64,000 nucleotides of DNA. Origin: Blautia sp. An81 (lineage in GTDB: Bacteria; Bacillota; Clostridia; Lachnospirales; Lachnospiraceae). A program made the position numbers and the translations under genes. Numbering within the stretch: position 1 is the first letter of the stretch; the number at the start of each line of letters is the position of its first letter. The notes beneath the pieces are model-generated. The model was not told the DNA's origin and did not search any database. It saw only the letters and a program-made list of their open reading frames with translations. Below are positions 1 through 64,000 of the stretch, piece by piece. Location: NCBI RefSeq assembly GCF_002161285.1, contig NZ_NFHH01000014.1:1-64000 (forward strand), given 5' to 3'.

Positions 1-216
1 TTTGAGTGTTTTGGAAGAATGTCCATTCCTTTTATTATCGCTCTTCAGATCACCTTTACAATTTTTTTCATAGCCCAGAGTTGCATCCATCTCGGCTTCC
101 AGAAGCTCCTGCAGGATATCTTTGAAGCTGTCTTTAAGAAGGGCGTAAACATCAGCCACACTGGTAATGTTGTTTTCTGTAATAATCTGTCGGATTTGGT
201 CTTTTGCTACTGCCAT
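1..216 (-). CDS. IS256-family transposase, N-terminal fragment (cut by window edge)
   Basis: Reads leftward out of the window, so only about 72 N-terminal residues are visible. The text MAVAKDQIRQIITENNI followed by ILQELLEAEMDATLGYEK and a DNKRNGHSSKT segment is the usual start of IS256/Mutator-type transposases, which cut and paste their element using a DDE active site that would lie further left. The ATG at 216 is preceded by AAAAGGAG-like sequence (plus strand about 225-232). The family match is from memory of conserved N-terminal text; whether the gene is intact cannot be judged here. Confidence 0.85.
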   Translation of the reverse strand, partial: MAVAKDQIRQIITENNITSVADVYALLKDSFKDILQELLEAEMDATLGYEKNCKGDLKSDNKRNGHSSKTLK

Positions 217-310
217 AAATAAACTCCTTTTCGATAAGAATTGTCATATCTGTAATTCTTACCAAAAAGGAGCCATTTTTTACCAAAGCCACAAAGTTTT
301 TTACACTACC
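217..310. mobile_element. Probable terminal part of the IS256-like element
   Basis: Non-coding stretch between the transposase start and the next gene. It holds a near-perfect inverted repeat (GATAAGAATT ... AATTCTTACC, about 232-265), then a segment that on the minus strand begins GGTAGTGTAAAAAACTTTGTG (about 290-310), resembling an IS256-type terminal repeat. The exact element end and target duplication cannot be fixed, because the other end lies outside the window. Confidence 0.45.
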
Positions 311-354
311 TAATAGATTAATTTCACCAAAAATGTAGACAGTTTATTGCACTT

Positions 355-846
355 TTAATCTACCCAAATACCATTTGTAACTGGCATTTGACTCTCAACT
401 GTTCCTCCATCTGTTGCTACACATGCTGCTTTGACACGATAGTAATAACCTCTGGAGACAGATGTATTAAAGCTTCGAGAAAGTACACCTATATTGGAAG
501 CACTGTATGACTTTGTGGCAACGTCATTCCAGTATTTTCCATCATATCTTTGCAAGACTAATGTCAAATCCATTCTATCACATATTACCGCACCAATCAC
601 AGAACCATAGGCATTGACTGTTCCATCATCATTATCTGACACCCGAGCAACTCCTCTATTCAAGATGTTCCCTCTAGCCCGATTATATAAAGTAACTTCA
701 GAAACATTGTCCTCTATCAATGTAGAGCCTTCCACAACTTTTCCTAATTCTGGTGGTATTGTCTCTGCATATGTAGGTATAGACATTCCCAACAAAAGTG
801 CAGTAGTTAAGCACAATCCTACCATCTTCTTTATCTTTTTCTTCAT
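355..846 (-). CDS. Secreted DUF6147-family protein
   Basis: Predicted exported protein of 163 residues. It starts MKKKIKKMVG followed by a hydrophobic core and TYA at 25-27, a typical Sec signal peptide with cleavage after Ala27. The mature part ends RGYYYRVKAACV and TNGIWVD, a pattern I associate with DUF6147 proteins of Clostridia; the function is unknown. The ATG at 846 is chosen over an upstream ATG at 882 because TTAGGAGGAAATTATTT sits just before it and the signal peptide begins there. It lies 13 bases downstream of the anti-sigma-like gene and is probably co-transcribed, suggesting an envelope-stress or surface role. Two cysteines are present in the mature region (Cys87 area and near the C-terminus). 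Confidence 0.75.
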   Translation of the reverse strand: MKKKIKKMVGLCLTTALLLGMSIPTYAETIPPELGKVVEGSTLIEDNVSEVTLYNRARGNILNRGVARVSDNDDGTVNAYGSVIGAVICDRMDLTLVLQRYDGKYWNDVATKSYSASNIGVLSRSFNTSVSRGYYYRVKAACVATDGGTVESQMPVTNGIWVD

Positions 847-859
847 AAATAATTTCCTC

Positions 860-1828
860 CTAATACATAATATTTTCTGCAATACTTCTCATTTCTTCTT
901 CTTCTATTTTTCCTGTCAACTCATAATATATATTTTTATAATCCCATTGAAGAATATATGTAGGTCTTTCATCGTCTTCATTCTCCACCTTCCAAAGTGT
1001 AGATTGAACCGGGCTAAAAATCTGACTAGTTATATTACCAAGCATTTCTCCAGAATCACTTAATGCAAATGCTGAAGCGTTTTTGTCATTTATAAATGCT
1101 GTTAACACAACTAAATTTTCATCTGATATATATTGTAGGTAGCCTATTTTTGCTTCACTGTCTACTTCATAAGTACTAAAAAGTAAATTTTTAGGAAAAT
1201 AAAAAAAGTCTGGAAGCTCCGCCGCTAATACTTCTTCTATCTCTGCTTTTGCTTCTTCTTCTGTTACTTCTCCTTGCAATGTTTCTTCATTATCCATTGT
1301 TGTCCCTACATCATTCCCCATCATACTATCTACTCTTTCCATTATATACGCCCTGTTCGCCTCACTGCTCATGGAAACCCCAAAGATTCCAAATACAGTT
1401 ACCGCCGCAACAGCGGCCCACTTTATCACCTTCTCTCTAATATCTGCGAACTTATGTCTACCTGTGTCTTTATTAAGGATTTTTTTCGTTTCACTATTTA
1501 ATTTTTCTTTATTCAGTTTTTCGCTTACAATTTCTTCTTTTGTATCTTTGTTTTCTTTATCTTTGAATTTATCTTCGCTTACTGTAGTTTGTACAGAATC
1601 CGGTGCAGACTGAACAGAGCCCTGCTCCTTTGCCTTCTGCAAAAGCTTCTGGAAACTTTCTTCTGTGGGTTTCCAGTTTTCAGAATCGGGAATCTCGTCA
1701 ATTTCTTTCTCGATAGCCGCCGCTTCCTTCAAAAACTGCTGCTGTACCCACTGTTCAAACTCCCTGTCTCTCGCTTCTTCAGCAGACTGAAGCCCTGCAC
1801 CGCCGTTCTTTTCTTCTATTTTACCCAT
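860..1828 (-). CDS. Single-pass membrane protein, anti-sigma-factor-like (DUF4367-type C-terminus)
   Basis: A 322-residue protein with a charged cytoplasmic N-terminal half (residues 1-135, rich in Glu/Lys, probably partly helical), one membrane segment at about 137-154 and an extracellular domain of about 165 residues ending in LQWDYKNIYYEL and a short acidic tail. This layout and the C-terminal text match DUF4367-type proteins that sit beside ECF-like sigma factors in Clostridia and act as anti-sigma or sensor proteins. A sigma gene lies 1.1 kb upstream on the same strand, but murG in the opposite orientation intervenes. The start follows GATAGGAGTTTC. The anti-sigma role is inference. Confidence 0.6.
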   Translation of the reverse strand: MGKIEEKNGGAGLQSAEEARDREFEQWVQQQFLKEAAAIEKEIDEIPDSENWKPTEESFQKLLQKAKEQGSVQSAPDSVQTTVSEDKFKDKENKDTKEEIVSEKLNKEKLNSETKKILNKDTGRHKFADIREKVIKWAAVAAVTVFGIFGVSMSSEANRAYIMERVDSMMGNDVGTTMDNEETLQGEVTEEEAKAEIEEVLAAELPDFFYFPKNLLFSTYEVDSEAKIGYLQYISDENLVVLTAFINDKNASAFALSDSGEMLGNITSQIFSPVQSTLWKVENEDDERPTYILQWDYKNIYYELTGKIEEEEMRSIAENIMY

Positions 1829-1845
1829 GAAACTCCTATCTTTTC

Positions 1846-1874
1846 TTGACTTTTCCCCGCAAGTGTATCATATT
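1846..1874 (+). promoter_or_regulatory. Candidate promoter of murG
   Basis: TTGACT (1846-1851) and CATATT (1869-1874) are separated by 17 bases, in the short gap upstream of murG. The -10 is imperfect. Confidence 0.4.
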
Positions 1875-1910
1875 ATCTTATAGTTACATTTTAGAATCAG
1901 GAGGAACACC

Positions 1911-2975
1911 ATGAAGCATATCGTTCTTACCGGCGGAGGTACTGCCGGCCATGTAACCCCAAATATTGCAATGATACCCCGTTTAAAAGAACTGGGATAT
2001 AAAATCTCTTATATTGGTTCCTATGAAGGAATTGAGAAAAAACTCATTGAGGAGCTGGGAATTCCCTATTATGGGATTTCCTCTGGAAAATTAAGGCGTT
2101 ACTTTGATGTCAAAAACTTTACAGATCCTTTCCGGGTTGTGAAAGGTTTTATGGAAGCCAAAAAACTCATGAAAGATCTGAAGCCTGATGTAGTATTCTC
2201 CAAAGGCGGTTTTGTAACAGTTCCTGTTGTAATCGCCGCCAGCAGGAAGAAAATCCCTACTTTTATCCATGAGTCAGATATGACTCCCGGTCTGGCCAAC
2301 AAAATATGTATACCCTTTGCCACAAAAGTGTGCTGCAACTTTCCCGAAACTGTTTCCCATCTTCCTGAAGAAAAGGCTGTTCTCACCGGAACGCCTATCC
2401 GCCAGGAGCTTCTCACTGGAAGCAGAGAAAAAGGGTTGGAATTTACAGGTTTCTCACCTGATAAACCAGTTATCCTTATCATCGGAGGAAGTCTTGGTGC
2501 CGCTGCCGTAAATCAGGCGGTAAGAGCAGTCCTTCCGGAACTCCTCCAGGATTTCCAAGTCATCCATCTCTGCGGCAAAGGCAAAATAGATGACAGCCTG
2601 GAAGGCACCCCAGGGTATGTTCAGTATGAATATATCAAAAAAGAACTTGCAGATCTTTTTGCTCTGGCAGATGTTGTGATCTCAAGAGCCGGCGCCAATG
2701 CTATCTGCGAACTCAGCGCTTTAAACAAGCCGAATCTCCTGATTCCTCTTTCTGCCCGTGCAAGCAGAGGTGACCAGATACTCAATGCCCGTTCTTTCGA
2801 ACATCTGGGATACAGTAAGGTTCTGGAAGAAGAAGAACTTACAAATGAATCCCTGCTGACTGCTGTCTATGACCTTTACGAGCACAGAGAATCTTACATT
2901 ACCGCAATGTCTTCCAGCAAGCACAAAAACTCTATTGAATTGATTGTGCAGCTTATTGAAAAAGCGGTAAAATAA
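1911..2975 (+). CDS. murG: UDP-GlcNAc:undecaprenyl-PP-MurNAc-pentapeptide GlcNAc transferase
   Basis: MurG makes lipid II by transferring GlcNAc from UDP-GlcNAc to lipid I on the inner face of the membrane. The 354-residue length is normal for the family. The glycine-rich acceptor loop [11 protein letters not shown] is at residues 8-18, a second loop [11 protein letters not shown] is near residue 190, and [11 protein letters not shown], the UDP-sugar-binding region typical of GT28 enzymes, follows in the C-terminal domain. The start is preceded by AATCAGGAGGAACACC. It stands alone rather than in a dcw cluster, and is flanked by a sigma gene and an anti-sigma-like gene on the other strand; its stop abuts the sigma gene stop (2975/2976). 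Confidence 0.95.
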
Positions 2976-3533
2976 TCAGGCTCTTTCAAAGTCATCTCTG
3001 TAGTGCTCTTTTATCCACTCTTTCATTCGATGTTTCTTGGCTCTCAGATTTTCTACTGAGATGCCAAGAGCACGAGCCGTCTCTTCCGGGCTTTCGCCTT
3101 CTACAACTGTTCTCATCATGATTTCATACCATTCACTGTTTCTGTTTGCCAAATCCTGAAATAATTTTCCTGTCAATTCTCTCAACATAATCTTATGTGC
3201 AATCTCATCCTCAAAGAAATCTTGTCTTTGGCCGTAAATCCACTCTGTTGCATTATCCTGGTTCGTTTCATCCTCATCAGGAGACATAGAGGCCGTAACC
3301 TCATGGACCTGATAGGCTTTCCTGCAAAAGTCAATGGCTTTTCTTCTGGCATTTACAAGGAGCCACTGACGATAATATTCTTCCTTTAAAGTATGTTCTT
3401 TCAACGAAAATAAAAGAAATACTTCCTGAGCCACATCTTCTGAAAAATCATAGTCTTTCAAAACACTGAACGCCGTTTTCTTTACTAAACCATAGTATTG
3501 CTGATAAATTTCACGAAACCGCTCATCGTTCAT
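2976..3533 (-). CDS. ECF-like RNA polymerase sigma factor
   Basis: A 185-residue sigma-70-family protein with region 2 (YYGLVKKTAFSVLKDYDFSEDVAQEVFLL is the usual core-binding and -10-recognition pattern, residues about 13-43) and region 4 (the SPEETARALGISVENLRAKKHR helix-turn-helix near residues 150-172). It directs RNA polymerase to a small regulon, probably under control of a membrane anti-sigma protein. It lies 18 bases downstream of the HIT gene on the same strand and converges on murG. The likely partner is the DUF4367-like gene at 860-1828. Its ribosome site is weak, which suggests translational coupling or low expression. Confidence 0.85.
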   Translation of the reverse strand: MNDERFREIYQQYYGLVKKTAFSVLKDYDFSEDVAQEVFLLFSLKEHTLKEEYYRQWLLVNARRKAIDFCRKAYQVHEVTASMSPDEDETNQDNATEWIYGQRQDFFEDEIAHKIMLRELTGKLFQDLANRNSEWYEIMMRTVVEGESPEETARALGISVENLRAKKHRMKEWIKEHYRDDFERA

Positions 3534-3551
3534 CTTTTGTATCCATTTCTA

Positions 3552-3959
3552 TTATTTTAAAGAAAATTTTGAAAGAATCTCCTCTTTGTCTTCTGGCGTA
3601 AGTGTGCCTGGATTCCAGGAGATACCGGCATTGTCACCGTCTCTTCTCGGTATCAGATGCATATGAAAATGAAATACCGTTTGTCCTGCTGCTTCTCCAT
3701 TATTTTGTACTACGTTATATCCGTCGCATTTCAAAACCTCTTTCATTTCCGTTATGACTTTTTTTGCCAGCACCATTGCATCTCCTGCCAACCCCTCGGG
3801 TAATTCATAAAGATTTTCATAATGTGACTTTGGAAGAATCAGGGCATGACCTTTCGTTGCAGGCCCAAGGTCCAGGATTACCCTGAATTTCTCATCCTCA
3901 TAAAGTGTTGCCGATGGAATTTCTCCATTGGCGATTTTGCAAAAAATACATTCTTTCAT
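3552..3959 (-). CDS. HIT family hydrolase (nucleoside phosphoramidase/dinucleotide hydrolase type)
   Basis: A 135-residue histidine-triad protein. The triad HFHMHLIP is at residues 97-104 and the N-terminal CIFCKIANGEIP is the conserved start of Hint-type proteins (two cysteines that often bind zinc). Such proteins hydrolyse nucleotidyl phosphoramidates or related adenosine nucleotides in the cytoplasm. The length is typical. An AAAGGAG-type ribosome site precedes the ATG. The sigma gene follows 18 bases downstream, so the two may share a transcript. Confidence 0.93.
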   Translation of the reverse strand: MKECIFCKIANGEIPSATLYEDEKFRVILDLGPATKGHALILPKSHYENLYELPEGLAGDAMVLAKKVITEMKEVLKCDGYNVVQNNGEAAGQTVFHFHMHLIPRRDGDNAGISWNPGTLTPEDKEEILSKFSLK

Positions 3960-3988
3960 ATTTTTTCTCCTTTCCTTTCATAATATAT

Positions 3989-4003
3989 CCGAATTTAATT
4001 CGG
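3989..4003. repeat. Short palindrome upstream of the HIT gene
   Basis: CCGAATTTAATTCGG, a 15-base palindrome with a 3-base centre, sits between the divergent HIT and histidine kinase genes and could be an operator. No protein partner can be named. Confidence 0.3.
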
Positions 4004-4054
4004 CATTTGTGACACTTTTGTCGAAATTTGGTATTTTTTGTAAAACAAATTTAT

Positions 4055-4083
4055 TTGCCATTTAAAAATTTCAGTGCTAAACT
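4055..4083 (+). promoter_or_regulatory. Candidate promoter of the histidine kinase gene
   Basis: TTGCCA (4055-4060), 17 bases, TAAACT (4078-4083), about 30 bases before the ATG at 4114. Confidence 0.5.
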
Positions 4084-4113
4084 ATCTACGAAAAACAAAT
4101 TGGGAGGAATATT

Positions 4114-4842
4114 ATGGAATCGCAAACAGGATCTTCTGTCTTTCAGCTTTCAGGAAACAGCAATCCTGACTATAAAACCCTTTATCAGGAATTACAGGTA
4201 AAACAGCAGTTTCTGCTGTCTCAGATTTCTCATGAAATCCGCAACCCGGTAACTCTCATCAACAGCTTTCTTCAGTTATTTGAAAGCCACCATCCAGAAA
4301 TCAAAGAAGATGACTATTGGGAAAAGATCATGGAAAACATGAGTTTTCTCAGAGCTCTGCTGGAAGAGTTCTCTTCTTTCAATAACTCTGCCAAACTCCA
4401 CCTTCAAGAAATAAATCTGGACAGCATTTTCCGGGAAACTGTAGAATCTCTGACTCCGCTCTGCCAGACTCTGGAAATCTCTCTTCTCTATGAAAAAGAA
4501 ACTGCAGTCCCTCTGATTTCAGCAGACCCTACAAAAATACGTCAAGTACTGCTGAATCTCCTCACAAATGCCAGAGAAGCCATTGGACGCCAGGGTCTGA
4601 TCCGCTGTTCTCTCAGCTGTGACGGAGAAAATATCTATTTGTGTGTAAAAGACACAGGAAGCGGTATCCCTGTCAGCCATCAAAAAGATATTTTTGAACC
4701 TTTTGTCACCTATAAGCAGGGTGGTACCGGCCTTGGACTGGCCATTTGTAAAAGAATCATTTCCGCCCACGGCGGTCAGATTTTCTTTCGTTCTTCCGCT
4801 GGAGAGGATACTTCCTTTACAGTTGTTCTGCCAATCACCTGA
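4114..4842 (+). CDS. Soluble sensor histidine kinase without a linked response regulator
   Basis: A 242-residue protein with only the catalytic core: HisKA with the phospho-accepting H-box QISHEIRNPV (His40), and HATPase_c with N-box NLLTNAREA (about 150), G1 DTGSGIP (about 178) and G2 GGTGLGLAI (about 205). No membrane segment or sensor domain is visible, so it is cytoplasmic; the first 30 residues are too short for a known input domain. The kinase core is similar to KinB/NtrB-like enzymes of Firmicutes. GGGAGGAATATT precedes the ATG. No response regulator gene is adjacent, so its partner is unknown. Its stop codon overlaps the rhomboid gene stop by 8 bases. Confidence 0.85.
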   Translation: MESQTGSSVFQLSGNSNPDYKTLYQELQVKQQFLLSQISHEIRNPVTLINSFLQLFESHHPEIKEDDYWEKIMENMSFLRALLEEFSSFNNSAKLHLQEINLDSIFRETVESLTPLCQTLEISLLYEKETAVPLISADPTKIRQVLLNLLTNAREAIGRQGLIRCSLSCDGENIYLCVKDTGSGIPVSHQKDIFEPFVTYKQGGTGLGLAICKRIISAHGGQIFFRSSAGEDTSFTVVLPIT

Positions 4843-5458
4843 CTGGGATCGAGGACTTTCTCCTGTGATAAAAGAGCAGGGCAAAAAGGAAGCCCAGGAC
4901 CAGTCCTCCCAGGTGAGCCATATTGTTTACTCCGGTACTGGTCAGGCCATGGTAAAGAGAAAGGAAAGCCAGAATAAGAAGCTGACGTGAGGTAAAGTTC
5001 TCTATATGACCTTTATTTCTCACTACCACATAAAGCAGCCCGCCTATAGCTGCAAAAACTCCTCCGGACGCCCCAGCAGACACCACATATTCATTCACAT
5101 ATACTTCATGGAAAACAGAGAGCAGATTTGCTCCGGCTCCGCCCAGAAAGTAGATAAGTGCATATCTGACTTTCCCTAGATTTCTCTCCAGACAATCTCC
5201 GATGAATAAAAGCACCAGCATATTATTTCCCAGATGCTGGAGACTGAAATGGAGAAACATGGCAGTGATCAGCCGGTAGTATTCATGATCCTGGGCAATA
5301 TCCAGAGTTCCTGCTGCTCCCCACCGGAGCATATGTCTTATGTCTTCGCAGGACCCGGTAATTTCTACAAGAATAAATATTAGAATATTTAACAAAATAA
5401 TCGTATGATTAACAGGCGCCTTTTTCCAAAAGGCCACAGCTGACTTGAATTCGTTCAA
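4835..5458 (-). CDS. Rhomboid-family intramembrane serine protease
   Basis: A 207-residue polytopic membrane protein. The catalytic Ser is in GASGG (Ser131) and the catalytic His is in NNMAHLGGL (His182), which together form the rhomboid dyad. An HLGNN motif (about 75-79) supplies the conserved oxyanion-side residues. About six membrane segments fit the family. Rhomboids cleave transmembrane helices of substrate proteins in the membrane. The substrate here is unknown; in other bacteria rhomboids process surface or secretion components. It is convergent with the histidine kinase gene. Its AT-rich upstream region is shared with the pilus promoter. Confidence 0.92.
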   Translation of the reverse strand: MNEFKSAVAFWKKAPVNHTIILLNILIFILVEITGSCEDIRHMLRWGAAGTLDIAQDHEYYRLITAMFLHFSLQHLGNNMLVLLFIGDCLERNLGKVRYALIYFLGGAGANLLSVFHEVYVNEYVVSAGASGGVFAAIGGLLYVVVRNKGHIENFTSRQLLILAFLSLYHGLTSTGVNNMAHLGGLVLGFLFALLFYHRRKSSIPVR

Positions 5459-5591
5459 TTTTCTATATCTTTCTAAATTTTCTAATTTAATTGTATTATA
5501 AAACTTTTTGCATACTTATGCAATATAGAGTCAATACTGTTCTGTAAATTTATGCAGAACTTCTAAAAACTCTTTTTGTGCATTATTTTCC

Positions 5592-5620
5592 TTTACAGAG
5601 TTCTTTTGTAAGGGTATAAT
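5592..5620 (+). promoter_or_regulatory. Promoter of the Tad pilus operon
   Basis: TTTACA (5592-5597), exactly 17 bases, and a consensus TATAAT (5615-5620). It would give a leader of about 115 bases ahead of the GTG at 5742, containing a small hairpin (TTCTCC ACACA GGAGAA, about 5646-5662). The rest of 5459-5741 shows no gene. Confidence 0.65.
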
Positions 5621-5741
5621 CTGACTTACATCAACAGATGTTCTCTTCTCCACACAGGAGAATCTCAAGTATCTTTTTATTCTGCGGGCCTGTCGGTCCA
5701 TGACTCCAGTTTGACTGATATAAAAGAAAAGAGGTGATAAA

Positions 5742-6251
5742 GTGCCCGTCCGGGATATATTGCTTATAACCATTGCCGGCGGAGGGGTATTTATGGACGT
5801 ATTACAGGAAAAGGTGGATAACCGGCTGATCTGCCTGGGATTTGGCACAGGTCTTTTCTTCTGGATTTTCCACTCTGGCCCAGGGGGAATCTTGGACTTT
5901 CTTTCCGGTTTCCTTTTTCCTCTAATCTGTCTCCTTCCTCTGCATTATTTTGGCATGCTCGGCGGCGGAGATATAAAGCTTCTGTCTGTTCTGGGCGGCA
6001 TCCTGGGTTATCCTGCAGTTGTGAAGCTTCTGTTTTTTACATTTCTTACCGGAGGTATCCTTTCTCTGGCATTTCTTATCCTCTGTGGGAATCTGAAAGA
6101 ACGCATTTCTTATTTTATTTCTTACTTCTCCGGATACAGGACAAAAAGAGTTAGAGAAAATTACAGAAAGAAAGGGCCGAGGCCTGAAAATTACCATTTC
6201 ACTGTTCCTATTTTTACGGGAATCATCTTATTTGTAGGAGGCTGCTATTGA
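5742..6251 (+). CDS. Tad locus prepilin peptidase (A24 family), first copy
   Basis: A 169-residue membrane aspartyl protease that removes the short leader of Flp-type prepilins. The catalytic aspartates are Asp19 (in FMDVLQEKVDN) and Asp77 in the hallmark GGGDIKLL motif. It lacks the N-terminal methylation domain of larger PilD enzymes, as is usual for TadV/CpaA. It starts with GTG after GAGGTGATAAA. It is first in the operon, and its TGA overlaps the TTG start of the next gene. A second A24 enzyme lies at 12839-13288. Confidence 0.9.
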   Translation: MPVRDILLITIAGGGVFMDVLQEKVDNRLICLGFGTGLFFWIFHSGPGGILDFLSGFLFPLICLLPLHYFGMLGGGDIKLLSVLGGILGYPAVVKLLFFTFLTGGILSLAFLILCGNLKERISYFISYFSGYRTKRVRENYRKKGPRPENYHFTVPIFTGIILFVGGCY

Positions 6252-7249
6252 AAAAAGATATGATTGCTGTCTGTGATTCTGAAGCGGGATACGCTGGAAA
6301 TTTTGCAGACTATTTAAACGCCAGAAAAAAATTCCCCTTTCGGGCAGAGGCTTTTACTGATTCTGAAAAGCTGTGTCAATATGCTGAAAAAAACCGTCCC
6401 AGATTTTTATTGATCGCAGAGGAAAATTTAACTGATCAGGTGCAAAAACTTCAGATTCCTCATATGATCATACTCTCCTCAGAAAAAGAATCTGAAGCTG
6501 GAGAAGACAGATATGTATATAAATATCAGTCTGCCGAAAGCCTTGTCCGTGAAGTAATGACATACTGTCAGGAATCCCCTCCCACCGAACTTGAGCTGGG
6601 ATATAAAAAGAAGCTTGGGATGGCAGGAATATATTCTCCTCTGGGAAGATGTGGAAAAACACTCTTTGCCCTTACCGTGGGCCAAATTCTGGGAGAGCAG
6701 AAAAATACCCTGTATATCAACATGGAAGATTTTTCTGGCTGGCAGAAATCTATTCATGAAGCAGACTGTGAAAATCTCAGCGATTTCTTCTACTGCCTTC
6801 GTACAGGCAGAGAAAAACCTGCTCTGGATACTCTTATTCACAGCTGGGGAAACCTGGACTACTTCTCACCAGTCTCCTCTTTTGAGGATCTCAGAGGTAT
6901 AAGTTTCCAGGAGTGGACAGCACTTTTTGAATTCCTGGAAAAGGAAAGCAGTTACCAACAGCTGGTACTGGATATAGGAAACGGTGCAGATCAGCTATTC
7001 TCAATGCTGGAGCTCTGCGACAAAATTTATATGCCGGTTTTAGAGGATTGGATATCACAGTATAAAATACAGCAATTCAAGAATATGGCAGAAGTATTAT
7101 CGGACAGTTTATTGGAAAAAATCACGGAACTCCATCTTTCTTTTGCTCCCTGCGCAGAAAAAAATCCGGATTTTCCCAAAAGTCTCCTCCATGGAAAATG
7201 GGGTGCAGAAGTGCGAAGAATACTGGAGGTGAAAGGGCCCCTTGGATAA
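6248..7249 (+). CDS. TadZ/CpaE-like pilus assembly ATPase
   Basis: A 333-residue protein with an N-terminal receiver-like domain (about 1-110; it has no obvious phospho-acceptor Asp motif) and a C-terminal MinD/ParA-type P-loop domain beginning YSPLGRCGKTLFAL (about residue 130). TadZ proteins localise the Tad machine at the pole or membrane. The Walker A is the ParA-like GRCGKT form. The start is TTG, overlapping the preceding stop (ATTGA), so translation is probably coupled. The C-terminal sequence is divergent, as is usual in Gram-positive versions. The protein is assigned by its position before tadA as well as by sequence. Confidence 0.8.
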   Translation: MKKDMIAVCDSEAGYAGNFADYLNARKKFPFRAEAFTDSEKLCQYAEKNRPRFLLIAEENLTDQVQKLQIPHMIILSSEKESEAGEDRYVYKYQSAESLVREVMTYCQESPPTELELGYKKKLGMAGIYSPLGRCGKTLFALTVGQILGEQKNTLYINMEDFSGWQKSIHEADCENLSDFFYCLRTGREKPALDTLIHSWGNLDYFSPVSSFEDLRGISFQEWTALFEFLEKESSYQQLVLDIGNGADQLFSMLELCDKIYMPVLEDWISQYKIQQFKNMAEVLSDSLLEKITELHLSFAPCAEKNPDFPKSLLHGKWGAEVRRILEVKGPLG

Positions 7250-8441
7250 ATCTGAAAAGCTTTTTTCCAAAATCCGGTCAGATTTGGCCCGAAAGCTGGA
7301 AAATACATGGGAAACCTCAGATCAGGAAGTCCTGAATATTATTGATGAGCTGTTGCTGGAGGAGCGGAAAAAATTCTATCTTTCTCTCAAGCGTATGGAA
7401 GAACTGAGAAAAGAACTGTTCCGTTCTCTGAGAAAAATGGACGTGCTGGAAGAGCTGCTGGAAGATGATACGATCACTGAAATCATGGTGAACCGCTGGG
7501 ATCAGATTTTTATCGAGCGGGAAGGCCATCTGATTCTCTGGCCCAAAACTTTTACCTCCCCCGAAAAACTGGAAGATGTTATTAGTCAGATTGCTTCCAG
7601 ATGCAACCGGGTGATCAATACTCTTCAGCCCGTAGTAGATGCCAGGCTTCCAGGAGGCGAACGTGTCAACGCAGTTATATCTCCGGTTGCCCTTGACGGA
7701 CCTGTTCTGACCATCCGCAAATTCCCAAAGGAGCCTATAACCATGGAAAAACTCTTAAATTTAGGCAGTATTACACCAGAGGCTGCGTGTTTTCTGGAGA
7801 AAGCAGTCACAGCTGGATACACCATACTGATAGGGGGAGGCACCGGTTCCGGAAAAACTACCTTTCTGAATGCACTGTCTCAATATATCCCTAATGATGA
7901 AAGAGTCATAACTATTGAAGACAACGCAGAGCTGCAGATACAGGGAATCCCTAATCTGGTCAGACTGGAATGCAGACAGGCAAATATTGAAAAGTCTCAG
8001 GAAATAACCATTGCAGATCTTCTGAAAACATGTCTCCGCATGCGCCCCAGCAGGCTCATAGTGGGAGAAGTCCGTTCCGGAGAAGCCGCCCAGCTTCTCC
8101 AAGCTGTAAATATAGGCAATGACGGAAGTCTCTCCACACTCCATGCCAATACCTGTTGGGACATGGTCAGCAGACTGGAAACTATGGCGTTAATGGGAAT
8201 CCAGCTTCCTATTCCCGTAATCCGCAGGCAGATCGTCTCTGGATTCGACCTTTTTGTCCATCTGGGAAGACTGAAGGATAAAAGCCGTAAGGTACTGGAG
8301 ATTGCCGAGGTAAAAGGCATGGCAGGCGAAGAAGTAGAGCTGAACCCCCTCTTTATAAGGAATGAAGAGCTGATTAGAACAGGTAGTCTTCTTCACCGGG
8401 AAAAATTTGAAAAGGCGGGCATTATTTATGAAGAAATCTGA
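7242..8441 (+). CDS. tadA: Type II/IV secretion ATPase TadA/CpaF
   Basis: A 399-residue hexameric ATPase that powers pilus assembly on the cytoplasmic face. Visible motifs are the Walker A GGGTGSGKTTFLNAL (about residue 200), the Asp box around ERVITIEDNAEL, the Walker B-like LIVGEVRSGEA and the His box STLHANT. The N-terminal helical domain has the CpaF-type text ITEIMVNRWDQIFIEREG. It starts at TTG after GGAGGTGAAAGGGCCCC and overlaps the tadZ stop by 8 bases. It is the best-conserved gene of the Tad set and fixes the identity of the cluster. Confidence 0.95.
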   Translation: MDKSEKLFSKIRSDLARKLENTWETSDQEVLNIIDELLLEERKKFYLSLKRMEELRKELFRSLRKMDVLEELLEDDTITEIMVNRWDQIFIEREGHLILWPKTFTSPEKLEDVISQIASRCNRVINTLQPVVDARLPGGERVNAVISPVALDGPVLTIRKFPKEPITMEKLLNLGSITPEAACFLEKAVTAGYTILIGGGTGSGKTTFLNALSQYIPNDERVITIEDNAELQIQGIPNLVRLECRQANIEKSQEITIADLLKTCLRMRPSRLIVGEVRSGEAAQLLQAVNIGNDGSLSTLHANTCWDMVSRLETMALMGIQLPIPVIRRQIVSGFDLFVHLGRLKDKSRKVLEIAEVKGMAGEEVELNPLFIRNEELIRTGSLLHREKFEKAGIIYEEI

Positions 8442-9168
8442 TTACTCTAAATTTTCATGGCAGAAATGGCTGCGCTTTGCAGGCGAGTCTCTGCTTCTCT
8501 GCCTGGGGGTCAACTATCTGTTTTATAAGAATCTCCTGGCATTTCTCTTCCTCTGGCCTCTTTGTCTGTGGTATATCAAGGGGCGGAAAAAGCAGGAGCA
8601 AAAGAAGCAGAAAAAGCATCTTCAGATTCAGTTCCGAGATGCTCTGGCTGCTCTCCAGGTAAGTATTTCCGCCGGTTATTCTATCGAAAATTCCATAAAA
8701 GAAGCTCGAAAGGATCTGGAAAAGATTTACGGAAAGAAAGGGGAAATGACTTTGGAATTTTACTATATGGAAGTCCAGTTGGAACATGGGGCATCTATCG
8801 ATAAGCTTTTGACAGATTTAGGCATCCGAACCGGCATTGAAGATATCCAGAACTTCTCTCAAATCCTTCTTCAATCCAGAAAAATGGGCGGAAATATGCG
8901 AAAAGTCCTCCAGAACTGTATCTCTTCCCTGGAAGAGCAGATGGATGTAAAAAAAGAAATCCAGTCCATGCTTGCTTCTAGAATATTAGAGCAAAAAGTC
9001 ATGAGCCTAATCCCTATTGGAATTATCCTTTATATGCAGTTTACCTCCCCTTCTCTTTTGTCTGTTCTTTATGGAAATCCGGCAGGTATCTGTATCATGA
9101 CCCTCTGTCTTGGAATTTATCTCCTGGCTTATCGGTGGGGAGAAAGGCTGGTGGATATTGAAGTTTAA
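8428..9168 (+). CDS. tadB: Pilus assembly inner-membrane protein TadB-like
   Basis: A T2SSF/GspF-type membrane platform protein of 246 residues. Two membrane segments lie near the N-terminus (about 20-45), then a cytoplasmic domain with FRDALAALQVSISAGYSIENSI, the signature of Tad platform proteins, and two C-terminal membrane helices. With TadC it forms the base on which pilin is polymerised. The ATG at 8428 is chosen (AAGGCGGG nine bases upstream, 14-base overlap with tadA); an in-frame TTG at 8407 would add 7 residues. Confidence 0.85.
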   Translation: MKKSDYSKFSWQKWLRFAGESLLLCLGVNYLFYKNLLAFLFLWPLCLWYIKGRKKQEQKKQKKHLQIQFRDALAALQVSISAGYSIENSIKEARKDLEKIYGKKGEMTLEFYYMEVQLEHGASIDKLLTDLGIRTGIEDIQNFSQILLQSRKMGGNMRKVLQNCISSLEEQMDVKKEIQSMLASRILEQKVMSLIPIGIILYMQFTSPSLLSVLYGNPAGICIMTLCLGIYLLAYRWGERLVDIEV

Positions 9169-10381
9169 ATTTCCGAAAAAAAGAAAAAAAGAACTCATCC
9201 TGTCTTTTTTGACTATTTTTTCCGGCGGTCTTATAGGCCTTGGAATGTTCCTGCAGGAAAACAGGGAAACTGATACCCATTCACTTCCCCGGAAGGGCTG
9301 GGGAGAAGGCGCTTATGAGGAAACTTTAAAAATACATACGCCTCAAGGTACCGAAGAAATACAGGTAACCGTCGAAGAGCAGAAGTATACCCAGATTCAA
9401 GTGGAAACCTTTCTGAAAGAGGCCTATTCTTTTCTGTCCCAATGGTTTCAAGAAAATACCGGTTCTGAAGGCAGCATAGGGGAAGACCTGCTATTTCCCT
9501 CAGAAATCCCAGAAAATCCTGTACAGCTTTTCTGGAGCACCAATTCTCCAGATCTGCTTTCCTGGAACGGACATCTGGGAGAACATATTTCTCCCAAAGG
9601 CAGCCCGGTAACTATTCGGTGTACCCTTTCTCTGGGTGAAACTGAAAACGTCTGGGAACAGTCTGTCCTGGTTTTTCCTCCTGCCCTTTCCCCTGCTGAA
9701 GAATTAGAAAAGGCTGTCCAGCAGGAGGCTGAAAATATCAGCGGCAGCTCTGAGAAGGAACTTCTTCTTCCATCGGTTGTGCAGGGACAGGAGGTTTCAT
9801 ATCAGCGCCTGGAAAGCCGGGACAGCTGGCTGATATGGATTTTATCTCTTCTCCTGGGCCTTGGAATTTTTCCTCTGTCTAAAGAGCGTGAAAAGCAAAC
9901 ACAGCTCAAAAAGACACAGCAAATGCAGCGGGACTATCCTGATATTATTCAAAAAATGATTCTTTATCTTAAAGCTGGGCTCAGTATACGAATGTCCGTT
10001 GAAAAGCTTGCTGCGGATTATATGAAAAGAAAAGAAGCCTCCCTTACAGAAACCCGCTGGGCATATGAAGAGCTTGTAAAAACCTGCCGGGAACTGAAAG
10101 GAGGGATATATGAAAAAGATGCATATGAAAGATTAGGCAGGCGCTGCGGCCTTGCAGAGTATAAAGTTCTGTCTGTTCTGTTGGTGCAGAATTTGAAAAA
10201 AGGGAATCAGAGTATTCTGGAGCTTCTGGAAAGAGAAGCCGTTTCCGCAGGAGAGGATCGTCTCCGAAGAGCCAGGATACAGGGAGAAGAGGCTTCTACT
10301 AAACTGCTTCTCCCTATGATTCTTCAGCTTATAGTGGTTCTCATCATACTGATGATACCAGCATTTCTAAATTTCTTTTAA
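9158..10381 (+). CDS. tadC: Pilus assembly protein TadC-like with extracytoplasmic insert
   Basis: Second T2SSF-type platform protein. The C-terminal 180 residues (from MQRDYPDIIQKMILYLKAG) match TadC and end in a strongly hydrophobic segment. Unlike classical TadC it begins with one membrane segment followed by about 200 residues of apparently extracytoplasmic sequence, a form I recall from Gram-positive Tad loci. The start is probably TTG at 9158, overlapping tadB by 11 bases; another in-frame TTG at 9110 would add 16 residues. About 407 residues long. The role of the extra domain is unknown. Confidence 0.8.
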   Translation: MKFKFPKKRKKELILSFLTIFSGGLIGLGMFLQENRETDTHSLPRKGWGEGAYEETLKIHTPQGTEEIQVTVEEQKYTQIQVETFLKEAYSFLSQWFQENTGSEGSIGEDLLFPSEIPENPVQLFWSTNSPDLLSWNGHLGEHISPKGSPVTIRCTLSLGETENVWEQSVLVFPPALSPAEELEKAVQQEAENISGSSEKELLLPSVVQGQEVSYQRLESRDSWLIWILSLLLGLGIFPLSKEREKQTQLKKTQQMQRDYPDIIQKMILYLKAGLSIRMSVEKLAADYMKRKEASLTETRWAYEELVKTCRELKGGIYEKDAYERLGRRCGLAEYKVLSVLLVQNLKKGNQSILELLEREAVSAGEDRLRRARIQGEEASTKLLLPMILQLIVVLIILMIPAFLNFF

Positions 10382-10409
10382 ATCATAAATCTGAGGAGGT
10401 GTATACACA

Positions 10410-10577
10410 ATGACTCTGTTGAAAAATTTATGGAAAGACGAAGACGCTGTAGGCGTTGTGGAAATCATCTTGATATTGGTGGTTTTAATTGGTCTTGTGA
10501 TTATTTTCAAGGAACAGCTCACCAGTCTGGTAGAAAATATTCTTTCAAAGATCACAAGTCAGAGCAACAGTATTTAG
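10410..10577 (+). CDS. Flp1-like type IVb pilin (55 residues)
   Basis: The likely major pilin. It starts MTLLKNLWKDED, then AVGVVEIILILVV, a single long hydrophobic helix and a short polar tail ending QSNSI. A Gly before the hydrophobic stretch and a Glu shortly after it (VG|VVE) fit class III prepilin processing, although the Glu is at +3 rather than +5. The text agrees with the Flp1-like pilin family of Clostridia. The ribosome site is a strong GAGGAGGTGTATACACA. It lies directly after tadC, where the pilin is expected. The gene is short and easily missed. Confidence 0.88.
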   Translation: MTLLKNLWKDEDAVGVVEIILILVVLIGLVIIFKEQLTSLVENILSKITSQSNSI

Positions 10578-10610
10578 CCAATTTACAGACAAGGGGTGAA
10601 AGACATATCT

Positions 10611-11981
10611 ATGAAAACAAAAGGCAGTATGACCTGTGCCATGAGCCTTCTGCTCCTGGTAATCATTTCTCTTCTGGCCGCATGTATCCAGTCTTCCAGA
10701 GTTTCCTGTGCCAGAGCCCAGGCTGCAAACGCCATGGGTGCTGCCATGTATTCTCTTTTCGCTCAGTATGACCGGGATCTTTTAGAAGATTATCATCTGT
10801 TTTTCCTTGACTCCGGTTATGGGGATAGCCGCCCTAATCTTGCACAGGTCATCGCACAGACAGAAACTTTTGCCCTGCCTATACTCTCCTCTGGTCTCAC
10901 AAATTGTGAGCTGGATACATGCGGTATAACTGGTTTCCGCCTTGCCTCTGACGGCAAAGGAGAAGCTGTAAAGGCTCAGATTCTCCGCTATATGAAAGAT
11001 AATCTGGGGACTAAAGGGATACAGCTTATAAAAGACAGGTTTAATCAAAATGTGGAAGCTATGGAAGAACAGGAGAAAATTCAAGAAGGAGGACTGGAAG
11101 AAGCTCCCATTGAGGAAGAAGTTCCCATGGAAGACATTTCTCCTTCCAATAATCCTCTGGAAATAATAGAAAATATCCGCAGCCACGGATTCCTGGGGCT
11201 TGTTCTTCCTGACGGAGGAACTGTTTCAGAAAAATCTGTGGAGACAGAATCTCTTCTGTCCTTCAGAGAGCTGGAACAGGGCATGGGGGCTCTTCCCCTG
11301 TCTCAGGGGAAAAGTGCCGTAACCGATAAACTGCTTATACAGGAATATATTTTGGACAGTCTCAGTTTTTACACCCAGGAATCACATCCAGGCCCCCTGG
11401 AATACCAGGTGGAATATGTGCTGGGCGGGAAAGATACTGACCGTGAAAATCTCCAATACGTGGTAAATCGGCTGCTGCTCATAAGAGAAGCTTCGAATAT
11501 TGCCTTTCTCTATACAGATCCCCAGAAGCGGGCAGAACTTCAGGCCTGTGCCTCTGCCCTTTCTCTCCTCCTGCTGATTCCTGAAGGTATGACTCTGGTA
11601 CAGGGTGTCCTTGCCGCAGGGTGGGCCTATATTGAAAGCATCTGTGATGTAAAAACCCTGCTGTCAGGCGGCAAGGTTCCTCTGACTAAAGACAATGGTT
11701 CCTGGAAAACCCACCTGAATCATCTAAGCACAGAAGATGCTTCTTCTGCTTCTGCCGGTCTGGATTACCGAGACTATCTCTTTCTTCTCCTATCCTTCTC
11801 TTCTGAAGATAGACTGACTTTCCGATGCATGGATATGATGGAACAAAATATCCGTGCCAAAGAGGGACGGGCAAATTTTTCCTTTGATGCCTGCCTTGAT
11901 GCTGTGTCCATGAATTTTCTGATTTCCGGGCCCGAAGGACAGCAGTGGCAGGGAGAACGATTCTACACTTACGATATGTAA
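10611..11981 (+). CDS. Membrane-anchored Tad-locus protein (DUF5702-like)
   Basis: About 456 residues. The N-terminal KGSMTCAMSLLLLVIISLLAA resembles a pseudopilin-like leader and membrane anchor, followed by RAQAANAMGAAMYSLFAQYDRDLLEDYHLFFLDSGYG, which I associate with DUF5702 proteins of Lachnospiraceae Tad loci. The remainder is a large, probably surface-exposed domain with acidic patches and a second hydrophobic stretch (about 320-345). The role is unknown; by position it may be a TadG-like minor or tip component. The ATG at 10611 follows AAGGGGTGAAAGACATATCT; an in-frame GTG at 10596 is too close to that site. Confidence 0.7.
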   Translation: MKTKGSMTCAMSLLLLVIISLLAACIQSSRVSCARAQAANAMGAAMYSLFAQYDRDLLEDYHLFFLDSGYGDSRPNLAQVIAQTETFALPILSSGLTNCELDTCGITGFRLASDGKGEAVKAQILRYMKDNLGTKGIQLIKDRFNQNVEAMEEQEKIQEGGLEEAPIEEEVPMEDISPSNNPLEIIENIRSHGFLGLVLPDGGTVSEKSVETESLLSFRELEQGMGALPLSQGKSAVTDKLLIQEYILDSLSFYTQESHPGPLEYQVEYVLGGKDTDRENLQYVVNRLLLIREASNIAFLYTDPQKRAELQACASALSLLLLIPEGMTLVQGVLAAGWAYIESICDVKTLLSGGKVPLTKDNGSWKTHLNHLSTEDASSASAGLDYRDYLFLLLSFSSEDRLTFRCMDMMEQNIRAKEGRANFSFDACLDAVSMNFLISGPEGQQWQGERFYTYDM

Positions 11982-11994
11982 AAGGAGGGAGAAC

Positions 11995-12825
11995 ATGGAC
12001 ATTCTGTCAAAAAGAAAGTATAAAAACAGAAAGGAGGGCAGCTCTCTTCGGTATAAAGGAAGTTTAACAGCAGAAAGTGCTTTTGTTCTGCCTTTCTTTT
12101 TCCTTACTATTACCTTGCTGGCATGTATCCTGGATCTATACAGGATTAATATGCTGATACAGACAGCCCTCTGCGAAGGAGCAAAGGAACTGGGGATGTA
12201 CGCTTACTGTACAGAAGAGGACAGCAGTTCACCTGTAGGCGCTGTGACAGATGCTGTCTGTATGGCTTATGGCACAGAAAAAGTAAGAAATGTGTTAAAA
12301 GGAGAAGCTCTTCCTGGAATCCAAGGCGGCGTAAACGGCATCTATCTTCTGGGATCAGGATTTCAAAATGAAACCGTTACTCTGAAAGCCTTCTTTTTCT
12401 ATTCCGGTCCAGGGGGCTTTTTCAGGTTTTTCCCTGTGAAAATCCATGTAGAAGCTCAGGCTCAGGCCTGGACCGGATATCACGGAAATCCTGGAATGCC
12501 TGTTTCTTCAGAAAATCTGGTCTATATCACACAGTGGGAAAGCGTTTATCACACTTCTCCTGCCTGTACCCATCTTGCACTTTCCATAAGCCGCGTGGAT
12601 AAGAAAGGGATTGAGGAAAGGGCAAATCAATACGGAGAACATTATCATCCCTGCGAAAAATGCATGGAAAGCACTTCCTCTCAGAATTTCGTCTATATCA
12701 CAAGAACGGGAAACCGCTATCACAGCACAAAAAACTGCAGCGGTCTGACCAGAATCATAACTGCAGTAAAAGAATCAGAGGCACAGGGTCTGAATATCTG
12801 CACCAGATGCAGTTCTCAGAACTGA
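11995..12825 (+). CDS. TadE-like pseudopilin with two C-terminal Cys/His repeats
   Basis: A 276-residue protein. KGSLTAESAFVLPFFF (residues 21-36) is a class III prepilin cleavage site with Gly22 before the cut and Glu27 at +5, followed by the membrane helix. Residues about 60-165 are an extracytoplasmic domain. The C-terminus holds two copies of one module: VYIT..YH....C, then C..C (His186, Cys191, Cys220, Cys223; then His243, Cys248, Cys269, Cys272), resembling small Ada-type zinc-binding domains. This is unusual for a pilin-like protein. GGAGGG precedes the ATG. It belongs to the Tad operon. Confidence 0.82.
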   Translation: MDILSKRKYKNRKEGSSLRYKGSLTAESAFVLPFFFLTITLLACILDLYRINMLIQTALCEGAKELGMYAYCTEEDSSSPVGAVTDAVCMAYGTEKVRNVLKGEALPGIQGGVNGIYLLGSGFQNETVTLKAFFFYSGPGGFFRFFPVKIHVEAQAQAWTGYHGNPGMPVSSENLVYITQWESVYHTSPACTHLALSISRVDKKGIEERANQYGEHYHPCEKCMESTSSQNFVYITRTGNRYHSTKNCSGLTRIITAVKESEAQGLNICTRCSSQN

Positions 12826-12838
12826 AAAGGAGGATCAT

Positions 12839-13288
12839 ATGAATTTAGGCTGGATGATAAATATGACTATGCTTGCTTTCTGCAGCATACAGGACATAAA
12901 AGAAAAAGAGGTTTCTCTATGGAAGCTGAAAATTTATGGTTTTCTGTCTCTGGCAGTCTGTTTATGGGATATCTTAACTATTGAAAAGGATACATTTTCT
13001 CTCATTGAAAAAAGTCTTCTTGGACTGATACCTGGATTATTTCTTCTTTTTATAGCAAAAGTTACAAAAGAAGCTATTGGTTATGGAGACGGCCTAATCC
13101 TTCTGTTCATAGGAATATCTCTGGGTTTCTGGGAATCTCTGGGCGTATTGTTTACAGGACTGCTGGGGGTATTTTTAACATCCGTTTTAGTTTTTTTCTG
13201 CTGTGGGAGAAAGAAAGGCTTTCGAATTCCTTTTATCCCCTTTTTATTTACAGGAATGGCAGGTGGATATTTTTGGCTGGAAAAATAA
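12839..13288 (+). CDS. Tad locus prepilin peptidase (A24 family), second copy
   Basis: A 149-residue membrane protein. The catalytic aspartates appear to be Asp19 (SIQDIKEKEVSLWKL) and Asp84 in IGYGDGLILLFIG, the GxGD motif with Tyr in place of the middle Gly. AAAAGGAGGATCAT precedes the ATG. It is smaller than the first A24 enzyme of this operon (5742-6251) and placed between two pseudopilin genes, so it may process a different subset of substrates; that division of labour is inference. Its end overlaps the start of the next gene. Confidence 0.85.
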   Translation: MNLGWMINMTMLAFCSIQDIKEKEVSLWKLKIYGFLSLAVCLWDILTIEKDTFSLIEKSLLGLIPGLFLLFIAKVTKEAIGYGDGLILLFIGISLGFWESLGVLFTGLLGVFLTSVLVFFCCGRKKGFRIPFIPFLFTGMAGGYFWLEK

Positions 13289-13698
13289 TAAAAAAGAAAT
13301 ATAGTGGCAGTTTTACTGTAGAAATGGCTCTTCTCAGCGGAGTCTGGCTGCTGGTAATTTTTTCTTCTCTTTTCCTCATTATAGGCACTTACAGCCGGGT
13401 ACGGGATACTGCAGCATTGGCAGAGGCATCCGCATATGGCAGTGCCTCTGCTGTATACAAAACGGGAGACGGTGTTCAAGCAGCGGCCCAACGACTCAGG
13501 AACCAAGGAAACTACTTTTCTGTTACTGGAAGTAAACGGGAAATTACAGCGAGCTTTTCTCATACCGTAAAACTTCCTTTCCGGAATCTCAGATGGCAGC
13601 AAAATGAGGTTCTAAAAAGCAAGGTCATCCGGCCTGTATTATTTATTGAAAAAGTAGAAAAAGCCAGAAATATTATAGAAGCGGTAAAAGCCCCCTAA
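13273..13698 (+). CDS. TadE/TadG-like pseudopilin
   Basis: A 141-residue protein beginning at TTG (after GGCAGGTGGATATT) inside the end of the peptidase gene. YSGSFTVEMALLSG (about 10-23) is a prepilin-type site with Gly12 before the cut and Glu17 at +5, followed by one membrane helix (about 18-38) and a small soluble domain. This is the TadE architecture. It is probably a minor pilin processed by one of the two A24 enzymes of the operon. Confidence 0.75.
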   Translation: MAGKIIKKKYSGSFTVEMALLSGVWLLVIFSSLFLIIGTYSRVRDTAALAEASAYGSASAVYKTGDGVQAAAQRLRNQGNYFSVTGSKREITASFSHTVKLPFRNLRWQQNEVLKSKVIRPVLFIEKVEKARNIIEAVKAP

Positions 13699-13715
13699 GA
13701 AGGAGTGTGATGACT

Positions 13716-15095
13716 ATGGATGTAAGCTACAAAAGAAGCCGTGGGATCAGTTGTCTGGTTCTTCTGGAAGATTCCCAAACAGCAGGCCAAAGTTATCAGA
13801 AAACCATCTTTCTTGAAAATTCCATTCCTGGACTGATTCCCTGTAAAGTACAGCGGCTAAACGGAGAAGAACATTTCTCTTATGATATCACCGGCTGCCA
13901 ATCTCTGGAAAATCTTTTTATGAAAGAGAAGTTTTCCCATAAGGACTTGGAAAAGCTCCTGGAGAATTGGCTCAGAGTTTGTGACGCTCTGGATGAATAT
14001 CTTCTAGATATGGACTATCTTCTTCTGGCTCCTTCTTATATTTACAGAAATATGCATACAGGTGACTATCAGTTCATCTGGTTTCCATTCCAGGTAGCCA
14101 GGGAAAAATATGGATTTGAACTTTTGGCTGAATATCTGCTCCCTAAAATCAATCACAGCGATAAAAGTGCAGTCTCCCTGGGCTACGGAGTCTACAAAGA
14201 GGCTGCAGAAGACAACATCTATCCCCGTACAATAAAAGAACTTCTATATGATTCATCTCCATCAAATCCGGAGAAAGAATCTCCTGAGCCTCAAATTCCT
14301 TCTGCTGAAACAGAAGCAGACGAAGAAACCCAACGAATCCGCAAAAAACTGTTAGACGATTTCTATAATGAAGAGGAAGAAGAATCTGCTTCCCATAGGA
14401 TATTTGCCGCTGTGTGCGGCATACTCTTTCTGTGTATACTCATTTTCTTTCTCTGGCATTTCCGTCTTCTGCCTCTTTTCTGGATTATTATTCTTCTCTT
14501 AACTCTGTCAGCCAGTATTGGACTTGGGATACTTATCTATTTTTTGCTGCTTAGAAAAAAAGGAACACCCGAACCATTATCAAAAACTCCCCTAAAAATT
14601 AAGAGCCTACAAAAATCTTCTGAACATTCTATAGAAAAAGAAATAGAGGAATTCCCGACTTCAGCTTTTCCTCCTTTAAAAGCTGAAAAAGGAAGAAATC
14701 TGGAGCAGCCGGAGAAAACCGTCTGGGAGTCTCCCACAGTTCTGCTGGAAAATCAAGTTTCCCTCTATCCCTCTCTCGTCGGAACAGGAAAAAACGCTGG
14801 AAAAACCTTTATGCTGAAAAAAAACAGCCTTCTTGTGGGAAAATGGAGTGATTCTGCGGATATCTTTCTGGATGAGGCTACCGTCAGCAGAATACATGCC
14901 AAAATCCTAAGAGAAGGAATGAACTGCTATGTGGTTGATTTAAATTCCAAAAATGGGACCCGGATTAACGGCGTTTCTCTGGCCCCTGAAGAAAGAAAAC
15001 TTCTGAAAAATAACGATATCATTGCCTTTGCAAAAGAAGAATTTCGCTATACAACACCTGGTTTTCCACTTTCTCCAGAGCCTGCTGAAAATTAG
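13716..15095 (+). CDS. DUF6382-FHA membrane protein, last gene of the Tad operon
   Basis: About 459 residues: an N-terminal DUF6382-like domain (about 1-160, with LAPSYIYRN and FIWFPF), a low-complexity acidic linker, two membrane helices (about 229-247 and 252-279), a second linker and a C-terminal FHA domain with LLVGKWSDSADIFL, VSRIHAKI and DLNSKNGTRING. FHA domains bind phosphothreonine, so the pilus machine may be coupled to Ser/Thr phosphorylation; no kinase gene is in the window. The start is uncertain: GTG 13707, ATG 13710 or ATG 13716; the last has the best spacing from GAAGGAG. Confidence 0.85.
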   Translation: MDVSYKRSRGISCLVLLEDSQTAGQSYQKTIFLENSIPGLIPCKVQRLNGEEHFSYDITGCQSLENLFMKEKFSHKDLEKLLENWLRVCDALDEYLLDMDYLLLAPSYIYRNMHTGDYQFIWFPFQVAREKYGFELLAEYLLPKINHSDKSAVSLGYGVYKEAAEDNIYPRTIKELLYDSSPSNPEKESPEPQIPSAETEADEETQRIRKKLLDDFYNEEEEESASHRIFAAVCGILFLCILIFFLWHFRLLPLFWIIILLLTLSASIGLGILIYFLLLRKKGTPEPLSKTPLKIKSLQKSSEHSIEKEIEEFPTSAFPPLKAEKGRNLEQPEKTVWESPTVLLENQVSLYPSLVGTGKNAGKTFMLKKNSLLVGKWSDSADIFLDEATVSRIHAKILREGMNCYVVDLNSKNGTRINGVSLAPEERKLLKNNDIIAFAKEEFRYTTPGFPLSPEPAEN

Positions 15096-15098
15096 CGT

Positions 15099-15127
15099 TT
15101 GCAATACTGGGAATTTTCAGTTAAAAT
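15099..15127 (+). promoter_or_regulatory. Candidate promoter of the SGNH hydrolase gene
   Basis: TTGCAA (15099-15104), 17 bases, TAAAAT (15122-15127), just after the end of the Tad operon. Downstream, GGAGTATG occurs twice (about 15137 and 15167), the second serving the real start. Confidence 0.5.
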
Positions 15128-15175
15128 AGGTGAAAGGAGTATGCTATCCTTTCTGAGGATAAAGAGGAGTATGTT

Positions 15176-15790
15176 ATGGGAATCATTGTGTTTTTAGGTG
15201 ACAGTATTACAGATGCCGAGAGAAAGGCCTCCCCAAATCAGCTGGGGTATGGATATGTAAATATACTTGCAGAGGCAATAAAGGATTCAGATACAGACTG
15301 GAATATTGTAAATCGTGGCGTAGACGGTTATATAACCGAACGGGTGGCGCGGACCTTACATCATGACTGTATCTCTCTGCGTCCGGACTATGTAAGTATT
15401 TTAGTAGGGATTAATGATATTGGCATGATCGTCCATTCTCAGGCTTCCTGGCAGGATAAGCTATATCTTCTGGAGGACAGTATTCGTTCCTATCATGAAA
15501 TGCTTTTCGATCTGTCCAGAGAAACTACAGCAAAGGTCATCACCCTGGAACCTTTCGTTTTTTCCAAGGACGACAAGTACCAGGATTGGATTCCCTGGCA
15601 GAAAAAAATGGCAAAAAACATTCATAAACTGGCGAAGAATTACGGTGCCCGCTTTATCCCTACCCAGGAGCCTTTAAATCAGAAAATTGAAGAACTTGGT
15701 TACGACGCGGTTACTACAGATGGAATCCATCTCACCCAGCTTGGTCATCAGTTCCTGGCTGAGATTATAAAAGAATCCTTCCAGCTTTAA
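15176..15790 (+). CDS. SGNH/GDSL-family hydrolase
   Basis: A 204-residue cytoplasmic esterase-like enzyme. Block I is GDSITDAE with the nucleophile Ser10, block III is GINDIG with the oxyanion Asn, and block V is TDGIHLTQLGH with the catalytic Asp-His pair. No signal peptide is visible, so it probably deacylates a small intracellular substrate such as an acetylated sugar or lysolipid. AAAGAGGAGTATGTT precedes the ATG. Confidence 0.93.
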   Translation: MGIIVFLGDSITDAERKASPNQLGYGYVNILAEAIKDSDTDWNIVNRGVDGYITERVARTLHHDCISLRPDYVSILVGINDIGMIVHSQASWQDKLYLLEDSIRSYHEMLFDLSRETTAKVITLEPFVFSKDDKYQDWIPWQKKMAKNIHKLAKNYGARFIPTQEPLNQKIEELGYDAVTTDGIHLTQLGHQFLAEIIKESFQL

Positions 15791-15803
15791 CCCTTTTCCC
15801 GCC

Positions 15804-16292
15804 TCAGACAATGATGTCTTCAAAGATTGCCCTTACTGCTTTGCCGAGAGCTTCCGGGTTCAATTTTAAAGTAGTGCCTATCCGGCCTCCGCTGATATAG
15901 ATTTCTCCGTATTTCAGGGCAGACTGGTGGATAACCGTCGGATATTGCTTTTTCATCCCCAAGGGACTGCAGCCGCCTCTTACATACCCTGTTACATTGG
16001 TGATATCTTTCACATGTATCATTTCGATAGATTTTTCTTTCAGCACTCTGGCCGCTTTTTTCAGATCGATCTCTTCTGCAATAGGGATCACCAGAACATA
16101 GTACTCTTTACTTTTTCCCTGTACCACCAGGGTTTTGAAAGACTGCTCTACAGGAGCTCCTGTCTTTTGGGCTGTATGAAGCCCGTCTATAAATTCCTCA
16201 CACTCATATTGTATGGTTTCGTATGGAATCTTGTTTTTTTCCAAAATTCTCATGGCGTTTGTCTTGATTTCTTTTTCTTTATGTTTTCCCAT
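15804..16292 (-). CDS. ybaK: Cys-tRNA(Pro) deacylase, YbaK/EbsC type
   Basis: A 162-residue trans-editing enzyme that removes cysteine from mischarged tRNA-Pro. It has the YbaK fold text VVQGKSKEYYVLVIPIAEEIDLKKAA with the key Lys in the first strand, then GYVRGGCSPLGMKKQYPT, the conserved substrate-binding loop. The length is typical. AGGAGAAATGAAAC precedes the ATG. It is monocistronic by position and convergent with the SGNH gene. Confidence 0.93.
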   Translation of the reverse strand: MGKHKEKEIKTNAMRILEKNKIPYETIQYECEEFIDGLHTAQKTGAPVEQSFKTLVVQGKSKEYYVLVIPIAEEIDLKKAARVLKEKSIEMIHVKDITNVTGYVRGGCSPLGMKKQYPTVIHQSALKYGEIYISGGRIGTTLKLNPEALGKAVRAIFEDIIV

Positions 16293-16369
16293 GTTTCATT
16301 TCTCCTGTATATATTTTTTTCTTATGGAAATCCTAAAATAAGCTTATTTCACAAAAGGAGGTCCATTTC

Positions 16370-16570
16370 ATGAAAGAAAAATCTCGCCCTGAGGAAGATA
16401 AATACAACGTAGAAGCAACTTCCGCCAGAGACCTGGACGGATGCGGGACTACCGAGGCAACAGGTCTTATCCCTTCTCTCCCTCAATCCAGGGGACAGCT
16501 GGATTCTTACAAATCTATTCTGCCATTTTCTCCTGACTGCATTGCCAAAGACTCTTCTAAAAAGTCCTGA
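16370..16570 (+). CDS. Small conserved-looking hypothetical protein (66 residues)
   Basis: A small acidic protein starting MKEKSRPEEDKYNVEATSA and containing TGLIPSLPQS and SYKSILPF. The start has one of the best ribosome sites in the window (AAAGGAGGTCCATTTC), and a strong terminator follows within 35 bases, so it looks like a genuine monocistronic small gene. I recall similar short proteins with TGLIPS..P in Lachnospiraceae but know of no function. No membrane segment is visible. Confidence 0.65.
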   Translation: MKEKSRPEEDKYNVEATSARDLDGCGTTEATGLIPSLPQSRGQLDSYKSILPFSPDCIAKDSSKKS

Positions 16571-16601
16571 CTCTGCATGTCCACACGTACAGGGCAATTC
16601 T

Positions 16602-16660
16602 GAGACAGAGGCCCTCCCGGAACGTATCTTTTTGTGTTTCCGGAAAGGCCTCTGTTTTTA
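16602..16660. terminator. Rho-independent terminator, probably bidirectional
   Basis: ACAGAGGCC ... CCGGAA, then TTCCGG ... GGCCTCTGT and a T run; a long two-part stem placed between the 66-residue gene and the convergent capA-like gene. Confidence 0.8.
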
Positions 16661-16706
16661 TACCAGTCTGACGTTAGCTCTTTTTGGGGCTGCTGGTGTC
16701 GCTCTC

Positions 16707-18293
16707 TTATGTATTGTCTTCCTCAGAATTACTGTTAGTACCACTGTCTTCTGTATTATATCCACTGGAAGTACTGCCGCTGTCGCTCTCTTCTGTACTG
16801 TCTCCTCCAGAAGTACTGTCGCTGTCGCTCTCTTCTGTATTATATCCTCCGGAAGTACTGCCGCTGTTACTCTCCTCTGTATTATATCTGCCAGAAGTAC
16901 TGTCCGTGTTATCTGTAGAATTGCTTCCTGAGCTATTGTCTGAACTGCTGTCTGAGCCGCTGCTGTCTTCCCCGTCAGAACTGTCTGTCTGGAAATCCCA
17001 TTCTGTCTGAAGTTCCCCGGCTTCATCTGCGGCTTCTTCCAAAGCAGAAACCGTAAATTCTGCTTCTGGATCTTCCTCATGAATACCATGTTCCTGGGCA
17101 AGCTCTTCTGTATAATCTTCCAGCTTATATACGGTACACTCTGTATAATCCGAATTATAATGCATGACCAGAGGAATCATTGTATAACTTTCAATAGTTA
17201 TCTCGTCACCGTTTTTCTTCAAGGTAAAGTCTGCCATTCCTCCCAGAAGGTTATCCAGGCTAGCCTGATCGCTGACGAAATTTCCAAGAGAATAGTATAC
17301 CAGAGTTTCTGACCCGTCAGGTTTCTCTATTTTTTCGTATCCCTTTAAAATATGAGGATGGGAGCAGATAATCACATCCGCACCCTGCTCAGCCAGGAAC
17401 TGTACTCTCTCTTTAAGTCTTTCTTCCGGCTCCGCTGACTCATCCTGGCCTCCATGGAGATATACAATCGCCACATCTGCCTCTTCCTTTGCAGCCTCCA
17501 GGTCCGCCTGAGCATTTTCTTCCGAATAAATATCAACCATATGTGAAGATTCTTCAGGGATAGAGTGATTCTCACTTAACATGGTGCTATAGTTCATAAC
17601 AGCAATTTTAAAGTTTTTCTCCTGGATAATCTGATATCTGGAGTCATTTTCACTGTTATGTATTCCCAGCAGCGTTATATCCTCATGATTATCTTCCCAG
17701 TAAGAAATCGTATCTTCAATCCCTGTCTCCTCCTGGTCAAAAGCATGCTCCGTCGCCTGAGTAACAATATCAAATCCAGCATCTGCCAAAGCATCTGCCA
17801 CTTCAGACGGCGTATTAAAGTCCGGATATCCTGCTGCATTTTCGTGATCTGTTGTCAAAGGTGTTTCCTGATTAACAGAAGCCAGATCCGCAGAGGAAAT
17901 GTCATCCTTGATATTTTCATATAGGAAATCAAAATTCCAGTCATTGTCTCTTCCTGCTTCAATAAAAGCCTCATGGATCAGATTATCTCCCACAGCTGTG
18001 ATATGAAGAGTATTATTCTCCTCCTCAGCCTGAGCCGCTGCTTCTTCCTGCTTCTGTCTCTCGATTTCCTCCTGTTGTTTTCTTTCCTGGTTCCTTCTAT
18101 TTATAGTAACAGCCGCTGCCACGATAATAATCAAAAGCAGCAGCACTCCTCCAAGCGCCATCATCCGACGGCGGCGAATAACCTGTCGGCGTCTTCTTGC
18201 TCTGGCAATCCTCCTTCGCCTTTCCTCTTCTCTGAGTCTTTCTTCCTCCATCTGCCTCCTTCTTCTCTGGCTGCTTCTGCGGCGTTCGCTCAT
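16707..18293 (-). CDS. CapA-family (PGA_cap) putative metallophosphatase, membrane-anchored
   Basis: About 528 residues: a very Arg/Glu-rich cytoplasmic N-terminus (1-45), one membrane helix (about 46-64), a coiled Glu/Gln-rich neck, then the CapA domain from ITAVGDNLIHEAFI through VNQETPLT, VYLHGGQDES, VIICSHPHILKGYE and YYSLGNFVSDQ, with the expected metal-binding Asp, Asn and His residues. CapA proteins are linked to poly-gamma-glutamate or cell-surface polymer metabolism. The C-terminal 80 residues are Ser/Thr/Gly/Asp low-complexity, including four 14-residue repeats. The ATG at 18293 is chosen because AAAGGAGGAAATT precedes it; an upstream in-frame ATG at 18326 lacks one. Surface-exposed by topology. 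Confidence 0.85.
   Translation of the reverse strand: MSERRRSSQRRRRQMEEERLREEERRRRIARARRRRQVIRRRRMMALGGVLLLLIIIVAAAVTINRRNQERKQQEEIERQKQEEAAAQAEEENNTLHITAVGDNLIHEAFIEAGRDNDWNFDFLYENIKDDISSADLASVNQETPLTTDHENAAGYPDFNTPSEVADALADAGFDIVTQATEHAFDQEETGIEDTISYWEDNHEDITLLGIHNSENDSRYQIIQEKNFKIAVMNYSTMLSENHSIPEESSHMVDIYSEENAQADLEAAKEEADVAIVYLHGGQDESAEPEERLKERVQFLAEQGADVIICSHPHILKGYEKIEKPDGSETLVYYSLGNFVSDQASLDNLLGGMADFTLKKNGDEITIESYTMIPLVMHYNSDYTECTVYKLEDYTEELAQEHGIHEEDPEAEFTVSALEEAADEAGELQTEWDFQTDSSDGEDSSGSDSSSDNSSGSNSTDNTDSTSGRYNTEESNSGSTSGGYNTEESDSDSTSGGDSTEESDSGSTSSGYNTEDSGTNSNSEEDNT
16734..16901 (-). repeat. Tandem 42-bp repeats encoding the CapA C-terminal tail
   Basis: Four consecutive 14-codon units of the form STSGGYNTEESDSG, diverged by substitutions and in frame. 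Repeats of this kind change copy number easily, so tail length may vary between strains. Confidence 0.8.
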
Positions 18294-18361
18294 AATTTCC
18301 TCCTTTCCTAATATGTGAAAATTCACCTAAAATCACCTGGGATTTCAGACTTTTTTTCTAT

Positions 18362-18390
18362 TTGCGTTCTCCATAAAAACGGTGTATGAT
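18362..18390 (+). promoter_or_regulatory. Candidate promoter of the acyltransferase gene
   Basis: TTGCGT (18362-18367), 17 bases, TATGAT (18385-18390). A further TATAAT-rich stretch lies at 18439-18458, immediately before the start codon. Confidence 0.4.
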
Positions 18391-18461
18391 ACTTCCGAAA
18401 TCAGAAGAAAAAATTACTAATTAATTTCATATTTGTTAAATATAATATTCAATATAATAAT

Positions 18462-19484
18462 ATGAAAGTGAAGATTATGTCAACAAAATCCCGTAATTAC
18501 TTTTTAGATAATTATAAAGCTTTTCTTATTCTGCTGGTAGTCATTGGCCATTTCATTGAGCCCTGTTATACAAACACTTTATTTCTTACTGTTTTAAAAT
18601 GGTTTATTTTTTCTTTCCATATGCCAGCCTTTATTTTTATATCCGGCTATTTTTCCAAAAAAGATATGGGATTGGAAAAGCTCATACAAAAATTGGTAAT
18701 TCCTTACTTTGTTTTTGAATTGCTCTATTATTTTTTATATGTATTTGTCATTCACAAAGAAACTGGCCTGTACTTTAACCGTCCTAAATTTTCCCTCTGG
18801 TATCTGATGGCTTTGTTCTTCTGGAGAATTGCCACTCCTTATGTTAAAAAGATTCCCGGAAACCTGTTCATTGCCATTACTGGGGGGCTGCTCATTGGAT
18901 TTACTCAGCTGGGAAACTTTTTCAGCATTCCCAGGACCTTATTTTTCTATCCTTTTTTTCTGGCAGGATATTATTTTCAGGAAAGCTGGTTTGAATCCAT
19001 TCGCAGACACTGGAAAGCTTTTACTGTAGGCCTTGCCTCATTGGCCGGACTTCTGGGCGGCTGGGTCCTGATTACAGGTCAGGAACTGACTCCTTTTATT
19101 TTCTATGGAAGATATTCCTACGAAGACATGGGGCTGACTAATGGCTGGGGACTTCTCATCCGTCTGGTCTGCTATGGAATTTCTTTTCTGGCGATTTTTG
19201 CCCTCTGTGCCTTCATCCCCAGGAAGCAGCATTTTTATTCCATCCTGGGCGTCCGTACAATGCCGATTTATCTGTTTCACGGCCTTGTATACAGCATTTT
19301 AAAAGACAGCCGTATTCTGGAAAAAGTGGATTTCCCTGTAGAGACAGGCCTGCTGCTGGGATTCTGTGTTCTGCTTACCTTTGCCCTGGCCACAGAACTC
19401 CCCTACAAATTTACGACTTGGATATCTTCCTTTCCCGTCAGACTGCCAAAAAGCTTCTCCAGGTCAAAAAAAACTGCAGTATGA
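18462..19484 (+). CDS. Acyltransferase-3 family membrane protein (OatA/NolL-like)
   Basis: A 340-residue polytopic membrane protein with about ten hydrophobic segments. The N-terminal YFLDNYKAFLILLVVIGHF has the conserved His of the acyltransferase-3 family and FSFHMPAFIFISGYF follows. These enzymes transfer acyl groups to sugars of the envelope or exopolysaccharide. It lacks a C-terminal SGNH domain. Low-GC sequence at the start and no clear ribosome site; an internal ATG at 18477 (MSTKS) is an alternative start. Confidence 0.85.
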   Translation: MKVKIMSTKSRNYFLDNYKAFLILLVVIGHFIEPCYTNTLFLTVLKWFIFSFHMPAFIFISGYFSKKDMGLEKLIQKLVIPYFVFELLYYFLYVFVIHKETGLYFNRPKFSLWYLMALFFWRIATPYVKKIPGNLFIAITGGLLIGFTQLGNFFSIPRTLFFYPFFLAGYYFQESWFESIRRHWKAFTVGLASLAGLLGGWVLITGQELTPFIFYGRYSYEDMGLTNGWGLLIRLVCYGISFLAIFALCAFIPRKQHFYSILGVRTMPIYLFHGLVYSILKDSRILEKVDFPVETGLLLGFCVLLTFALATELPYKFTTWISSFPVRLPKSFSRSKKTAV

Positions 19485-19538
19485 TCTTCTGCACAGCGGG
19501 GCTCCTCCGTCTCTTTCTGCCAGAATTTCATACTGCAG
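19474..19538. terminator. Inverted repeat at the acyltransferase stop, possible terminator
   Basis: CTGCAGTATGA (19474-19484, including the stop codon) pairs perfectly with TCATACTGCAG (19528-19538), with an internal TTCTG/CAGAA pair extending the stem. A pyrimidine-rich tail follows. Confidence 0.5.
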
Positions 19539-19845
19539 CCTTTCTTAATCCTGATAGTCTCCCTCACAGTCCTTGCACTTACCATTTACGCTGCACAAAA
19601 AATGCAGCATTGTGTCTGGAACCCTTGTACAGGTAGCTTTTGCATACTCTACCTTGTGAGTTCCCCGCTGCTGTGTTCTTGGGCAGTATATCGTATACTC
19701 TCTGACATATTTCTCTCCCATATTTCCACCTCATCTTATTCCAAACCGGCTTTATGGTCTATCATAACATCCTTTCTTCTTTTTCGCAATTCTGATCTAT
19801 ATGTATCATAATTACATTTTTTTCCTTTCCAAATACAATCATAAA
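19539..19845. other. Non-coding stretch between acyltransferase and TRIC-family genes
   Basis: No convincing gene is seen in either strand. It contains a small hairpin (GCTGCA ... TGCAGC, about 19590-19608) and becomes pyrimidine-rich towards the promoter of the next gene. Confidence 0.5.
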
Positions 19846-19875
19846 TTGAATCCTGCCTATCCTATATGATATAAT
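19846..19875 (+). promoter_or_regulatory. Promoter of the TRIC-family gene
   Basis: TTGAAT (19846-19851), 18 bases, consensus TATAAT (19870-19875), about 45 bases before the ATG at 19919. Confidence 0.6.
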
Positions 19876-19918
19876 GGTCCGCGGTGTAATATATTGCTTT
19901 GACAAAAGGAGCTTTTTT

Positions 19919-20557
19919 ATGGATACATTTATATTTGTTCTGGAAATCATTGGCACGATAGCCTTTGCCTCCTCAGGAGCCATGACTGCCATTGAGAAAA
20001 AAATGGATATTTTCGGAGTAAATGTTCTCGGCGCTACCACTGCCGTAGGCGGCGGAATGATGCGGGATATCATATTAGGAGTAACTCCTCCTGCCGCCTT
20101 CTCCCAGCCAGTATATATCCTTTTCTCTATCTTGACCTCTACTATGCTTTTTGCCATCGTCTATACGAATCCGGAAATTTTACAATCCAGAATTAAAAAC
20201 CGGTACTATGACAAAATCATGCTTTGGTGCGATACTGTAGGGCTGGGCATTTTTACCGTGGTAGGAATTCAGACTGCATCCCGGATAATCTCTCAGGATA
20301 ATGCTTTTTTCTTTATTTTCATTGGCGTACTTACCGGTGTAGGAGGCGGTGTTTTGCGAGATATTATGGCTGGAGAAACTCCTTATATACTGGTTAGAGA
20401 AATTTATGCCAGTGCTGCCATTGCCGGAGGCATTACCTGTGTGGTATGCAGCAATTCCATGGGAGAGGCCGCAGGAACTGTCCTTGGAATGGCTGTCACT
20501 GTAGTTGTCCGCTCTCTGGCTGCTTATTTTCATTGGAATCTTCTCCGCATCAAGTAG
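19919..20557 (+). CDS. TRIC-family cation channel (UPF0126/YadS-like)
   Basis: A 212-residue membrane protein made of two similar halves, each beginning with a glycine-rich segment: FGVNVLGATTAVGGGMMRDIILG and FIFIGVLTGVGGGVLRDIMAGE. The GGG..RD motif in both halves is the hallmark of the trimeric intracellular cation channel family and its bacterial UPF0126 members. The physiological ion here is unknown; potassium is likely from work on prokaryotic homologues. The ATG at 19919 (AAAAGGAGCTTTTTT before it) is preferred to one at 19874. Confidence 0.9.
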   Translation: MDTFIFVLEIIGTIAFASSGAMTAIEKKMDIFGVNVLGATTAVGGGMMRDIILGVTPPAAFSQPVYILFSILTSTMLFAIVYTNPEILQSRIKNRYYDKIMLWCDTVGLGIFTVVGIQTASRIISQDNAFFFIFIGVLTGVGGGVLRDIMAGETPYILVREIYASAAIAGGITCVVCSNSMGEAAGTVLGMAVTVVVRSLAAYFHWNLLRIK

Positions 20558-20573
20558 AATTTTTCTCCATCCA

Positions 20574-20601
20574 TTGACTCGTTCCGAAGAAATGGTATAC
20601 T
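20574..20601 (+). promoter_or_regulatory. Candidate promoter of the yqeY gene
   Basis: TTGACT (20574-20579), 16 bases, TATACT (20596-20601), about 34 bases before the ATG. Confidence 0.5.
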
Positions 20602-20634
20602 TATAATCAGTTAGAAAAAAGGAGATGTTCAGAT

Positions 20635-21081
20635 ATGAGTAAAATTGATGATGTAAGAAAAGCCATGGTTGAAGCCATGAAAGCCAAGGATAAAGACCGG
20701 AAGGATTCCCTGTCCATGCTGCTGGCAGCCCTGAAGAACAAAGCCATTGACAAGAGGGAAGACCTTACCGAGGCAGAAGAAAATGAAGTTGTGTTAAAAG
20801 AAATCAAGCAGACAAAAGAAACTCTGGAAATGACACCTGCAGACAGAACAGACATTATAGAAGAATGCTCAAAACGTATTGCTGTCTATGAAGAGTTTGC
20901 TCCTAAAATGCTCAGTGAAGAAGAAATCAGAGAAGTCATCCAGGGCGTTCTGGCGGAACTTTCCATTGAGACTCCTACCGCAAAAGACAAAGGCAAGATT
21001 ATGAAAGTTCTTATGCCTAAGGTCAAAGGAATCGCTGAAGGGAAAGTAGTAAACCAGGTACTGGCCTCTATGCTCCAGTAA
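20635..21081 (+). CDS. yqeY: GatB/YqeY domain protein
   Basis: A 148-residue all-helical YqeY protein: an N-terminal helix bundle with MKAKDKDRKDSLSMLLAALKNKAIDKRE and a C-terminal domain like the tRNA-binding tail of GatB (KGIAEGKVVNQVLASML). The family is widespread and probably linked to tRNA-dependent amidation or tRNA binding; the precise role is unknown. AAAAAAGGAGATGTTCAG precedes the ATG. Own promoter and terminator, so probably monocistronic. Confidence 0.93.
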   Translation: MSKIDDVRKAMVEAMKAKDKDRKDSLSMLLAALKNKAIDKREDLTEAEENEVVLKEIKQTKETLEMTPADRTDIIEECSKRIAVYEEFAPKMLSEEEIREVIQGVLAELSIETPTAKDKGKIMKVLMPKVKGIAEGKVVNQVLASMLQ

Positions 21082-21123
21082 AAATCCTGGAAGTATTCTC
21101 TGTATCAGAAAAAACACGATATC

Positions 21124-21146
21124 CTGCTGTTTACAGCAGATTTTTC
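21124..21146 (+). terminator. Terminator of the yqeY gene
   Basis: CTGCTG TTTA CAGCAG followed by ATTTTTC. Confidence 0.65.
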
Positions 21147-21160
21147 AGATACCACAGCCA

Positions 21161-21247
21161 AAAGAAAGAGCTGGCACATTGATCCTATATCAGGAATAAT
21201 GTATAAATATCCTCGATTTTGATTAATGTTCCAGCTCTTTCTTTTTG
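21161..21247. repeat. Long imperfect inverted repeat (terminator or miniature element)
   Basis: AAAGAAAGAGCTGG (from 21161) pairs with CCAGCTCTTTCTTT (to 21244), and inner segments (ACATT.ATC / GAT.AATGT) extend the pairing to nearly the whole 85 bases. It lies between convergent genes, so it probably terminates both. Confidence 0.6.
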
Positions 21248-21264
21248 TTTATCCTTTTTCTGTT

Positions 21265-21894
21265 TTATTCCACTACTTCATTTAAGAGTTCCTGCAGTGT
21301 GGCTTTGGATATCATACCGCTTCCTCCGGTCACCAGTTCTCCGTTGCTGTTAAGAATATAGGTCGTAGGGAAAGCCTGGATTCCGTAGGTTATCACTGCA
21401 TCCATTTCCTTGTCATAATATACCGGAAAGGAAAATCCCTGTTCTTCTACATAGGCTCGGCCAGATTCCTCTGTTTCGCCCATACAGCCTATTCCATCTA
21501 CCATAATAAACTGGACCTGATCTTTCAGTTCCTGGTACAACTCTTCAAAATCTGGCATTTCTTCCCGGCAGGGCGGACATTTACTGGTCCAGAAGTTGAT
21601 CACTGCCGGTTTTCCTTCTAAAATTTCTTTCAGACTGATCTGAGTTCCTTCCTGATCCCACACTGTAAAATCCGGCGCGTCTGCGTATTCTGCAGTTTCC
21701 TCCTGAGACTGGTTTTCATCTTCTGTTGTTTCTCCCGAAGTGTCTTCTGCACTCATATCCTCTTCCTGCTTGGCCAGTTCCATTTCCCGCTGACGCTCTG
21801 CTTCCTTTTGAAGTTCCTGATAGCCAAATGCCCCGATCACCAGCAGCAGAAAAAAAGCCACTGCTCCCATTATCCATTTCTGTTTTGCGTTCAT
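21265..21894 (-). CDS. Membrane-anchored thioredoxin-like protein, TlpA/ResA type
   Basis: A 209-residue protein: one N-terminal membrane helix (about 9-23), a Glu-rich spacer (30-70), then a thioredoxin fold with FWTSKCPPCREEMP; the redox pair is Cys106/Cys109. The C-terminal AFPTTYILNSNG contains the cis-Pro loop. It is an extracytoplasmic thiol-disulfide reductase likely kept reduced by the CcdA encoded just upstream (about 13 bases apart). The client proteins are unknown; no cytochrome c genes are in the window. Confidence 0.9.
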   Translation of the reverse strand: MNAKQKWIMGAVAFFLLLVIGAFGYQELQKEAERQREMELAKQEEDMSAEDTSGETTEDENQSQEETAEYADAPDFTVWDQEGTQISLKEILEGKPAVINFWTSKCPPCREEMPDFEELYQELKDQVQFIMVDGIGCMGETEESGRAYVEEQGFSFPVYYDKEMDAVITYGIQAFPTTYILNSNGELVTGGSGMISKATLQELLNEVVE

Positions 21895-21907
21895 AACCGC
21901 TCCTTCC

Positions 21908-22573
21908 TCAGCTTACCAAAGCCAGATACTGATTCATCAGCCCGGTCATCATAAGTATTCCCACCAGGATTAAAAGACCTCCTGAAATTTTATTGATTAT
22001 TCCATAATGGCTTTTTATCCAGTCAAAAGTAGTCTTTAACTTCTGTATCAGCACTGCACTGATGAGGAAAGGAATTCCAAGACCTGCCGAATAGCATAAA
22101 AGCAGCAAAATTCCTTGTCCCCAGGAGGCCTGTGAAGATGCCAGCATCAGCGCCGAGCCCAGAAATGCCCCAATACAAGGTGTCCATCCCAGGCCGAATA
22201 CAATACCAAAAAGGACTGTAGAGACTATCCCCATCTCTGTATTCTGTCCCATACCGCCAGTCCCTTTAAAAAGATTCAGTTTGAGCGCACCCAGAAAGTT
22301 CAGGCCAAAAATAATTACCATCAATCCGCAGACCAGATTCACCTCTGTCTGATATCTCCTGAGGAGGCCTCCTATTGTTCCTGCAAACGCTCCCAATACT
22401 CCGAAAGTTACTGTAAAGCCCAGCACAAAAGCCAGGGCTTTCCAAAAGGGAGAGCGTTTCTCCTGTCCGCTTCTCCCCCCGGCAAAATATGCCACATATA
22501 CCGGAAACATTGGAAGGAGACACGGTGATATAAATGTAATCAGACCTTCTAAAAAAGTAATCAAATAAGTCAT
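21908..22573 (-). CDS. ccdA: Cytochrome c biogenesis protein CcdA (thiol electron transporter)
   Basis: A 221-residue, six-helix membrane protein that carries reducing equivalents from cytoplasmic thioredoxin to extracytoplasmic thiol proteins. The two active cysteines are in FISPCLLPMFPVYVAYFAG (Cys18) and GWTPCIGAFLGSALM (second half). AAGGAAGA precedes the ATG at 22573, whose first bases overlap the TGA of the sagB-like gene (ATGA), so the genes are translationally coupled. TlpA follows, completing an electron relay. Confidence 0.92.
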   Translation of the reverse strand: MTYLITFLEGLITFISPCLLPMFPVYVAYFAGGRSGQEKRSPFWKALAFVLGFTVTFGVLGAFAGTIGGLLRRYQTEVNLVCGLMVIIFGLNFLGALKLNLFKGTGGMGQNTEMGIVSTVLFGIVFGLGWTPCIGAFLGSALMLASSQASWGQGILLLLCYSAGLGIPFLISAVLIQKLKTTFDWIKSHYGIINKISGGLLILVGILMMTGLMNQYLALVS

Positions 22574-23364
22574 TCTTCTTCCTTTCTCCTGCCTACTGGC
22601 GCCGCATAGACAGTACATTCATAGTCTTTTTCCCCTGAGGGTCCTGGTGCAAAACCCAAAAGCTCATCCAGGCACTCCTGGTCGTAAGCGCCTATGGCAC
22701 AGGTACCGCATCCAATAGACTCACAGGCAAGGTATAGGTTCTGGCATATGTGGCCTGCATCCAGAAGAATATATTTTGCCGCTTTTTGTCCATAACGCCA
22801 TTCGGTCCTGTAAGGAAGGGCGCTCCAGACAAAAACCACAGGGGCGGAAGCTGCAAAAAACTGTCCACATAGTGCCTGAGTCAGCTCTGTCTCATAATCT
22901 TGCCGGTCTTCCCAAAGTTCCAGCCGGTGGTTTTCCGGAAGGTAATGATAAATTCCTTTTTTCAGCCCCTCTACACTGCTGACAAACAGGTAGGTTTCAA
23001 AAGGATGTCTGGAGCCTGCAGAGGGTACGTTCCGGAAAGTTACCGGATTTTTATGTCCCGCCATATTCCGGACGCCCTGGGTTGTCCACAGAAGGTAAGA
23101 CAGTTCCAGAAGAGTAAGAGTCTCTTCCCTGTACTGTCTTCTGCTCTTTCTCCCTGTGACAAGTTCCAAAAAATTCCCGTTTATGGAAAGTTCTCCAAAG
23201 TCCTTTGGCAAAGATATCTCTCCCCGCCCCAGTTTTTCCTTTAAAGGCCTGGGCCCAGGCAGTTTCTGCTGCTGATCTGTAGGCTCCTCTCCTGCATCAC
23301 TTTTCTGATATCCCTTTAATAGCTCTCTGTTTTTCATAAGCTGATATTTTGTCTTTTCATTCAT
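22570..23364 (-). CDS. SagB/ThcOx-family nitroreductase-like dehydrogenase
   Basis: A 264-residue FMN-dependent oxidoreductase. RKSRRQYREETLTLLELSYLLW is the nitroreductase entry motif and the PSAGSRHPFETYLFV segment is the SagB-type flavin-binding text; LDAGHICQNLYLACESIGCGTCAIGAYD completes the fold. SagB proteins oxidise azolines in peptide natural product synthesis, but stand-alone copies like this, without YcaO or precursor genes nearby, have no known substrate. The ATG at 23364 is preceded by AAAGGAGGATTTTTACC; an upstream in-frame ATG at 23442 is not. First gene of the sagB-ccdA-tlpA operon. Confidence 0.88.
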   Translation of the reverse strand: MNEKTKYQLMKNRELLKGYQKSDAGEEPTDQQQKLPGPRPLKEKLGRGEISLPKDFGELSINGNFLELVTGRKSRRQYREETLTLLELSYLLWTTQGVRNMAGHKNPVTFRNVPSAGSRHPFETYLFVSSVEGLKKGIYHYLPENHRLELWEDRQDYETELTQALCGQFFAASAPVVFVWSALPYRTEWRYGQKAAKYILLDAGHICQNLYLACESIGCGTCAIGAYDQECLDELLGFAPGPSGEKDYECTVYAAPVGRRKEEE

Positions 23365-23430
23365 GGTAAAAATCCTCCTTTCCCCTTCTCCCCACCCAGA
23401 GTAGATGTTATTATACCATAAAGTAGAAAG

Positions 23431-23546
23431 CCAGGCGAGCATTTATGCTCATCTGGCGCCAAGGACTTTTATATAGTCAAAGACCCTCGCGGCAGTCGCC
23501 AAATGGACATGCGAGCATGCCCGCTTGGCTCGTTGCTCGCGGGAAT
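23431..23546. repeat. GC-rich, palindrome-dense intergenic element
   Basis: Contains a near-perfect hairpin (CCAG.CGAGCAT TT ATGCTC..CTGG, about 23431-23456) followed by a larger fold made of ACCCTCGCGG ... CCAA ... GCATGC ... TTGG ... CGCGGG (about 23483-23543). It is GC-rich compared with the AT-rich flanks. AGACCCTCGCGG recurs once at about 59650. No coding gene fits. It may be a dispersed repeat or a structured RNA. The rest of 23365-23650 shows no gene. Confidence 0.5.
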
Positions 23547-23650
23547 AAAAAAGGAGCGGCCCTCGCAAAGCATACCTTTTGTCTTTGCCTAATAGGGCAC
23601 ACTCCCTTATATTCTTATTTTAATTTTCCCAGCCAAAAACTAAGCTGAGT

Positions 23651-23782
23651 CTAATGGGCAACAGCGTAGGGTTTTCTTTTGAAAATATCTTTTGCCTTCT
23701 GGCTGACTTTAGCTTCCATTCCTGAATAGCTGCGCATAAGATCATATTTCATCTGCTTCCGGTTTCTTCTTTCTTTTCTCAT
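23651..23782 (-). CDS. Small basic hypothetical protein (43 residues)
   Basis: Starts MRKERRNRKQMKYDLMRSYS and ends KRKPYAVAH; about a third of the residues are Lys or Arg. GCGAGGTGTTTGAA lies before the ATG. The basic, helix-forming composition suggests nucleic-acid or ribosome contact, but that is a guess. It is preceded by a leader with a strong hairpin (about 23842-23888) and lies downstream of tRNA-Lys on the same strand, separated from it by a terminator. Confidence 0.55.
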   Translation of the reverse strand: MRKERRNRKQMKYDLMRSYSGMEAKVSQKAKDIFKRKPYAVAH

Positions 23783-23841
23783 TTCAAACACCTCGCTGTT
23801 TTCTTTATAGAATAGACACAGCCTGTTTTATGCCTTTTTTC

Positions 23842-23889
23842 TGCCTGCAGGCCTGCCGGATCTTTGTTTTTCCTACGGCCTGCAGACAT
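23842..23889. repeat. Stable hairpin upstream of the 43-residue gene
   Basis: CTGCAGGCC ... GGA pairs with TCC ... GGCCTGCAG around a T-rich loop. There is no T run on the 3' side in either direction, so it is more likely a leader structure than a terminator. Confidence 0.45.
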
Positions 23890-23971
23890 TGATTCTGTGG
23901 CTGCATATTTATGATAGCACAAGAATGTTTGAAACATATTATGGTTCTTTCAAATCTATGTAAATTCAAAA

Positions 23972-24015
23972 CAAAAAAACACCGTCCCCGAAGCTCTACG
24001 GCCTCAAAAACAGTG
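23972..24015 (-). terminator. Terminator of the tRNA-Lys gene
   Basis: On the minus strand a 14-pair stem (several G-U pairs), CACTGTTTTTGAGG with CTTCGGGGACGGTG, is followed by a run of seven T. Confidence 0.8.
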
Positions 24016-24023
24016 CTTTAACT

Positions 24024-24095
24024 GCGCCTTCAGGGACTCGAACCCTGGACAAATAGATTAAGAGTCTACTGCTCTACCAACTGAGCTAAAGGCGC
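24024..24095 (-). tRNA. tRNA-Lys (anticodon CTT)
   Basis: 72 bases that fold as a standard cloverleaf: acceptor arm GCGCCTT/AAGGCGC, D-arm AGCTCAGTTGGTAGAGC, anticodon loop CTCTTAA between GTAGA and TCTAT (anticodon CTT, reading AAG), and T-arm with GGTTCGAGTCC. No CCA is encoded in the gene. A terminator follows 8 bases downstream. Confidence 0.96.
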
Positions 24096-24195
24096 ATCTC
24101 TTATGTTTTTTGCGTTTTCCTTAACGCAAGAGATATTATAACTCAGGCTTTTACAAAATGCAAGCTTTTTTTTATATTTTTTTAATTTTTTATTT

Positions 24196-24421
24196 TCATC
24201 CTCTTTTTTTGAATTTTACACTTTCTAAAATCTTTTCTGTCTCTTCTATAGATTTGAGGATTTCTGCTGCTCTTGTACCAGCCTTCCGGTTCTGGTAAGC
24301 CCACTGAAACAGGGCATTCTCCAGCCCGCCTTTCTTTTTCCCCATAAATTCCCCCCAAAAAATCTTCTATATAATATATGATGTCATAGGAAGAAAGGTC
24401 CTGGATATCTGACCTGCTCAT
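24196..24421 (-). pseudogene. Small gene split between two frames, or two overlapping small genes
   Basis: From the ATG at 24421 one frame reads MSRSDIQDLSSYDIIYYIEDFLGG and then degenerates. A second frame starts at an ATG at 24345 with GGGGGGAATTT before it and reads MGKKKGGLENALFQWAYQNR..ESVKFKKRG to a stop at 24196 (49 residues). The frames meet at a T6-G6 run; removing one base would join them into a natural-looking protein of about 75 residues. Either the gene is frameshifted, the frames are joined by slippage, or only the 24345-24196 frame is real. It lies downstream of trmB after a hairpin. No function is recognised. Confidence 0.5.
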
Positions 24422-24435
24422 CTGGGACGCTGTAT

Positions 24436-24475
24436 CGGAAAATAATCGCCCAGCGTATCAACGCCCGGCGATCAT
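24436..24475 (-). terminator. Hairpin at the end of trmB
   Basis: On the minus strand ATCGCC.GGCGT TGAT ACGC..GGCGAT, overlapping the trmB stop codon and followed by TATTTTCC; a moderate terminator. Confidence 0.5.
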
Positions 24476-25111
24476 TTTATAGATAGGGTTCCCCATAGAG
24501 GAAAATTTCTCTTCATATTCTGTCATTACATTTCCTTCATTCATAGACGGGTCGTGATGAAGGTCAAAGGTATGGGCCATAAGTTTCCATCCTGCTTCCT
24601 CTGTTTCTTCCAGAGAAAACTCAAAGAGAGGACGGTTATCTGTCTTAAATTCCACTACCCCACGGGGAGCCAAAATCTGGTCATACCGCTGAAAAAACTG
24701 CCGGGAAGTAAGCCGCCTCTTAGCGTGGCGTTCCTTAGGCCAGGGATCAGAAAAGTTTAAATAAATTCTATCTATTTCATTCTTATCAAATATCAGCGGG
24801 AGTTCCCTGGCGTCCATCCGGATAAAACGGAGATTTTCCGGAGCAGTTCCCTCCTCCGCCTTTTCTTCCATTTTCTGAACAGCCCTGAGAAGAACACTGT
24901 CATACATCTCGATCCCCAGATAATTGATTTCTGGATTCAAATCCGCCATTTCCATAAGAAATCGGCCCTTTCCCATTCCAACCTCTATATGTATGGGATT
25001 GCTGTTCCCAAAAACCTCTTTCCAGTTTCCCCTCTTTTCCTGAAGCTCATGAACTACAAATCTATTATTTTCAATGGTTTCTTTCGCTCCCGGTATGTTT
25101 CTTAATCTCAT
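24458..25111 (-). CDS. trmB: tRNA (guanine46-N7)-methyltransferase
   Basis: A 217-residue SAM-dependent enzyme that makes m7G46 in tRNA variable loops. Visible motifs are EVGMGKGRFLMEMA (SAM-binding motif I), NYLGIEMYDSVLLRA, LNFSDPWPKERHAKRRLT (the TrmB signature with the catalytic Asp and basic patch) and the C-terminal TEYEEKFSSMGNPIYKM. Full length for the family. Confidence 0.97.
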   Translation of the reverse strand: MRLRNIPGAKETIENNRFVVHELQEKRGNWKEVFGNSNPIHIEVGMGKGRFLMEMADLNPEINYLGIEMYDSVLLRAVQKMEEKAEEGTAPENLRFIRMDARELPLIFDKNEIDRIYLNFSDPWPKERHAKRRLTSRQFFQRYDQILAPRGVVEFKTDNRPLFEFSLEETEEAGWKLMAHTFDLHHDPSMNEGNVMTEYEEKFSSMGNPIYKMIAGR

Positions 25112-25264
25112 GGTATTCCTGCCTTTCCTGATTTACAAAAAAGAGTATACATGATTTTCCATGGGTATTTCAAGTACATTTCCCGAATTCCTGCCTTACC
25201 CCTTTTCTTTTCTGATTTGTTGATGCAATTTTATGTTTTTTCCTGTTTTTTCCTTGGATTTTAT

Positions 25265-25293
25265 ATGACTTTTCTCTAAAAATGGTGTATGAT
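25265..25293 (+). promoter_or_regulatory. Candidate promoter of the V-type ATPase operon
   Basis: ATGACT (25265-25270), 17 bases, TATGAT (25288-25293). The flank AAAATGGTGTATGATA resembles the promoter before the acyltransferase gene (18376-18391). Confidence 0.45.
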
Positions 25294-25324
25294 AAGTGGT
25301 AGTAATTTACGAGGAGGAAATTCT

Positions 25325-25636
25325 ATGGAAGACATCATCAACAAACTGGCTGAAATAGAAGCTGCTGCCTCTCACATCATGGATGATGTGTCGGAACAGA
25401 AGAAACAGCTGGCTTTGGAATATGACCAGGCAGTTCAGGATTTTGACCGGGCCATAGACGAAGAAACCCAAAAAAAGACAGCCAGTATCAGGAAAGAGCT
25501 GGAAGTCCGGATGAAGGAAAAGCTTTCTCATCAGGAATCTGAAACAGCCCGTACACTGAAGCAGATGGAGGACCACTATGAGGAACACCATAAAGACCTG
25601 GCTGCTCAAATATATAACCGAATATTAAGGATGTGA
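25325..25636 (+). CDS. V-type ATPase peripheral-stalk subunit (G/H, AhaH/NtpF-like)
   Basis: A 103-residue, highly charged, all-helical protein (EIEAAASHIMDDVSEQKKQ, then long Glu/Lys/Gln heptads), the expected right-handed coiled coil of the peripheral stalk that pairs with subunit E. It begins the V-ATPase operon, 4 bases before subunit C. ACGAGGAGGAAATTCT precedes the ATG at 25325; an in-frame ATG at 25289 has no such site and overlaps the promoter. Confidence 0.8.
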   Translation: MEDIINKLAEIEAAASHIMDDVSEQKKQLALEYDQAVQDFDRAIDEETQKKTASIRKELEVRMKEKLSHQESETARTLKQMEDHYEEHHKDLAAQIYNRILRM

Positions 25637-25640
25637 GACT

Positions 25641-26681
25641 ATGGGAAATCTGCTTTCTTACAGCGGTCTGTCCACTAAAATCCGGGCCATGCAGAGCAAG
25701 CTTGTCGGCGAGTCCCAGTTTCAGGAAATCGCTCAGATGGACTCTGTTCCCCAGGTAATGGCCTATCTGAAAAAGCAGCCTGGATTTTCCGATTTATGGG
25801 CAGATTTAGATGAGAACAGCCTTCACAGAGGAGACATTGAAAAGCTCCTCCTTCACACCGTCCATCAAAATTTTGCCAAACTATACCGTTTTGCTAATCC
25901 TGAACAGAGGACTTTCATGAAACTCTATTTTAAAAGATACGAGATTGCTATTATGAAAGACTGTCTGCGGAAGGTATTCGATGAAGGACGGGGCGAGCTG
26001 GATCTCTCTATTTTTAAATCCTTTTTTGACCAGCACTCGAAGCTGAATATCGAAAGGCTTAGCGAAGCCCCTGCCATAGAGAGCTTTGTAGAAGAGCTGA
26101 AGGGTACAGAATACTATGCCCCTTTAAAAAAGCTGAGCAATGATTTCACCCCTTCTCTCTTTGACTATGGTATGGCTCTGGATCAATACTACTTTGCCAA
26201 TATCTGGTCGGTAAAGGAGAAGCTGTTCAAAAAAAGGGATCTTGCGGAGATTACCACTGCCTACGGCAATAAATTTGACATGCTGAATCTTCAGTGGATC
26301 TACCGCTCAAAAAAATATTATCATATGTCGCCGGCAGATATCTATGCACTGCTGATTCCGGTGCACTACCGGCTCTCAAAAAATGACATTACTGCTTTGG
26401 TGGAGGCTTCCGACCTGGAAGAATTCCGCCGGGCCCTGGATACCACTTATTACAAAAAACGTTTTCCCGAACTTGCCCCGGAAAAACTGGAAGAATTCTA
26501 TAATCTGAATCTGAAAACAATTATAGAAAAAGAGGCAAGGAATTATCCACACTCAGTAATTGTGATATATTCTTATCTTTATCACAAGGAACACGAAGTA
26601 GACAGGCTGACCACGGCCATAGAATGTGTCCGTTATGGACTTTCGCCTGCTGAGACACTGGATTATATTCATAAAACGTAA
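25641..26681 (+). CDS. ntpC: V-type ATPase subunit C (V0 d / AC39-like)
   Basis: A 346-residue soluble subunit that caps the rotor ring and links it to the central stalk. The pattern of many short helices with LLHTVHQNFAKLYRFANPEQRTF and the closing AIECVRYGLSP is typical of vATP-synt_AC39 proteins. TGTGAGACT precedes the ATG, immediately after the upstream stop. Identified by order and composition more than by a single motif. Confidence 0.9.
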   Translation: MGNLLSYSGLSTKIRAMQSKLVGESQFQEIAQMDSVPQVMAYLKKQPGFSDLWADLDENSLHRGDIEKLLLHTVHQNFAKLYRFANPEQRTFMKLYFKRYEIAIMKDCLRKVFDEGRGELDLSIFKSFFDQHSKLNIERLSEAPAIESFVEELKGTEYYAPLKKLSNDFTPSLFDYGMALDQYYFANIWSVKEKLFKKRDLAEITTAYGNKFDMLNLQWIYRSKKYYHMSPADIYALLIPVHYRLSKNDITALVEASDLEEFRRALDTTYYKKRFPELAPEKLEEFYNLNLKTIIEKEARNYPHSVIVIYSYLYHKEHEVDRLTTAIECVRYGLSPAETLDYIHKT

Positions 26682-26699
26682 GAACTCGGAGGTGATTAC

Positions 26700-28658
26700 A
26701 TGATCGAGAAGATGAAGTTCCTGAGTATCACGGGACCTAAGACGGATATTGACCGGGTGGTAAACGATTATCTTTCCAAATATGAGATCCATCTGGAAAA
26801 CGCCATGGCCCAGCTTACTCAGGTCCAGCATTTATCTCCCTATATCCAGATCAATCCCTACAGAGATCTGCTGGCAAAGGTAAATGAATTTGCCAGCCTG
26901 CTGGGAAGCACAAAAAATATCCCTATTCAGGATATTTCTCTGGAAGAAATCCAGCCCCTGCTGGACTCCCTGGGAGAAAGGATTTCAAAGCTGCGTCAGG
27001 AATGTGATGCCATTATGGCGGAGCGTTCCTCTATTGCTGAGGATCTGAACCGACTCTCCCCTTTTTCTTCTCTGCCTGAAGATGTGGATAAACTGGTCCA
27101 TTATCGTTTCGTCCAGGTACGGTTTGGAAGAATCCAAAGGGAATATTATGAGAAATTCAAAACCTATGTATATGACGACCTGGACACCATGTTCTATCCC
27201 TGCAGGGAAGATTCCGATTATGTCTGGGGATTGTATTTCGTTCTCTGGACCAAAATGGAAAAAGTAGACGCCGTATTCTCTTCCATGCACTTTGAGCGTA
27301 CCTATTTAAAGAAAGATTACTATCATGGTACGCCTCAGGCTCTCTGCGCGGAGTATGAGAAAAAACTGGAAAATCTCCGCAGAGAGTACGACAGCCGGCA
27401 GGATGAGATTCAAAAGCTTCTGGAAAGAGACGCTTCAAAGATCCTTTCCGCCCAGGCAGCCTTAAATGCTCTATCCACAAACTTTGACGTGCGGAAAGTA
27501 GCCGCCTGTGTAAAAGAGCATCAGGAAACCTTCTATATATTATGCGGATGGATGACAGAAAAAGATGCCTCTGCCTTTATGAAGGATATTGAAGATGACC
27601 CTAACCTTTTCTGCGTGGTAGAAGATGATAAAAACAAAATAAGCTGCAAGCCCCCCACAAAGCTGAAAAACCCTAAAGTCTTCAAGCCTTTTGAAATGTA
27701 TGTGAAGATGTATGGACTTCCTGATTATCATGAATTAGATCCTACTGTTTTTGTGGCGATCACTTATTCCTTTATCTTCGGCGTTATGTTTGGGGATGTG
27801 GGCCAGGGCCTTCTTTTAGCAATCGGAGGATTCCTGTTATATAAGAAGAAACATTTAGATCTGGCAGCTATTATCGGTACCGCCGGTATCTTTTCCACCT
27901 TTTTCGGATTTATGTTCGGCAGCGTCTTTGGATTCGAGGATATCATAGACGCCCTATGGCTAAGGCCTGCAGAGGCCATGACCCTGGTCCCGGGACTTGG
28001 AAATATGAACACTATCTTTGTGGCAGCCATTATCTTTGGTATGTTCCTGATCCTGCTGACTATGGTCTTCCACATTATAAATGCTGTTAAGGCTAAAGAT
28101 GTGGAAGGTACCTGGTTTGACCAGAATGCGGTGTGCGGGCTGATATTCTACGGAACTCTGACCGTTTCTGCAATCCTGCTGCTCACAGGAAATCCACTTC
28201 CTGCAGCTGCAGTGCTGGTGGTGCTTTTCGCGGTTCCTCTGATCATAATCATGCTGAAGGAGCCCATTACCCGGCTGGCAGAGAAGAAAACTCCTTCCAT
28301 TGAAGGCAGCAAGCCTATGTTCTTTGTGCAGAGTTTCTTTGAACTTTTTGAAATTATGCTGAGTTTTCTTTCGAATACTCTTTCCTTTGTGCGTATCGGA
28401 GCTTTCGCCGTAAGCCACGCAGCCATGATGGGAGTTGTCCTTATGCTGGCTGGCGCAGAAGGGGGCGGCAGTACAAACTGGCTCATCATCGTTCTGGGAA
28501 ATCTTTTTGTATGCGCTATGGAGGGCCTGATCGTAGGAATCCAGGTACTCCGTCTGGAATACTACGAAATGTTCAGCCGCTTCTACAAGGGCAGCGGAAA
28601 GGAATTCCGTCCTTTCTTAAAACGTGTAAACCGCAAAGGTTCATCAGACCAGGCATAG
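26700..28658 (+). CDS. ntpI: V-type ATPase subunit I (stator, a-subunit)
   Basis: A 652-residue protein: a cytoplasmic helical N-terminal half (about 1-350) and a C-terminal half with about seven membrane helices. The conserved region includes FIFGVMFGDVGQGL, the FSFFELFEIMLSFLSNT stretch, FVRIGAFAVSHAAM with the essential Arg that faces the rotor Glu, and ALEGLIVGIQ-like text near the end (MEGLIVGIQVLRLEYYE). It forms the ion half-channels. A GGAGGTGATTAC ribosome site precedes it. Confidence 0.96.
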   Translation: MIEKMKFLSITGPKTDIDRVVNDYLSKYEIHLENAMAQLTQVQHLSPYIQINPYRDLLAKVNEFASLLGSTKNIPIQDISLEEIQPLLDSLGERISKLRQECDAIMAERSSIAEDLNRLSPFSSLPEDVDKLVHYRFVQVRFGRIQREYYEKFKTYVYDDLDTMFYPCREDSDYVWGLYFVLWTKMEKVDAVFSSMHFERTYLKKDYYHGTPQALCAEYEKKLENLRREYDSRQDEIQKLLERDASKILSAQAALNALSTNFDVRKVAACVKEHQETFYILCGWMTEKDASAFMKDIEDDPNLFCVVEDDKNKISCKPPTKLKNPKVFKPFEMYVKMYGLPDYHELDPTVFVAITYSFIFGVMFGDVGQGLLLAIGGFLLYKKKHLDLAAIIGTAGIFSTFFGFMFGSVFGFEDIIDALWLRPAEAMTLVPGLGNMNTIFVAAIIFGMFLILLTMVFHIINAVKAKDVEGTWFDQNAVCGLIFYGTLTVSAILLLTGNPLPAAAVLVVLFAVPLIIIMLKEPITRLAEKKTPSIEGSKPMFFVQSFFELFEIMLSFLSNTLSFVRIGAFAVSHAAMMGVVLMLAGAEGGGSTNWLIIVLGNLFVCAMEGLIVGIQVLRLEYYEMFSRFYKGSGKEFRPFLKRVNRKGSSDQA

Positions 28659-28698
28659 GTCTCAATAGAAAACAGAAAATATTAGGAGGATTTATATT

Positions 28699-29136
28699 AT
28701 GACAACTATTATCCAAATCACTATTGCAGCAGCTTTGATCTTAAGCATCATCGTTCCCTTTGGAGCATTTTTCCTGGGAGAGAAAAACAAAAAACGTTAC
28801 AAAAAATCTCTGGCAGCCAACTGCTTCTTCTTTTTCGGAACCCTTCTGGTGGGCACTATCGTTATGTTCGGCGGAACTGTAAGCGCTCAGGCTGCTACAG
28901 ACGCTGCAGGTTCCGGTCTGGCAGAAGGCCTTGGATATCTGGGCGCTGCTCTGGTTACAGGTCTTTCCGGCATCGGCTCTGGTATCGCCGTTGCCAGCTC
29001 TGCAAGTGCAGCTCTGGGTGCGATCAGCGAAGACGGCTCTCTGTTTGGTAAGTCTATGATCTTCGTTGCCATGGCAGAAGGTATTGCTCTCTATGGTCTG
29101 ATCATTTCCTTTATGATCCTGGGAAGATTAGGCTGA
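28699..29136 (+). CDS. ntpK: V-type ATPase subunit K (rotor ring proteolipid)
   Basis: A 145-residue four-helix proteolipid that forms the ion-carrying ring. The C-terminal hairpin is canonical: GAALVTGLSGIGSGIAVASSA, then MAEGIALYGLIISFM with the ion-binding Glu127. The N-terminal hairpin (residues 5-27 and 37-62) is hydrophobic but lacks the glycine pattern and the acidic residue, so it is degenerate. No Gln is seen at the expected sodium-ligand position of helix 3, which argues mildly for protons; ion type is not settled. Confidence 0.93.
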   Translation: MTTIIQITIAAALILSIIVPFGAFFLGEKNKKRYKKSLAANCFFFFGTLLVGTIVMFGGTVSAQAATDAAGSGLAEGLGYLGAALVTGLSGIGSGIAVASSASAALGAISEDGSLFGKSMIFVAMAEGIALYGLIISFMILGRLG

Positions 29137-29159
29137 CATATATGGAAGGATGATTTCCT

Positions 29160-29468
29160 ATGAAAATGTTTTTGATCAGTGACAATATTGATACTTACAC
29201 CGGCATGCGTCTGGCCGGGGTGGAAGGCGTAGTTGTCCATGAAAGAGAGGAGCTTAAAAAAGCTCTGGAGGACGCCATCGCCGACAAGGAAAATGGTGTG
29301 ATCCTTCTCACAGAAAAATTTGGAAAGGAATTTCCGGATATCATAGACGATGTCCGGCTGAATCACAGCCTTCCTCTTCTTATAGAGATTCCTGACCGCC
29401 ACGGAACCGGACGGGCCCCCGACTTCATTACTTCCTATGTAAATGAAGCTATCGGACTAAAATTATGA
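29160..29468 (+). CDS. ntpG: V-type ATPase subunit F
   Basis: A 102-residue central-stalk subunit with the Rossmann-like fold of V-ATPase F: MKMFLISDNIDTYTGMRLAGVEG, VILLTEKFGKEFPDII and LPLLIEIPDRHG. It sits on subunit D in the rotor. The order K-F-E-A-B-D is standard. Confidence 0.92.
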   Translation: MKMFLISDNIDTYTGMRLAGVEGVVVHEREELKKALEDAIADKENGVILLTEKFGKEFPDIIDDVRLNHSLPLLIEIPDRHGTGRAPDFITSYVNEAIGLKL

Positions 29469-29484
29469 CAGGAAGGTGATAGGT

Positions 29485-30072
29485 ATGACAACGGAAGAAA
29501 AACTGCAGCACTTTTACGCAGTTTCCATAGAAAGCGCCAAAGAGGAGGCGTCTAAAGCCATTTCTGAATACCGTGCTTCTCTGGAGGAAAACCTGGAAAA
29601 GCATAAAAAAGAAAAGAAAGCGGCTTCGGAAAATCAGTTTAAAATAGAATCGGAAAATGCTGCCAGAGAGATTAACAAAGCCCTCTCTTCAGAGCATCTC
29701 CATATTAAGCGTCGTCTTTCCAAAAAGCATCAGGAACTTGAAGAAAAGCTTTTCGATGAAGTAGAAGACATGCTCCGGGCCTTCATTGCCACTCCCCAGT
29801 ATACAGACTGGCTGGAAGACAAAATAAAAAGAGCCCTTGAGGCTGCTGGAGAGGACCAGATGGAAATCTATCTTTCTGCAGGTGACCAGGCTCTGGCAGA
29901 GGAACTTGAAAAACGCACAGGAATCTGTCCTCTGATCTCCCAGACTTCTTTCCTGGGAGGTATCCGGGCAGTAATCCCCGAAAAAAATATTCTTATTGAC
30001 TACACGCTCCTGACCCTGCTGGAAGGGGAGAAGGAAAACTTTAATTTTGACGGAGGGCTGAAATATGAGTAG
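29485..30072 (+). CDS. ntpE: V-type ATPase subunit E
   Basis: A 195-residue peripheral-stalk subunit: a long N-terminal coiled coil (residues 1-95, Glu/Lys-rich) and a C-terminal globular domain with SFLGGIRAVIPEKNILIDYTLLTLL, the usual end of subunit E. The ATG at 29485 follows GGAAGGTGATAGGT. The stop overlaps the subunit A start by 8 bases. Confidence 0.9.
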   Translation: MTTEEKLQHFYAVSIESAKEEASKAISEYRASLEENLEKHKKEKKAASENQFKIESENAAREINKALSSEHLHIKRRLSKKHQELEEKLFDEVEDMLRAFIATPQYTDWLEDKIKRALEAAGEDQMEIYLSAGDQALAEELEKRTGICPLISQTSFLGGIRAVIPEKNILIDYTLLTLLEGEKENFNFDGGLKYE

Positions 30073-31831
30073 AACTGGTATTATTTACGGCATCAATGGC
30101 CCTGTCATCTATCTAAAAGGAAATACCGGGTTTAAGATGTCCGAAATGGTCCATGTGGGTAAGGAACACCTGGTAGGGGAGGTCATTTCTCTGAAAAAGG
30201 ATACCACTACGGTACAGGTCTTCGAGGAGACCAGCGGCCTGAAACCAGGAGAGACCGTTACTGCCACAGGAGATGCCATTTCCGTAACCCTGGGGCCTGG
30301 AATCCTGGACAATATTTTCGACGGTATACAGAGGCCTCTTTCTGAAATTGCCAGAAGGTCCGGAAAATATATTTCCAGAGGTGTACAGGTAGATTCCCTG
30401 GATACGGAAAAACTCTGGGATGTACACATGACCATTTCTCCGGGAATGGAGGTCTACGGCGGAACCATTATAGCCGAGGTTCCTGAAACCTCTTCTATTG
30501 TCCACAAATCCATGGTTCCTCCAAATATCCATGGAATTGTAAAATCTGTAGTTCCCGATGGTAAATACAATATTACCCAGACCATAGGAGTGCTGACCCT
30601 GGCAGACGGCAGTGATTACGAATTAAAGCTGGCCCAGAAATGGCCGATCCGCGTTCCCCGGCCTACCAGCCGCCGCTATCCGGCCTCTGTGCCCCTGGTC
30701 ACCGGACAGCGTATCCTGGATACTCTGTTTCCTATTGCCAAGGGAGGCACAGCTGCTGTACCCGGAGGTTTCGGAACTGGAAAGACTATGACCCAGCATC
30801 AGATCGCCAAGTGGTCTGATGCAGATATTATCGTATATATCGGCTGCGGCGAGCGCGGCAATGAAATGACTCAGGTACTGGAGGATTTCTCCAAGCTCCA
30901 TGACCCGAAAACAGGAAATCCCCTTATGGCCCGTACAGCCCTGATCGCCAATACTTCCAACATGCCTGTGGCTGCCCGTGAGGCTTCTATCTATACCGGC
31001 ATTACTCTGGCAGAATATTACAGGGATATGGGATATGACGTGGCTATCATGGCTGACTCAACTTCCCGCTGGGCCGAAGCTTTAAGAGAGCTTTCCGGAC
31101 GTCTGGAAGAGATGCCTGCTGAAGAAGGTTTTCCCGCCTATCTGGCCTCCCGTCTCTCTGGTTTTTACGAAAGAGCTGGAATGATGCAGAATTTAAACGG
31201 CACAGAAGGCTCTGTATCCATTATTGGAGCTGTATCTCCTCAGGGAGGAGATTTCTCTGAGCCTGTTACCCAGAACACCAAACGTTTCGTCCGCTGCTTC
31301 TGGGGACTGGATAAGTCTCTGGCCTATGCCCGGCACTTTCCCGCTATTCACTGGCTTACCAGCTACAGCGAATATCTGGGAGACCTGGCTCACTGGTACA
31401 GTGAAAACGTTTCTCCCAAATTTGTGGAAGACCGGAATCAGCTTATGGCTATTCTGAATTCCGAGAGCAGCCTTATGGAGATTGTAAAACTCATCGGAAG
31501 CGACGTGCTCCCTGATGACCAGAAACTTACTCTGGAAATCGCCAGAGTGATCCGCCTGGGCTTTCTCCAGCAGAACGCCTTCCATCCTGACGACACCTGC
31601 GTTTCCCTGGAGAAGCAGTTTAAAATGATGGAGGTCATCCTCTATCTGAACCAGAAATGCAAGATCCTGGTGGGCATGGGAATGCCCGTATCGGTGCTGA
31701 AACGGGAGAACATTTTTGAAAAAGTAATCTCCATTAAATATGATGTTCCCAACGATCATCTGGAAATGATGGATGATTATATGAAAGCCATTGACGATTT
31801 TTATAATACAGTAATGGAAAAGAACGGTTAA
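30065..31831 (+). CDS. ntpA: V-type ATPase catalytic subunit A
   Basis: The 588-residue catalytic subunit. The P-loop [11 protein letters not shown] is near residue 233, followed by [14 protein letters not shown] with the catalytic Glu, [13 protein letters not shown], and the non-homologous insert before the P-loop that separates A from B subunits. It begins [11 protein letters not shown]. It hydrolyses or makes ATP in the soluble V1 head together with subunit B. Confidence 0.98.
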
Positions 31832-31844
31832 GGAGGGACTGGAA

Positions 31845-33230
31845 ATGGCAATAGAATATTTAGGATTAAGCGAGATCAACGGCCCTCTTGTTGTTCTGGA
31901 AGGAATAAGGGACGCCTCCTATGATGAAATCGTAGAATTCCGTGTTGATGACGGAAGCAGAAAGCTGGGACGTATCGTAGAGATTTACGAGGATAAAGCA
32001 GTTATCCAGGTATTCGAGGGCACAGAGAACATGTCCCTTATGAATACCCACACAAGACTCAGCGGACGGCCTATGGAAATCGATCTTTCTCCGGAAATCC
32101 TGGGCCGTACCTTTGATGGCATCGGAAGGCCCATAGACGGCCTGGGACCAGTAGCCGCCGAGGCCCGTCTGAATATTAACGGCCTGCCTCTGAATCCGGT
32201 GACCAGAGAATACCCCAGAAACTTTATCCAGACCGGTATTTCTGCCATCGACGGACTGACCACTCTGATCCGCGGACAGAAGCTGCCTATTTTCTCCGGC
32301 AACGGCCTTCCCCATGACCAGCTGGCGGCCCAGATCGTACAGCAGGCTTCTCTGGGAGGGGACAGTGATGAAAACTTCGCCATTGTCTTTGCGGCAATGG
32401 GTGTAAAATACGACGTAGCGGAATTTTTCCGCCGGACCTTTGAGGAAAGCGGCGTATCTGACCATGTAGTCATGTATCTCAACCTTGCCAACGACCCGGT
32501 GGTGGAAAGACTGATCACTCCAAAGGTAGCTCTCACTGCCGCAGAATATCTGGCTTTTGAGAAGGGCATGCATATCCTGGTAATCCTGACAGATATCACT
32601 TCCTTCTGTGAGGCAATGCGTGAGGTATCCTCCTCAAAAGGAGAGATTCCCTCCAGAAAGGGTTATCCCGGATATCTTTACAGCGAGCTTGCCACTCTGT
32701 ACGAAAGAGCCGGCATCGTAAGAGGGGGAACAGGTTCTGTTACCCAGATTCCTATTCTGACCATGCCTAACGACGATATTACTCATCCTATCCCGGACCT
32801 GACAGGATATATTACCGAGGGACAGATTGTTCTGGAGCGTCAGCTCCATGGACAGGCTATCTATCCCCCTATTAACGTACTGCCCTCTCTTTCCCGTCTG
32901 ATGAAGGATGGTATTGGAGAAGGCTTTACAAGAGAAGATCATCAGGATGTGGCCAACCAGCTTTTCTCCTGTTATGCAAAGGTAGGAGACGCCAGAGCCC
33001 TGGCCTCTGTAATCGGCGAAGATGAGCTCTCCCCTATAGATAAGATCTATCTGAAATTTGGAGAGGCCTTTGAACACGAATTTGTAGGCCAGCGTGCCGA
33101 TGAGAACAGGAGCATCACCGAAACTCTGGACAAAGGCTGGAAACTGCTGGGCATGATACCAAAAGAAGAACTGGACAGAATCGATACTAAGATACTGGAC
33201 AAATACTACAAACCCACACAGGAAGAATAA
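31845..33230 (+). CDS. ntpB: V-type ATPase regulatory subunit B
   Basis: The 461-residue non-catalytic nucleotide-binding subunit. It lacks a full P-loop ([17 protein letters not shown] in its place, as usual), and has [27 protein letters not shown] and [29 protein letters not shown] precedes the ATG. Confidence 0.98.
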
Positions 33231-33260
33231 GTAAATGTTTCCCAAAAGAGAGGTGATGAT

Positions 33261-33878
33261 ATGGATCCCAATACCTTTCCCACTAAAGGAAACCTGATAT
33301 TGGCAAAGAATTCCCTGGCTCTTTCCAGGCAGGGCTTCGACCTCATGGATAAAAAAAGGAATATTCTTATCCGGGAGCTCATGGAGCTTATCGATCAGGC
33401 CAAAGATATCCAGTCTCAGATTGATATTACTTTCCGTACTGCCTACGCCGCTCTTCAAAAAGCAAATATGGAAATTGGCATCAGCAATGTACAGGAAATC
33501 TCCCGGACAGTTCCCATAGAGAATTCTATTGAGATCAAAACCCGAAGCGTTATGGGAACAGAAATCCCCCTGGTCCGCTATGAACCGGACTCGGGAGCTC
33601 CCACCTATGCCTACTACGGCACAAAAGCCTCTCTGGATGAGGCCAAGGCTGCCTTTGAAAAGGTGAAGGAGCTGACTATCCGTCTGTCTATGGTAGAAAA
33701 TTCTGCCTACCGGCTGGCGGTAAATATCAAGAAAACCCAGAAACGGGCAAATGCTTTGAAAAACATTACTATTCCCAAATTCGAGGCTCTTACAAAGAGC
33801 ATTTCCAATGCTCTGGAAGAGAAAGAAAGGGAAGAATTCACCCGTCTGAAAGTCATTAAGAGGATGCAGAGCGGGTAA
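33261..33878 (+). CDS. ntpD: V-type ATPase subunit D
   Basis: The 205-residue rotor shaft: two long helices forming an antiparallel coiled coil, with PTKGNLILAKNSLALSRQGFDLMDKKR at the start and RRVNALENI-like text (KRANALKNITIPKFE) near the end. It is the last gene of the operon; a strong terminator follows. Confidence 0.95.
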   Translation: MDPNTFPTKGNLILAKNSLALSRQGFDLMDKKRNILIRELMELIDQAKDIQSQIDITFRTAYAALQKANMEIGISNVQEISRTVPIENSIEIKTRSVMGTEIPLVRYEPDSGAPTYAYYGTKASLDEAKAAFEKVKELTIRLSMVENSAYRLAVNIKKTQKRANALKNITIPKFEALTKSISNALEEKEREEFTRLKVIKRMQSG

Positions 33879-33917
33879 CTGAGTAACTGAAAAACTTTCC
33901 ATAAAGAATAAATCTGA

Positions 33918-33966
33918 TAACCGTCCTCTCCGGGCATTAGATATACCGGAGGGACGGTTATTTTAG
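33918..33966 (+). terminator. Terminator of the V-type ATPase operon
   Basis: TAACCGTCC.CTCCGG ... CCGGAGGGACGGTTA, then TTTTAG; a near-perfect stem of 15 pairs. Confidence 0.85.
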
Positions 33967-34099
33967 TAGAGTCTTCTTTTTTAACCGTTCCATTTGCCAA
34001 ATCCGAATCCAAAGTCTAAAAAACAATTTTACTTTATAAGTTTCGGCTGTTTAGCAACCGTATTGAAACGCAAAATAATTTTCTGTCAAAGGAACTCCT

Positions 34100-34927
34100 T
34101 TACTTCTGCTTAAACTTCTCTTTCAGTTTCTGTATCTTCAGAAGATTCTGGGCGGTATCGCCCTGGTCTTTTTCGGAAAGGGCCAGAATCAGGGCGTCAA
34201 TCATGGCCGCCGGAGCCGTCATGGAATGAAATTCTTCTTTCTCTCCTCTGTATACATACAGATTAATATCTGCCCGCTGCTCCTGGGGAGCGTACAGGCG
34301 GCTGGTAAAGGCCATAGTGGTGTATCCTGCTGTTTTAGCATACTCCAGGATCATTTTTCCTTCTACAGAAACTTTTGAATAGCTGAAAATGATCACCAGG
34401 TCTCCTTCTCCCGCATGGACAATCCCTTCGATGACTTCTGAGCCTCCCGAGGGCACCATAAATACTTTATACCCCAATCTCCGCAGGCGGAAAAAAAGAA
34501 GCTGGGCGGAGGATGCCGAAGCATTTTTCCCATGGATATAAATATTCCTGGCGCTCTGGATCTGGGAAACTGACCTGGAAAATTCCTTCTGATCAAAATT
34601 TTCCAGAGTACTGCTCAAACATTCCTGCTGCATGGCAAACCATTTTCCTATATCAAATCCCTGAGTCTTCAGGAGAGTCCCTGCAATTTTCCCTGCAGCT
34701 CCTTTTCCGGTCTTCTGTCCGATGATCTCATTTTTCATTTCCTTAAAGTCCCGGTATCCCAGATGTCTGGCTGCTCTGGAAATCGTAGCTTCTGATACTT
34801 CCAGACGCTTTGCCACTTCTCCGATACTCATAAACAGAAACTCATCTGTATGAGACTCCATAAACTCCAGGATCTTCTCGTCTGACTTTGTATATTTCCC
34901 TTCTCTCCCCGGTACCGTGATGGTCAT
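34100..34927 (-). CDS. MurR/RpiR-family transcriptional regulator
   Basis: A 275-residue regulator: an N-terminal HTH_6 domain (about 1-80, MSIGEVAKRLEVSEATISRAARHLGYRDF) and a C-terminal SIS sugar-isomerase domain (about 110-250, YIHGKNASASSAQLLFFRLRRLGYK and DLVIIFSYS) that usually binds a phosphosugar. Its ATG overlaps the TGA of the IMPase gene, so it is the last gene of the ECF operon and probably its own controller. AGAGGAGAATGTTCT precedes it. The effector is unknown but probably a sugar or polyol phosphate. Confidence 0.93.
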   Translation of the reverse strand: MTITVPGREGKYTKSDEKILEFMESHTDEFLFMSIGEVAKRLEVSEATISRAARHLGYRDFKEMKNEIIGQKTGKGAAGKIAGTLLKTQGFDIGKWFAMQQECLSSTLENFDQKEFSRSVSQIQSARNIYIHGKNASASSAQLLFFRLRRLGYKVFMVPSGGSEVIEGIVHAGEGDLVIIFSYSKVSVEGKMILEYAKTAGYTTMAFTSRLYAPQEQRADINLYVYRGEKEEFHSMTAPAAMIDALILALSEKDQGDTAQNLLKIQKLKEKFKQK

Positions 34928-35682
34928 AGAACATTCTCCTCTTCTTCCGCAATACAGCGGAACTCTTCTGCGATTCCCGGTGCTGATGCAAAAACTCTTT
35001 CCTGATCAGCAAGTACGATTCCTCCGGCTTCTTCCACAAGAAGCTTCCCTGCCCCATAGTCCCAGATATGCAAATGCCCTTCATAAAATCCGTCTAATCT
35101 GCCGCAGGCTACATAGGCCAGCTCCAGGGCCGCCGTTCCCACTCTCCGGATGTCCTGGCAGCGGTCATAGATCCTCCGCATACGGGCAAAAGCCCGGTCT
35201 GCGTCTTCTCTGCTGCCAGGGGCCGTCCCTATACTGATCAGGCTCTGGGAAAGAGACCGGACATTGCTGACAGAAATCCTCCTGTCATTTAAAAACGCTC
35301 CGGAGCCCTTTTTTCCGGAGAAAAGTTCACGGGAAAAGGGATTGTAAACAATCCCGAACTGGACTTCTCCTGCCTCTTGATAGGCAAGAGAGATCACACT
35401 ATGCTGAAAATCATGAATGAGATTTGTGGTCCCATCCACCGGATCCAGAATCCAGATCTTCCCCTGAGGATCGATCTCTTCATTATCTTTTTCTTCCCCT
35501 AAAAACTGGACATCCGGATCTATCTGGGACAGTTTCTCAAAAATCATTTTCTGCACCCGGATATCCACTGCCGTCACATAATCTGTAGGGCCCTTTTCTG
35601 AAATATCATCAATGCCCTTCCGCTCTGTCAGCTGCCTTCCGGCTTCCAGAACGATCTTAATTGCTTCACTGAATAAATCCAT
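34924..35682 (-). CDS. Inositol monophosphatase family protein
   Basis: A 252-residue Mg2+-dependent phosphatase. Metal-binding motifs are GEEKD (from residue 62), WILDPVDGTTNLIH (80-86 core) and the distal WDYGAGKLLVEEAGG, all three of the family signatures. It could act on inositol phosphate, a sugar phosphate, NADP(H) or PAP; context with an RpiR regulator and a PHP phosphoesterase favours a phosphosugar or polyol phosphate. The ATG at 35682 has GGAGGG seven bases upstream; an ATG at 35688 is too close to that site. Confidence 0.92.
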   Translation of the reverse strand: MDLFSEAIKIVLEAGRQLTERKGIDDISEKGPTDYVTAVDIRVQKMIFEKLSQIDPDVQFLGEEKDNEEIDPQGKIWILDPVDGTTNLIHDFQHSVISLAYQEAGEVQFGIVYNPFSRELFSGKKGSGAFLNDRRISVSNVRSLSQSLISIGTAPGSREDADRAFARMRRIYDRCQDIRRVGTAALELAYVACGRLDGFYEGHLHIWDYGAGKLLVEEAGGIVLADQERVFASAPGIAEEFRCIAEEEENVL

Positions 35683-35755
35683 CTTCATCCCTCCGCTCCT
35701 GCATTTTCCCTTTCCTTATATAATACCACAGACTTTCTCCCTAGTGTACTGTCTC

Positions 35756-36544
35756 TTATTGGCTGATCAATACAGAGACGTAATCTCCGCCGATGGCGTG
35801 GATTTCTTTCAGAGCTTTTTTCAAGAGGCCGGCGGTTTTCACCTGAAAACCGGCGTAGTCGGAGATTTTAATGCTGTATCTTCCTGCTTTCATTTCTTCG
35901 TACAGGTCTGCCACACGATTGGTTTCTTTTGTAAAATCGGTCCGGATACAGCCATACTGGACAGCCTGGTGGGTGTCGCTGCCTGCCACTACGGGAATGT
36001 CCAGCAATTTTCCCAGTTCTCCGGTTTTCTTTTCAGTGGCTGCCCGGTCTGCGGCAATGTCTTTGCCGTTGAGATCCAGAAAGTCCAGACGTCTCAGCTG
36101 TTCCAGAGGCAGCTGGGGAATGTGGCCTCCTTCCCGGAAAGGGTGGCCTGCGCCTACGATCACATGATACTCATCAAAAAGATCCCGAAGTTTCTCAAAA
36201 GGGAGGAAGGTATCTTTTTCCTTGTGGGGCTCCAGACGTTTATTTAATTCCAGAATTTCCTCCGGCACACCCATACAGAGGATATGGCCTCCCTCTGCAA
36301 TGTCAGTCTCCATTCCAGCGAAGATCCGCAGTCCCTGGTCTGTAAGCAGGGTGTCTCCATCTCTGTGGTATTTATCCAGAAGATATCCGTAAACCTGATC
36401 AAATCCCAAAGTATTAAAATGCTCTGTCAGGCACAAAGCATCCAGCCCTGCTCCTTTCGCTTCTCCAAAAAGCCAGTCTGTATACACAGTGGAGAAAGGA
36501 AGCCGCTTTGCCAGCTTCCCGTGTGTATGAAAATCCATATACAT
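35756..36544 (-). CDS. PHP-domain phosphoesterase
   Basis: A 262-residue protein with PHP metal ligands: DFHTHGK (His6, His8), CLTEHFN, the Glu in GMETDIAEGGH, GAGHPFREG and VVAGSDTHQ near the end. The family includes histidinol phosphatases and nucleoside or sugar phosphatases. TTAGGAGGTAAACAGAAT precedes the ATG at 36544; an in-frame ATG further upstream (36598) lies within the T component gene. It sits between the ECF transporter and the IMPase in one operon, so it may act on the imported compound or its phosphate. Confidence 0.88.
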   Translation of the reverse strand: MYMDFHTHGKLAKRLPFSTVYTDWLFGEAKGAGLDALCLTEHFNTLGFDQVYGYLLDKYHRDGDTLLTDQGLRIFAGMETDIAEGGHILCMGVPEEILELNKRLEPHKEKDTFLPFEKLRDLFDEYHVIVGAGHPFREGGHIPQLPLEQLRRLDFLDLNGKDIAADRAATEKKTGELGKLLDIPVVAGSDTHQAVQYGCIRTDFTKETNRVADLYEEMKAGRYSIKISDYAGFQVKTAGLLKKALKEIHAIGGDYVSVLISQ

Positions 36545-36558
36545 ATTCTGTTTACCTC

Positions 36559-37395
36559 CTAAAGTATTGTGGCTGCCAGAACTGTCAGGGAAACCCACAA
36601 AAAGGACACTGCCAGAAACAGCAGGTCGTTGTAGGTGACCTTCAGTCCGGAAAGCTTCATTTTTTTAACTTCCTTATTGGCCGCTCCATAACGGTAGCCT
36701 TTGATCTCCAGGGCTTCCACTGTTGTCCGGGACCGCTTGGCCGTATTCAGCATAAGAGGATAAAAAGAATGGATGATCATCTTGATCTGGTAGATCAGAT
36801 ACCGGATTTTTCCTATAAATGTGTCTGTATCCGGCGCATTTCCTCTCAGCCTGTAAGACAGAAGCACGTTCTGAAACTCCTCCATAAGCATAGGGAGCAT
36901 ACGATACGCATAGGAGATGGAAAAAGAAAGTTTTTCCGGACAGCCGTACCACATCAGACCGTTAGAAAGCCGATCCGGATCCAGGCCGGAAAACACTGTA
37001 ATGGAAGCCAGGGATACGGTTGCCACCTTCAGGGTAAGGATCAGAAGAGGCAGGATCGTCTCTGCATTTCCTCCGAAAAGCAGGGATACCACAAAGAGAT
37101 AGCCGGTCTGGGAAAACACCCCCAGGATAAACAGGAAAAGGACAAGTCCTGCCACCCTTGCCATAATGGTGGTCACTGCCACCAGGAGAAAGCATCCCAG
37201 CAGGAATACCAGATCATTGACAAACCAGGGCGCCAGGGCAAAAAACACGTACCATACCAGGAGTATCCTGGGGTCCAGCATGGCAATGACCGTATCATCA
37301 TTCCCATAGGCGTTTTTCAGCACCTGGTTCCGCAGGAAATCCATGGAAATTTTATCTACTACGCTGTCTGTCAGCTTTTTCATTACTTTTTCCAT
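36559..37395 (-). CDS. ecfT: ECF transporter T component (EcfT/CbiQ family)
   Basis: A 278-residue membrane protein with about six helices, DPRILLVWYVFFALAPWF near the start, and the two Ala-Arg-Gly-type coupling helices (SISYAYRMLPMLMEEFQNVLLSYRLRG and SRTTVEALEIKGYR) that contact the ATPases. The ATG at 37395 with GGAGGTTGAGAAA before it is preferred to an in-frame TTG at 37410. It lies 4 bases after the ATPase stop. Dedicated (group I) by gene linkage. Confidence 0.92.
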   Translation of the reverse strand: MEKVMKKLTDSVVDKISMDFLRNQVLKNAYGNDDTVIAMLDPRILLVWYVFFALAPWFVNDLVFLLGCFLLVAVTTIMARVAGLVLFLFILGVFSQTGYLFVVSLLFGGNAETILPLLILTLKVATVSLASITVFSGLDPDRLSNGLMWYGCPEKLSFSISYAYRMLPMLMEEFQNVLLSYRLRGNAPDTDTFIGKIRYLIYQIKMIIHSFYPLMLNTAKRSRTTVEALEIKGYRYGAANKEVKKMKLSGLKVTYNDLLFLAVSFLWVSLTVLAATIL

Positions 37396-37399
37396 TTTC

Positions 37400-39091
37400 T
37401 CAACCTCCAAATCCCTTTACAAACTCATCCACCGTGTAGCAATAAGCTTCCTTATCAAGGGCCTGTCCCATAGTAAAGATTTCCGGCGGACGGATCCCGG
37501 CTCTGCGGACCGCTTCCTCATTGCCGAAGATCTCGTCTCTGGTTCCGTCTGCGATGATCTTTCCCTGAGAAAGAACAATGATCCTCTGGGCCCATTCACA
37601 TACCAGCTGCATGTCATGGGTGGCGATCATAACCGTTTCTGTAATGTCTTTCATATCATTCAGTGTTCTCATGATCTCCTTTCTGGTGGCAATGTCCAGA
37701 TTTGCCGTAGGCTCGTCCAGGAGAAGGATCTCCGGATCCAGAGCAATGCCGATGGCCAGGCTGGCTCTGCGCATCTGCCCTCCGGAAAGGAGACGGCCAT
37801 CCCGGTCTTTCAGGGAAGTAAGGCGGAACCGTTCCAGAAGCTTTCCTGTCCTCTCCTCCCAGTCTTTCACTCCCCGGACCTTCATGGCAAAGGAAATGTC
37901 ATTTTCTATAGAGTCCTTGATAAACATATCCTCCGGATTCTGATATACCAGAGACACATATTTGGAAAGATTTTCCGGCTTAGCCTTTCTGGTGTTGATA
38001 TCCTTGATAAACACATCACCGGACGAGGGCTTTAAAAGCCCTGTCATCATTTTCATTAATGTGGACTTTCCCGCTCCATTGGAACCTATGAGAGCGATCT
38101 TCTCCCCCCGGCAGATTTCCAGATCCAGATCCTCAAAGATCTTTCTGGGTTCTCCTTTCACAGACCGGTAGGAAACTGCCGCATGCCGGTATTCCACAGA
38201 AGGCTCTGTCTGCTTCTGTCTGATTCGAAACTCCATATAGCGTTTATCAAAAGTCAGATTCTGAAAAGCCTTTTTCCCGTCTTCTACAGTAGAAGGGTAT
38301 TCCTTTTCATGGGGTATGGCCCCTTTTTTCTCCAGCCCATAGGCTGCCAGAGTTACCTGAGGCGGAAAGATATTGCAGGCCTGAAGCTCTTCTACCCTGC
38401 TCAAAGCTTCCTTAGCCGGAAGTTTCCATTCCACATGCCCGTCCTTCAAAAGCATCACATGTTTACAGTAGTCTGCAATATATTCTGTATGATGCTCAAT
38501 GACAATAATCGTTTTTCCCTGCTTCTCGTTTAATTCCCGCAGGATCTCATAGATCCTGTCTGCATGGTGGGGATCCAGCTGAGCAATAGGTTCGTCCAGG
38601 ATCAGAACCTCCGGCTGGAGGGAAACCGCTCCCGCCAAAGCCAGAAGATGGGTCTGGCCCCCGGACAACTGGAACACATAATCATTTTCTCTCCCTGTAA
38701 GACCGCAGAGATCCAGGGCCTCCAGACCTCTCTCCTTATAATCCTTCATGCCGTAGTTCATGCATGCATAAGAGGCGTCATCCAAAACTGTCGGACGAAC
38801 GATCTGATTCTCGAAATCCTGATATACATAGCCTGCTTTCTGAGCCAGCGTTCCGATATCTGCCTCCAGCGTAGAGATTCCTCCCACCAGCACTTCCCCC
38901 TGGAAATCACCGGTAATAAAATGGGGGATCAGCCCATTCATAACTTTACAAAGAGTGGACTTTCCGCAGCCATTATTACCCACGATAGCCAGAAAGTCCC
39001 CTTTTTCAATCTCTAAATTTACATCTTTTAAAGTAGGGGCCTGGGCCCCCGGATAAGAATAGGTAAGATTTTTTATTTCTATACTGTTCAT
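37400..39091 (-). CDS. ECF transporter fused double ATPase (A1-A2)
   Basis: About 563 residues with two complete ABC domains. First: Walker A GNNGCGKST (39-47), signature LSGGQTHLLALA, Walker B LILDEPIAQLD. Second: Walker A GSNGAGKST (about 338), signature LLSGGQMRRASLA, Walker B ILLLDEPTANLD. Fused EcfA-type ATPases power group I ECF importers. A GTG two codons upstream is an alternative start. It sits between the S and T component genes. Confidence 0.95.
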   Translation of the reverse strand: MNSIEIKNLTYSYPGAQAPTLKDVNLEIEKGDFLAIVGNNGCGKSTLCKVMNGLIPHFITGDFQGEVLVGGISTLEADIGTLAQKAGYVYQDFENQIVRPTVLDDASYACMNYGMKDYKERGLEALDLCGLTGRENDYVFQLSGGQTHLLALAGAVSLQPEVLILDEPIAQLDPHHADRIYEILRELNEKQGKTIIVIEHHTEYIADYCKHVMLLKDGHVEWKLPAKEALSRVEELQACNIFPPQVTLAAYGLEKKGAIPHEKEYPSTVEDGKKAFQNLTFDKRYMEFRIRQKQTEPSVEYRHAAVSYRSVKGEPRKIFEDLDLEICRGEKIALIGSNGAGKSTLMKMMTGLLKPSSGDVFIKDINTRKAKPENLSKYVSLVYQNPEDMFIKDSIENDISFAMKVRGVKDWEERTGKLLERFRLTSLKDRDGRLLSGGQMRRASLAIGIALDPEILLLDEPTANLDIATRKEIMRTLNDMKDITETVMIATHDMQLVCEWAQRIIVLSQGKIIADGTRDEIFGNEEAVRRAGIRPPEIFTMGQALDKEAYCYTVDEFVKGFGG

Positions 39092-39102
39092 AATCACACT
39101 CT

Positions 39103-39939
39103 CTATGCACGCTCAGCAGCACTGTCTGCTTTTTTCTTGATAACCAGAATCGCTATAATAGCCACGGCAGCAGCCACTGCTATTCCTGCCGCCATTGCTG
39201 TACCGCTTTCGGCCCAGCTTGCTTCCCAATCGATGAGAGACATGCCGCTTTCTGCCAGCATCTCCGATGCAATAGCCACTGCAAAGGCAGCCAGTGAACA
39301 GACCAGTACCTTCAGCCCGATAGGGGCCAGGGCTGTCTTCTCGGTTCTTGGCTCCATTCCCAGAAGCGGCTCGATTTTTCCATAAAGCTTCGGCACCAGG
39401 AAAAGGGTAGGAAGCATACAAAACAGGATTCCTGAAAATATGATATCATTGAGGCAGGCAAAGCCTTCTGTGGCAAACACACTCTGGGGAAGTCCGGGAA
39501 CCGCTTCAAAATCCTGTACTGCAAACTGAACTTTCAGGATATCCACGATCATACCCAGGATCTGCTGAATGGCTACACCGCTGATAGCGGCGATCCCTAC
39601 CATTTTCCGGTTCTTCGGGTTTCTCACCAGACGGCCTGCAATATATACGCCGATGGTAACTGTAATGAATTTTTCCAGTTCTCCAAGTCCGCCAAACTGA
39701 CCCAGCATGATCTCACTGAAGACCAGTTCTCCTGTAGCTGCTCCCAGAGCCGCTGACATAGGATCAAAAAGCATTGCCAGCACTAAGGGGATAAACAGGA
39801 AATATTCTACAGAAAATTCTACAATTCCCACCTGGAAGGAAGGGATCAGTTCTGTAAACAGCGTTGCTAATCCATAAAGAGACATGGTAAGTACAAATAC
39901 CATTAATTTCTGCGACTGCGTCAGTCTTTGTGTTTTCAT
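39103..39939 (-). CDS. Probable ECF transporter S component, unknown substrate
   Basis: A 278-residue membrane protein. The first 200 residues have the size and helix pattern of an S component (KLMVFVLTMSLYGLATLF, EYFLFIPLVLAMLFDP, ELVFSEIMLGQFGGLGE). The last 70 residues carry two further hydrophobic segments ending in a lysine-rich tail, longer than usual. The fold is assigned by its place directly before the ATPase and T component; I do not recognise a substrate-specific family. GGAGGAGTAACGACA precedes the ATG at 39939; an ATG at 39996 does not. Confidence 0.75.
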   Translation of the reverse strand: MKTQRLTQSQKLMVFVLTMSLYGLATLFTELIPSFQVGIVEFSVEYFLFIPLVLAMLFDPMSAALGAATGELVFSEIMLGQFGGLGELEKFITVTIGVYIAGRLVRNPKNRKMVGIAAISGVAIQQILGMIVDILKVQFAVQDFEAVPGLPQSVFATEGFACLNDIIFSGILFCMLPTLFLVPKLYGKIEPLLGMEPRTEKTALAPIGLKVLVCSLAAFAVAIASEMLAESGMSLIDWEASWAESGTAMAAGIAVAAAVAIIAILVIKKKADSAAERA

Positions 39940-40034
39940 TGTCGTTACTCCTCCTGAAAAATAATGATTTTCTTTTTTACAGGAATATGATAGCAACGGC
40001 AGTTTAAATCTGATAGCATGTTTTTGTAAAATGT

Positions 40035-40076
40035 AATTTAATTTTCTTAATTCTGCTTTTATAAAATTTAATTTTC
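40035..40076. promoter_or_regulatory. Repeated AT-rich motif upstream of the ECF operon, possible operator
   Basis: AATTTAATTTTC occurs at 40035-40046 and again at 40065-40076, exactly 30 bases apart, within a very AT-rich leader. Two copies on the same DNA face would suit a dimeric regulator such as the RpiR protein of this operon; that link is inference. Confidence 0.35.
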
Positions 40077-40107
40077 ATTTTAAAATTTTACTTGAGAATA
40101 TTGAAAT

Positions 40108-40172
40108 GAAAAAAATAGTATCCTGTAGAATCCTGGTCTATAAAGCCTGGATTTTACAGGATACTATTTTTT
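40108..40172. terminator. Bidirectional terminator after phoR
   Basis: AAAAAATAGTATCCTGTA ... GG..CC ... TACAGGATACTATTTTTT: a nearly perfect stem of more than 25 pairs with A/T flanks on both sides. It terminates phoR and insulates the ECF operon. Confidence 0.88.
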
Positions 40173-40189
40173 CTCAGCATCTATTAGTG

Positions 40190-41845
40190 CTATTCCGGCA
40201 GTGTAAGGATAAACTTGCTGCCTTCTCCCAGGGTACTCTCTACTTTTATATCTGCTCCCAGGAACATTGCACCATGTTTTACAATGGAAAGTCCCAGTCC
40301 AGTTCCGCCGATAGCTTTGGAATGGCTCTTATCTACCCGGTAGAATCTTTCGAAGATTCGTTTCTGATCTTCCTCGGAAACTCCGATTCCCGTATCTTCC
40401 ACAGTAATCACAGGACGCTCTCCATCCTGAGATATGGTTACGGTGAGGCTTCCACCTTTCTTATTATATTTGATTCCATTATCGCAGAGATTATAAATAA
40501 TCTCATCCAGTATCGTTTTTACCGTATCTGCCTTAATATGCGGGCCATAGAGATAGCAGTGGACGCCTTCTGCCTTAGCATGGTCTTCCATCCGCACAAA
40601 AATCTCTCTTACCATTTCGTACAAGTCCACACTCTCTTTTTCATAAGGAAGTTTTCCCTCGTCCAGCTGAGAAATCTTGATCACATCATTGACCAGAACG
40701 ATCAACCGCTGAGCTTCTTTAAAGATACGTCCCGCAAACTTTTTCGTATCTTCTGGTTTTACAAAACCGTCGCTTATAATCTCAGCAAAACCTGAGATTG
40801 AAGTAAGAGGGGTCTTCAGCTCATGGGATACATTTGCTGTAAACTCCCTGCGCATCTGCTCCCCTTTCATCTTTTCTGTCACATCCAGAATCAAAATCAC
40901 TGCCCCGGTGACTTTTTCATCCTGGAACACGGGATTGGCAGCTACCTGGCAGGTGATGCCCTGGAATTCCTGATAGGATATCACATGCTGTCCACTCAGT
41001 ACCTTTTCCACTGTCTTCTGAAAATTTTCGCTTCTATTCAGTGCCAATACACTCTGTCTGGCATCCTTGTCTTTAGCTCCCAGAAGCCTCAATGCACTAG
41101 AATTATAAGACAGAACTTCTGTGTGAGAATCTATGACCAGAAATCCCTCTTCCATGTTGTCGGTGATCATGGAAAATTCTTCCTGCTGACGCTTTGCCTC
41201 AGTAATCTCTGCCTGAAGGGATTTCTGCTGCCGATTAATCCTTGAAAGGAGAGGGGCCACCTCTTCATAAGTCTGGTTCTCCTCCGGATGGTCCAGATCC
41301 AGCCCATTTAACGGATTTACGATCTGTTTTGCCAGTCTGGACGCCAGCACTCCTGCCAGAACCAATGCAAGGATCAGAATGATCAACAGGGGCTGGATCA
41401 TACCCCCTAAAAGTCCAGTCAGGTTATACTGCACACTGGAAACTCGAAGCACTGTGCCGTCACTGAGACGTACAGCATAGTACAGGGTCCTGCGGGAAAG
41501 GGTGTCCGATTCCCTTACTGCCATTCCGCTTCCCTCTTCCATAGCTTCCTGGATTTCTTCTCTGTCCATATGGTTTTCCATATCTGCTGCATCTGAACGA
41601 TTATCAAAAAGTACAGTGCCGTCTGTGTCAATGTAGGTGATCCTCTCTGCCTCTGAAGGAATAGAGTCAAAAGCGTTCATGCCCTCGTCCTCTACAGCAA
41701 TAGAAAGGAACTCCGCCTCTGTGCGGAGTTCCTCCTCCAGCTGATTTCCAAAATGGTTATACAGTACACCTATGGTCAGCCCTCCGCTGGCCAGAAGCAC
41801 GATCACAGACGCCAGGATTATAGATTTAAAAATCCTTTTTGTCAT
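40190..41845 (-). CDS. phoR: PhoR-like membrane histidine kinase
   Basis: A 551-residue kinase of the phosphate-response pair. One N-terminal membrane helix (about 8-28), an extracytoplasmic domain of about 120 residues, a second helix (about 150-172), a PAS domain (EEGFLVIDSHTEVLSYNSSAL), HisKA with NVSHELKTPLTS (His near 338) and HATPase_c with NGIKYN, DTGIGVSEEDQKRIF and GGTGLGLSIVKHG. Its start overlaps the phoP stop (ATGA). Autophosphorylates under phosphate limitation and passes phosphate to PhoP. Confidence 0.93.
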   Translation of the reverse strand: MTKRIFKSIILASVIVLLASGGLTIGVLYNHFGNQLEEELRTEAEFLSIAVEDEGMNAFDSIPSEAERITYIDTDGTVLFDNRSDAADMENHMDREEIQEAMEEGSGMAVRESDTLSRRTLYYAVRLSDGTVLRVSSVQYNLTGLLGGMIQPLLIILILALVLAGVLASRLAKQIVNPLNGLDLDHPEENQTYEEVAPLLSRINRQQKSLQAEITEAKRQQEEFSMITDNMEEGFLVIDSHTEVLSYNSSALRLLGAKDKDARQSVLALNRSENFQKTVEKVLSGQHVISYQEFQGITCQVAANPVFQDEKVTGAVILILDVTEKMKGEQMRREFTANVSHELKTPLTSISGFAEIISDGFVKPEDTKKFAGRIFKEAQRLIVLVNDVIKISQLDEGKLPYEKESVDLYEMVREIFVRMEDHAKAEGVHCYLYGPHIKADTVKTILDEIIYNLCDNGIKYNKKGGSLTVTISQDGERPVITVEDTGIGVSEEDQKRIFERFYRVDKSHSKAIGGTGLGLSIVKHGAMFLGADIKVESTLGEGSKFILTLPE

Positions 41846-42519
41846 GAAGGTCCTCCTATCTTATAGCCCATACCTCTTACTGTCTCAATATAGTGTCCCG
41901 CCTCTCCCAGCTTCTGCCGGAGAGTACGGATATGCACATCCACGGTTCTGCTTTCACCGTCAAACTGATATCCCCATATTTTATCCAGGAGCTGTGCTCT
42001 GGTAAATACTATACCAGGATTAGAAAGCAGCAAAAGCAAAAGCTCAAATTCCTTTAAAGTAAGGACAACCTCCCGGTCTCCTACTTTTACCTGATGTTTT
42101 TTCTGAGACACGTACAGACCGTCTATAGTGTATTCTTTATCTGTCTGCCCTGTCTTACCGCTTCTTCTGAGAAGAGCTTTGATCCTGGAGACCAGTTCCA
42201 TCATACGGAAAGGCTTAGGTATATAGTCATCTGCACCGCTGTCCAACCCTTTTACCGTATCATATTCGCTGCCCTTTGCAGTCAGCATGGCAATGGGAAG
42301 ATTTTTCGTATCTCCTCTTTTTCTCAGTTTCGCCAGAATATCCAGTCCGTCTTCCTCTGGAAGCATAATGTCCAGAAGGATCAGATCCGGCACTTTATTG
42401 TCTAAAGCTTTCCAGAAGTCGGAGGGTGTTCCGAAACCTTCTGCCTCCATACCCTGACTGTTCAGGGTATAGACTACCAGTTCCCGGATGCTCTCATCAT
42501 CTTCTACTAAATAAATCAT
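41842..42519 (-). CDS. phoP: PhoP/PhoB-like response regulator
   Basis: A 225-residue OmpR-type regulator: receiver (acidic pocket VEDDES, phospho-acceptor Asp50 in LILLDIMLPEEDG, Lys in PKPFRMMELV) and a winged-helix DNA-binding domain (LTLKEFELLLLL, RTVDVHIRTLRQKLG). The ATG at 42519 follows GGAGTAGAGGATAC; an ATG at 42549 is inside the phoU end. It probably binds the repeat array before pstS. Confidence 0.95.
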   Translation of the reverse strand: MIYLVEDDESIRELVVYTLNSQGMEAEGFGTPSDFWKALDNKVPDLILLDIMLPEEDGLDILAKLRKRGDTKNLPIAMLTAKGSEYDTVKGLDSGADDYIPKPFRMMELVSRIKALLRRSGKTGQTDKEYTIDGLYVSQKKHQVKVGDREVVLTLKEFELLLLLLSNPGIVFTRAQLLDKIWGYQFDGESRTVDVHIRTLRQKLGEAGHYIETVRGMGYKIGGPS

Positions 42520-42526
42520 GTATCCT

Positions 42527-43183
42527 CTACTCCTGTCCAAGAGCCTCATGTACCCCTGTTATGGAATATTCCACCCACTGGGCAATATTCTCTGCATGGT
42601 CACCGATACGCTCTAAATATTTTGCGATCATAATCAGGTCAATATAGTATTCAGCGTTCTTAGCATCCTTCTGCATAAGTTCAGGAAGTTCTCCTTTTAC
42701 TTTAAGGAACAGATTATCTACAATATCGTCAGATTTCACTACTTCTTTGGCAGCCTCTAAATCTCTCTTTACAAAAGAATCTATACTTCCGGTTACCATC
42801 TTGATAGCAGCTTCTGCCATCTCCCCGATATGAATCTTATGAGCGATCTCCTGTACTTTCACAAACTCTGCCATATTCGCGATATCCTGGGCCTGGTCTC
42901 CGATTCTTTCCATATCTGAGATCATCTTTAAAGCAGAAGAAATATTCCGCAGATCTGTTGCCACTGGCTGCTGCTGAAGGAGAAGGCGCATACAGAGAGT
43001 TTCAATATCTCTCTCCTTCTGATTGATCTCTTCTTCTATAATATCCACATCTTTAATGCTGGCATTTGTATTCTCTTCCATAAGAAGATCTACCGCTTTG
43101 CGGATCCCTCTCTCACAGAGAGAACCCATCTTAATCAGTTCCAGATTTAATTCTTCAAGCTGCTGGTCGAATCTTGGTCTCAT
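42527..43183 (-). CDS. phoU: Phosphate uptake regulator PhoU
   Basis: A 218-residue protein of two similar three-helix bundles, each with the E..D..D metal-binding pattern: KDVDIIEEEINQKERDIE with ISDMERIGDQAQDIA, and SDDIVDNLF with AKYLERIGDHAENIA. It restrains PhoR and Pst activity when phosphate is plentiful. Its ATG overlaps the pstB stop by one base. Confidence 0.97.
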   Translation of the reverse strand: MRPRFDQQLEELNLELIKMGSLCERGIRKAVDLLMEENTNASIKDVDIIEEEINQKERDIETLCMRLLLQQQPVATDLRNISSALKMISDMERIGDQAQDIANMAEFVKVQEIAHKIHIGEMAEAAIKMVTGSIDSFVKRDLEAAKEVVKSDDIVDNLFLKVKGELPELMQKDAKNAEYYIDLIMIAKYLERIGDHAENIAQWVEYSITGVHEALGQE

Positions 43184-43944
43184 CAGCCAAACCTCCCTGT
43201 AATATATTCCTCAGTTTTCTTATTCTTCGGCATAGAGAAGATCTGCTCAGTCTCACCGTATTCAATAACTTCTCCAAGAAGGAAGAATGCGGTCTTGTCA
43301 GAAATTCTGGCTGCCTGCTGCATATTATGAGTAACCATGACAATAGTATAATTCTTCTTTAACTCTACTGCAAGTTCCTCGATCTTAGAAGTAGAAATCG
43401 GGTCAAGAGCGGAAGTAGGCTCGTCCATAAGAAGGACTTCCGGTTCTACGGCCAGAGCTCTGGCGATGCAGAGACGCTGCTGCTGTCCGCCGGACATTCC
43501 CAGAGCACTTAATTTCAGTCTGTCTTTTACTTCATCCCAGATGGCTGCGCCTCTTAAAGAACGCTCTACGATATCATCCAGTTTTACTTTAGAACGGATG
43601 CCGTGGGTTCTGGGTCCGTAAGCAATGTTGTCATAAATGCTCATTGGGAAAGGATTAGGCTTCTGGAATACCATACCTACTCTTTTTCTCAGAAGGTTTA
43701 CATTCATATTACCATAAATATCCTCTCCGTCCAGAAGAATCTGTCCGGTGATCTTGCATCCCTCTACCAGGTCGTTCATACGGTTCAGGGATTTCAGCAG
43801 TGTGGATTTACCACATCCGGAAGGACCGATAAATGCAGTAATCTCGTTAGGCTGAATCTCCAGGTTAATATTTTTTAAGGCCTTAAAGGCTCCGTTATCA
43901 TAATAAAGATCCAAGTTGGAAATCGAAAATTTACTCTTGCTCAT
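43183..43944 (-). CDS. pstB: Phosphate ABC transporter ATPase PstB
   Basis: A 253-residue ABC ATPase: Walker [18 protein letters not shown], signature [17 protein letters not shown], Walker [17 protein letters not shown], and the PstB-specific [20 protein letters not shown]. It energises phosphate import through PstC-PstA. Confidence 0.98.
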
Positions 43945-43953
43945 GTTTCTTAA

Positions 43954-44832
43954 TTATCCTTTCTCTATCATTTTGGCCACTCTTCCGGATACCCAGTTGA
44001 TAAAGAGTACCACTATCAGAAGGACTACTGCTGTGGCATAGGCTGCATCAATATGAAGACCTTCACTTGCCAGGGTATACATGTGCACGGAAAGTGTTCT
44101 TGTAGAAGACATAACGCTCTTAGGCATTTCCGCAACGGTACCTGCCGTATACATAAGGGCTGCAGTCTCGCCCACGATACGTCCGATAGCCAGGATAACA
44201 CCGGAAAGGATTCCCGGTACAGCGGAAGGAAGGATCACTACGAAAATAGTTCTAAGTCTTCCGGCTCCCAGTCCAAAACTGGCTTCCCGATACATATCCG
44301 GTACTGCCAGCAGAGCTTCCTCTGTGGTCCTCATGATAACCGGAAGGACCATGATCGCCAGGGTAAAGGCGCCTGCCAACATAGAATAGCCCCACTTCAA
44401 TGCAGTTACAAAGAACAGCATACCGAAAAGTCCATATACGATAGAAGGAATACCTGTCAGGGTTTCAGCAGTCACACGGACAACGCTTACCAGTTTGTTG
44501 CCCTTTTTCGCATACTCTACCAGGTATACAGCTGCCAGGATTCCCAGAGGTCCTGCGATCACCAGAGACAGCAGGGTCATACCAACGGTATTGATAATCG
44601 AAGGCAGCATAGAAACATTGTCTGAATTATACTCCAGCTGGAATAAGCTGGGTTTCAGGTTCGGGATTCCCATAACCAGAATATATCCGATAATAAATAC
44701 TAAAGTCAAGAAAGTGATCAGTGCAGCAAGTCCCACCAGCACGGCAAGGATCAGAGAGCCGGGATTGCTGGAATAAGATTTGATACGCTGCTTTGTAGTC
44801 TGCACATTAATTGGTCTTATTGCCTCATCCAT
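43954..44832 (-). CDS. pstA: Phosphate ABC transporter permease PstA
   Basis: A 292-residue permease with about six helices and the BPD_transp_1 EAA loop (REASFGLGAGRLRTIFVVILPSAVPGI). The conserved Arg/Glu-type text GIPSIVYGLFGMLFF is shared with PstC. Its start overlaps the pstC stop by 8 bases. Confidence 0.96.
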   Translation of the reverse strand: MDEAIRPINVQTTKQRIKSYSSNPGSLILAVLVGLAALITFLTLVFIIGYILVMGIPNLKPSLFQLEYNSDNVSMLPSIINTVGMTLLSLVIAGPLGILAAVYLVEYAKKGNKLVSVVRVTAETLTGIPSIVYGLFGMLFFVTALKWGYSMLAGAFTLAIMVLPVIMRTTEEALLAVPDMYREASFGLGAGRLRTIFVVILPSAVPGILSGVILAIGRIVGETAALMYTAGTVAEMPKSVMSSTRTLSVHMYTLASEGLHIDAAYATAVVLLIVVLFINWVSGRVAKMIEKG

Positions 44833-45697
44833 TTGCGCTCCTCCTCTTCACCAGTGAGAATAACAGGTTAATGATCAGAATAAATACAAAGAGTACAACC
44901 GCTGTAGCGATCAGGGCCTCTCTGTGAAGGTCTGTGGCATATCCCATCTCCATAACGATATTAGAAGTCAGGGTACGGACGCCTTCAAAAATTCCCTTTG
45001 GCATACGTGGCTGGTTTCCGGCGATCATGATAACTGCCATGGTCTCGCCGATAGCTCTTCCGATTCCCAGAATGATCCCGGCCATGATACCTGATTTTGC
45101 TGCAGGTACGATGGTGCAGAACACACTTCTCTCATGGGTGGCCCCCAGAGCCAGAGAACCTTCATAATAGCTGTCTGGCACCGCACGGATAGAAGATTCG
45201 CCCACGCTGATGATAGTAGGAAGGATCATGATCCCCAGCATTACGGAAGCTGTAAACATGCTGGATCCGTTTCCTCCGAATCCCAGAGTCTGTCCGAAGA
45301 AATTCCGGACAAAAGGTACCAGCACCACCATACCAAAGAAACCATATACAACTGAAGGAATACCTGCCAGCAGGTCAACTGCAGGCTTCATAAATCTGTA
45401 AATAGATTTTGGACAGAATCTTGCCATAAAAATAGCCGTCAGAAGTCCGATAGGAACACCGATGACGATGGCTCCTGCCGTTACATAAATACTTCCCAGA
45501 ATAAAGGGAAGGATTCCATACAGATCATTTCCCGGTTTCCATGTCTCCCCCAGCAGAAAATTAAAAACTCCTATTTTGCCAATGGCAGGTACGCCATTGG
45601 CAAATAGGAATGCACAAATCAAAATTACTGCCAGGATGGAAGCGCATGCACATACCAGAAACACATATTTCATAACTGTTTCTTTAACGTCTTTCAT
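44825..45697 (-). CDS. pstC: Phosphate ABC transporter permease PstC
   Basis: A 290-residue permease with six helices, LLAGIPSVVYGFFGMVVLVPFVR and the EAA loop EGSLALGATHERSVFCTIVPAAKSGI. It pairs with PstA to form the phosphate channel. It follows pstS by 37 bases. Confidence 0.96.
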   Translation of the reverse strand: MKDVKETVMKYVFLVCACASILAVILICAFLFANGVPAIGKIGVFNFLLGETWKPGNDLYGILPFILGSIYVTAGAIVIGVPIGLLTAIFMARFCPKSIYRFMKPAVDLLAGIPSVVYGFFGMVVLVPFVRNFFGQTLGFGGNGSSMFTASVMLGIMILPTIISVGESSIRAVPDSYYEGSLALGATHERSVFCTIVPAAKSGIMAGIILGIGRAIGETMAVIMIAGNQPRMPKGIFEGVRTLTSNIVMEMGYATDLHREALIATAVVLFVFILIINLLFSLVKRRSANG

Positions 45698-45734
45698 TGT
45701 ACTTTGCTCCTACTCCTCTTTTTTCAGATTACGA

Positions 45735-46679
45735 TTACTGAAGATCTTCCCAGTTTGTAACCTCACCCGTATAAATCTGTTTTACCTGGTCAGATGTAAT
45801 ATCTGTCATGCTGTTTTCATTGTTTACGATAATTGCGATACCGTCAATAGCGATCTGAGTTCCTGTAACGCCTTCAGATGTCTCTGTATCTTTCAGTTCT
45901 CTGGAAGCCATACCGATATCACAGATACCGCTGATAGTAGATTCTACACCAGTTGTAGAATCGCTTGTCTGGATCTCGATAGAAGCGTTTGGATTTACAG
46001 CTTCATATCCTTCTTTCAGTTTTTCCATTACAGGAGATACAGAAGAGGATCCTGCAACTACTACGCTGCCTTCCGGTGATGTTCCTGCATAAGCTTCTGC
46101 CGCATCATCTACAGGAATATAATCTTCTCCTACAATAGCCTGTCCGTCAGAGCTGAGGATATAATCAACAAAATCCTGAGCCACATCGCTGAGACTGTCA
46201 CCTGTTACAATATTGAAAGGACGGGATACTTTGTATGTACCGTTCTTTACATTCTCAGCAGATGCTTCAGCTCCATCTACTTTCAGAGCTTTTACGCTGT
46301 CATCTAAGGAACCAAGGGAAATATAGCCGATAGCCTGAGGATCCTGAGCAACGCCTGTCATCATAACGGCGGTGCTGTTTGTTACCTGGGCGTCTACGGT
46401 AGTGTTATCTACTTTTTCCCCATCAGCATTCTCTTCCTCTACACCGAACAGTTCTACAAAAGCTCCTCTTGTACCGGAACCTTCCTCACGGGAAAGTACG
46501 GAAATTGTTCCGCTTGGTGCGGAAGCATCTGAACTGCTGCTGTCTGAGCTGCTGTCGGAAGATGCGCTGTCTTCTGTTGCTGTGCTGTCGGAACTGCTGC
46601 CTGAATCGTTTGAACCGCAGGCTGCCATGCTGAATACCATTGCTCCCATTAATACTGCTGCTAATACTTTCTTCTTCAT
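45735..46679 (-). CDS. pstS: Phosphate-binding lipoprotein PstS, apparently circularly permuted
   Basis: A 314-residue lipoprotein: lipobox SMAACGS (Cys21), a Ser/Asp-rich linker (22-56), then the binding domain. In ordinary PstS the order is GSSSVSP-type loop, MASREL, YTGEVTNW, then SREEGSGTR, then AIGYISLG. Here the order is SREEGSGTRGAF (63-74), AIGYISLG (116-123), and only then GSSSVSP (210-216), DIGMASREL (254-262) and YTGEVTNW (303-310) at the extreme C-terminus. All phosphate-binding segments are present, so the protein should still bind. It delivers phosphate to PstC-PstA outside the membrane. GGAGCGAGTATAATA precedes the ATG. Confidence 0.93.
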   Translation of the reverse strand: MKKKVLAAVLMGAMVFSMAACGSNDSGSSSDSTATEDSASSDSSSDSSSSDASAPSGTISVLSREEGSGTRGAFVELFGVEEENADGEKVDNTTVDAQVTNSTAVMMTGVAQDPQAIGYISLGSLDDSVKALKVDGAEASAENVKNGTYKVSRPFNIVTGDSLSDVAQDFVDYILSSDGQAIVGEDYIPVDDAAEAYAGTSPEGSVVVAGSSSVSPVMEKLKEGYEAVNPNASIEIQTSDSTTGVESTISGICDIGMASRELKDTETSEGVTGTQIAIDGIAIIVNNENSMTDITSDQVKQIYTGEVTNWEDLQ

Positions 46680-46786
46680 TATTATACTCGCTCCTTGTGT
46701 TTGCTTTTTGCTTTCTTGATTTATTTTTGACAGGATTAAATATAAAGAAGTTTTGTAAAATCACCAATCTTCTTTCTGTTAAATGT

Positions 46787-46850
46787 ATGTAAAATCCATA
46801 TTTTACATTTCACATTAGGGATTTTACATTCCTCATCACAAACTTAACAT
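46787..46850. promoter_or_regulatory. Pho-box-like repeat array upstream of pstS
   Basis: TTTACAT at 46802 and 46823 and TTAACAT at 46844 recur at exactly 21-base steps (two helical turns), and a perfect 9-base inverted repeat, ATGTAAAAT CCAT ATTTTACAT (46787-46808), overlaps the first. TT(A/T)ACA repeats are the Bacillus-type PhoP target; here the spacing is wider. A TATATT-like -10 lies nearer the gene (about 46737-46742, minus strand). Confidence 0.6.
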
Positions 46851-46894
46851 TTCCCGTTCTTTCCTAAATTATGTACTATTTAGAGTATCAGCAT

Positions 46895-46936
46895 ACTCGC
46901 TTCAGAAGTAAAAAGTAAAAAGCACAGCGAGTTTTT
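46895..46936. terminator. Hairpin after the AraC gene
   Basis: ACTCGCT (46895-46901) pairs with AGCGAGT (46926-46932), followed on the plus strand by TTTTT. The T run is on the plus side, so it would act mainly on plus-strand transcripts. Confidence 0.35.
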
Positions 46937-46938
46937 CA

Positions 46939-47844
46939 TTATATTGTTTTTCTATACTGAGCTGGAGAAACACCATACATTTCCCGAAACTTCTTTCCGA
47001 AATAACTTGGATGATTAAATCCACTGCTAATACAAATTTCCGTAATGCTGCTGTCTGTATTCCGCAATTTATGGGCTGCCTGCTGGAGCCGGTAAAAGGT
47101 CAGATATTCCATAGGCGACTGACCTGTTATCTTTTGAAAGCACCGGAAACATTCTGTCCGGCTGATATTTACTTCCCGTGCAATATCTTCTATAGTAATG
47201 GAATCGGCATATCGGCTTTTCATGTATTCCAGTATCTCTTTCACCCTTTTCTCCTGCTTTGTGTTTCCAGGTTCTTCTATATAAATACCATTTTCCGGTC
47301 TCTCTCTTTCTGCCAGCAGTGTCCAGGCATAGCTCAGTTCATTTCTCACCTGCATTTCCCTTGTCCATCTATTCTCTTTACAATAATCATATATCCTCTC
47401 TAAACATTCCAGTATCTCTCTTTGCCAGGGGATATCCCTTTTCAGCAGGCATCCTTTAAAATCCGAATTGCCTGTAACTGGCTCTACATATTTCCGATAC
47501 AGCAGTCCCATATGGTCTCCTGAGATGAATTCCGGCAAAAACACAAAGGAAACGGACTGTCCTTTATAGTTTCCCATATGTATTCCCGCCATGTGAAGAG
47601 AGCCGCTGTTAATAAAGAGCCCTTCCCCTTTCTTAATCTCAAACTGCTCTCCATTTACACCGCACTGAACTCTGTCTTCCAGAACCAGCACCAGCTCTGC
47701 TTCTGAATGCCAGTGCCATCCTTCTCCTTCTACATTTTTTACTCCATTTAAATATCCCTGAAAGGGAAAGGCTTTCGTTCCATGGACCTGGATTTCCCGC
47801 ATAGAATCGTTTACAGAAAGCCGGTTTGGTTTAGTCAGCAGCAT
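46939..47844 (-). CDS. AraC-family regulator with cupin sensor domain
   Basis: A 301-residue regulator. N-terminal cupin domain (about 25-110, WHWHSEAELVLVLEDRVQCGVNGEQ and KKGEGLFINSGSLH) and C-terminal double helix-turn-helix (IEDIAREVNISRTECFRCFQKITGQSPMEYL and the closing ISSGFNHPSYFGKKFREMYGVSPAQYR). A ligand is unknown. GGAGGAGAGAAAG precedes the ATG. It is divergent from the YczE-like gene, which it may control. Confidence 0.93.
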   Translation of the reverse strand: MLLTKPNRLSVNDSMREIQVHGTKAFPFQGYLNGVKNVEGEGWHWHSEAELVLVLEDRVQCGVNGEQFEIKKGEGLFINSGSLHMAGIHMGNYKGQSVSFVFLPEFISGDHMGLLYRKYVEPVTGNSDFKGCLLKRDIPWQREILECLERIYDYCKENRWTREMQVRNELSYAWTLLAERERPENGIYIEEPGNTKQEKRVKEILEYMKSRYADSITIEDIAREVNISRTECFRCFQKITGQSPMEYLTFYRLQQAAHKLRNTDSSITEICISSGFNHPSYFGKKFREMYGVSPAQYRKTI

Positions 47845-47991
47845 CTTTCTCTCCTCCTTTGGGACTATTCTTATATTTTCTGAAAGAATAATGATAGTTT
47901 TTTTGGTTTTTTTTCTTTAATCTATTTTAGCACAGAAAATAAAAACATAGAAATCTGTGCAGCAAATAAATTTATTTTGAGGGATGTTATT

Positions 47992-48678
47992 ATGTCAGCG
48001 AAATCAAAATCCGACAGATTAAGGCGAATTGTCATGACTGTAGCAGGGGTAAGCGCCAGCGGCATTGCAGTAGGCTTTTTTAATTATTCGGCCTTCGGCA
48101 TGGATCCTTTTCAGGTGCTGGCTCATGGACTGTGGAATCTTACTCCTCTGAGTTATGGTACTTTTTATACCATTTTCAGCCTTATTCTTTTTATCTTCGT
48201 ATTCATGGCAGACAGAAAAAAGATTGGCCTTGGAACTGTTATCAATATGTTCCTGCTGGGATATATCACAGAATTTTTCTCCTGGCTTTTGGCCCGGCTT
48301 TTCCCTGATGGCGGCTTATTCCTCCGGCTGATCATGCTGATCATTGGCATTACGATTATGTGTCTGGCGGCTGCACTGTATTTTACCGCCAATATGGGCG
48401 TATCTGTTTATGACGCTGTAGCCCTATGCCTTTCTGAACGCACACCTATTAAATTCCAGTTCTGCCGTATGGGCAGTGATGTTATCTGTGTTGCCGTTGG
48501 TTTCTTCTTCGGCGCTCAGGTAGGCCTGGGAACCATTATCACCATGTTTTTCACGGGACCTCTTATTCATATTTTCCAGGAGACACTGGCAATCCCCCTT
48601 ATCCGGGGACGTAATCCTGTGGCTTACAGTATACGGAAGCTGTATCTCAGTGTTAAAAAGGCTCTGAAGAAAAGATAA
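47992..48678 (+). CDS. YczE/YitT-like integral membrane protein
   Basis: A 228-residue protein with about five membrane helices. GVSASGIAVGFFNYSAFGMDPFQVLAHGL near the start and FTANMGVSVYDAVALCLSER match the YczE/YyaS/YitT membrane protein group, whose function is not established. ATG 47992 has TTTGAGGGATGTTATT before it; an in-frame TTG at 47977 overlaps that site. A hydrophilic Lys-rich C-terminus ends the protein. Confidence 0.8.
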   Translation: MSAKSKSDRLRRIVMTVAGVSASGIAVGFFNYSAFGMDPFQVLAHGLWNLTPLSYGTFYTIFSLILFIFVFMADRKKIGLGTVINMFLLGYITEFFSWLLARLFPDGGLFLRLIMLIIGITIMCLAAALYFTANMGVSVYDAVALCLSERTPIKFQFCRMGSDVICVAVGFFFGAQVGLGTIITMFFTGPLIHIFQETLAIPLIRGRNPVAYSIRKLYLSVKKALKKR

Positions 48679-48747
48679 CTAAAATATCGTACACTAAAAA
48701 GCGAAACCGATCCGCAAAATCTGCCGCCAGCCTGGTTCGGTACAAAA

Positions 48748-48790
48748 ACAGCCATGGAGCGTTATCTGTCTGCTCCATGGCTGTTCACTT
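48748..48790. terminator. Bidirectional terminator
   Basis: A perfect 13-base stem, ACAGCCATGGAGC (48748-48760) with GCTCCATGGCTGT (48772-48784), A-rich before and T-rich after; between convergent genes. Confidence 0.88.
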
Positions 48791-48844
48791 TTTTCATTGG
48801 CAAGCCCGGTAAGAAACCTCGTATAAGTCCTGCCTTTTTGTCTC

Positions 48845-50464
48845 TCAGTACAGAGGAATATAGGCAAAATACTTCAAAGTATTTCCCTTTGCGCAGGTTC
48901 CTGCCTCTTCGTACCAGTTGTACTCTATTTTTTCCCTACCATCTCCCCAGATTTCCGGGCAGTCTGTATACTCCCAGTCCAGGGGAATATAATGAGCTTC
49001 CTGTTCAGAGGCCTCCAGCATAATCTGATGAAGCTCTTCCTTCTCTTCTTCACTGAGCAGACCCGGCTTAGCCGATACAAACAAAGGCGTGCCAGATTTG
49101 GCCACAGCCTCTGCCCACTGGCGATTCAGGCTCCATGGAATATTTCCCATAATTCCCACGCAGTCTGCATCGATTTCATAGAAAGCTCCGTGCTGGGGCA
49201 GACAGAAGGCAAGGGTATTCACACCCATAACCCGGGTTCTCTCCCAGGTAATACCGCTGGTATCGTCTCCGCTCCTCTGCATATGCATCAGACCGGCTCC
49301 CAGATGACCTATGGTATTGCAGCCTAAGATCAGTGTATCATATTTAGCTGCTGTCTCATAAATTTTTCCATACAGCAGTTTCACCACTTCCGCACTGGTC
49401 ATTCCCTTATCATAAAAGCTCCATCCATCCTGGGTGGGATATGGGTTCATCTCAAATCCCCATCTTCCGAAAATGTCATAGGTGGAAAAATCATGCTTAA
49501 TCAGGGTATAGCCCCATTTGCAGATGTTTTCTACATCTTCCTGGATATAGGCCAATGCCTCCGGATGGGAGGGGTCCAGGCATCCATTATGAGATATTCT
49601 CCATTTTTCAGGGATTTTCTCATCTTCGTTCAGCAGCAGCCGTACCCAGATACCTGCCCTGGCTCCCTTTTCCTTTATCTTCTCTGCCAGCCCGGCCATA
49701 TCCGGGAATTTTTCATTTCCCTTTCTCCAGGGGCCTCCATTATACTCATTCAGGCGATGATGCTCCTGCCAACAGTCGTCAATTACCATGTATGGAGGAT
49801 TTTTTGCCCCTTTTGTCAGCTCCATAAGATATTCTGTATCCTGAAGGATTTCTTTCTCTGAGCTGTCCCCATAGGCATAATACCAGTTATTGCTTCCATA
49901 TACAGGATAGGGCGGCAGGATAGGGTCCGTACACATCTCTCTGCAAAAAGCCTGGGCTGCCTGGAAAGAAGTACAGTCCTCTGCCTCCATACAGATAATT
50001 TCTGCTGCCTCCAGTTTTCTTCCATTTAATTCTACGCCACTTCCCCCGCATCTGGTATCCAGAACCAGGGTGATGCCTCTGGTATCTGCCTGCCAGAAAC
50101 ACATAGCTGAGGGTCTTACCTTTACCCCATACCCTCTGGTTTTTCCCTGACAGGAGGCAAGGAAATACCAGGGCATAAAAGCTCTTCCGCTTATTCCTTT
50201 CCACTGAGCGTCTCCAAAAGTCCTTTCCCAGCTGCTTCCCAGAAGTCGGGAGCTTTTGTCAAGAGGAGAGTTCCATCGAAGTTTCAGGCTTCTGACCCTG
50301 GAAGTTTCAGCGGTGACGGCAATGCTCATCGCCTCCCCCTCCTCTTTAATCTCTACCGACACATCCCATGCAGAGAGATTTTCTCCTTTCAGGATTTCCT
50401 GCCATTCTTCTGTCTCAATAGTGACATAATCAGGAAATCCCAGCTTAAAAATTGTTTTTTGCAT
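48845..50464 (-). CDS. GH36-like glycoside hydrolase (probable alpha-galactosidase clade)
   Basis: A 539-residue cytoplasmic enzyme. The central barrel has NNWYYAYG, PYMVIDDCWQ, GARAGIWVRLL, YTLIKHDFSTYD with the likely nucleophile Asp (about 326) and MQRSGDDTSGITW with the likely acid/base Asp (about 400), the melibiase-clade arrangement of GH27/GH36/GH31-like enzymes. The KHD in place of the KWD of classical GH36 marks a divergent subgroup. ATG 50464 follows AAAAGGAGAATGTT; an ATG at 50503 lies inside the permease gene. It is the last gene of an ABC-2 exporter operon. Substrate is inferred only. Confidence 0.8.
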   Translation of the reverse strand: MQKTIFKLGFPDYVTIETEEWQEILKGENLSAWDVSVEIKEEGEAMSIAVTAETSRVRSLKLRWNSPLDKSSRLLGSSWERTFGDAQWKGISGRAFMPWYFLASCQGKTRGYGVKVRPSAMCFWQADTRGITLVLDTRCGGSGVELNGRKLEAAEIICMEAEDCTSFQAAQAFCREMCTDPILPPYPVYGSNNWYYAYGDSSEKEILQDTEYLMELTKGAKNPPYMVIDDCWQEHHRLNEYNGGPWRKGNEKFPDMAGLAEKIKEKGARAGIWVRLLLNEDEKIPEKWRISHNGCLDPSHPEALAYIQEDVENICKWGYTLIKHDFSTYDIFGRWGFEMNPYPTQDGWSFYDKGMTSAEVVKLLYGKIYETAAKYDTLILGCNTIGHLGAGLMHMQRSGDDTSGITWERTRVMGVNTLAFCLPQHGAFYEIDADCVGIMGNIPWSLNRQWAEAVAKSGTPLFVSAKPGLLSEEEKEELHQIMLEASEQEAHYIPLDWEYTDCPEIWGDGREKIEYNWYEEAGTCAKGNTLKYFAYIPLY

Positions 50465-50483
50465 AACATTCTCCTTTTCCCTT

Positions 50484-51287
50484 CTAATTTCCATTACTTT
50501 CATATCTTCTCAGTCCCCGCCGCAGCACCTGCCCGGCTATAAAGAGCATGATTCCGCAGACAGCCGGGATCATAAGATTCTGCCAGAGGCAGCCGCTCTT
50601 ACCCAGCAGATAGCTGGCCGGGAAATAGCTGATAAAGGCATAGGGTATGATGTAGGCAAATACCATATTTAAAACTGCCGGATAAATAGTCAGCGGGTAC
50701 TTCGCCATTTCCCCTATGGTCAGGGTAAAATAGTTCAATGAATTTTTAATCCCCCCAAGCCAGAAAGAAGTGCAGCTGGCGATCCAGATCATACAGAACC
50801 GTATGATACAGGCGATAACCAGTGTGATAACAAAATAAAGAACCTTCACAGCCCTCCAGTTTATCCTGCAATGGGAAAATCCCAGAAAAAATATCACGCT
50901 GGCAAGGAACATTTTATTCAGGCCGTCAAAGTCAATCTTCGCAGTGATCAGCTGCAGGCCCACAGGCAGGGGCCGGACCAGGAAGCGGTCAATTTCCGCT
51001 TTATTCAACATCTGCGTAATCTTCCATGCTCCCTGAAAAAAGAAATTAACACTTCCCTCTGAGAATAAAAGATAACCGTACAGGATCAGAATCTCCCACA
51101 TATTCCAGCCGCCGACAGAAGGAATATTACTATAGATAATGCCGATCACAGACAAATTGCAGGCCTGAGATAAGGTTGTAAAAAACAGCATCATGAAAAA
51201 ATCCGCCCGGTACTGTTCCAGGGATTTTATATTCTGTAATTGTATTTTCCAGTAAATAACAAAATAGCGTTTCCATCTTTTTATCAT
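50484..51287 (-). CDS. ABC-2 type exporter permease (second of two)
   Basis: A 267-residue membrane protein with six helices, of the ABC-2 group also known as DUF990/ABC-2_3-like. Text such as AEIDRFLVRPLPVGLQ near residue 95 is the conserved cytoplasmic loop of this group. It lies 3 bases after the other permease gene and 20 bases before the glycosidase. With its partner and the ATPase it forms an exporter of unknown cargo. Confidence 0.85.
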   Translation of the reverse strand: MIKRWKRYFVIYWKIQLQNIKSLEQYRADFFMMLFFTTLSQACNLSVIGIIYSNIPSVGGWNMWEILILYGYLLFSEGSVNFFFQGAWKITQMLNKAEIDRFLVRPLPVGLQLITAKIDFDGLNKMFLASVIFFLGFSHCRINWRAVKVLYFVITLVIACIIRFCMIWIASCTSFWLGGIKNSLNYFTLTIGEMAKYPLTIYPAVLNMVFAYIIPYAFISYFPASYLLGKSGCLWQNLMIPAVCGIMLFIAGQVLRRGLRRYESNGN

Positions 51288-51289
51288 TT

Positions 51290-52081
51290 CTATCCCCCAT
51301 ATACAGATATCACCGATGAAGCCTTTTTCCAGAAAATACTGCCTGCCAAAAACAACAGCACATTCCAGAGAATCTGAAAAAACAGAGCTTCAAAACATTC
51401 TCTCATTGGAAAAGTTCCTATAAAAATACTGCATGGAACATAGACGATCCCCGAAAAAGGCAAGCGGTCAATCACCGTTCTTATAAAGTCCGGAAACATT
51501 GCAAGAGGGATCAGGGCACCGGAGAAAAAATTCGTCAGGATCTCTCTTCCCTTTAATACTCCATAGGCATTATCTGTATAAAAGCATATCAGCGAGAAAA
51601 AATACTGGATTTGCAGTTTAATTCCCTGGCCCAGCACTAAAGATATCAGAAAAAGCAGTAGCCTGATCGGAGTTATGCCTGCGGCGCCATTTACAGCCAG
51701 ATAAACCGCCCCTACCAAAACCAGGGTAAAGAAAAATTCTATCAGTGCAGTTCCCGCCGCCCGGCAAAACACAATCGAACGGTAACTGACAGGCTTCAAA
51801 AGATCCAATACCATATCGCCGCTTATGATTTTATCTGCGGCCTGCATCTCAAATCCGAAGGAGAGGGCGCTGTTGCACAAAAAAGAGACAAATACATATT
51901 TTCTCATCATCTCCCAGGTATAGCCGCTAACCACCGGCTGATAGGCAAAAATGCTCTTCCATACAAAAAACAGAACCGCAACCTGAATGAAGTTCGCTAA
52001 CATGCTGGTCAGAAAATTGCTTCTGTACATGATGCCTTCCGACATTCCACATTTCATTAATGTAAAATATTTTTTCATCAA
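51290..52081 (-). CDS. ABC-2 type exporter permease (first of two)
   Basis: A 263-residue six-helix membrane protein of the same ABC-2 group. SGDMVLDLLKPVSYRSIVF at about residue 85 is the loop equivalent to that of the partner permease, and GFEMQAADKII precedes it. Its ATG overlaps the ATPase stop by 4 bases (ATGA), so the genes are translationally coupled. Confidence 0.85.
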   Translation of the reverse strand: MMKKYFTLMKCGMSEGIMYRSNFLTSMLANFIQVAVLFFVWKSIFAYQPVVSGYTWEMMRKYVFVSFLCNSALSFGFEMQAADKIISGDMVLDLLKPVSYRSIVFCRAAGTALIEFFFTLVLVGAVYLAVNGAAGITPIRLLLFLISLVLGQGIKLQIQYFFSLICFYTDNAYGVLKGREILTNFFSGALIPLAMFPDFIRTVIDRLPFSGIVYVPCSIFIGTFPMRECFEALFFQILWNVLLFLAGSIFWKKASSVISVYGG

Positions 52082-52881
52082 TGGGCCCTCCGGTTAAAAA
52101 GACCGATCACAATTTCTTCCAGGGTTTCCGCTTTGGGATACAGATCGTAGATTTTCTTCAATCCATCATCAAACAGTATATTCCCGGCTTCCAGAATGAT
52201 CAGCCGCTGACATAAGGATTCCAAATCATTCAGATCATGACTTGTCAGGAGGATCGTAATTCTTTTTTCTTTATTGATATAGCGGAGAAATTCATATACT
52301 TTCTGTTTCACCGCAACATCCAGGCCAATGGTAGGTTCGTCTAAAAATAAAACGGAAGGTTCATGAAGGATTGCCGCCGCCATATCCGCCCGTACTCTCT
52401 GTCCAAGAGAAAGCCTGCGCGCCGGCTGCTGCAGAAACTCTTCTAATCCCAGGATTTCCATAAACAGCTCCATATTTTTCCGGTATACAGCTTCCGGTAT
52501 CTCATAAATATCCTTTAGCAGACGAAAGGTGTCTATAATAGGGATATCCCACCATAACTGTGTTTTCTGTCCAAAAACCACACCGATATTTTTGGCATTT
52601 GTCATACGCTCCTTAAAGGGATCCCGGCCAAGAACACGGACCGTCCCGGAAGTCGACTTTAGGATCCCTGTAAGCATTTTGATAGTCGTGGATTTCCCCG
52701 CCCCGTTTGCACCGAGAAATGCTACACTTTCTCCTTCCTGGATTGAGAAGGTTATACCTTTTACTGCCTGTTTCTCTTCATACTGAGGGGACACCAGGTG
52801 CTTCACAGCACCCAGAAATCCTTCTTCTCTTTTAGCGATGTGATAGCTTTTACTCAGCCTGTCAACTTCTATGTGATTCAT
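52078..52881 (-). CDS. ABC exporter ATPase (ABC-2 type)
   Basis: A 267-residue ATPase: Walker A GANGAGKSTTIKMLTG, signature LSLGQRVRADMAAA, Walker B VLFLDEPTIGLD and a switch His in LLTSHDLNDLE. A KHLVSPQYEEKQAVKGI insert near the N-terminus is shared by ATPases of this ABC-2 subgroup. GGAGGGATCT precedes the ATG at 52881; an ATG at 52902 is too far from it. Confidence 0.93.
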   Translation of the reverse strand: MNHIEVDRLSKSYHIAKREEGFLGAVKHLVSPQYEEKQAVKGITFSIQEGESVAFLGANGAGKSTTIKMLTGILKSTSGTVRVLGRDPFKERMTNAKNIGVVFGQKTQLWWDIPIIDTFRLLKDIYEIPEAVYRKNMELFMEILGLEEFLQQPARRLSLGQRVRADMAAAILHEPSVLFLDEPTIGLDVAVKQKVYEFLRYINKEKRITILLTSHDLNDLESLCQRLIILEAGNILFDDGLKKIYDLYPKAETLEEIVIGLFNRRAH

Positions 52882-52951
52882 AGATCCCTCCCGTTTCGTC
52901 AAAATTTCCAGAAATTTCTTCTGATGGGACTATATTATTTTTAATCGTATT

Positions 52952-53361
52952 CTAATAAATTTCTTCTATCCTAATAATTTCTTTGATGCCACCTACATTG
53001 GAAGCTATTACGCATGTTCCTTCTGCTAATGCTTCTAGTAGAGAAAGTGGAAAACCCTCAAATAAACTAGGCAAAATATAAACATAACGTGCTTTGCAAT
53101 TATCTACATAGCCTAGCATAATTACATTATTTTTCAAATTATATTTTTTTAATAATATTTTGAAGATTATCTCTTTCTTCGCCTTCTCCCATAATATATA
53201 GCTTAAAATTTTTATAGCTTTCTTTCATCTCTAAGAATATCTTAAAAGCATTAAGTAAGATATCACACCCTTTGCTATAGTGCAATCTTGCACAAAAAGT
53301 AAATATTTGTTCCGGATTTTGATTTATACCGGAAGATTTTATTGAAATACCATTATAAATT
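52952..53361 (-). pseudogene. Decayed group 1 (GT4) glycosyltransferase
   Basis: The minus strand encodes FTFCARLHYSKGCDILLNAF and YIMGEGEERDNLQNIIKK in one frame, then, after a one-base change in a run of seven A (53144-53150), NNVIMLGYVDN, ILPSLFEGFPLSLLEALAEG and CVIASNVGGIKEII in another. This is the C-terminal half of a GT4 enzyme, with the acceptor region missing and the end truncated (IRIEEIY stop). It is much more AT-rich than its neighbours, suggesting acquired DNA that has decayed. No functional protein is expected. Confidence 0.8.
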
Positions 53362-53861
53362 ACTTATTTATTATTAGAACAAACATTTTTTCTCTATACC
53401 GAAGCAAACAATCAATTATAAGTTCTTATTTTATCCATAGGTTTAAATTTAGAACAATTTTTTGTAGGTAATTTGCAAATCATAGATATGCTTCCTTTGT
53501 TAAGTACATGTCAAATTATTTATAAACTATCTTAACGCTAAAATATAGCCTGGTATATAGCAAAATGATAGATAAATATGTGGTGATGATATAAGTTTTG
53601 TACATAAAACTAAATATGCATCCGAAATAAACACTCAAAAAATATATTATGCACAAAAAAGATGGACCTCCAGGCAATAATATATAGTAATCGGTAGAAC
53701 AAAAATCATTGACTCCCTTTTCTGATATCTTCGACCAAAATCCAATATATCAAAAGGAGTCAATGCTCATGATCATTGTACAATACTTACTTTCTATTAT
53801 TCAATACCTTTAGTGATTCCCATTCTCTCATATACCAAAAATTTCAGATTGATAAGAAGCT
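53362..53861. other. AT-rich remnant region without intact genes
   Basis: Very AT-rich, with stop codons in all frames. It continues the decayed DNA of the glycosyltransferase remnant, then contains an inverted repeat and a 14-codon reading frame that look like the end of an insertion element (see that entry). The last 50 bases lead into the end of the GH4 gene. Confidence 0.55.
53707..53813 (+). mobile_element. Possible remnant of an insertion sequence
   Basis: CATTGACTCCCTTTT (53707-53721) and AAAAGGAGTCAATG (53752-53765) form an inverted repeat with one bulged base; the second arm doubles as a ribosome site for an ATG at 53769 that opens MIIVQYLLSIIQYL and stops at 53813. The layout resembles the start of a transposase gene cut short. 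The family cannot be named. Confidence 0.35.
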
Positions 53862-55184
53862 TTATTTATACATCTTCATATAATCCCCATGGGCTTCTAT
53901 CAGTTCATCACACATCTTTACAATGTCATCAATGCTCAGTTCTGCCGCTGTATGAGGATCCAGCATAGCCGCCTGATAAATGGCCTCTTTTTTCTTTGTG
54001 CGGGCAGCCTCAATCGTCAGAAGCTGGGTATTAATATTTGTCATATTCATAGCTGCAAGCTGTACAGGAAGTTTTCCTACTCTGCAGGGAGTCACACCGC
54101 TGCCATCGATAAGGCAGGGAACCTCCACACAGGCATCAGAAGGAAGGTTCTCAATGAGACCTTTATTGATCACATTTCCTCCAATCTTATAAGGCTCGTT
54201 TGTTACCATTGATTCCATAATATAAGAAGCATATTCCCGGCTTCTCTCATGAGTGATCTCACCGTTATTGAGGATATTCTTTTTCTCCTCTTCCCATTCT
54301 GCTATCTGCTTAATACATCTTCTGGGGTATTCATCCAGAGGAATATTATACTGGTCAATCAGTTCCGGATATTTATTTTTAATAAAGAAAGGATTGTACT
54401 CTGCATTATGTTCGCTGGATTCTGTACAGTAATATCCCAGTCTCCGTATATACTCGAAACGTACCATATCCGTGTGCTTTTCATTTGCATTTTTTTCAGC
54501 AGCTCTTTTTCTGATTTCCGGATACAGATCCTTTCCTTCTTTGTCCTGGATTTTCAGCAGCCAGGCCATATGATTGATTCCTGCAATGGTCTCCACACGG
54601 CCTTCCAGTTTGTCTTCCATTCCCAGTTCTTCCAAAAGCGTCTTAGAGCAGACCTGTACACTGTGGCACAGCCCTACAGTTTTCACTCCTGTATACCGCT
54701 GCATGTATCCAGAAAGAATACCCATAGGATTGGTATAATTTAAAAACCATGCGTCAGGGCATGCCTCTTCCATATCTCTGGCAAAGCCTTCTAATACTGG
54801 AATGGTACGGAGGCCTCTCATAATGCCGCCGATACCCAGACTGTCTGCAATAGTCTGACGAAGACCATATTTTTTCGGAATTTCAAAGTCTGTAATGGTG
54901 CAGGGATCGTAGCCCCCTACCTGGATGGCATTTACTACAAAATCCGCACCTTTTAATGCCTCTTTTCGGTTTTCCTCTCCCAGATAAGTTTTGATTTTCG
55001 CCCTTCCCTGATTTACATTCTGGTTAATAGCACTTAGTATCACCTGAGAATCTTCCAGTCTCTGTCCATTAATATCATACAGTGCGATTTCGCTGTCGCA
55101 CAGAGACGGAGAACACATACAGTCTCCCAATACATTTCTTGCAAATACGGTGCTTCCCGCTCCCATAAAAGTTATTTTTGCCAT
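53862..55184 (-). CDS. melA: GH4 alpha-galactosidase/alpha-glucosidase (NAD- and metal-dependent)
   Basis: A 440-residue GH4 enzyme: Rossmann start KITFMGAGSTVFARNVLGD for NAD, then NYTNPMGI, GLCHSVQ with the Cys/His-type metal site, and GINHMAWLL with the second His ligand. The CHSV text is the alpha-galactosidase-type GH4 variant (MelA). These enzymes cleave alpha-glycosides by a redox-assisted mechanism in the cytoplasm. AGGAGGAAATTTGT precedes the ATG. It is the last gene of the operon, 12 bases after the AraC gene. Confidence 0.93.
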   Translation of the reverse strand: MAKITFMGAGSTVFARNVLGDCMCSPSLCDSEIALYDINGQRLEDSQVILSAINQNVNQGRAKIKTYLGEENRKEALKGADFVVNAIQVGGYDPCTITDFEIPKKYGLRQTIADSLGIGGIMRGLRTIPVLEGFARDMEEACPDAWFLNYTNPMGILSGYMQRYTGVKTVGLCHSVQVCSKTLLEELGMEDKLEGRVETIAGINHMAWLLKIQDKEGKDLYPEIRKRAAEKNANEKHTDMVRFEYIRRLGYYCTESSEHNAEYNPFFIKNKYPELIDQYNIPLDEYPRRCIKQIAEWEEEKKNILNNGEITHERSREYASYIMESMVTNEPYKIGGNVINKGLIENLPSDACVEVPCLIDGSGVTPCRVGKLPVQLAAMNMTNINTQLLTIEAARTKKKEAIYQAAMLDPHTAAELSIDDIVKMCDELIEAHGDYMKMYK

Positions 55185-55196
55185 ACAAATTTCCTC

Positions 55197-56102
55197 CTAA
55201 AAAAATTTTGTCTGAAATTCTCCCTTATGGGTACACAGCACCAGCTGCTCTTCACTCTCCCGAAAAGCTTTGGGACTTATCCCATAATATTGTTTAAAGA
55301 TTTTTGAAAAAGCAAGCTGATCGCTGTATCCCACAGCTGCCGCTACAGCATTGACTGACATATCCGTTTTTCTCAGCATAGAAGCCGCTTTATCCATACG
55401 CAGCAGTATCAAATACTCCTGGGGCGAATAACCGGTAACCTTTTTGAAGCTGCTGGTCAGATAACTTCTGTTCACGCCAATATAAGTAGCCAGTTCCGAG
55501 ATACGAAGCTTCTCATTATAATGCTGGTTAATGTAGTCAATAGCATGGCGTGCATACACAGTTCCCGGGTAAAAATGTACCATACCCGGAGCGTCGCTCA
55601 TATATTCTTCTACCAGATCTGCCAGAATTTCCAACAGATAAGCATTTCTCCTCAGTTCACATTTAAAAGACAACTGATATTCTTCCAGGATTTTTTCAAT
55701 CAGTTCCTGGATGTGGGGAAGGCAGGCAATGCTGCGCACCGGTTTTTTCATAGAAAAACCGGCGTTATCTACGCAGGCTTTTGCTTTCGCCCCACTAAAC
55801 CCCACCCAGCTGTAGAACCAGGGATCCTCTTTATCAGCTTCATACCAGGCCTCTGTGGCAGGCGGAAGTAAAAAGGCCTCTCCCTTTTTTATATTGTATT
55901 GATTTCCGTTGACTTCAAGCGTCCCGCTTCCCTCGCTGACAAAATGAAGCACATAATTTCTTCTTCTGTTAGGACCATAACGGTGTCCCGGCTCACATTG
56001 TTCCCAACCGCAATAGCACAGGCATAGTTCCGAGGAGTCTCTTTGGATATCCTCCAATGATTTATATTTCGCAGAGCTGGTGTATCCTGTCATTCTATTC
56101 AA
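55197..56102 (-). CDS. AraC-family regulator of alpha-galactoside use (MsmR/RafR-like)
   Basis: A 301-residue regulator: an N-terminal cupin (about 30-110, RRNYVLHFVSEGSGTLEVNGNQ, KKGEAFLLPPATEAWY) and C-terminal AraC helix-turn-helix domain (LRISELATYIGVNRSYLTSSFKKVTGYSPQEYL). It starts at TTG with GGAGGG six bases upstream; an ATG at 56093 is a less well spaced alternative. Sits between the permeases and GH4 in the alpha-galactoside locus and probably activates it in response to an alpha-galactoside. Confidence 0.93.
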   Translation of the reverse strand: MNRMTGYTSSAKYKSLEDIQRDSSELCLCYCGWEQCEPGHRYGPNRRRNYVLHFVSEGSGTLEVNGNQYNIKKGEAFLLPPATEAWYEADKEDPWFYSWVGFSGAKAKACVDNAGFSMKKPVRSIACLPHIQELIEKILEEYQLSFKCELRRNAYLLEILADLVEEYMSDAPGMVHFYPGTVYARHAIDYINQHYNEKLRISELATYIGVNRSYLTSSFKKVTGYSPQEYLILLRMDKAASMLRKTDMSVNAVAAAVGYSDQLAFSKIFKQYYGISPKAFRESEEQLVLCTHKGEFQTKFF

Positions 56103-56140
56103 GTCATTCCCTCCATGTGTCTCTAAACGAAACCAGGCCG

Positions 56141-56169
56141 CTGCACCGTTTTTTTTATGCAGCAGCCCA
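56141..56169. terminator. Hairpin between the permease and AraC genes
   Basis: GGCCGCTGCA pairs imperfectly with TGCAGCAGCCC around a T-rich loop. It may attenuate read-through from the uptake genes into the AraC-GH4 pair. Confidence 0.4.
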
Positions 56170-56201
56170 TTTTCAAAGCCAGTCTGTTTCTATTAAATCT
56201 C

Positions 56202-57032
56202 TTATAATTTTCCACCGCTGGTAGCGATACCTTCAATAAACTGTTTCTGAAAGATCACGTAGATAACGATCATCGGCAGACATGCGATCAGTGATGCAGC
56301 CATCAACTGCGGGAAATTGGATGCATACTGTCCCTGCATCTTTGCAAGCGCCGCAGAAAGTGTCAGCATGTTCTTATCCGTATTAACGATCATTGGCCAC
56401 ATCAGGTCTTTAAAAGCAAACACTGCTGTAAAGATTCCCAGGGCGACCATGCTGGAACGGGTAAGAGGCGCCATGATAAACAGGAAAGTCTGGCCGATAT
56501 TGCAGCCATCCAGTCTGGCCGCTTCTTCCATATCTTTTGGAAGGGTCATATAGGCCTGTCTCAGCAGGAAAGTACCGAAAGCTGTGACAATACCAGGGAA
56601 TACCAAGCCGAAAATGGTATTTAAAGCACCAAGTCCGCTGACCATCAGGTACTGAGGGATGATAAAGATCTGTGAAGGGATCATCATCTGGAACAGTACC
56701 AAGGAGAACATAAAATCTCTTCCCTTAAAGTTCAGACGGGCAAAAGCATATCCGGCCGTGGTTGCTGTAAGAACTGCACACAGCACGCGGAAAAAGATCA
56801 TGAGGAGCGTATTCTTATACAGCAGGATAAAGTTCATATTCTCCATAACTTCCGTAAAGGACTCTGTCCTCCATACCGTAGGGAAAATCAGAAAAGGATT
56901 TACCTGGGTAGCCTCTGACACAGACTTAAATGCTGTAAGTATCATCCACAAAAAGGGAACCAGCATAGTAATTGACATAAGGATCAATACAATATGTATG
57001 ATCACTGACATTATTTTTCTTCTCGCTTCCAT
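56202..57032 (-). CDS. Sugar ABC transporter permease, MsmG/MalG type
   Basis: A 276-residue permease with six helices, LNTIFGLVFPGIVTAFGTFLLRQAYMTLPKDMEEAARLDGCN containing the EAA loop, and a typical C-terminus ending FQKQFIEGIATSGGKL. The second permease of the pair; the EAA loop docks an MsmK-type ATPase, which is not encoded here and is probably shared and encoded elsewhere. 14 bases after its partner. Confidence 0.94.
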   Translation of the reverse strand: MEARRKIMSVIIHIVLILMSITMLVPFLWMILTAFKSVSEATQVNPFLIFPTVWRTESFTEVMENMNFILLYKNTLLMIFFRVLCAVLTATTAGYAFARLNFKGRDFMFSLVLFQMMIPSQIFIIPQYLMVSGLGALNTIFGLVFPGIVTAFGTFLLRQAYMTLPKDMEEAARLDGCNIGQTFLFIMAPLTRSSMVALGIFTAVFAFKDLMWPMIVNTDKNMLTLSAALAKMQGQYASNFPQLMAASLIACLPMIVIYVIFQKQFIEGIATSGGKL

Positions 57033-57046
57033 ACCAGTACCCCCTT

Positions 57047-57952
57047 TTAATTATAGTAAACCCATTTTTTCTGTCCGATCATCTGGAATACCGTAACGAT
57101 CATGATCACAACCAGCAGCAGAACCACGATGGCAGAACCATAGCCCTGATTCTTCTGACGGAAGGAATATTCATAGAACAGATATACCAGAGACTGAGTC
57201 TTGATAAGCGCCGGGTTGGATTTATCCATTACCATGAAGATCAGGTCGAATACCTGAAGGGCGCCGATCACACGGGTAACCAGTACGAAAAAGATAGTGG
57301 GAGAGATCAGAGGCAGCGTAATGCTGAAGAACTGACGTACGCCGCTGGCTCCGTCAATGTCCGCCGCTTCATAATAATCTCCCGGCACTTCCTGGAGACC
57401 GGCAAGGAAAAGTACCATGTTATAACCAATGATGGACCAGATACCGATCACTGCAATGGAAAAGATCGCGATATTCGGGTCGGACACCCAGTTTACATGT
57501 ACTCCGAAAACATGGTTGATCAGACCGAAGTCTGCGTTAAACAACCATCTCCAAACCATAGCTACCGCTGCCGGAGCCGCTACCATAGGCAGGAAGAAAA
57601 TGGTACGGTATACGCTTCTGCCCTTCATCTTCCTGTTCAAAAGGACTGCCAGCACCAGAGAGATGGCAATGGAAAACGGCACCTCTACGATTGCATATTT
57701 GATCGTATTGATCAGCGCCTGCCATACCTGAGAATCTGCAAACATTGTCTGATAATTTTCCAGTCCCACAAAGATATTTCCCCTGCCGAAGTCTCCGGTC
57801 TTAAAGAAGCTCTTATAGATTGTCTGGAAAATCGGTATAATATTCAAAATAATAAGTCCCAGCATCGTAGGAATGATAAACGCCCAGCCCCATCTGAATT
57901 CGCTGCGCTCACGGCTTGTTACTTTCTTTTTCGGCTTTGCCATATGTGTCAC
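57047..57952 (-). CDS. Sugar ABC transporter permease, MsmF/MalF type
   Basis: A 301-residue permease with six helices: an N-terminal RGWAF-type helix (FRWGWAFIIPTMLGLIILNI) and the EAA loop EVPGDYYEAADIDGASGVRQFFSITLPLISP. It pairs with the MsmG-like permease. GGAGTGACACAT precedes the ATG. Confidence 0.95.
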   Translation of the reverse strand: MTHMAKPKKKVTSRERSEFRWGWAFIIPTMLGLIILNIIPIFQTIYKSFFKTGDFGRGNIFVGLENYQTMFADSQVWQALINTIKYAIVEVPFSIAISLVLAVLLNRKMKGRSVYRTIFFLPMVAAPAAVAMVWRWLFNADFGLINHVFGVHVNWVSDPNIAIFSIAVIGIWSIIGYNMVLFLAGLQEVPGDYYEAADIDGASGVRQFFSITLPLISPTIFFVLVTRVIGALQVFDLIFMVMDKSNPALIKTQSLVYLFYEYSFRQKNQGYGSAIVVLLLVVIMIVTVFQMIGQKKWVYYN

Positions 57953-58003
57953 TCCTTTTTCTTATGGGGACAGCCGCCAAAACGGCTGTCCTTTCACCTT
58001 ATG

Positions 58004-59290
58004 TTACTGCTCTTCCGCCAGCGTAGCGTTCATCTCTTCTGCAATCTGCTTGCAGGTATCTTCCATGGTCATATTTCCGGCCCAGGCCTCTTTCAGAAGC
58101 TCGCTGGCTCTGTTTTCCCATGTAACGGTATTTCTGGAGTATGGTCTGATTACCATGTCATCGCGCATATCCAGATAAGCCTGTAAGTTAAATTCCGGTG
58201 CACAGTTTACCCATGCTTCAGAAGTTCCGTCCCATGCAGACATGGTAACGCCTAATTCTGCCTGTTTTGTCTGAGCTGCTTCGGAACCCAGATATTCGAT
58301 CAGTTTCCATGCATTTTCTGTATTGTCGCCGTTTGCTGCTGCCGCCCAGCCAAGGCCATTGTAGATGGAGACACGTCTTCCGCTCTCTGCATCCATAGGC
58401 ATTACTGCACAGTCACAGTTTTCTTTAATATAATCTTCTTCCTTGAAGGAAGAGATCATCCAGGAACCGTGGAAGGACATCGCTGTCTTTCCGGATTTCA
58501 GAAGCACGTCCGGTCCGTTCTCAGACATGGTCTCGATAGAAGGCATAGAGCCGTCTTTGATCAGCTGCTCAACCACCTGCATAGCTTTGATAGTGTTTGG
58601 ATCGTCATATCCGGAAGTTGTCTTATCGTCAGAAATGATCTGTCCGCCCATATCGTATACGATATTGTAGTAACCTTCCTGGTTGGTATCATTTCTCATG
58701 GCAAATCCATACTGGCTGCCGTCCGGCTTTGTCAGCTGTTTTGCAACCTCTACCAGCTTGTCCCAGGTCCAGGTCTCATCTGGATAAGGAATTCCGGCTT
58801 CGTCAAACATGGTCTTATTGTACCAGAGAGCGATGGTATCTACATCCTTGGGAACTGCATATACCTTGTCTTCATATGTATACAGATTCTTAATATCTTC
58901 CGGATACTTGCTCATATCCACAAGATCACTTTCTGCGATCTTATCTGTAAGATCCAGGAGCATATCGTTTGACATATATCTCTCGGACTCATTAGAATGC
59001 ATCCAGAATACGTCCGGCATATCGCCGCCCTGAGCTCCGGCTTCAAGAAGGGTCCAGTACTCGTTCCATGGCACTACCTGGATTTCTGCACCAATGCCTG
59101 TCTCCTCTGTGAAATCTGCCAGGATTTCTTTCAGTCCGGCTTCCTGGTAGGTATCCCAGATCATGACAGACAGGTCTCCGCCGCCTCCGCCGCTTTCTCC
59201 GCCGCCTTCATTACCGCCGCCTCCGCAGGCGCCTAACGAAAATACCATAACCCCTGCCAAAGCTAATGCTACAACTCTCTTCAATTTCAT
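58004..59290 (-). CDS. Sugar-binding lipoprotein of an ABC importer (MsmE-like)
   Basis: A 428-residue extracellular solute-binding protein: signal and lipobox VFSLGACGGG (Cys22), a Gly-rich tether, then the SBP_bac_1 fold with VMIWDTYQEAGLKEILADF, KVYAVPKDVDTIALWYN and MSFHGSWMISSF. It captures alpha-galactosides outside the membrane and hands them to the permeases encoded just downstream (52 bases). GGAGGAGAGACT precedes the ATG. Confidence 0.94.
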   Translation of the reverse strand: MKLKRVVALALAGVMVFSLGACGGGGNEGGGESGGGGGDLSVMIWDTYQEAGLKEILADFTEETGIGAEIQVVPWNEYWTLLEAGAQGGDMPDVFWMHSNESERYMSNDMLLDLTDKIAESDLVDMSKYPEDIKNLYTYEDKVYAVPKDVDTIALWYNKTMFDEAGIPYPDETWTWDKLVEVAKQLTKPDGSQYGFAMRNDTNQEGYYNIVYDMGGQIISDDKTTSGYDDPNTIKAMQVVEQLIKDGSMPSIETMSENGPDVLLKSGKTAMSFHGSWMISSFKEEDYIKENCDCAVMPMDAESGRRVSIYNGLGWAAAANGDNTENAWKLIEYLGSEAAQTKQAELGVTMSAWDGTSEAWVNCAPEFNLQAYLDMRDDMVIRPYSRNTVTWENRASELLKEAWAGNMTMEDTCKQIAEEMNATLAEEQ

Positions 59291-59351
59291 AGTCTCTCCT
59301 CCTTTAATTCGTCATTTTGCTTTCATTGCTTTAATCATCAATGTATTGTTT

Positions 59352-59380
59352 ATTATAATTTCACATGGAAAAATGATAAA
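59352..59380 (-). promoter_or_regulatory. Candidate promoter of the sugar-uptake operon
   Basis: On the minus strand TTTATC (59375-59380), 17 bases, consensus TATAAT (59352-59357), about 60 bases before the binding-protein start. Confidence 0.55.
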
Positions 59381-59696
59381 TGGAGTTATGTTTTTACTAT
59401 ATGTCATAATGTCGCTTTTCCGTTTAAATGCATGTAAAAAGCATCGAATTTCCCTTTATCAATGGACAATTTAACAATATTTTTTTATTTTTCCCTCTTC
59501 ATTCTTCCTGTTTTTTTTAATTTTTTCCCTGTTTTCCCTTCTATTTTTACTGTTATCCGTATTATTTTTTCATAGTTTCCTTATTTTTTTTAATTTCTCC
59601 ATAGTAATTTTCCATATTCAATGTTACCCTTTACTATATATGCTGCATTAGACCCTCGCGGAAAATATCACATGATGTATAGAAAGGAAACCGGCT
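59381..59696. other. Divergent intergenic region, pyrimidine-rich
   Basis: No gene is seen. The plus strand from about 59470 to 59620 is strongly T/C-rich with repeated T runs. AGACCCTCGCGG at about 59650 repeats part of the palindromic element near 23490. An AGGAAACCGGCT ribosome site leads into yesL. Confidence 0.6.
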
Positions 59697-60329
59697 ATGA
59701 ATCTCTTTAATGAAAATAACCTTCTAAATATCGGCTTAAATAAGATCGGAGATGTGATCGTATGCAATCTTCTCTTTGTACTCTGCTGCATTCCAGTTTT
59801 CACCATCGGCCCGGCGCTGACTGCTCTGTACCACTGTATGCTGCGCAGCGTCAAAGGGAATCTCAACGGAGCCGCCAAGACCTTTTTCCGTGCTTTTAAG
59901 GAGAATTTCCTCCAATCCCTGGCCGCCTGGCTGCTTTTTCTCCTTCTGCTGCTCATATTGCTGCTGAATATCCGCTTCCTGTCTCTCCAGGGTAAGGATA
60001 TCTCCCAGGTTCTTCTTTATCTTTCTGAAGGCGCAGCGGTTCTTCTGGTGATCGGAGGTCTTTATATCTTCCCGGTAATCGCCGCCTTCTCGAATACGCT
60101 GAAAAATCTGGTGAAAAATTCTTATATTTTTGCTTTTATGCATTTTCCTTCCACCCTGCTGCTGGCTGTGATCACGATCCTTCCTATGTTTATGACTTAT
60201 CAGGACCTCACTCTCCTGCCTTTATATGCCTGCTGCTGGTTTTTCTTCGGCTTCGGCCTTACTGCCCTGATAAATGCTCATATTTTATACCGCTTCTTTA
60301 AAAATTATCTGGGCGATGAAAATCCTTAA
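59697..60329 (+). CDS. DUF624 (YesL-like) membrane protein
   Basis: A 210-residue membrane protein with about five helices: LNKIGDVIVCNLLFVLCCIPVFTIGPALTALY, the DUF624 signature, followed by helix pairs and a basic tail. YesL proteins accompany carbohydrate ABC importers of the rhamnogalacturonan and oligosaccharide type; their function is unknown. It is divergent from the binding protein gene and convergent with the GH36 gene. Confidence 0.9.
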   Translation: MNLFNENNLLNIGLNKIGDVIVCNLLFVLCCIPVFTIGPALTALYHCMLRSVKGNLNGAAKTFFRAFKENFLQSLAAWLLFLLLLLILLLNIRFLSLQGKDISQVLLYLSEGAAVLLVIGGLYIFPVIAAFSNTLKNLVKNSYIFAFMHFPSTLLLAVITILPMFMTYQDLTLLPLYACCWFFFGFGLTALINAHILYRFFKNYLGDENP

Positions 60330-60335
60330 AGCTAA

Positions 60336-60390
60336 AAAAGCCCTGTCCCGCAGTGTAACTCATCCGAGCACGCCGCAGAACAGGGCTTTT
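60336..60390. terminator. Bidirectional terminator between yesL and the GH36 gene
   Basis: AAAAAAGCCCTGT pairs with ACAGGGCTTTT over a 33-base loop that itself has weak pairing; A- and T-rich ends serve both directions. Confidence 0.8.
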
Positions 60391-60398
60391 CATTTTTC

Positions 60399-62627
60399 TT
60401 AATTTACCTTCTTTATCACAAACAGCAGTGAGGCAAAATCTCCGCCTCTTCTGTTCAGTTCCATTCTGTCAATGGGAATTCCCCCATACATCAGCTCATC
60501 GCCATAAGCCTCATAGGTCTTTGCAGGTTCATCGGCCAGGATCACCTGATACAGGCCGTCTTCCTGAAGTCCTTTTACTTTCAGCCGGAGCCAGGAAGCA
60601 TTTACCTTGTTCAGTTTCTGATAGAACATGGCAACTGACTGTTTCTTATCCTGAGATACCACCTGCCATGCAGTATCATTACCCTCAAAGGGACTTAACA
60701 GGCGGAAGAAATCCCCGTCAACCTGGATAAGCTCTCTGTACTCTTTCATAAATGCTACCTGTTTCTTCACCTCTTCCATTTCCTGGTCAGAAAGAAGATT
60801 CAGGTCCAATTCATATCCAAAGGTACCGAAATATGCAATATTGGCTCTTGTACTGATAGGAGTCTTTCTGAACACCTGATGATTAGGCACTGCAGACACA
60901 TGAGAGCCCATAGCTACGATTGGATACACATAGGAAGTTCCGTACTGGATTTTTGTTCTCTCATTGGCATCTGTGTCATCACTGGTCCATGTCTGGGGAG
61001 CAAAGTACAGCATACCCGGGTCAAATCTGGCGCCGCCGCTGGCACAGGATTCAAAGAGAATCTCCGGAAATTCTTCAGTCAGGCGGGTATAAAGGTCATA
61101 AACTCCCAGGATGTATCTGTGCATAACCTCTCCCTGACGGGCCGGCTCTGCCGTTCTGCTGTAAGGCTCTGTCATATACCGGTTCATATCCCATTTGATA
61201 TAGGAAATAGAGGACTCACGGAGAATTTTTGCTATCATCTCATAGATATAGTCCACCACTTCTTTTCTGGAAAAGTCCAGAACATGCTGATGTCTGGCAT
61301 GGGACTCAAATCTGCCGGGAGCTGCAACAAGCCAGTCTGGATGCTGACGATAAAGGTCGCTGTCCTTGTTTACCATTTCCAGCTCTACCCACAGTCCGAA
61401 CTTTAATCCCATATCTTCTATTTTTCTGGACAATCCGGAAATTCCCTCAGGGAGTTTTTCCAGATTTGCATACCAGTCGCCCAGGCCTCTGTAATCATCA
61501 TTTCTGGCCCCGAACCATCCGTCATCCAGAACAAACAGTTCCACTCCGGCTTCCTTTGCCTTTTTGGCAATGTTCAGTATTTTTTCTTCATTAAAATCAA
61601 AATATGTGGCCTCCCAGTTATTTAAAAGGATAGGACGAGCTTTATCCCTCCATGTGCCTCTCATGAGGCGCTTCCTGTAAAGCCTGTGATATGTCTGGCT
61701 CATTTTATTCAAACCCTGGTCGCTGTACACCATGACAGTTTCAGGAGTCTGGAAGCTTTCTCCTTTCTGGAGCACCCAGGAAAAACTCTCCGGATGAATA
61801 CCTGCCGTAACTCTTGTCATATCAAAGGTAGAGACTTCTGCCTGAATAAGGAAATTACCGCTGTATACAAAGCTGAATCCGTAAACTTCCCCGTTGTATT
61901 CCCCTGCATCTGGTCTTTTCAGGGCCATAAATGGATTATGCTCTGCTCCGCCGCAGGTACCGTTCATGCCATATATAGACTGGATTCCCATCTCCAGTCT
62001 GCGGCTTTTTACATATCGCTCTCTTGCCCAGGCTCCGGAAAGCTGTACCATCTCAAAGTCCATATCCAGAAATTCCACACATGCGCTCATAGCTTTCTCC
62101 AGTACGATAGAGCTCTCTCCTTTGTGCAGAAATCTGGTATTTCTGGTGATTACCGGATAGTCTTTATAGATTGTATAAGACAGTACCATATCTGTATTGA
62201 TTTTATCGTCATGGAGGGTAATCTCCAGGGTATCTCCTTCGCCGTCATCTTCTACATAAGTAGCCGGCAGAGGAGCCAGGGATGGTTTCCCCTTCAGGAT
62301 CTTGTAATCTTTATAGACAAAATTTGTAATCCTGCTTCCATCCTCCTGACGAATGCACAGAGCAGGGCTCTTATAATCTCCCGTTCCATAAACAGGATAT
62401 TCCTGTCTGGTATAATGCATAGACAGCAATCCCGGTTCCGGAACACAGATGGACATCTGAGATCTCATAGTTTCTTCATGAAAATGAGAAAAGTCTTCTC
62501 TGTCCCGGAGAGCCTTCCCATAATACAGATTCTCCATCTGCCCGTTTTCCATAATTCCAATGATATAGCTTACTTCATCGTTAAACAGGTGAAACTCTTT
62601 AGCTTGTTCATGATAAATAATCGGCAT
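60399..62627 (-). CDS. aga: GH36 alpha-galactosidase (raffinose/melibiose-type)
   Basis: A 742-residue cytoplasmic enzyme of the classical bacterial GH36 type. N-terminal beta-sandwich (1-320), then the barrel with LLNNWEATYFDFNEEK, LFVLDDGWFGARNDDYRGLGDW, ISYIKWDMNRYM (nucleophile Asp near 479), SCASGGARFDPGMLY and WTSDDTDANER (acid/base Asp near 550). No signal peptide. It hydrolyses melibiose, raffinose or stachyose after uptake. AAAGGAGGACGTT precedes the ATG. Confidence 0.96.
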   Translation of the reverse strand: MPIIYHEQAKEFHLFNDEVSYIIGIMENGQMENLYYGKALRDREDFSHFHEETMRSQMSICVPEPGLLSMHYTRQEYPVYGTGDYKSPALCIRQEDGSRITNFVYKDYKILKGKPSLAPLPATYVEDDGEGDTLEITLHDDKINTDMVLSYTIYKDYPVITRNTRFLHKGESSIVLEKAMSACVEFLDMDFEMVQLSGAWARERYVKSRRLEMGIQSIYGMNGTCGGAEHNPFMALKRPDAGEYNGEVYGFSFVYSGNFLIQAEVSTFDMTRVTAGIHPESFSWVLQKGESFQTPETVMVYSDQGLNKMSQTYHRLYRKRLMRGTWRDKARPILLNNWEATYFDFNEEKILNIAKKAKEAGVELFVLDDGWFGARNDDYRGLGDWYANLEKLPEGISGLSRKIEDMGLKFGLWVELEMVNKDSDLYRQHPDWLVAAPGRFESHARHQHVLDFSRKEVVDYIYEMIAKILRESSISYIKWDMNRYMTEPYSRTAEPARQGEVMHRYILGVYDLYTRLTEEFPEILFESCASGGARFDPGMLYFAPQTWTSDDTDANERTKIQYGTSYVYPIVAMGSHVSAVPNHQVFRKTPISTRANIAYFGTFGYELDLNLLSDQEMEEVKKQVAFMKEYRELIQVDGDFFRLLSPFEGNDTAWQVVSQDKKQSVAMFYQKLNKVNASWLRLKVKGLQEDGLYQVILADEPAKTYEAYGDELMYGGIPIDRMELNRRGGDFASLLFVIKKVN

Positions 62628-62670
62628 AACGTCCTCCTTTGTTCATTTCATTCCTTGATTTCTGTGTCCT

Positions 62671-62676
62671 ATTATA
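62671..62676 (-). promoter_or_regulatory. Candidate -10 box of the GH36 gene
   Basis: A consensus TATAAT on the minus strand, 44 bases before the start. The -35 position (TAGAAT) is poor, as expected for a promoter that needs an activator such as the AraC protein. Confidence 0.5.
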
Positions 62677-62933
62677 TCCTCCCCTTTTGAAAGATTCTAT
62701 CTCATTTGTTTTTTTTAATTGTTGATTTGTTGCATACTCATGCGATATTATTGTAAACCATTATTTTCAGATAATTTGTTTAATTTTTGTCTGGTTTTGT
62801 CAAATTCTTCCTGCTTCAGACCAATATTTGATTTCAAAAATGTCAACCCTTTTTCCACTTTTTTCTTCAAAAAATCCCATTTTATAACAACTTCACAAAA
62901 CCTATGTTCTTTATTTCATTATGTAAATCAAAG

Positions 62934-63046
62934 AAATCCACAGTGATTTTTGTGGACAATGTGGATAACTCGGTGTATAACTCCACTTTCTCAAGGTTTT
63001 CCACTATTTTCAATGTGTATAACTTTGAGGATAAAATGTGGGAAAC
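62934..63046 (-). promoter_or_regulatory. Cluster of DnaA-box-like 9-mers
   Basis: Read on the minus strand: TTATCCACA (62960-62968, perfect), TTGTCCACA directly beside it (62951-62959), TTATACACC (62972-62980), TTATACACA (63014-63022), TTATCCTCA (63026-63034) and a weaker TTTCCCACA (63038-63046), all in one orientation; AAATCCACA (62934-62942) is a weak match on the other strand. An AT-rich tract lies beside them (about 62700-62900). No dnaA gene is in the window. Confidence 0.7.
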
Positions 63047-63188
63047 TTCCCAGCCTTCGACAATCTTTGTATATATTTTACAATCGTGAATATTCTGAAA
63101 ATTTAAAGGTAAATTTCTGAACTTTTCCAAGGAATTCTGTCCTCGACAACATATAAATCCAGGCCTCACAATTATGTAAATTTAAAAA
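63047..63188. other. Remainder of the GH36-galK intergenic region
   Basis: No convincing gene or clear RNA is seen; the sequence leads into the galK terminator. Together with 62628-62933 it makes a 626-base gap between the genes, most of which is AT-rich. Confidence 0.5.
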
Positions 63189-63232
63189 TGCTGCATGTGA
63201 CCACAGCTTCTGTCATCACATACAGCATCTTT
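63189..63232 (-). terminator. Terminator of galK
   Basis: On the minus strand ATGCTG.ATGTGA ... TCACAT.CAGCAT, followed by TTTTTAAATTT. Confidence 0.8.
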
Positions 63233-63253
63233 TTGTTGCTTTTTGCCCTTTTA

Positions 63254-64000
63254 TTAGATTACTTTAATTCCACCCAGCTGACGTACTTTCAGAACATGGC
63301 AGGAATCCTTTCCGAAGATATGGTCAATTTTCTTCCTGTATTCTTCCACATAACTGTTTTCTACAAATACCTGGATTGTTCCTGCAAAGCCCCCTCCGTG
63401 AACACGGCTGACACCATGATTCTGAAGAATGCTTTCACTGGCTCCCAGAGCAACAGACATAGCCTGGTTCTGCTCATCTCTGTTTATGTAAATATTCTGA
63501 AGGTATTTGAAAGAAGAATTTCCTGACTCCTTCACCAGCTCCAGAAATCTTCTGAAGTCTCCCTGTTCCAGAGCCTCCACCTGTTTTTCCACTCGCTTTT
63601 CTTCCTCGAAGAAGTGCAGGGCACGAAGCACCGGACGGTCTCCCAGGATACTTCTCAGGCCTGGAATCTGCTCAAAGAATTCCTGCTCGTCCACTTCTCT
63701 GAGGACTTTTTTCTTAAAGAAGGCTGCAACTTTCTTCATCTCTTCCGGAATCTTTGCATAGTCATCTGTCAGATTCGCATGTGAAGCTTTGGTGTCTACA
63801 ATACAGAGACTGTACTGGTAAGCCTGGAAATCAGAAGGTACTTTTTTTACTGACGGTGTCTGTGGGTCCTGGAAATCAATATGGATCAGTCCTCCTACTG
63901 CACTGGCCATCTGGTCCATCAGGCCGCAGGGTTTGCCGAAATATACATTTTCCGCATACTGACCGGCTTTGGCGATTTCCACCGGGTCAATCTCCATATT
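63254..64000 (-). CDS. galK: Galactokinase, C-terminal part (cut by window edge)
   Basis: About 248 residues of galactokinase; the start, with the GRTEH-type galactose motif, is outside the window. Visible GHMP features are YFGKPCGLMDQMASAVGG (ATP-binding loop region with the catalytic-side Asp), LCIVDTKASHANLTDDYA and the C-terminal SRVHGGGFAGTIQVFV motif 3. It phosphorylates galactose released by the GH36 and GH4 enzymes of this locus, feeding the Leloir pathway. It runs in the same direction as the GH36 gene but has its own terminator. Confidence 0.96.
   Translation of the reverse strand, partial: NMEIDPVEIAKAGQYAENVYFGKPCGLMDQMASAVGGLIHIDFQDPQTPSVKKVPSDFQAYQYSLCIVDTKASHANLTDDYAKIPEEMKKVAAFFKKKVLREVDEQEFFEQIPGLRSILGDRPVLRALHFFEEEKRVEKQVEALEQGDFRRFLELVKESGNSSFKYLQNIYINRDEQNQAMSVALGASESILQNHGVSRVHGGGFAGTIQVFVENSYVEEYRKKIDHIFGKDSCHVLKVRQLGGIKVI

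Follow-up and report, generated by a model that had tools for sequence, protein, structure and literature searches.

The window, a 64,000-nucleotide stretch of DNA from Blautia sp. An81, encodes a phosphate-binding protein (PstS) in which the second half of the classical chain comes before the first. That this is a true circular permutation is supported by an end-to-end match to classical PstS after rotation, by a whole-chain structural model and by a core clade in the tree of concatenated halves. The full account put forward here is that of a permuted PstS lipoprotein, most likely a working one, with a chain order that is shared by a clade, that had a second origin or was reversed, and that would have been reached through a tandem duplication; a probability of about 0.93 is given to this account.

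The pstS open reading frame spans positions 45735-46679 on the minus strand and has a product of 314 amino acids, with the following parts:

46617..46679, minus strand: signal peptide and lipobox SMAAC (lipobox at residues 17-21), residues 1-21; from translation and coordinates
46515..46616, minus strand: Ser/Asp-rich tether, residues 22-55; from translation and coordinates
46110..46514, minus strand: classical second half, in first place, residues 56-190; from hmmscan, phmmer and the rotation test
46068..46109, minus strand: linker between the old C- and N-termini, residues 191-204, DDAAEAYAGTSPEG; from coordinates and the model
45738..46067, minus strand: classical first half, in last place, residues 205-314; from hmmscan, phmmer and the rotation test

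By established lipoprotein signals, SMAAC is taken to be the lipobox. Residues 56-190, with the conserved segments SREEGSGTRG (63-72) and AIGYISLG (116-123), presumably form the end of lobe 2 and the closing part of lobe 1, and we take residues 205-314 to be lobe 1, with GSSSVSP (210-216) and DIGMASREL (254-262), followed by the crossover strand and the start of lobe 2, with YTGEVTNWEDL (303-313). The sequence-only reading had proposed such a rotated order of the PstS segments, and the split profile matches and the rotation test described below bear it out. It had also placed a lipobox and a Ser-rich tether before the new start, a break after TNWEDL, ahead of the strand that leads to SREEGSGT, and a linker near residues 190-205; each of these was recovered, the joint falling at about residues 191-204. 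In the predicted model the linker region (model residues 137-150, protein residues 190-203) has neither helix nor strand.

The Pfam profile PF12849 matches the window PstS in two stretches, the better of which places residues 198-312 on profile positions 4-125, that is, on the N-terminal half of the profile. TIGR02136 likewise matches in two stretches, with residues 193-313 falling on positions 28-155; on the whole protein it scores 188.2 bits (E 1.8e-55), and both halves belong to the PstS family. Classical members carry the first half and then the second, and since here the second half precedes the first, the window PstS is a permuted variant and not a classical member. The phmmer comparisons with the classical structures 4q8r, 4gd5 and 1twy gave two stretches each. 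In natural order, the window PstS matches 4q8r in two stretches (176.6 bits) and the pneumococcal entry 4h1x in one (206.2 bits); after rotation, 4q8r is matched in one stretch (191 bits, query 8-251 on chain 4-242) and 4h1x in two (193 bits). A single end-to-end alignment to classical PstS was thus obtained only after rotation. The likeness to rotated PstS is not due to chance, given the E value of 6.3e-56 for TIGR02136 on the core and the same order in all 80 of the best named loci described below.

The score of the window PstS lies below the curated cut-off of TIGR02136 (206.6 bits) for the whole protein as well as for the core, which scores 189.7 bits in natural order and 201.4 bits after rotation. 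The only classical relative scanned with this profile, L256, is likewise below it at 186.3 bits. Chain order was considered as the full cause of the weak score and rejected: rotation adds 10.6-12.5 bits and all four proteins stay below the cut-off. Since the rotated window PstS does so too, order alone is insufficient to account for it.

The predicted fold of the window PstS is confident (pLDDT 92.4) and is the two-lobed fold of type II binding proteins. Structure prediction had been suggested as a check on the rotation, and it favours the rotated order: the one high-scoring whole-chain match of the model in the PDB is 4H1X, which has that same order. This entry (S. pneumoniae SP_2084, "phosphate-binding protein pstS 2"; the numbering of pneumococcal PstS1 and PstS2 may differ between sources) is colinear with the window PstS over window residues 53-313, with 42% identity and a TM score of 0.92, and it falls inside the permuted core of the 58-row tree described below. 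The classical PstS of the TIGR02136 type (4q8r from Clostridium perfringens, 4gd5, and 1twy from Vibrio cholerae) are of the same family and share the motifs of the window PstS, but differ in natural order, and only their halves align structurally with the window model.

Because 4H1X has the rotated order, a rotated PstS was already in the PDB; the entry has been public since 2012, and its title as printed says nothing of permutation. The sequence-only reading had supposed a lineage trait that had not been remarked on. This stands in so far as no paper among those listed in the literature searches, which reached few subscription journals, describes a permuted PstS by its listing, but the solved structure had been missed. 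No paper citing the entry code 4H1X was found in the literature searched. In the accessible text of two papers on related systems, a word search for "permut" gave no hit in PMC12096839 (the Enterococcus pst locus), and a string search gave none for "permut" or SP_2084 in PMC4913102 (the two pneumococcal Pst systems). The window PstS is an ordinary example of a permuted form that is widespread, has a solved structure and, as far as the literature searched reaches, is undescribed. What is new here, as read from the trees, is that the same rotation has been made more than once, or has been undone.

The closest described case found is Tp0684/TpMglB-2 of Treponema pallidum, a naturally permuted and tethered glucose-binding protein of an ABC importer, of type I, with "Type Ic" or "Cluster Bc" as the names put forward by its authors (PMC4990184). 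According to that paper, TpMglB-2 binds sugar and its circular permutation, in the N lobe, adds a fourth crossing of the hinge, whereas in the window PstS the number of crossings would be unchanged. The comparison with TpMglB-2 was made by its published description; the best whole-chain match of the window model by far is PstS 4h1x.

The distribution of the permuted order was followed through full-length matches to the window PstS, which are usable as a marker because every such match that was scanned as a locus was permuted. The survey of genus, family and order covered 61 genomes. Within the genus of the window, 16 of 20 genomes have a full-length permuted PstS, two have fragments, two have no match and none has the classical order. 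The 17 genomes from other genera of the family comprise two permuted, six classical and nine without a match, and the 24 from other families of the order comprise four permuted, ten with half matches only and ten with none. In a larger sample of the order (294 genomes at least 90% complete), at least 201 have some match to the window PstS and at least 90 carry the permuted form, seven of them in two or three copies; the number of carriers bears out the supposition of a lineage trait. Across 299 genomes sampled from the phylum, at least 10 carry it, the window genome included. Divergent permuted forms may exist beyond these counts. One genome (G090) has two permuted pstS and one classical pstS on separate contigs (L178, L042 and L179).

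The permuted order was also found in all 80 of the best named loci from genome contigs; these ranked highest in a search with an alignment of permuted proteins, so that this uniformity is expected from a query that is itself permuted. They include Blautia, Dorea, Anaerotruncus, Thermoclostridium and a Phascolarctobacterium bin, and also the actinobacteria (Actinomycetota) Gordonibacter, Adlercreutzia and Paraeggerthella; bins labelled Bacteroides and Desulfovibrionaceae among them may be misassigned. The permuted order therefore reaches beyond Lachnospiraceae and Bacillota, which the earlier reading had missed. PstC lies downstream in 79 of these 80 loci, chosen as they were by likeness to permuted PstS. 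The permuted pstS of L100 (Intestinimonas) has no pstC match downstream, and one of the 80 loci is without any operon match. A permuted pstS followed by pstC, pstA, pstB and phoU is found on two plasmids, Treponema saccharophilum pTS2 (L215) and Monoglobus plasmid 3 (L216), where the protein is annotated as "substrate-binding domain-containing protein". Such plasmids are a possible vehicle for spread of the operon between phyla.

In the window, pstS is followed by these genes:

44825..45697, minus strand: pstC (TIGR02138, 307.2 bits, cut-off 196.45)
43954..44832, minus strand: pstA (TIGR00974, 269.9 bits, cut-off 193.45)
43183..43944, minus strand: pstB (TIGR00972, 417.9 bits, cut-off 343.2)
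42527..43183, minus strand: phoU (TIGR02135, 196.4 bits, cut-off 130.25)
41842..42549, minus strand: response regulator of the phoP/phoB type (ORF sequence read directly)
40190..41845, minus strand: sensor kinase of the phoR type (ORF sequence read directly)

With pstC, pstA, pstB and phoU all above their curated cut-offs, the earlier statement that the gene heads an otherwise normal pst-pho operon is confirmed. Upstream of pstS, at window positions 46780-46860, lie repeats such as TGTAAAAT and TTTTACAT..TTTAACA, which we take to be candidate Pho boxes from their resemblance to those of Gram-positive bacteria. The phosphate-loop motifs are invariant or nearly so across 21 aligned permuted cores, and presumably correspond to the ligands seen in E. 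coli PstS. From these conserved motifs and the surrounding operon, much the likeliest function is phosphate uptake, and the window PstS probably binds phosphate, as its fold also indicates. It is very unlikely that the permuted protein has left phosphate uptake, for example to become a sensor or a binder of another anion: the vague label in the two plasmid records and the two or three permuted copies in seven genomes of the order sample would fit such a change, but the motifs are conserved, the window pstS leads an ordinary pst operon, and a search of the window genome with the window PstS found no other PstS, although a very distant one could escape it. The six weaker matches returned by this search are all confined to residues within 1-96.

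Trees were built on sequences rotated into classical order, with both halves concatenated. In the first tree of 102 rows (38 permuted rows picked by hand and every distinct classical row then available), the permuted rows fall on one side of a branch with a support of 71, or of 90 without the divergent L045. The PstC tree of 83 rows (18 other rows had no usable PstC) gives the same grouping weakly (support 27), inside a 42-row set (support 95) with the same eight classical rows. This agreement suggests that the pst operon seems to have travelled as a unit. In the enlarged tree of 113 rows, with 20 loci of that set omitted for brevity, the permuted L242 of genome G384 pairs with the classical L032, both from GTDB family f16. 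In a later tree of 58 of 115 rows, from which near-copies, long outgroups and others were removed by hand, L242 and the classical L256 are sisters (100/99) with L032 outside them (100/98), and this f16 group adjoins the permuted core (92/89). None of the 200 bootstrap trees for the 58 rows, which include L045 and L260, has one change of order. In the AU test on 56 rows, without L260 and L045 and with the group named after sight of an earlier tree, a single permuted clade costs 105 log-likelihood units (p-AU 4.4e-8). Trees of the separate halves have poor resolution, and with them a single permuted clade is not rejected by AU tests. Both L045 and L260, which are permuted, sit on long branches in uncertain places.

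A single origin fitted the early trees, which were without the classical member of the pair, and was overturned when L242 and L256 were added. On these alignments a single clade of permuted PstS is rejected, and the rotation would have had two or more origins, or one origin and a reversal. Since the f16 group adjoins the permuted core, a permuted common ancestor is possible, with a single permutation basal to the clade and a later return to classical order in family f16. This is a rather unlikely course, given that L242 and L256 are sisters with the classical L032 outside, so that a permuted ancestor requires at least three changes against two for independent permutations; the latter are the shortest account, and permutation with reversal takes a further step. 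We therefore consider it probable that PstS is a hot spot in which the same rotation arose independently in Clostridia on at least two occasions; there may have been as many as four, as L045 and L260 may be further cases. Two of the origins would be those of the large core clade and of the G384 lineage, with the same turn of lobe 2 opened and the same old termini joined.

The search of family f16 covered all seven of its genomes, and five loci were read. Three genomes are permuted (G384, G374 and G622), three are classical (G404, G051 and G364) and G394 has no match; G374 is taken as permuted because its protein is colinear with L242 over the full length, and the PstS of G622 is very divergent. 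The pair G384 and G404 consists of draft genomes, and its permuted member rests on one genome (G384, 220 contigs). Once rotated, L242 and its classical counterpart in G404 share 158 of 238 aligned residues (66%), and the operon partners are 75% (PstC), 80% (PstA), 75% (PstB) and 50% (PhoU, partial) identical. The DNA of the two is colinear apart from the exchange of the two pstS halves, and the signal-peptide region before pstS is weakly alike (19 codons, 53%). The proteins of the permuted L257 and the classical L256 align end to end only upon rotation.

The permuted order could in principle be an assembly artefact, in G384, which is a draft genome with the gene on a contig of 9.6 kb, or in the whole set. 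This can hardly be credited. In G384 the contig has no N, and the open reading frame is unbroken, carries a signal peptide of its own, keeps its frame through the linker and is followed by pstC, pstA, pstB and phoU. As for the whole set, a crystal structure and two complete plasmid records show the rotated order, as do all 80 named loci. A fusion of two half-domains from different proteins, with a merely convergent likeness to rotated PstS, had been named beforehand as what would undo the permutation. The trees of the halves do place the two non-identically, and the first half of L045 scores best against classical rows and its second half against permuted rows. Such a fusion is nonetheless extremely improbable: both halves of the window PstS belong to the same family, a core clade is supported in the tree of concatenated halves, and with the first half taken by itself a clade of the permuted core is not rejected (AU test, p 0.663). 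The L257/L256 pair, in which both halves have been exchanged in place within one operon, largely refutes it.

The lobes are named here after the topology of type II binding proteins and its hinge crossings. From the motif order, the predicted secondary structure and this topology, we infer that the old termini, in lobe 1, would be joined through a linker of roughly 14 residues, and that the new termini would open in lobe 2, in the turn that follows TNWEDL and precedes the strand into the SREEGSGT loop. In this arrangement the chain would run from lobe 2b through lobes 1b and 1a to lobe 2a, retaining two hinge crossings; lobe 1 would replace lobe 2 as the continuous lobe, and the membrane (lipid) tether would now be on lobe 2. 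Phosphate would be held between the lobes by the usual residues and passed to PstC-PstA. The window PstS ends in TNWEDLQ and restarts at SGTISVLSREEGSGT, and L257 ends in TEWSEFQ and restarts at GGELEEILVVSREAGSG, where the classical L256 has TNWSDVGGNNAEIIVISREAGSG; the two breaks fall in one and the same turn.

The likeliest route to the rotation would be a tandem duplication of pstS, after which the copies fused in frame and the outer halves were lost. Tandem pairs of classical and of permuted pstS both exist, the latter in L244 and L245 (genomes G604 and G521). Among the open reading frames of at least 80 amino acids in 195 loci, several of which overlap, no tandem or three-half intermediate was found, so the duplication route stays a proposal; the order of halves was second-first in 120, first-second in 70 and second only in four. 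Two long classical proteins (L191 and L176) were set aside as intermediates, since their N-terminal extensions are not PstS halves, as was a match in G407 bridging residues 56-233, the locus of which is an ordinary classical pstS. Membrane tethering is disfavoured as a general cause of the rotation because 11 of the 80 permuted loci lack a lipobox. These 11 have a signal peptide with an AxA-like end (L073, L074, L082, L084, L086, L087, L104, L105, L110, L130 and L144), and five of them are named Blautia.

Circular permutation has, as far as is known, been studied chiefly in engineered proteins. Here a common transport protein of many gut bacteria and of a human pathogen has had its chain rotated by nature with its operon kept, and near relatives with opposite orders provide a natural experiment in which folding, the affinity for the ligand and docking can be compared. 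If PstS is indeed a hot spot, the G384/G404 pair would be a young, in-place case for gauging the effects of permutation on a binding protein. For annotation, permuted PstS is split in profile searches and, as on the two plasmids, may carry a vague label. The tether explanation raised for TpMglB-2 (PMC4990184) is open to testing with permuted PstS.

In L260, PstC and PstA are fused in one open reading frame of 778 amino acids (533-2866, minus strand), with TIGR02138 and TIGR00974 both above cut-off, and this fusion adjoins the very divergent permuted PstS of that locus.
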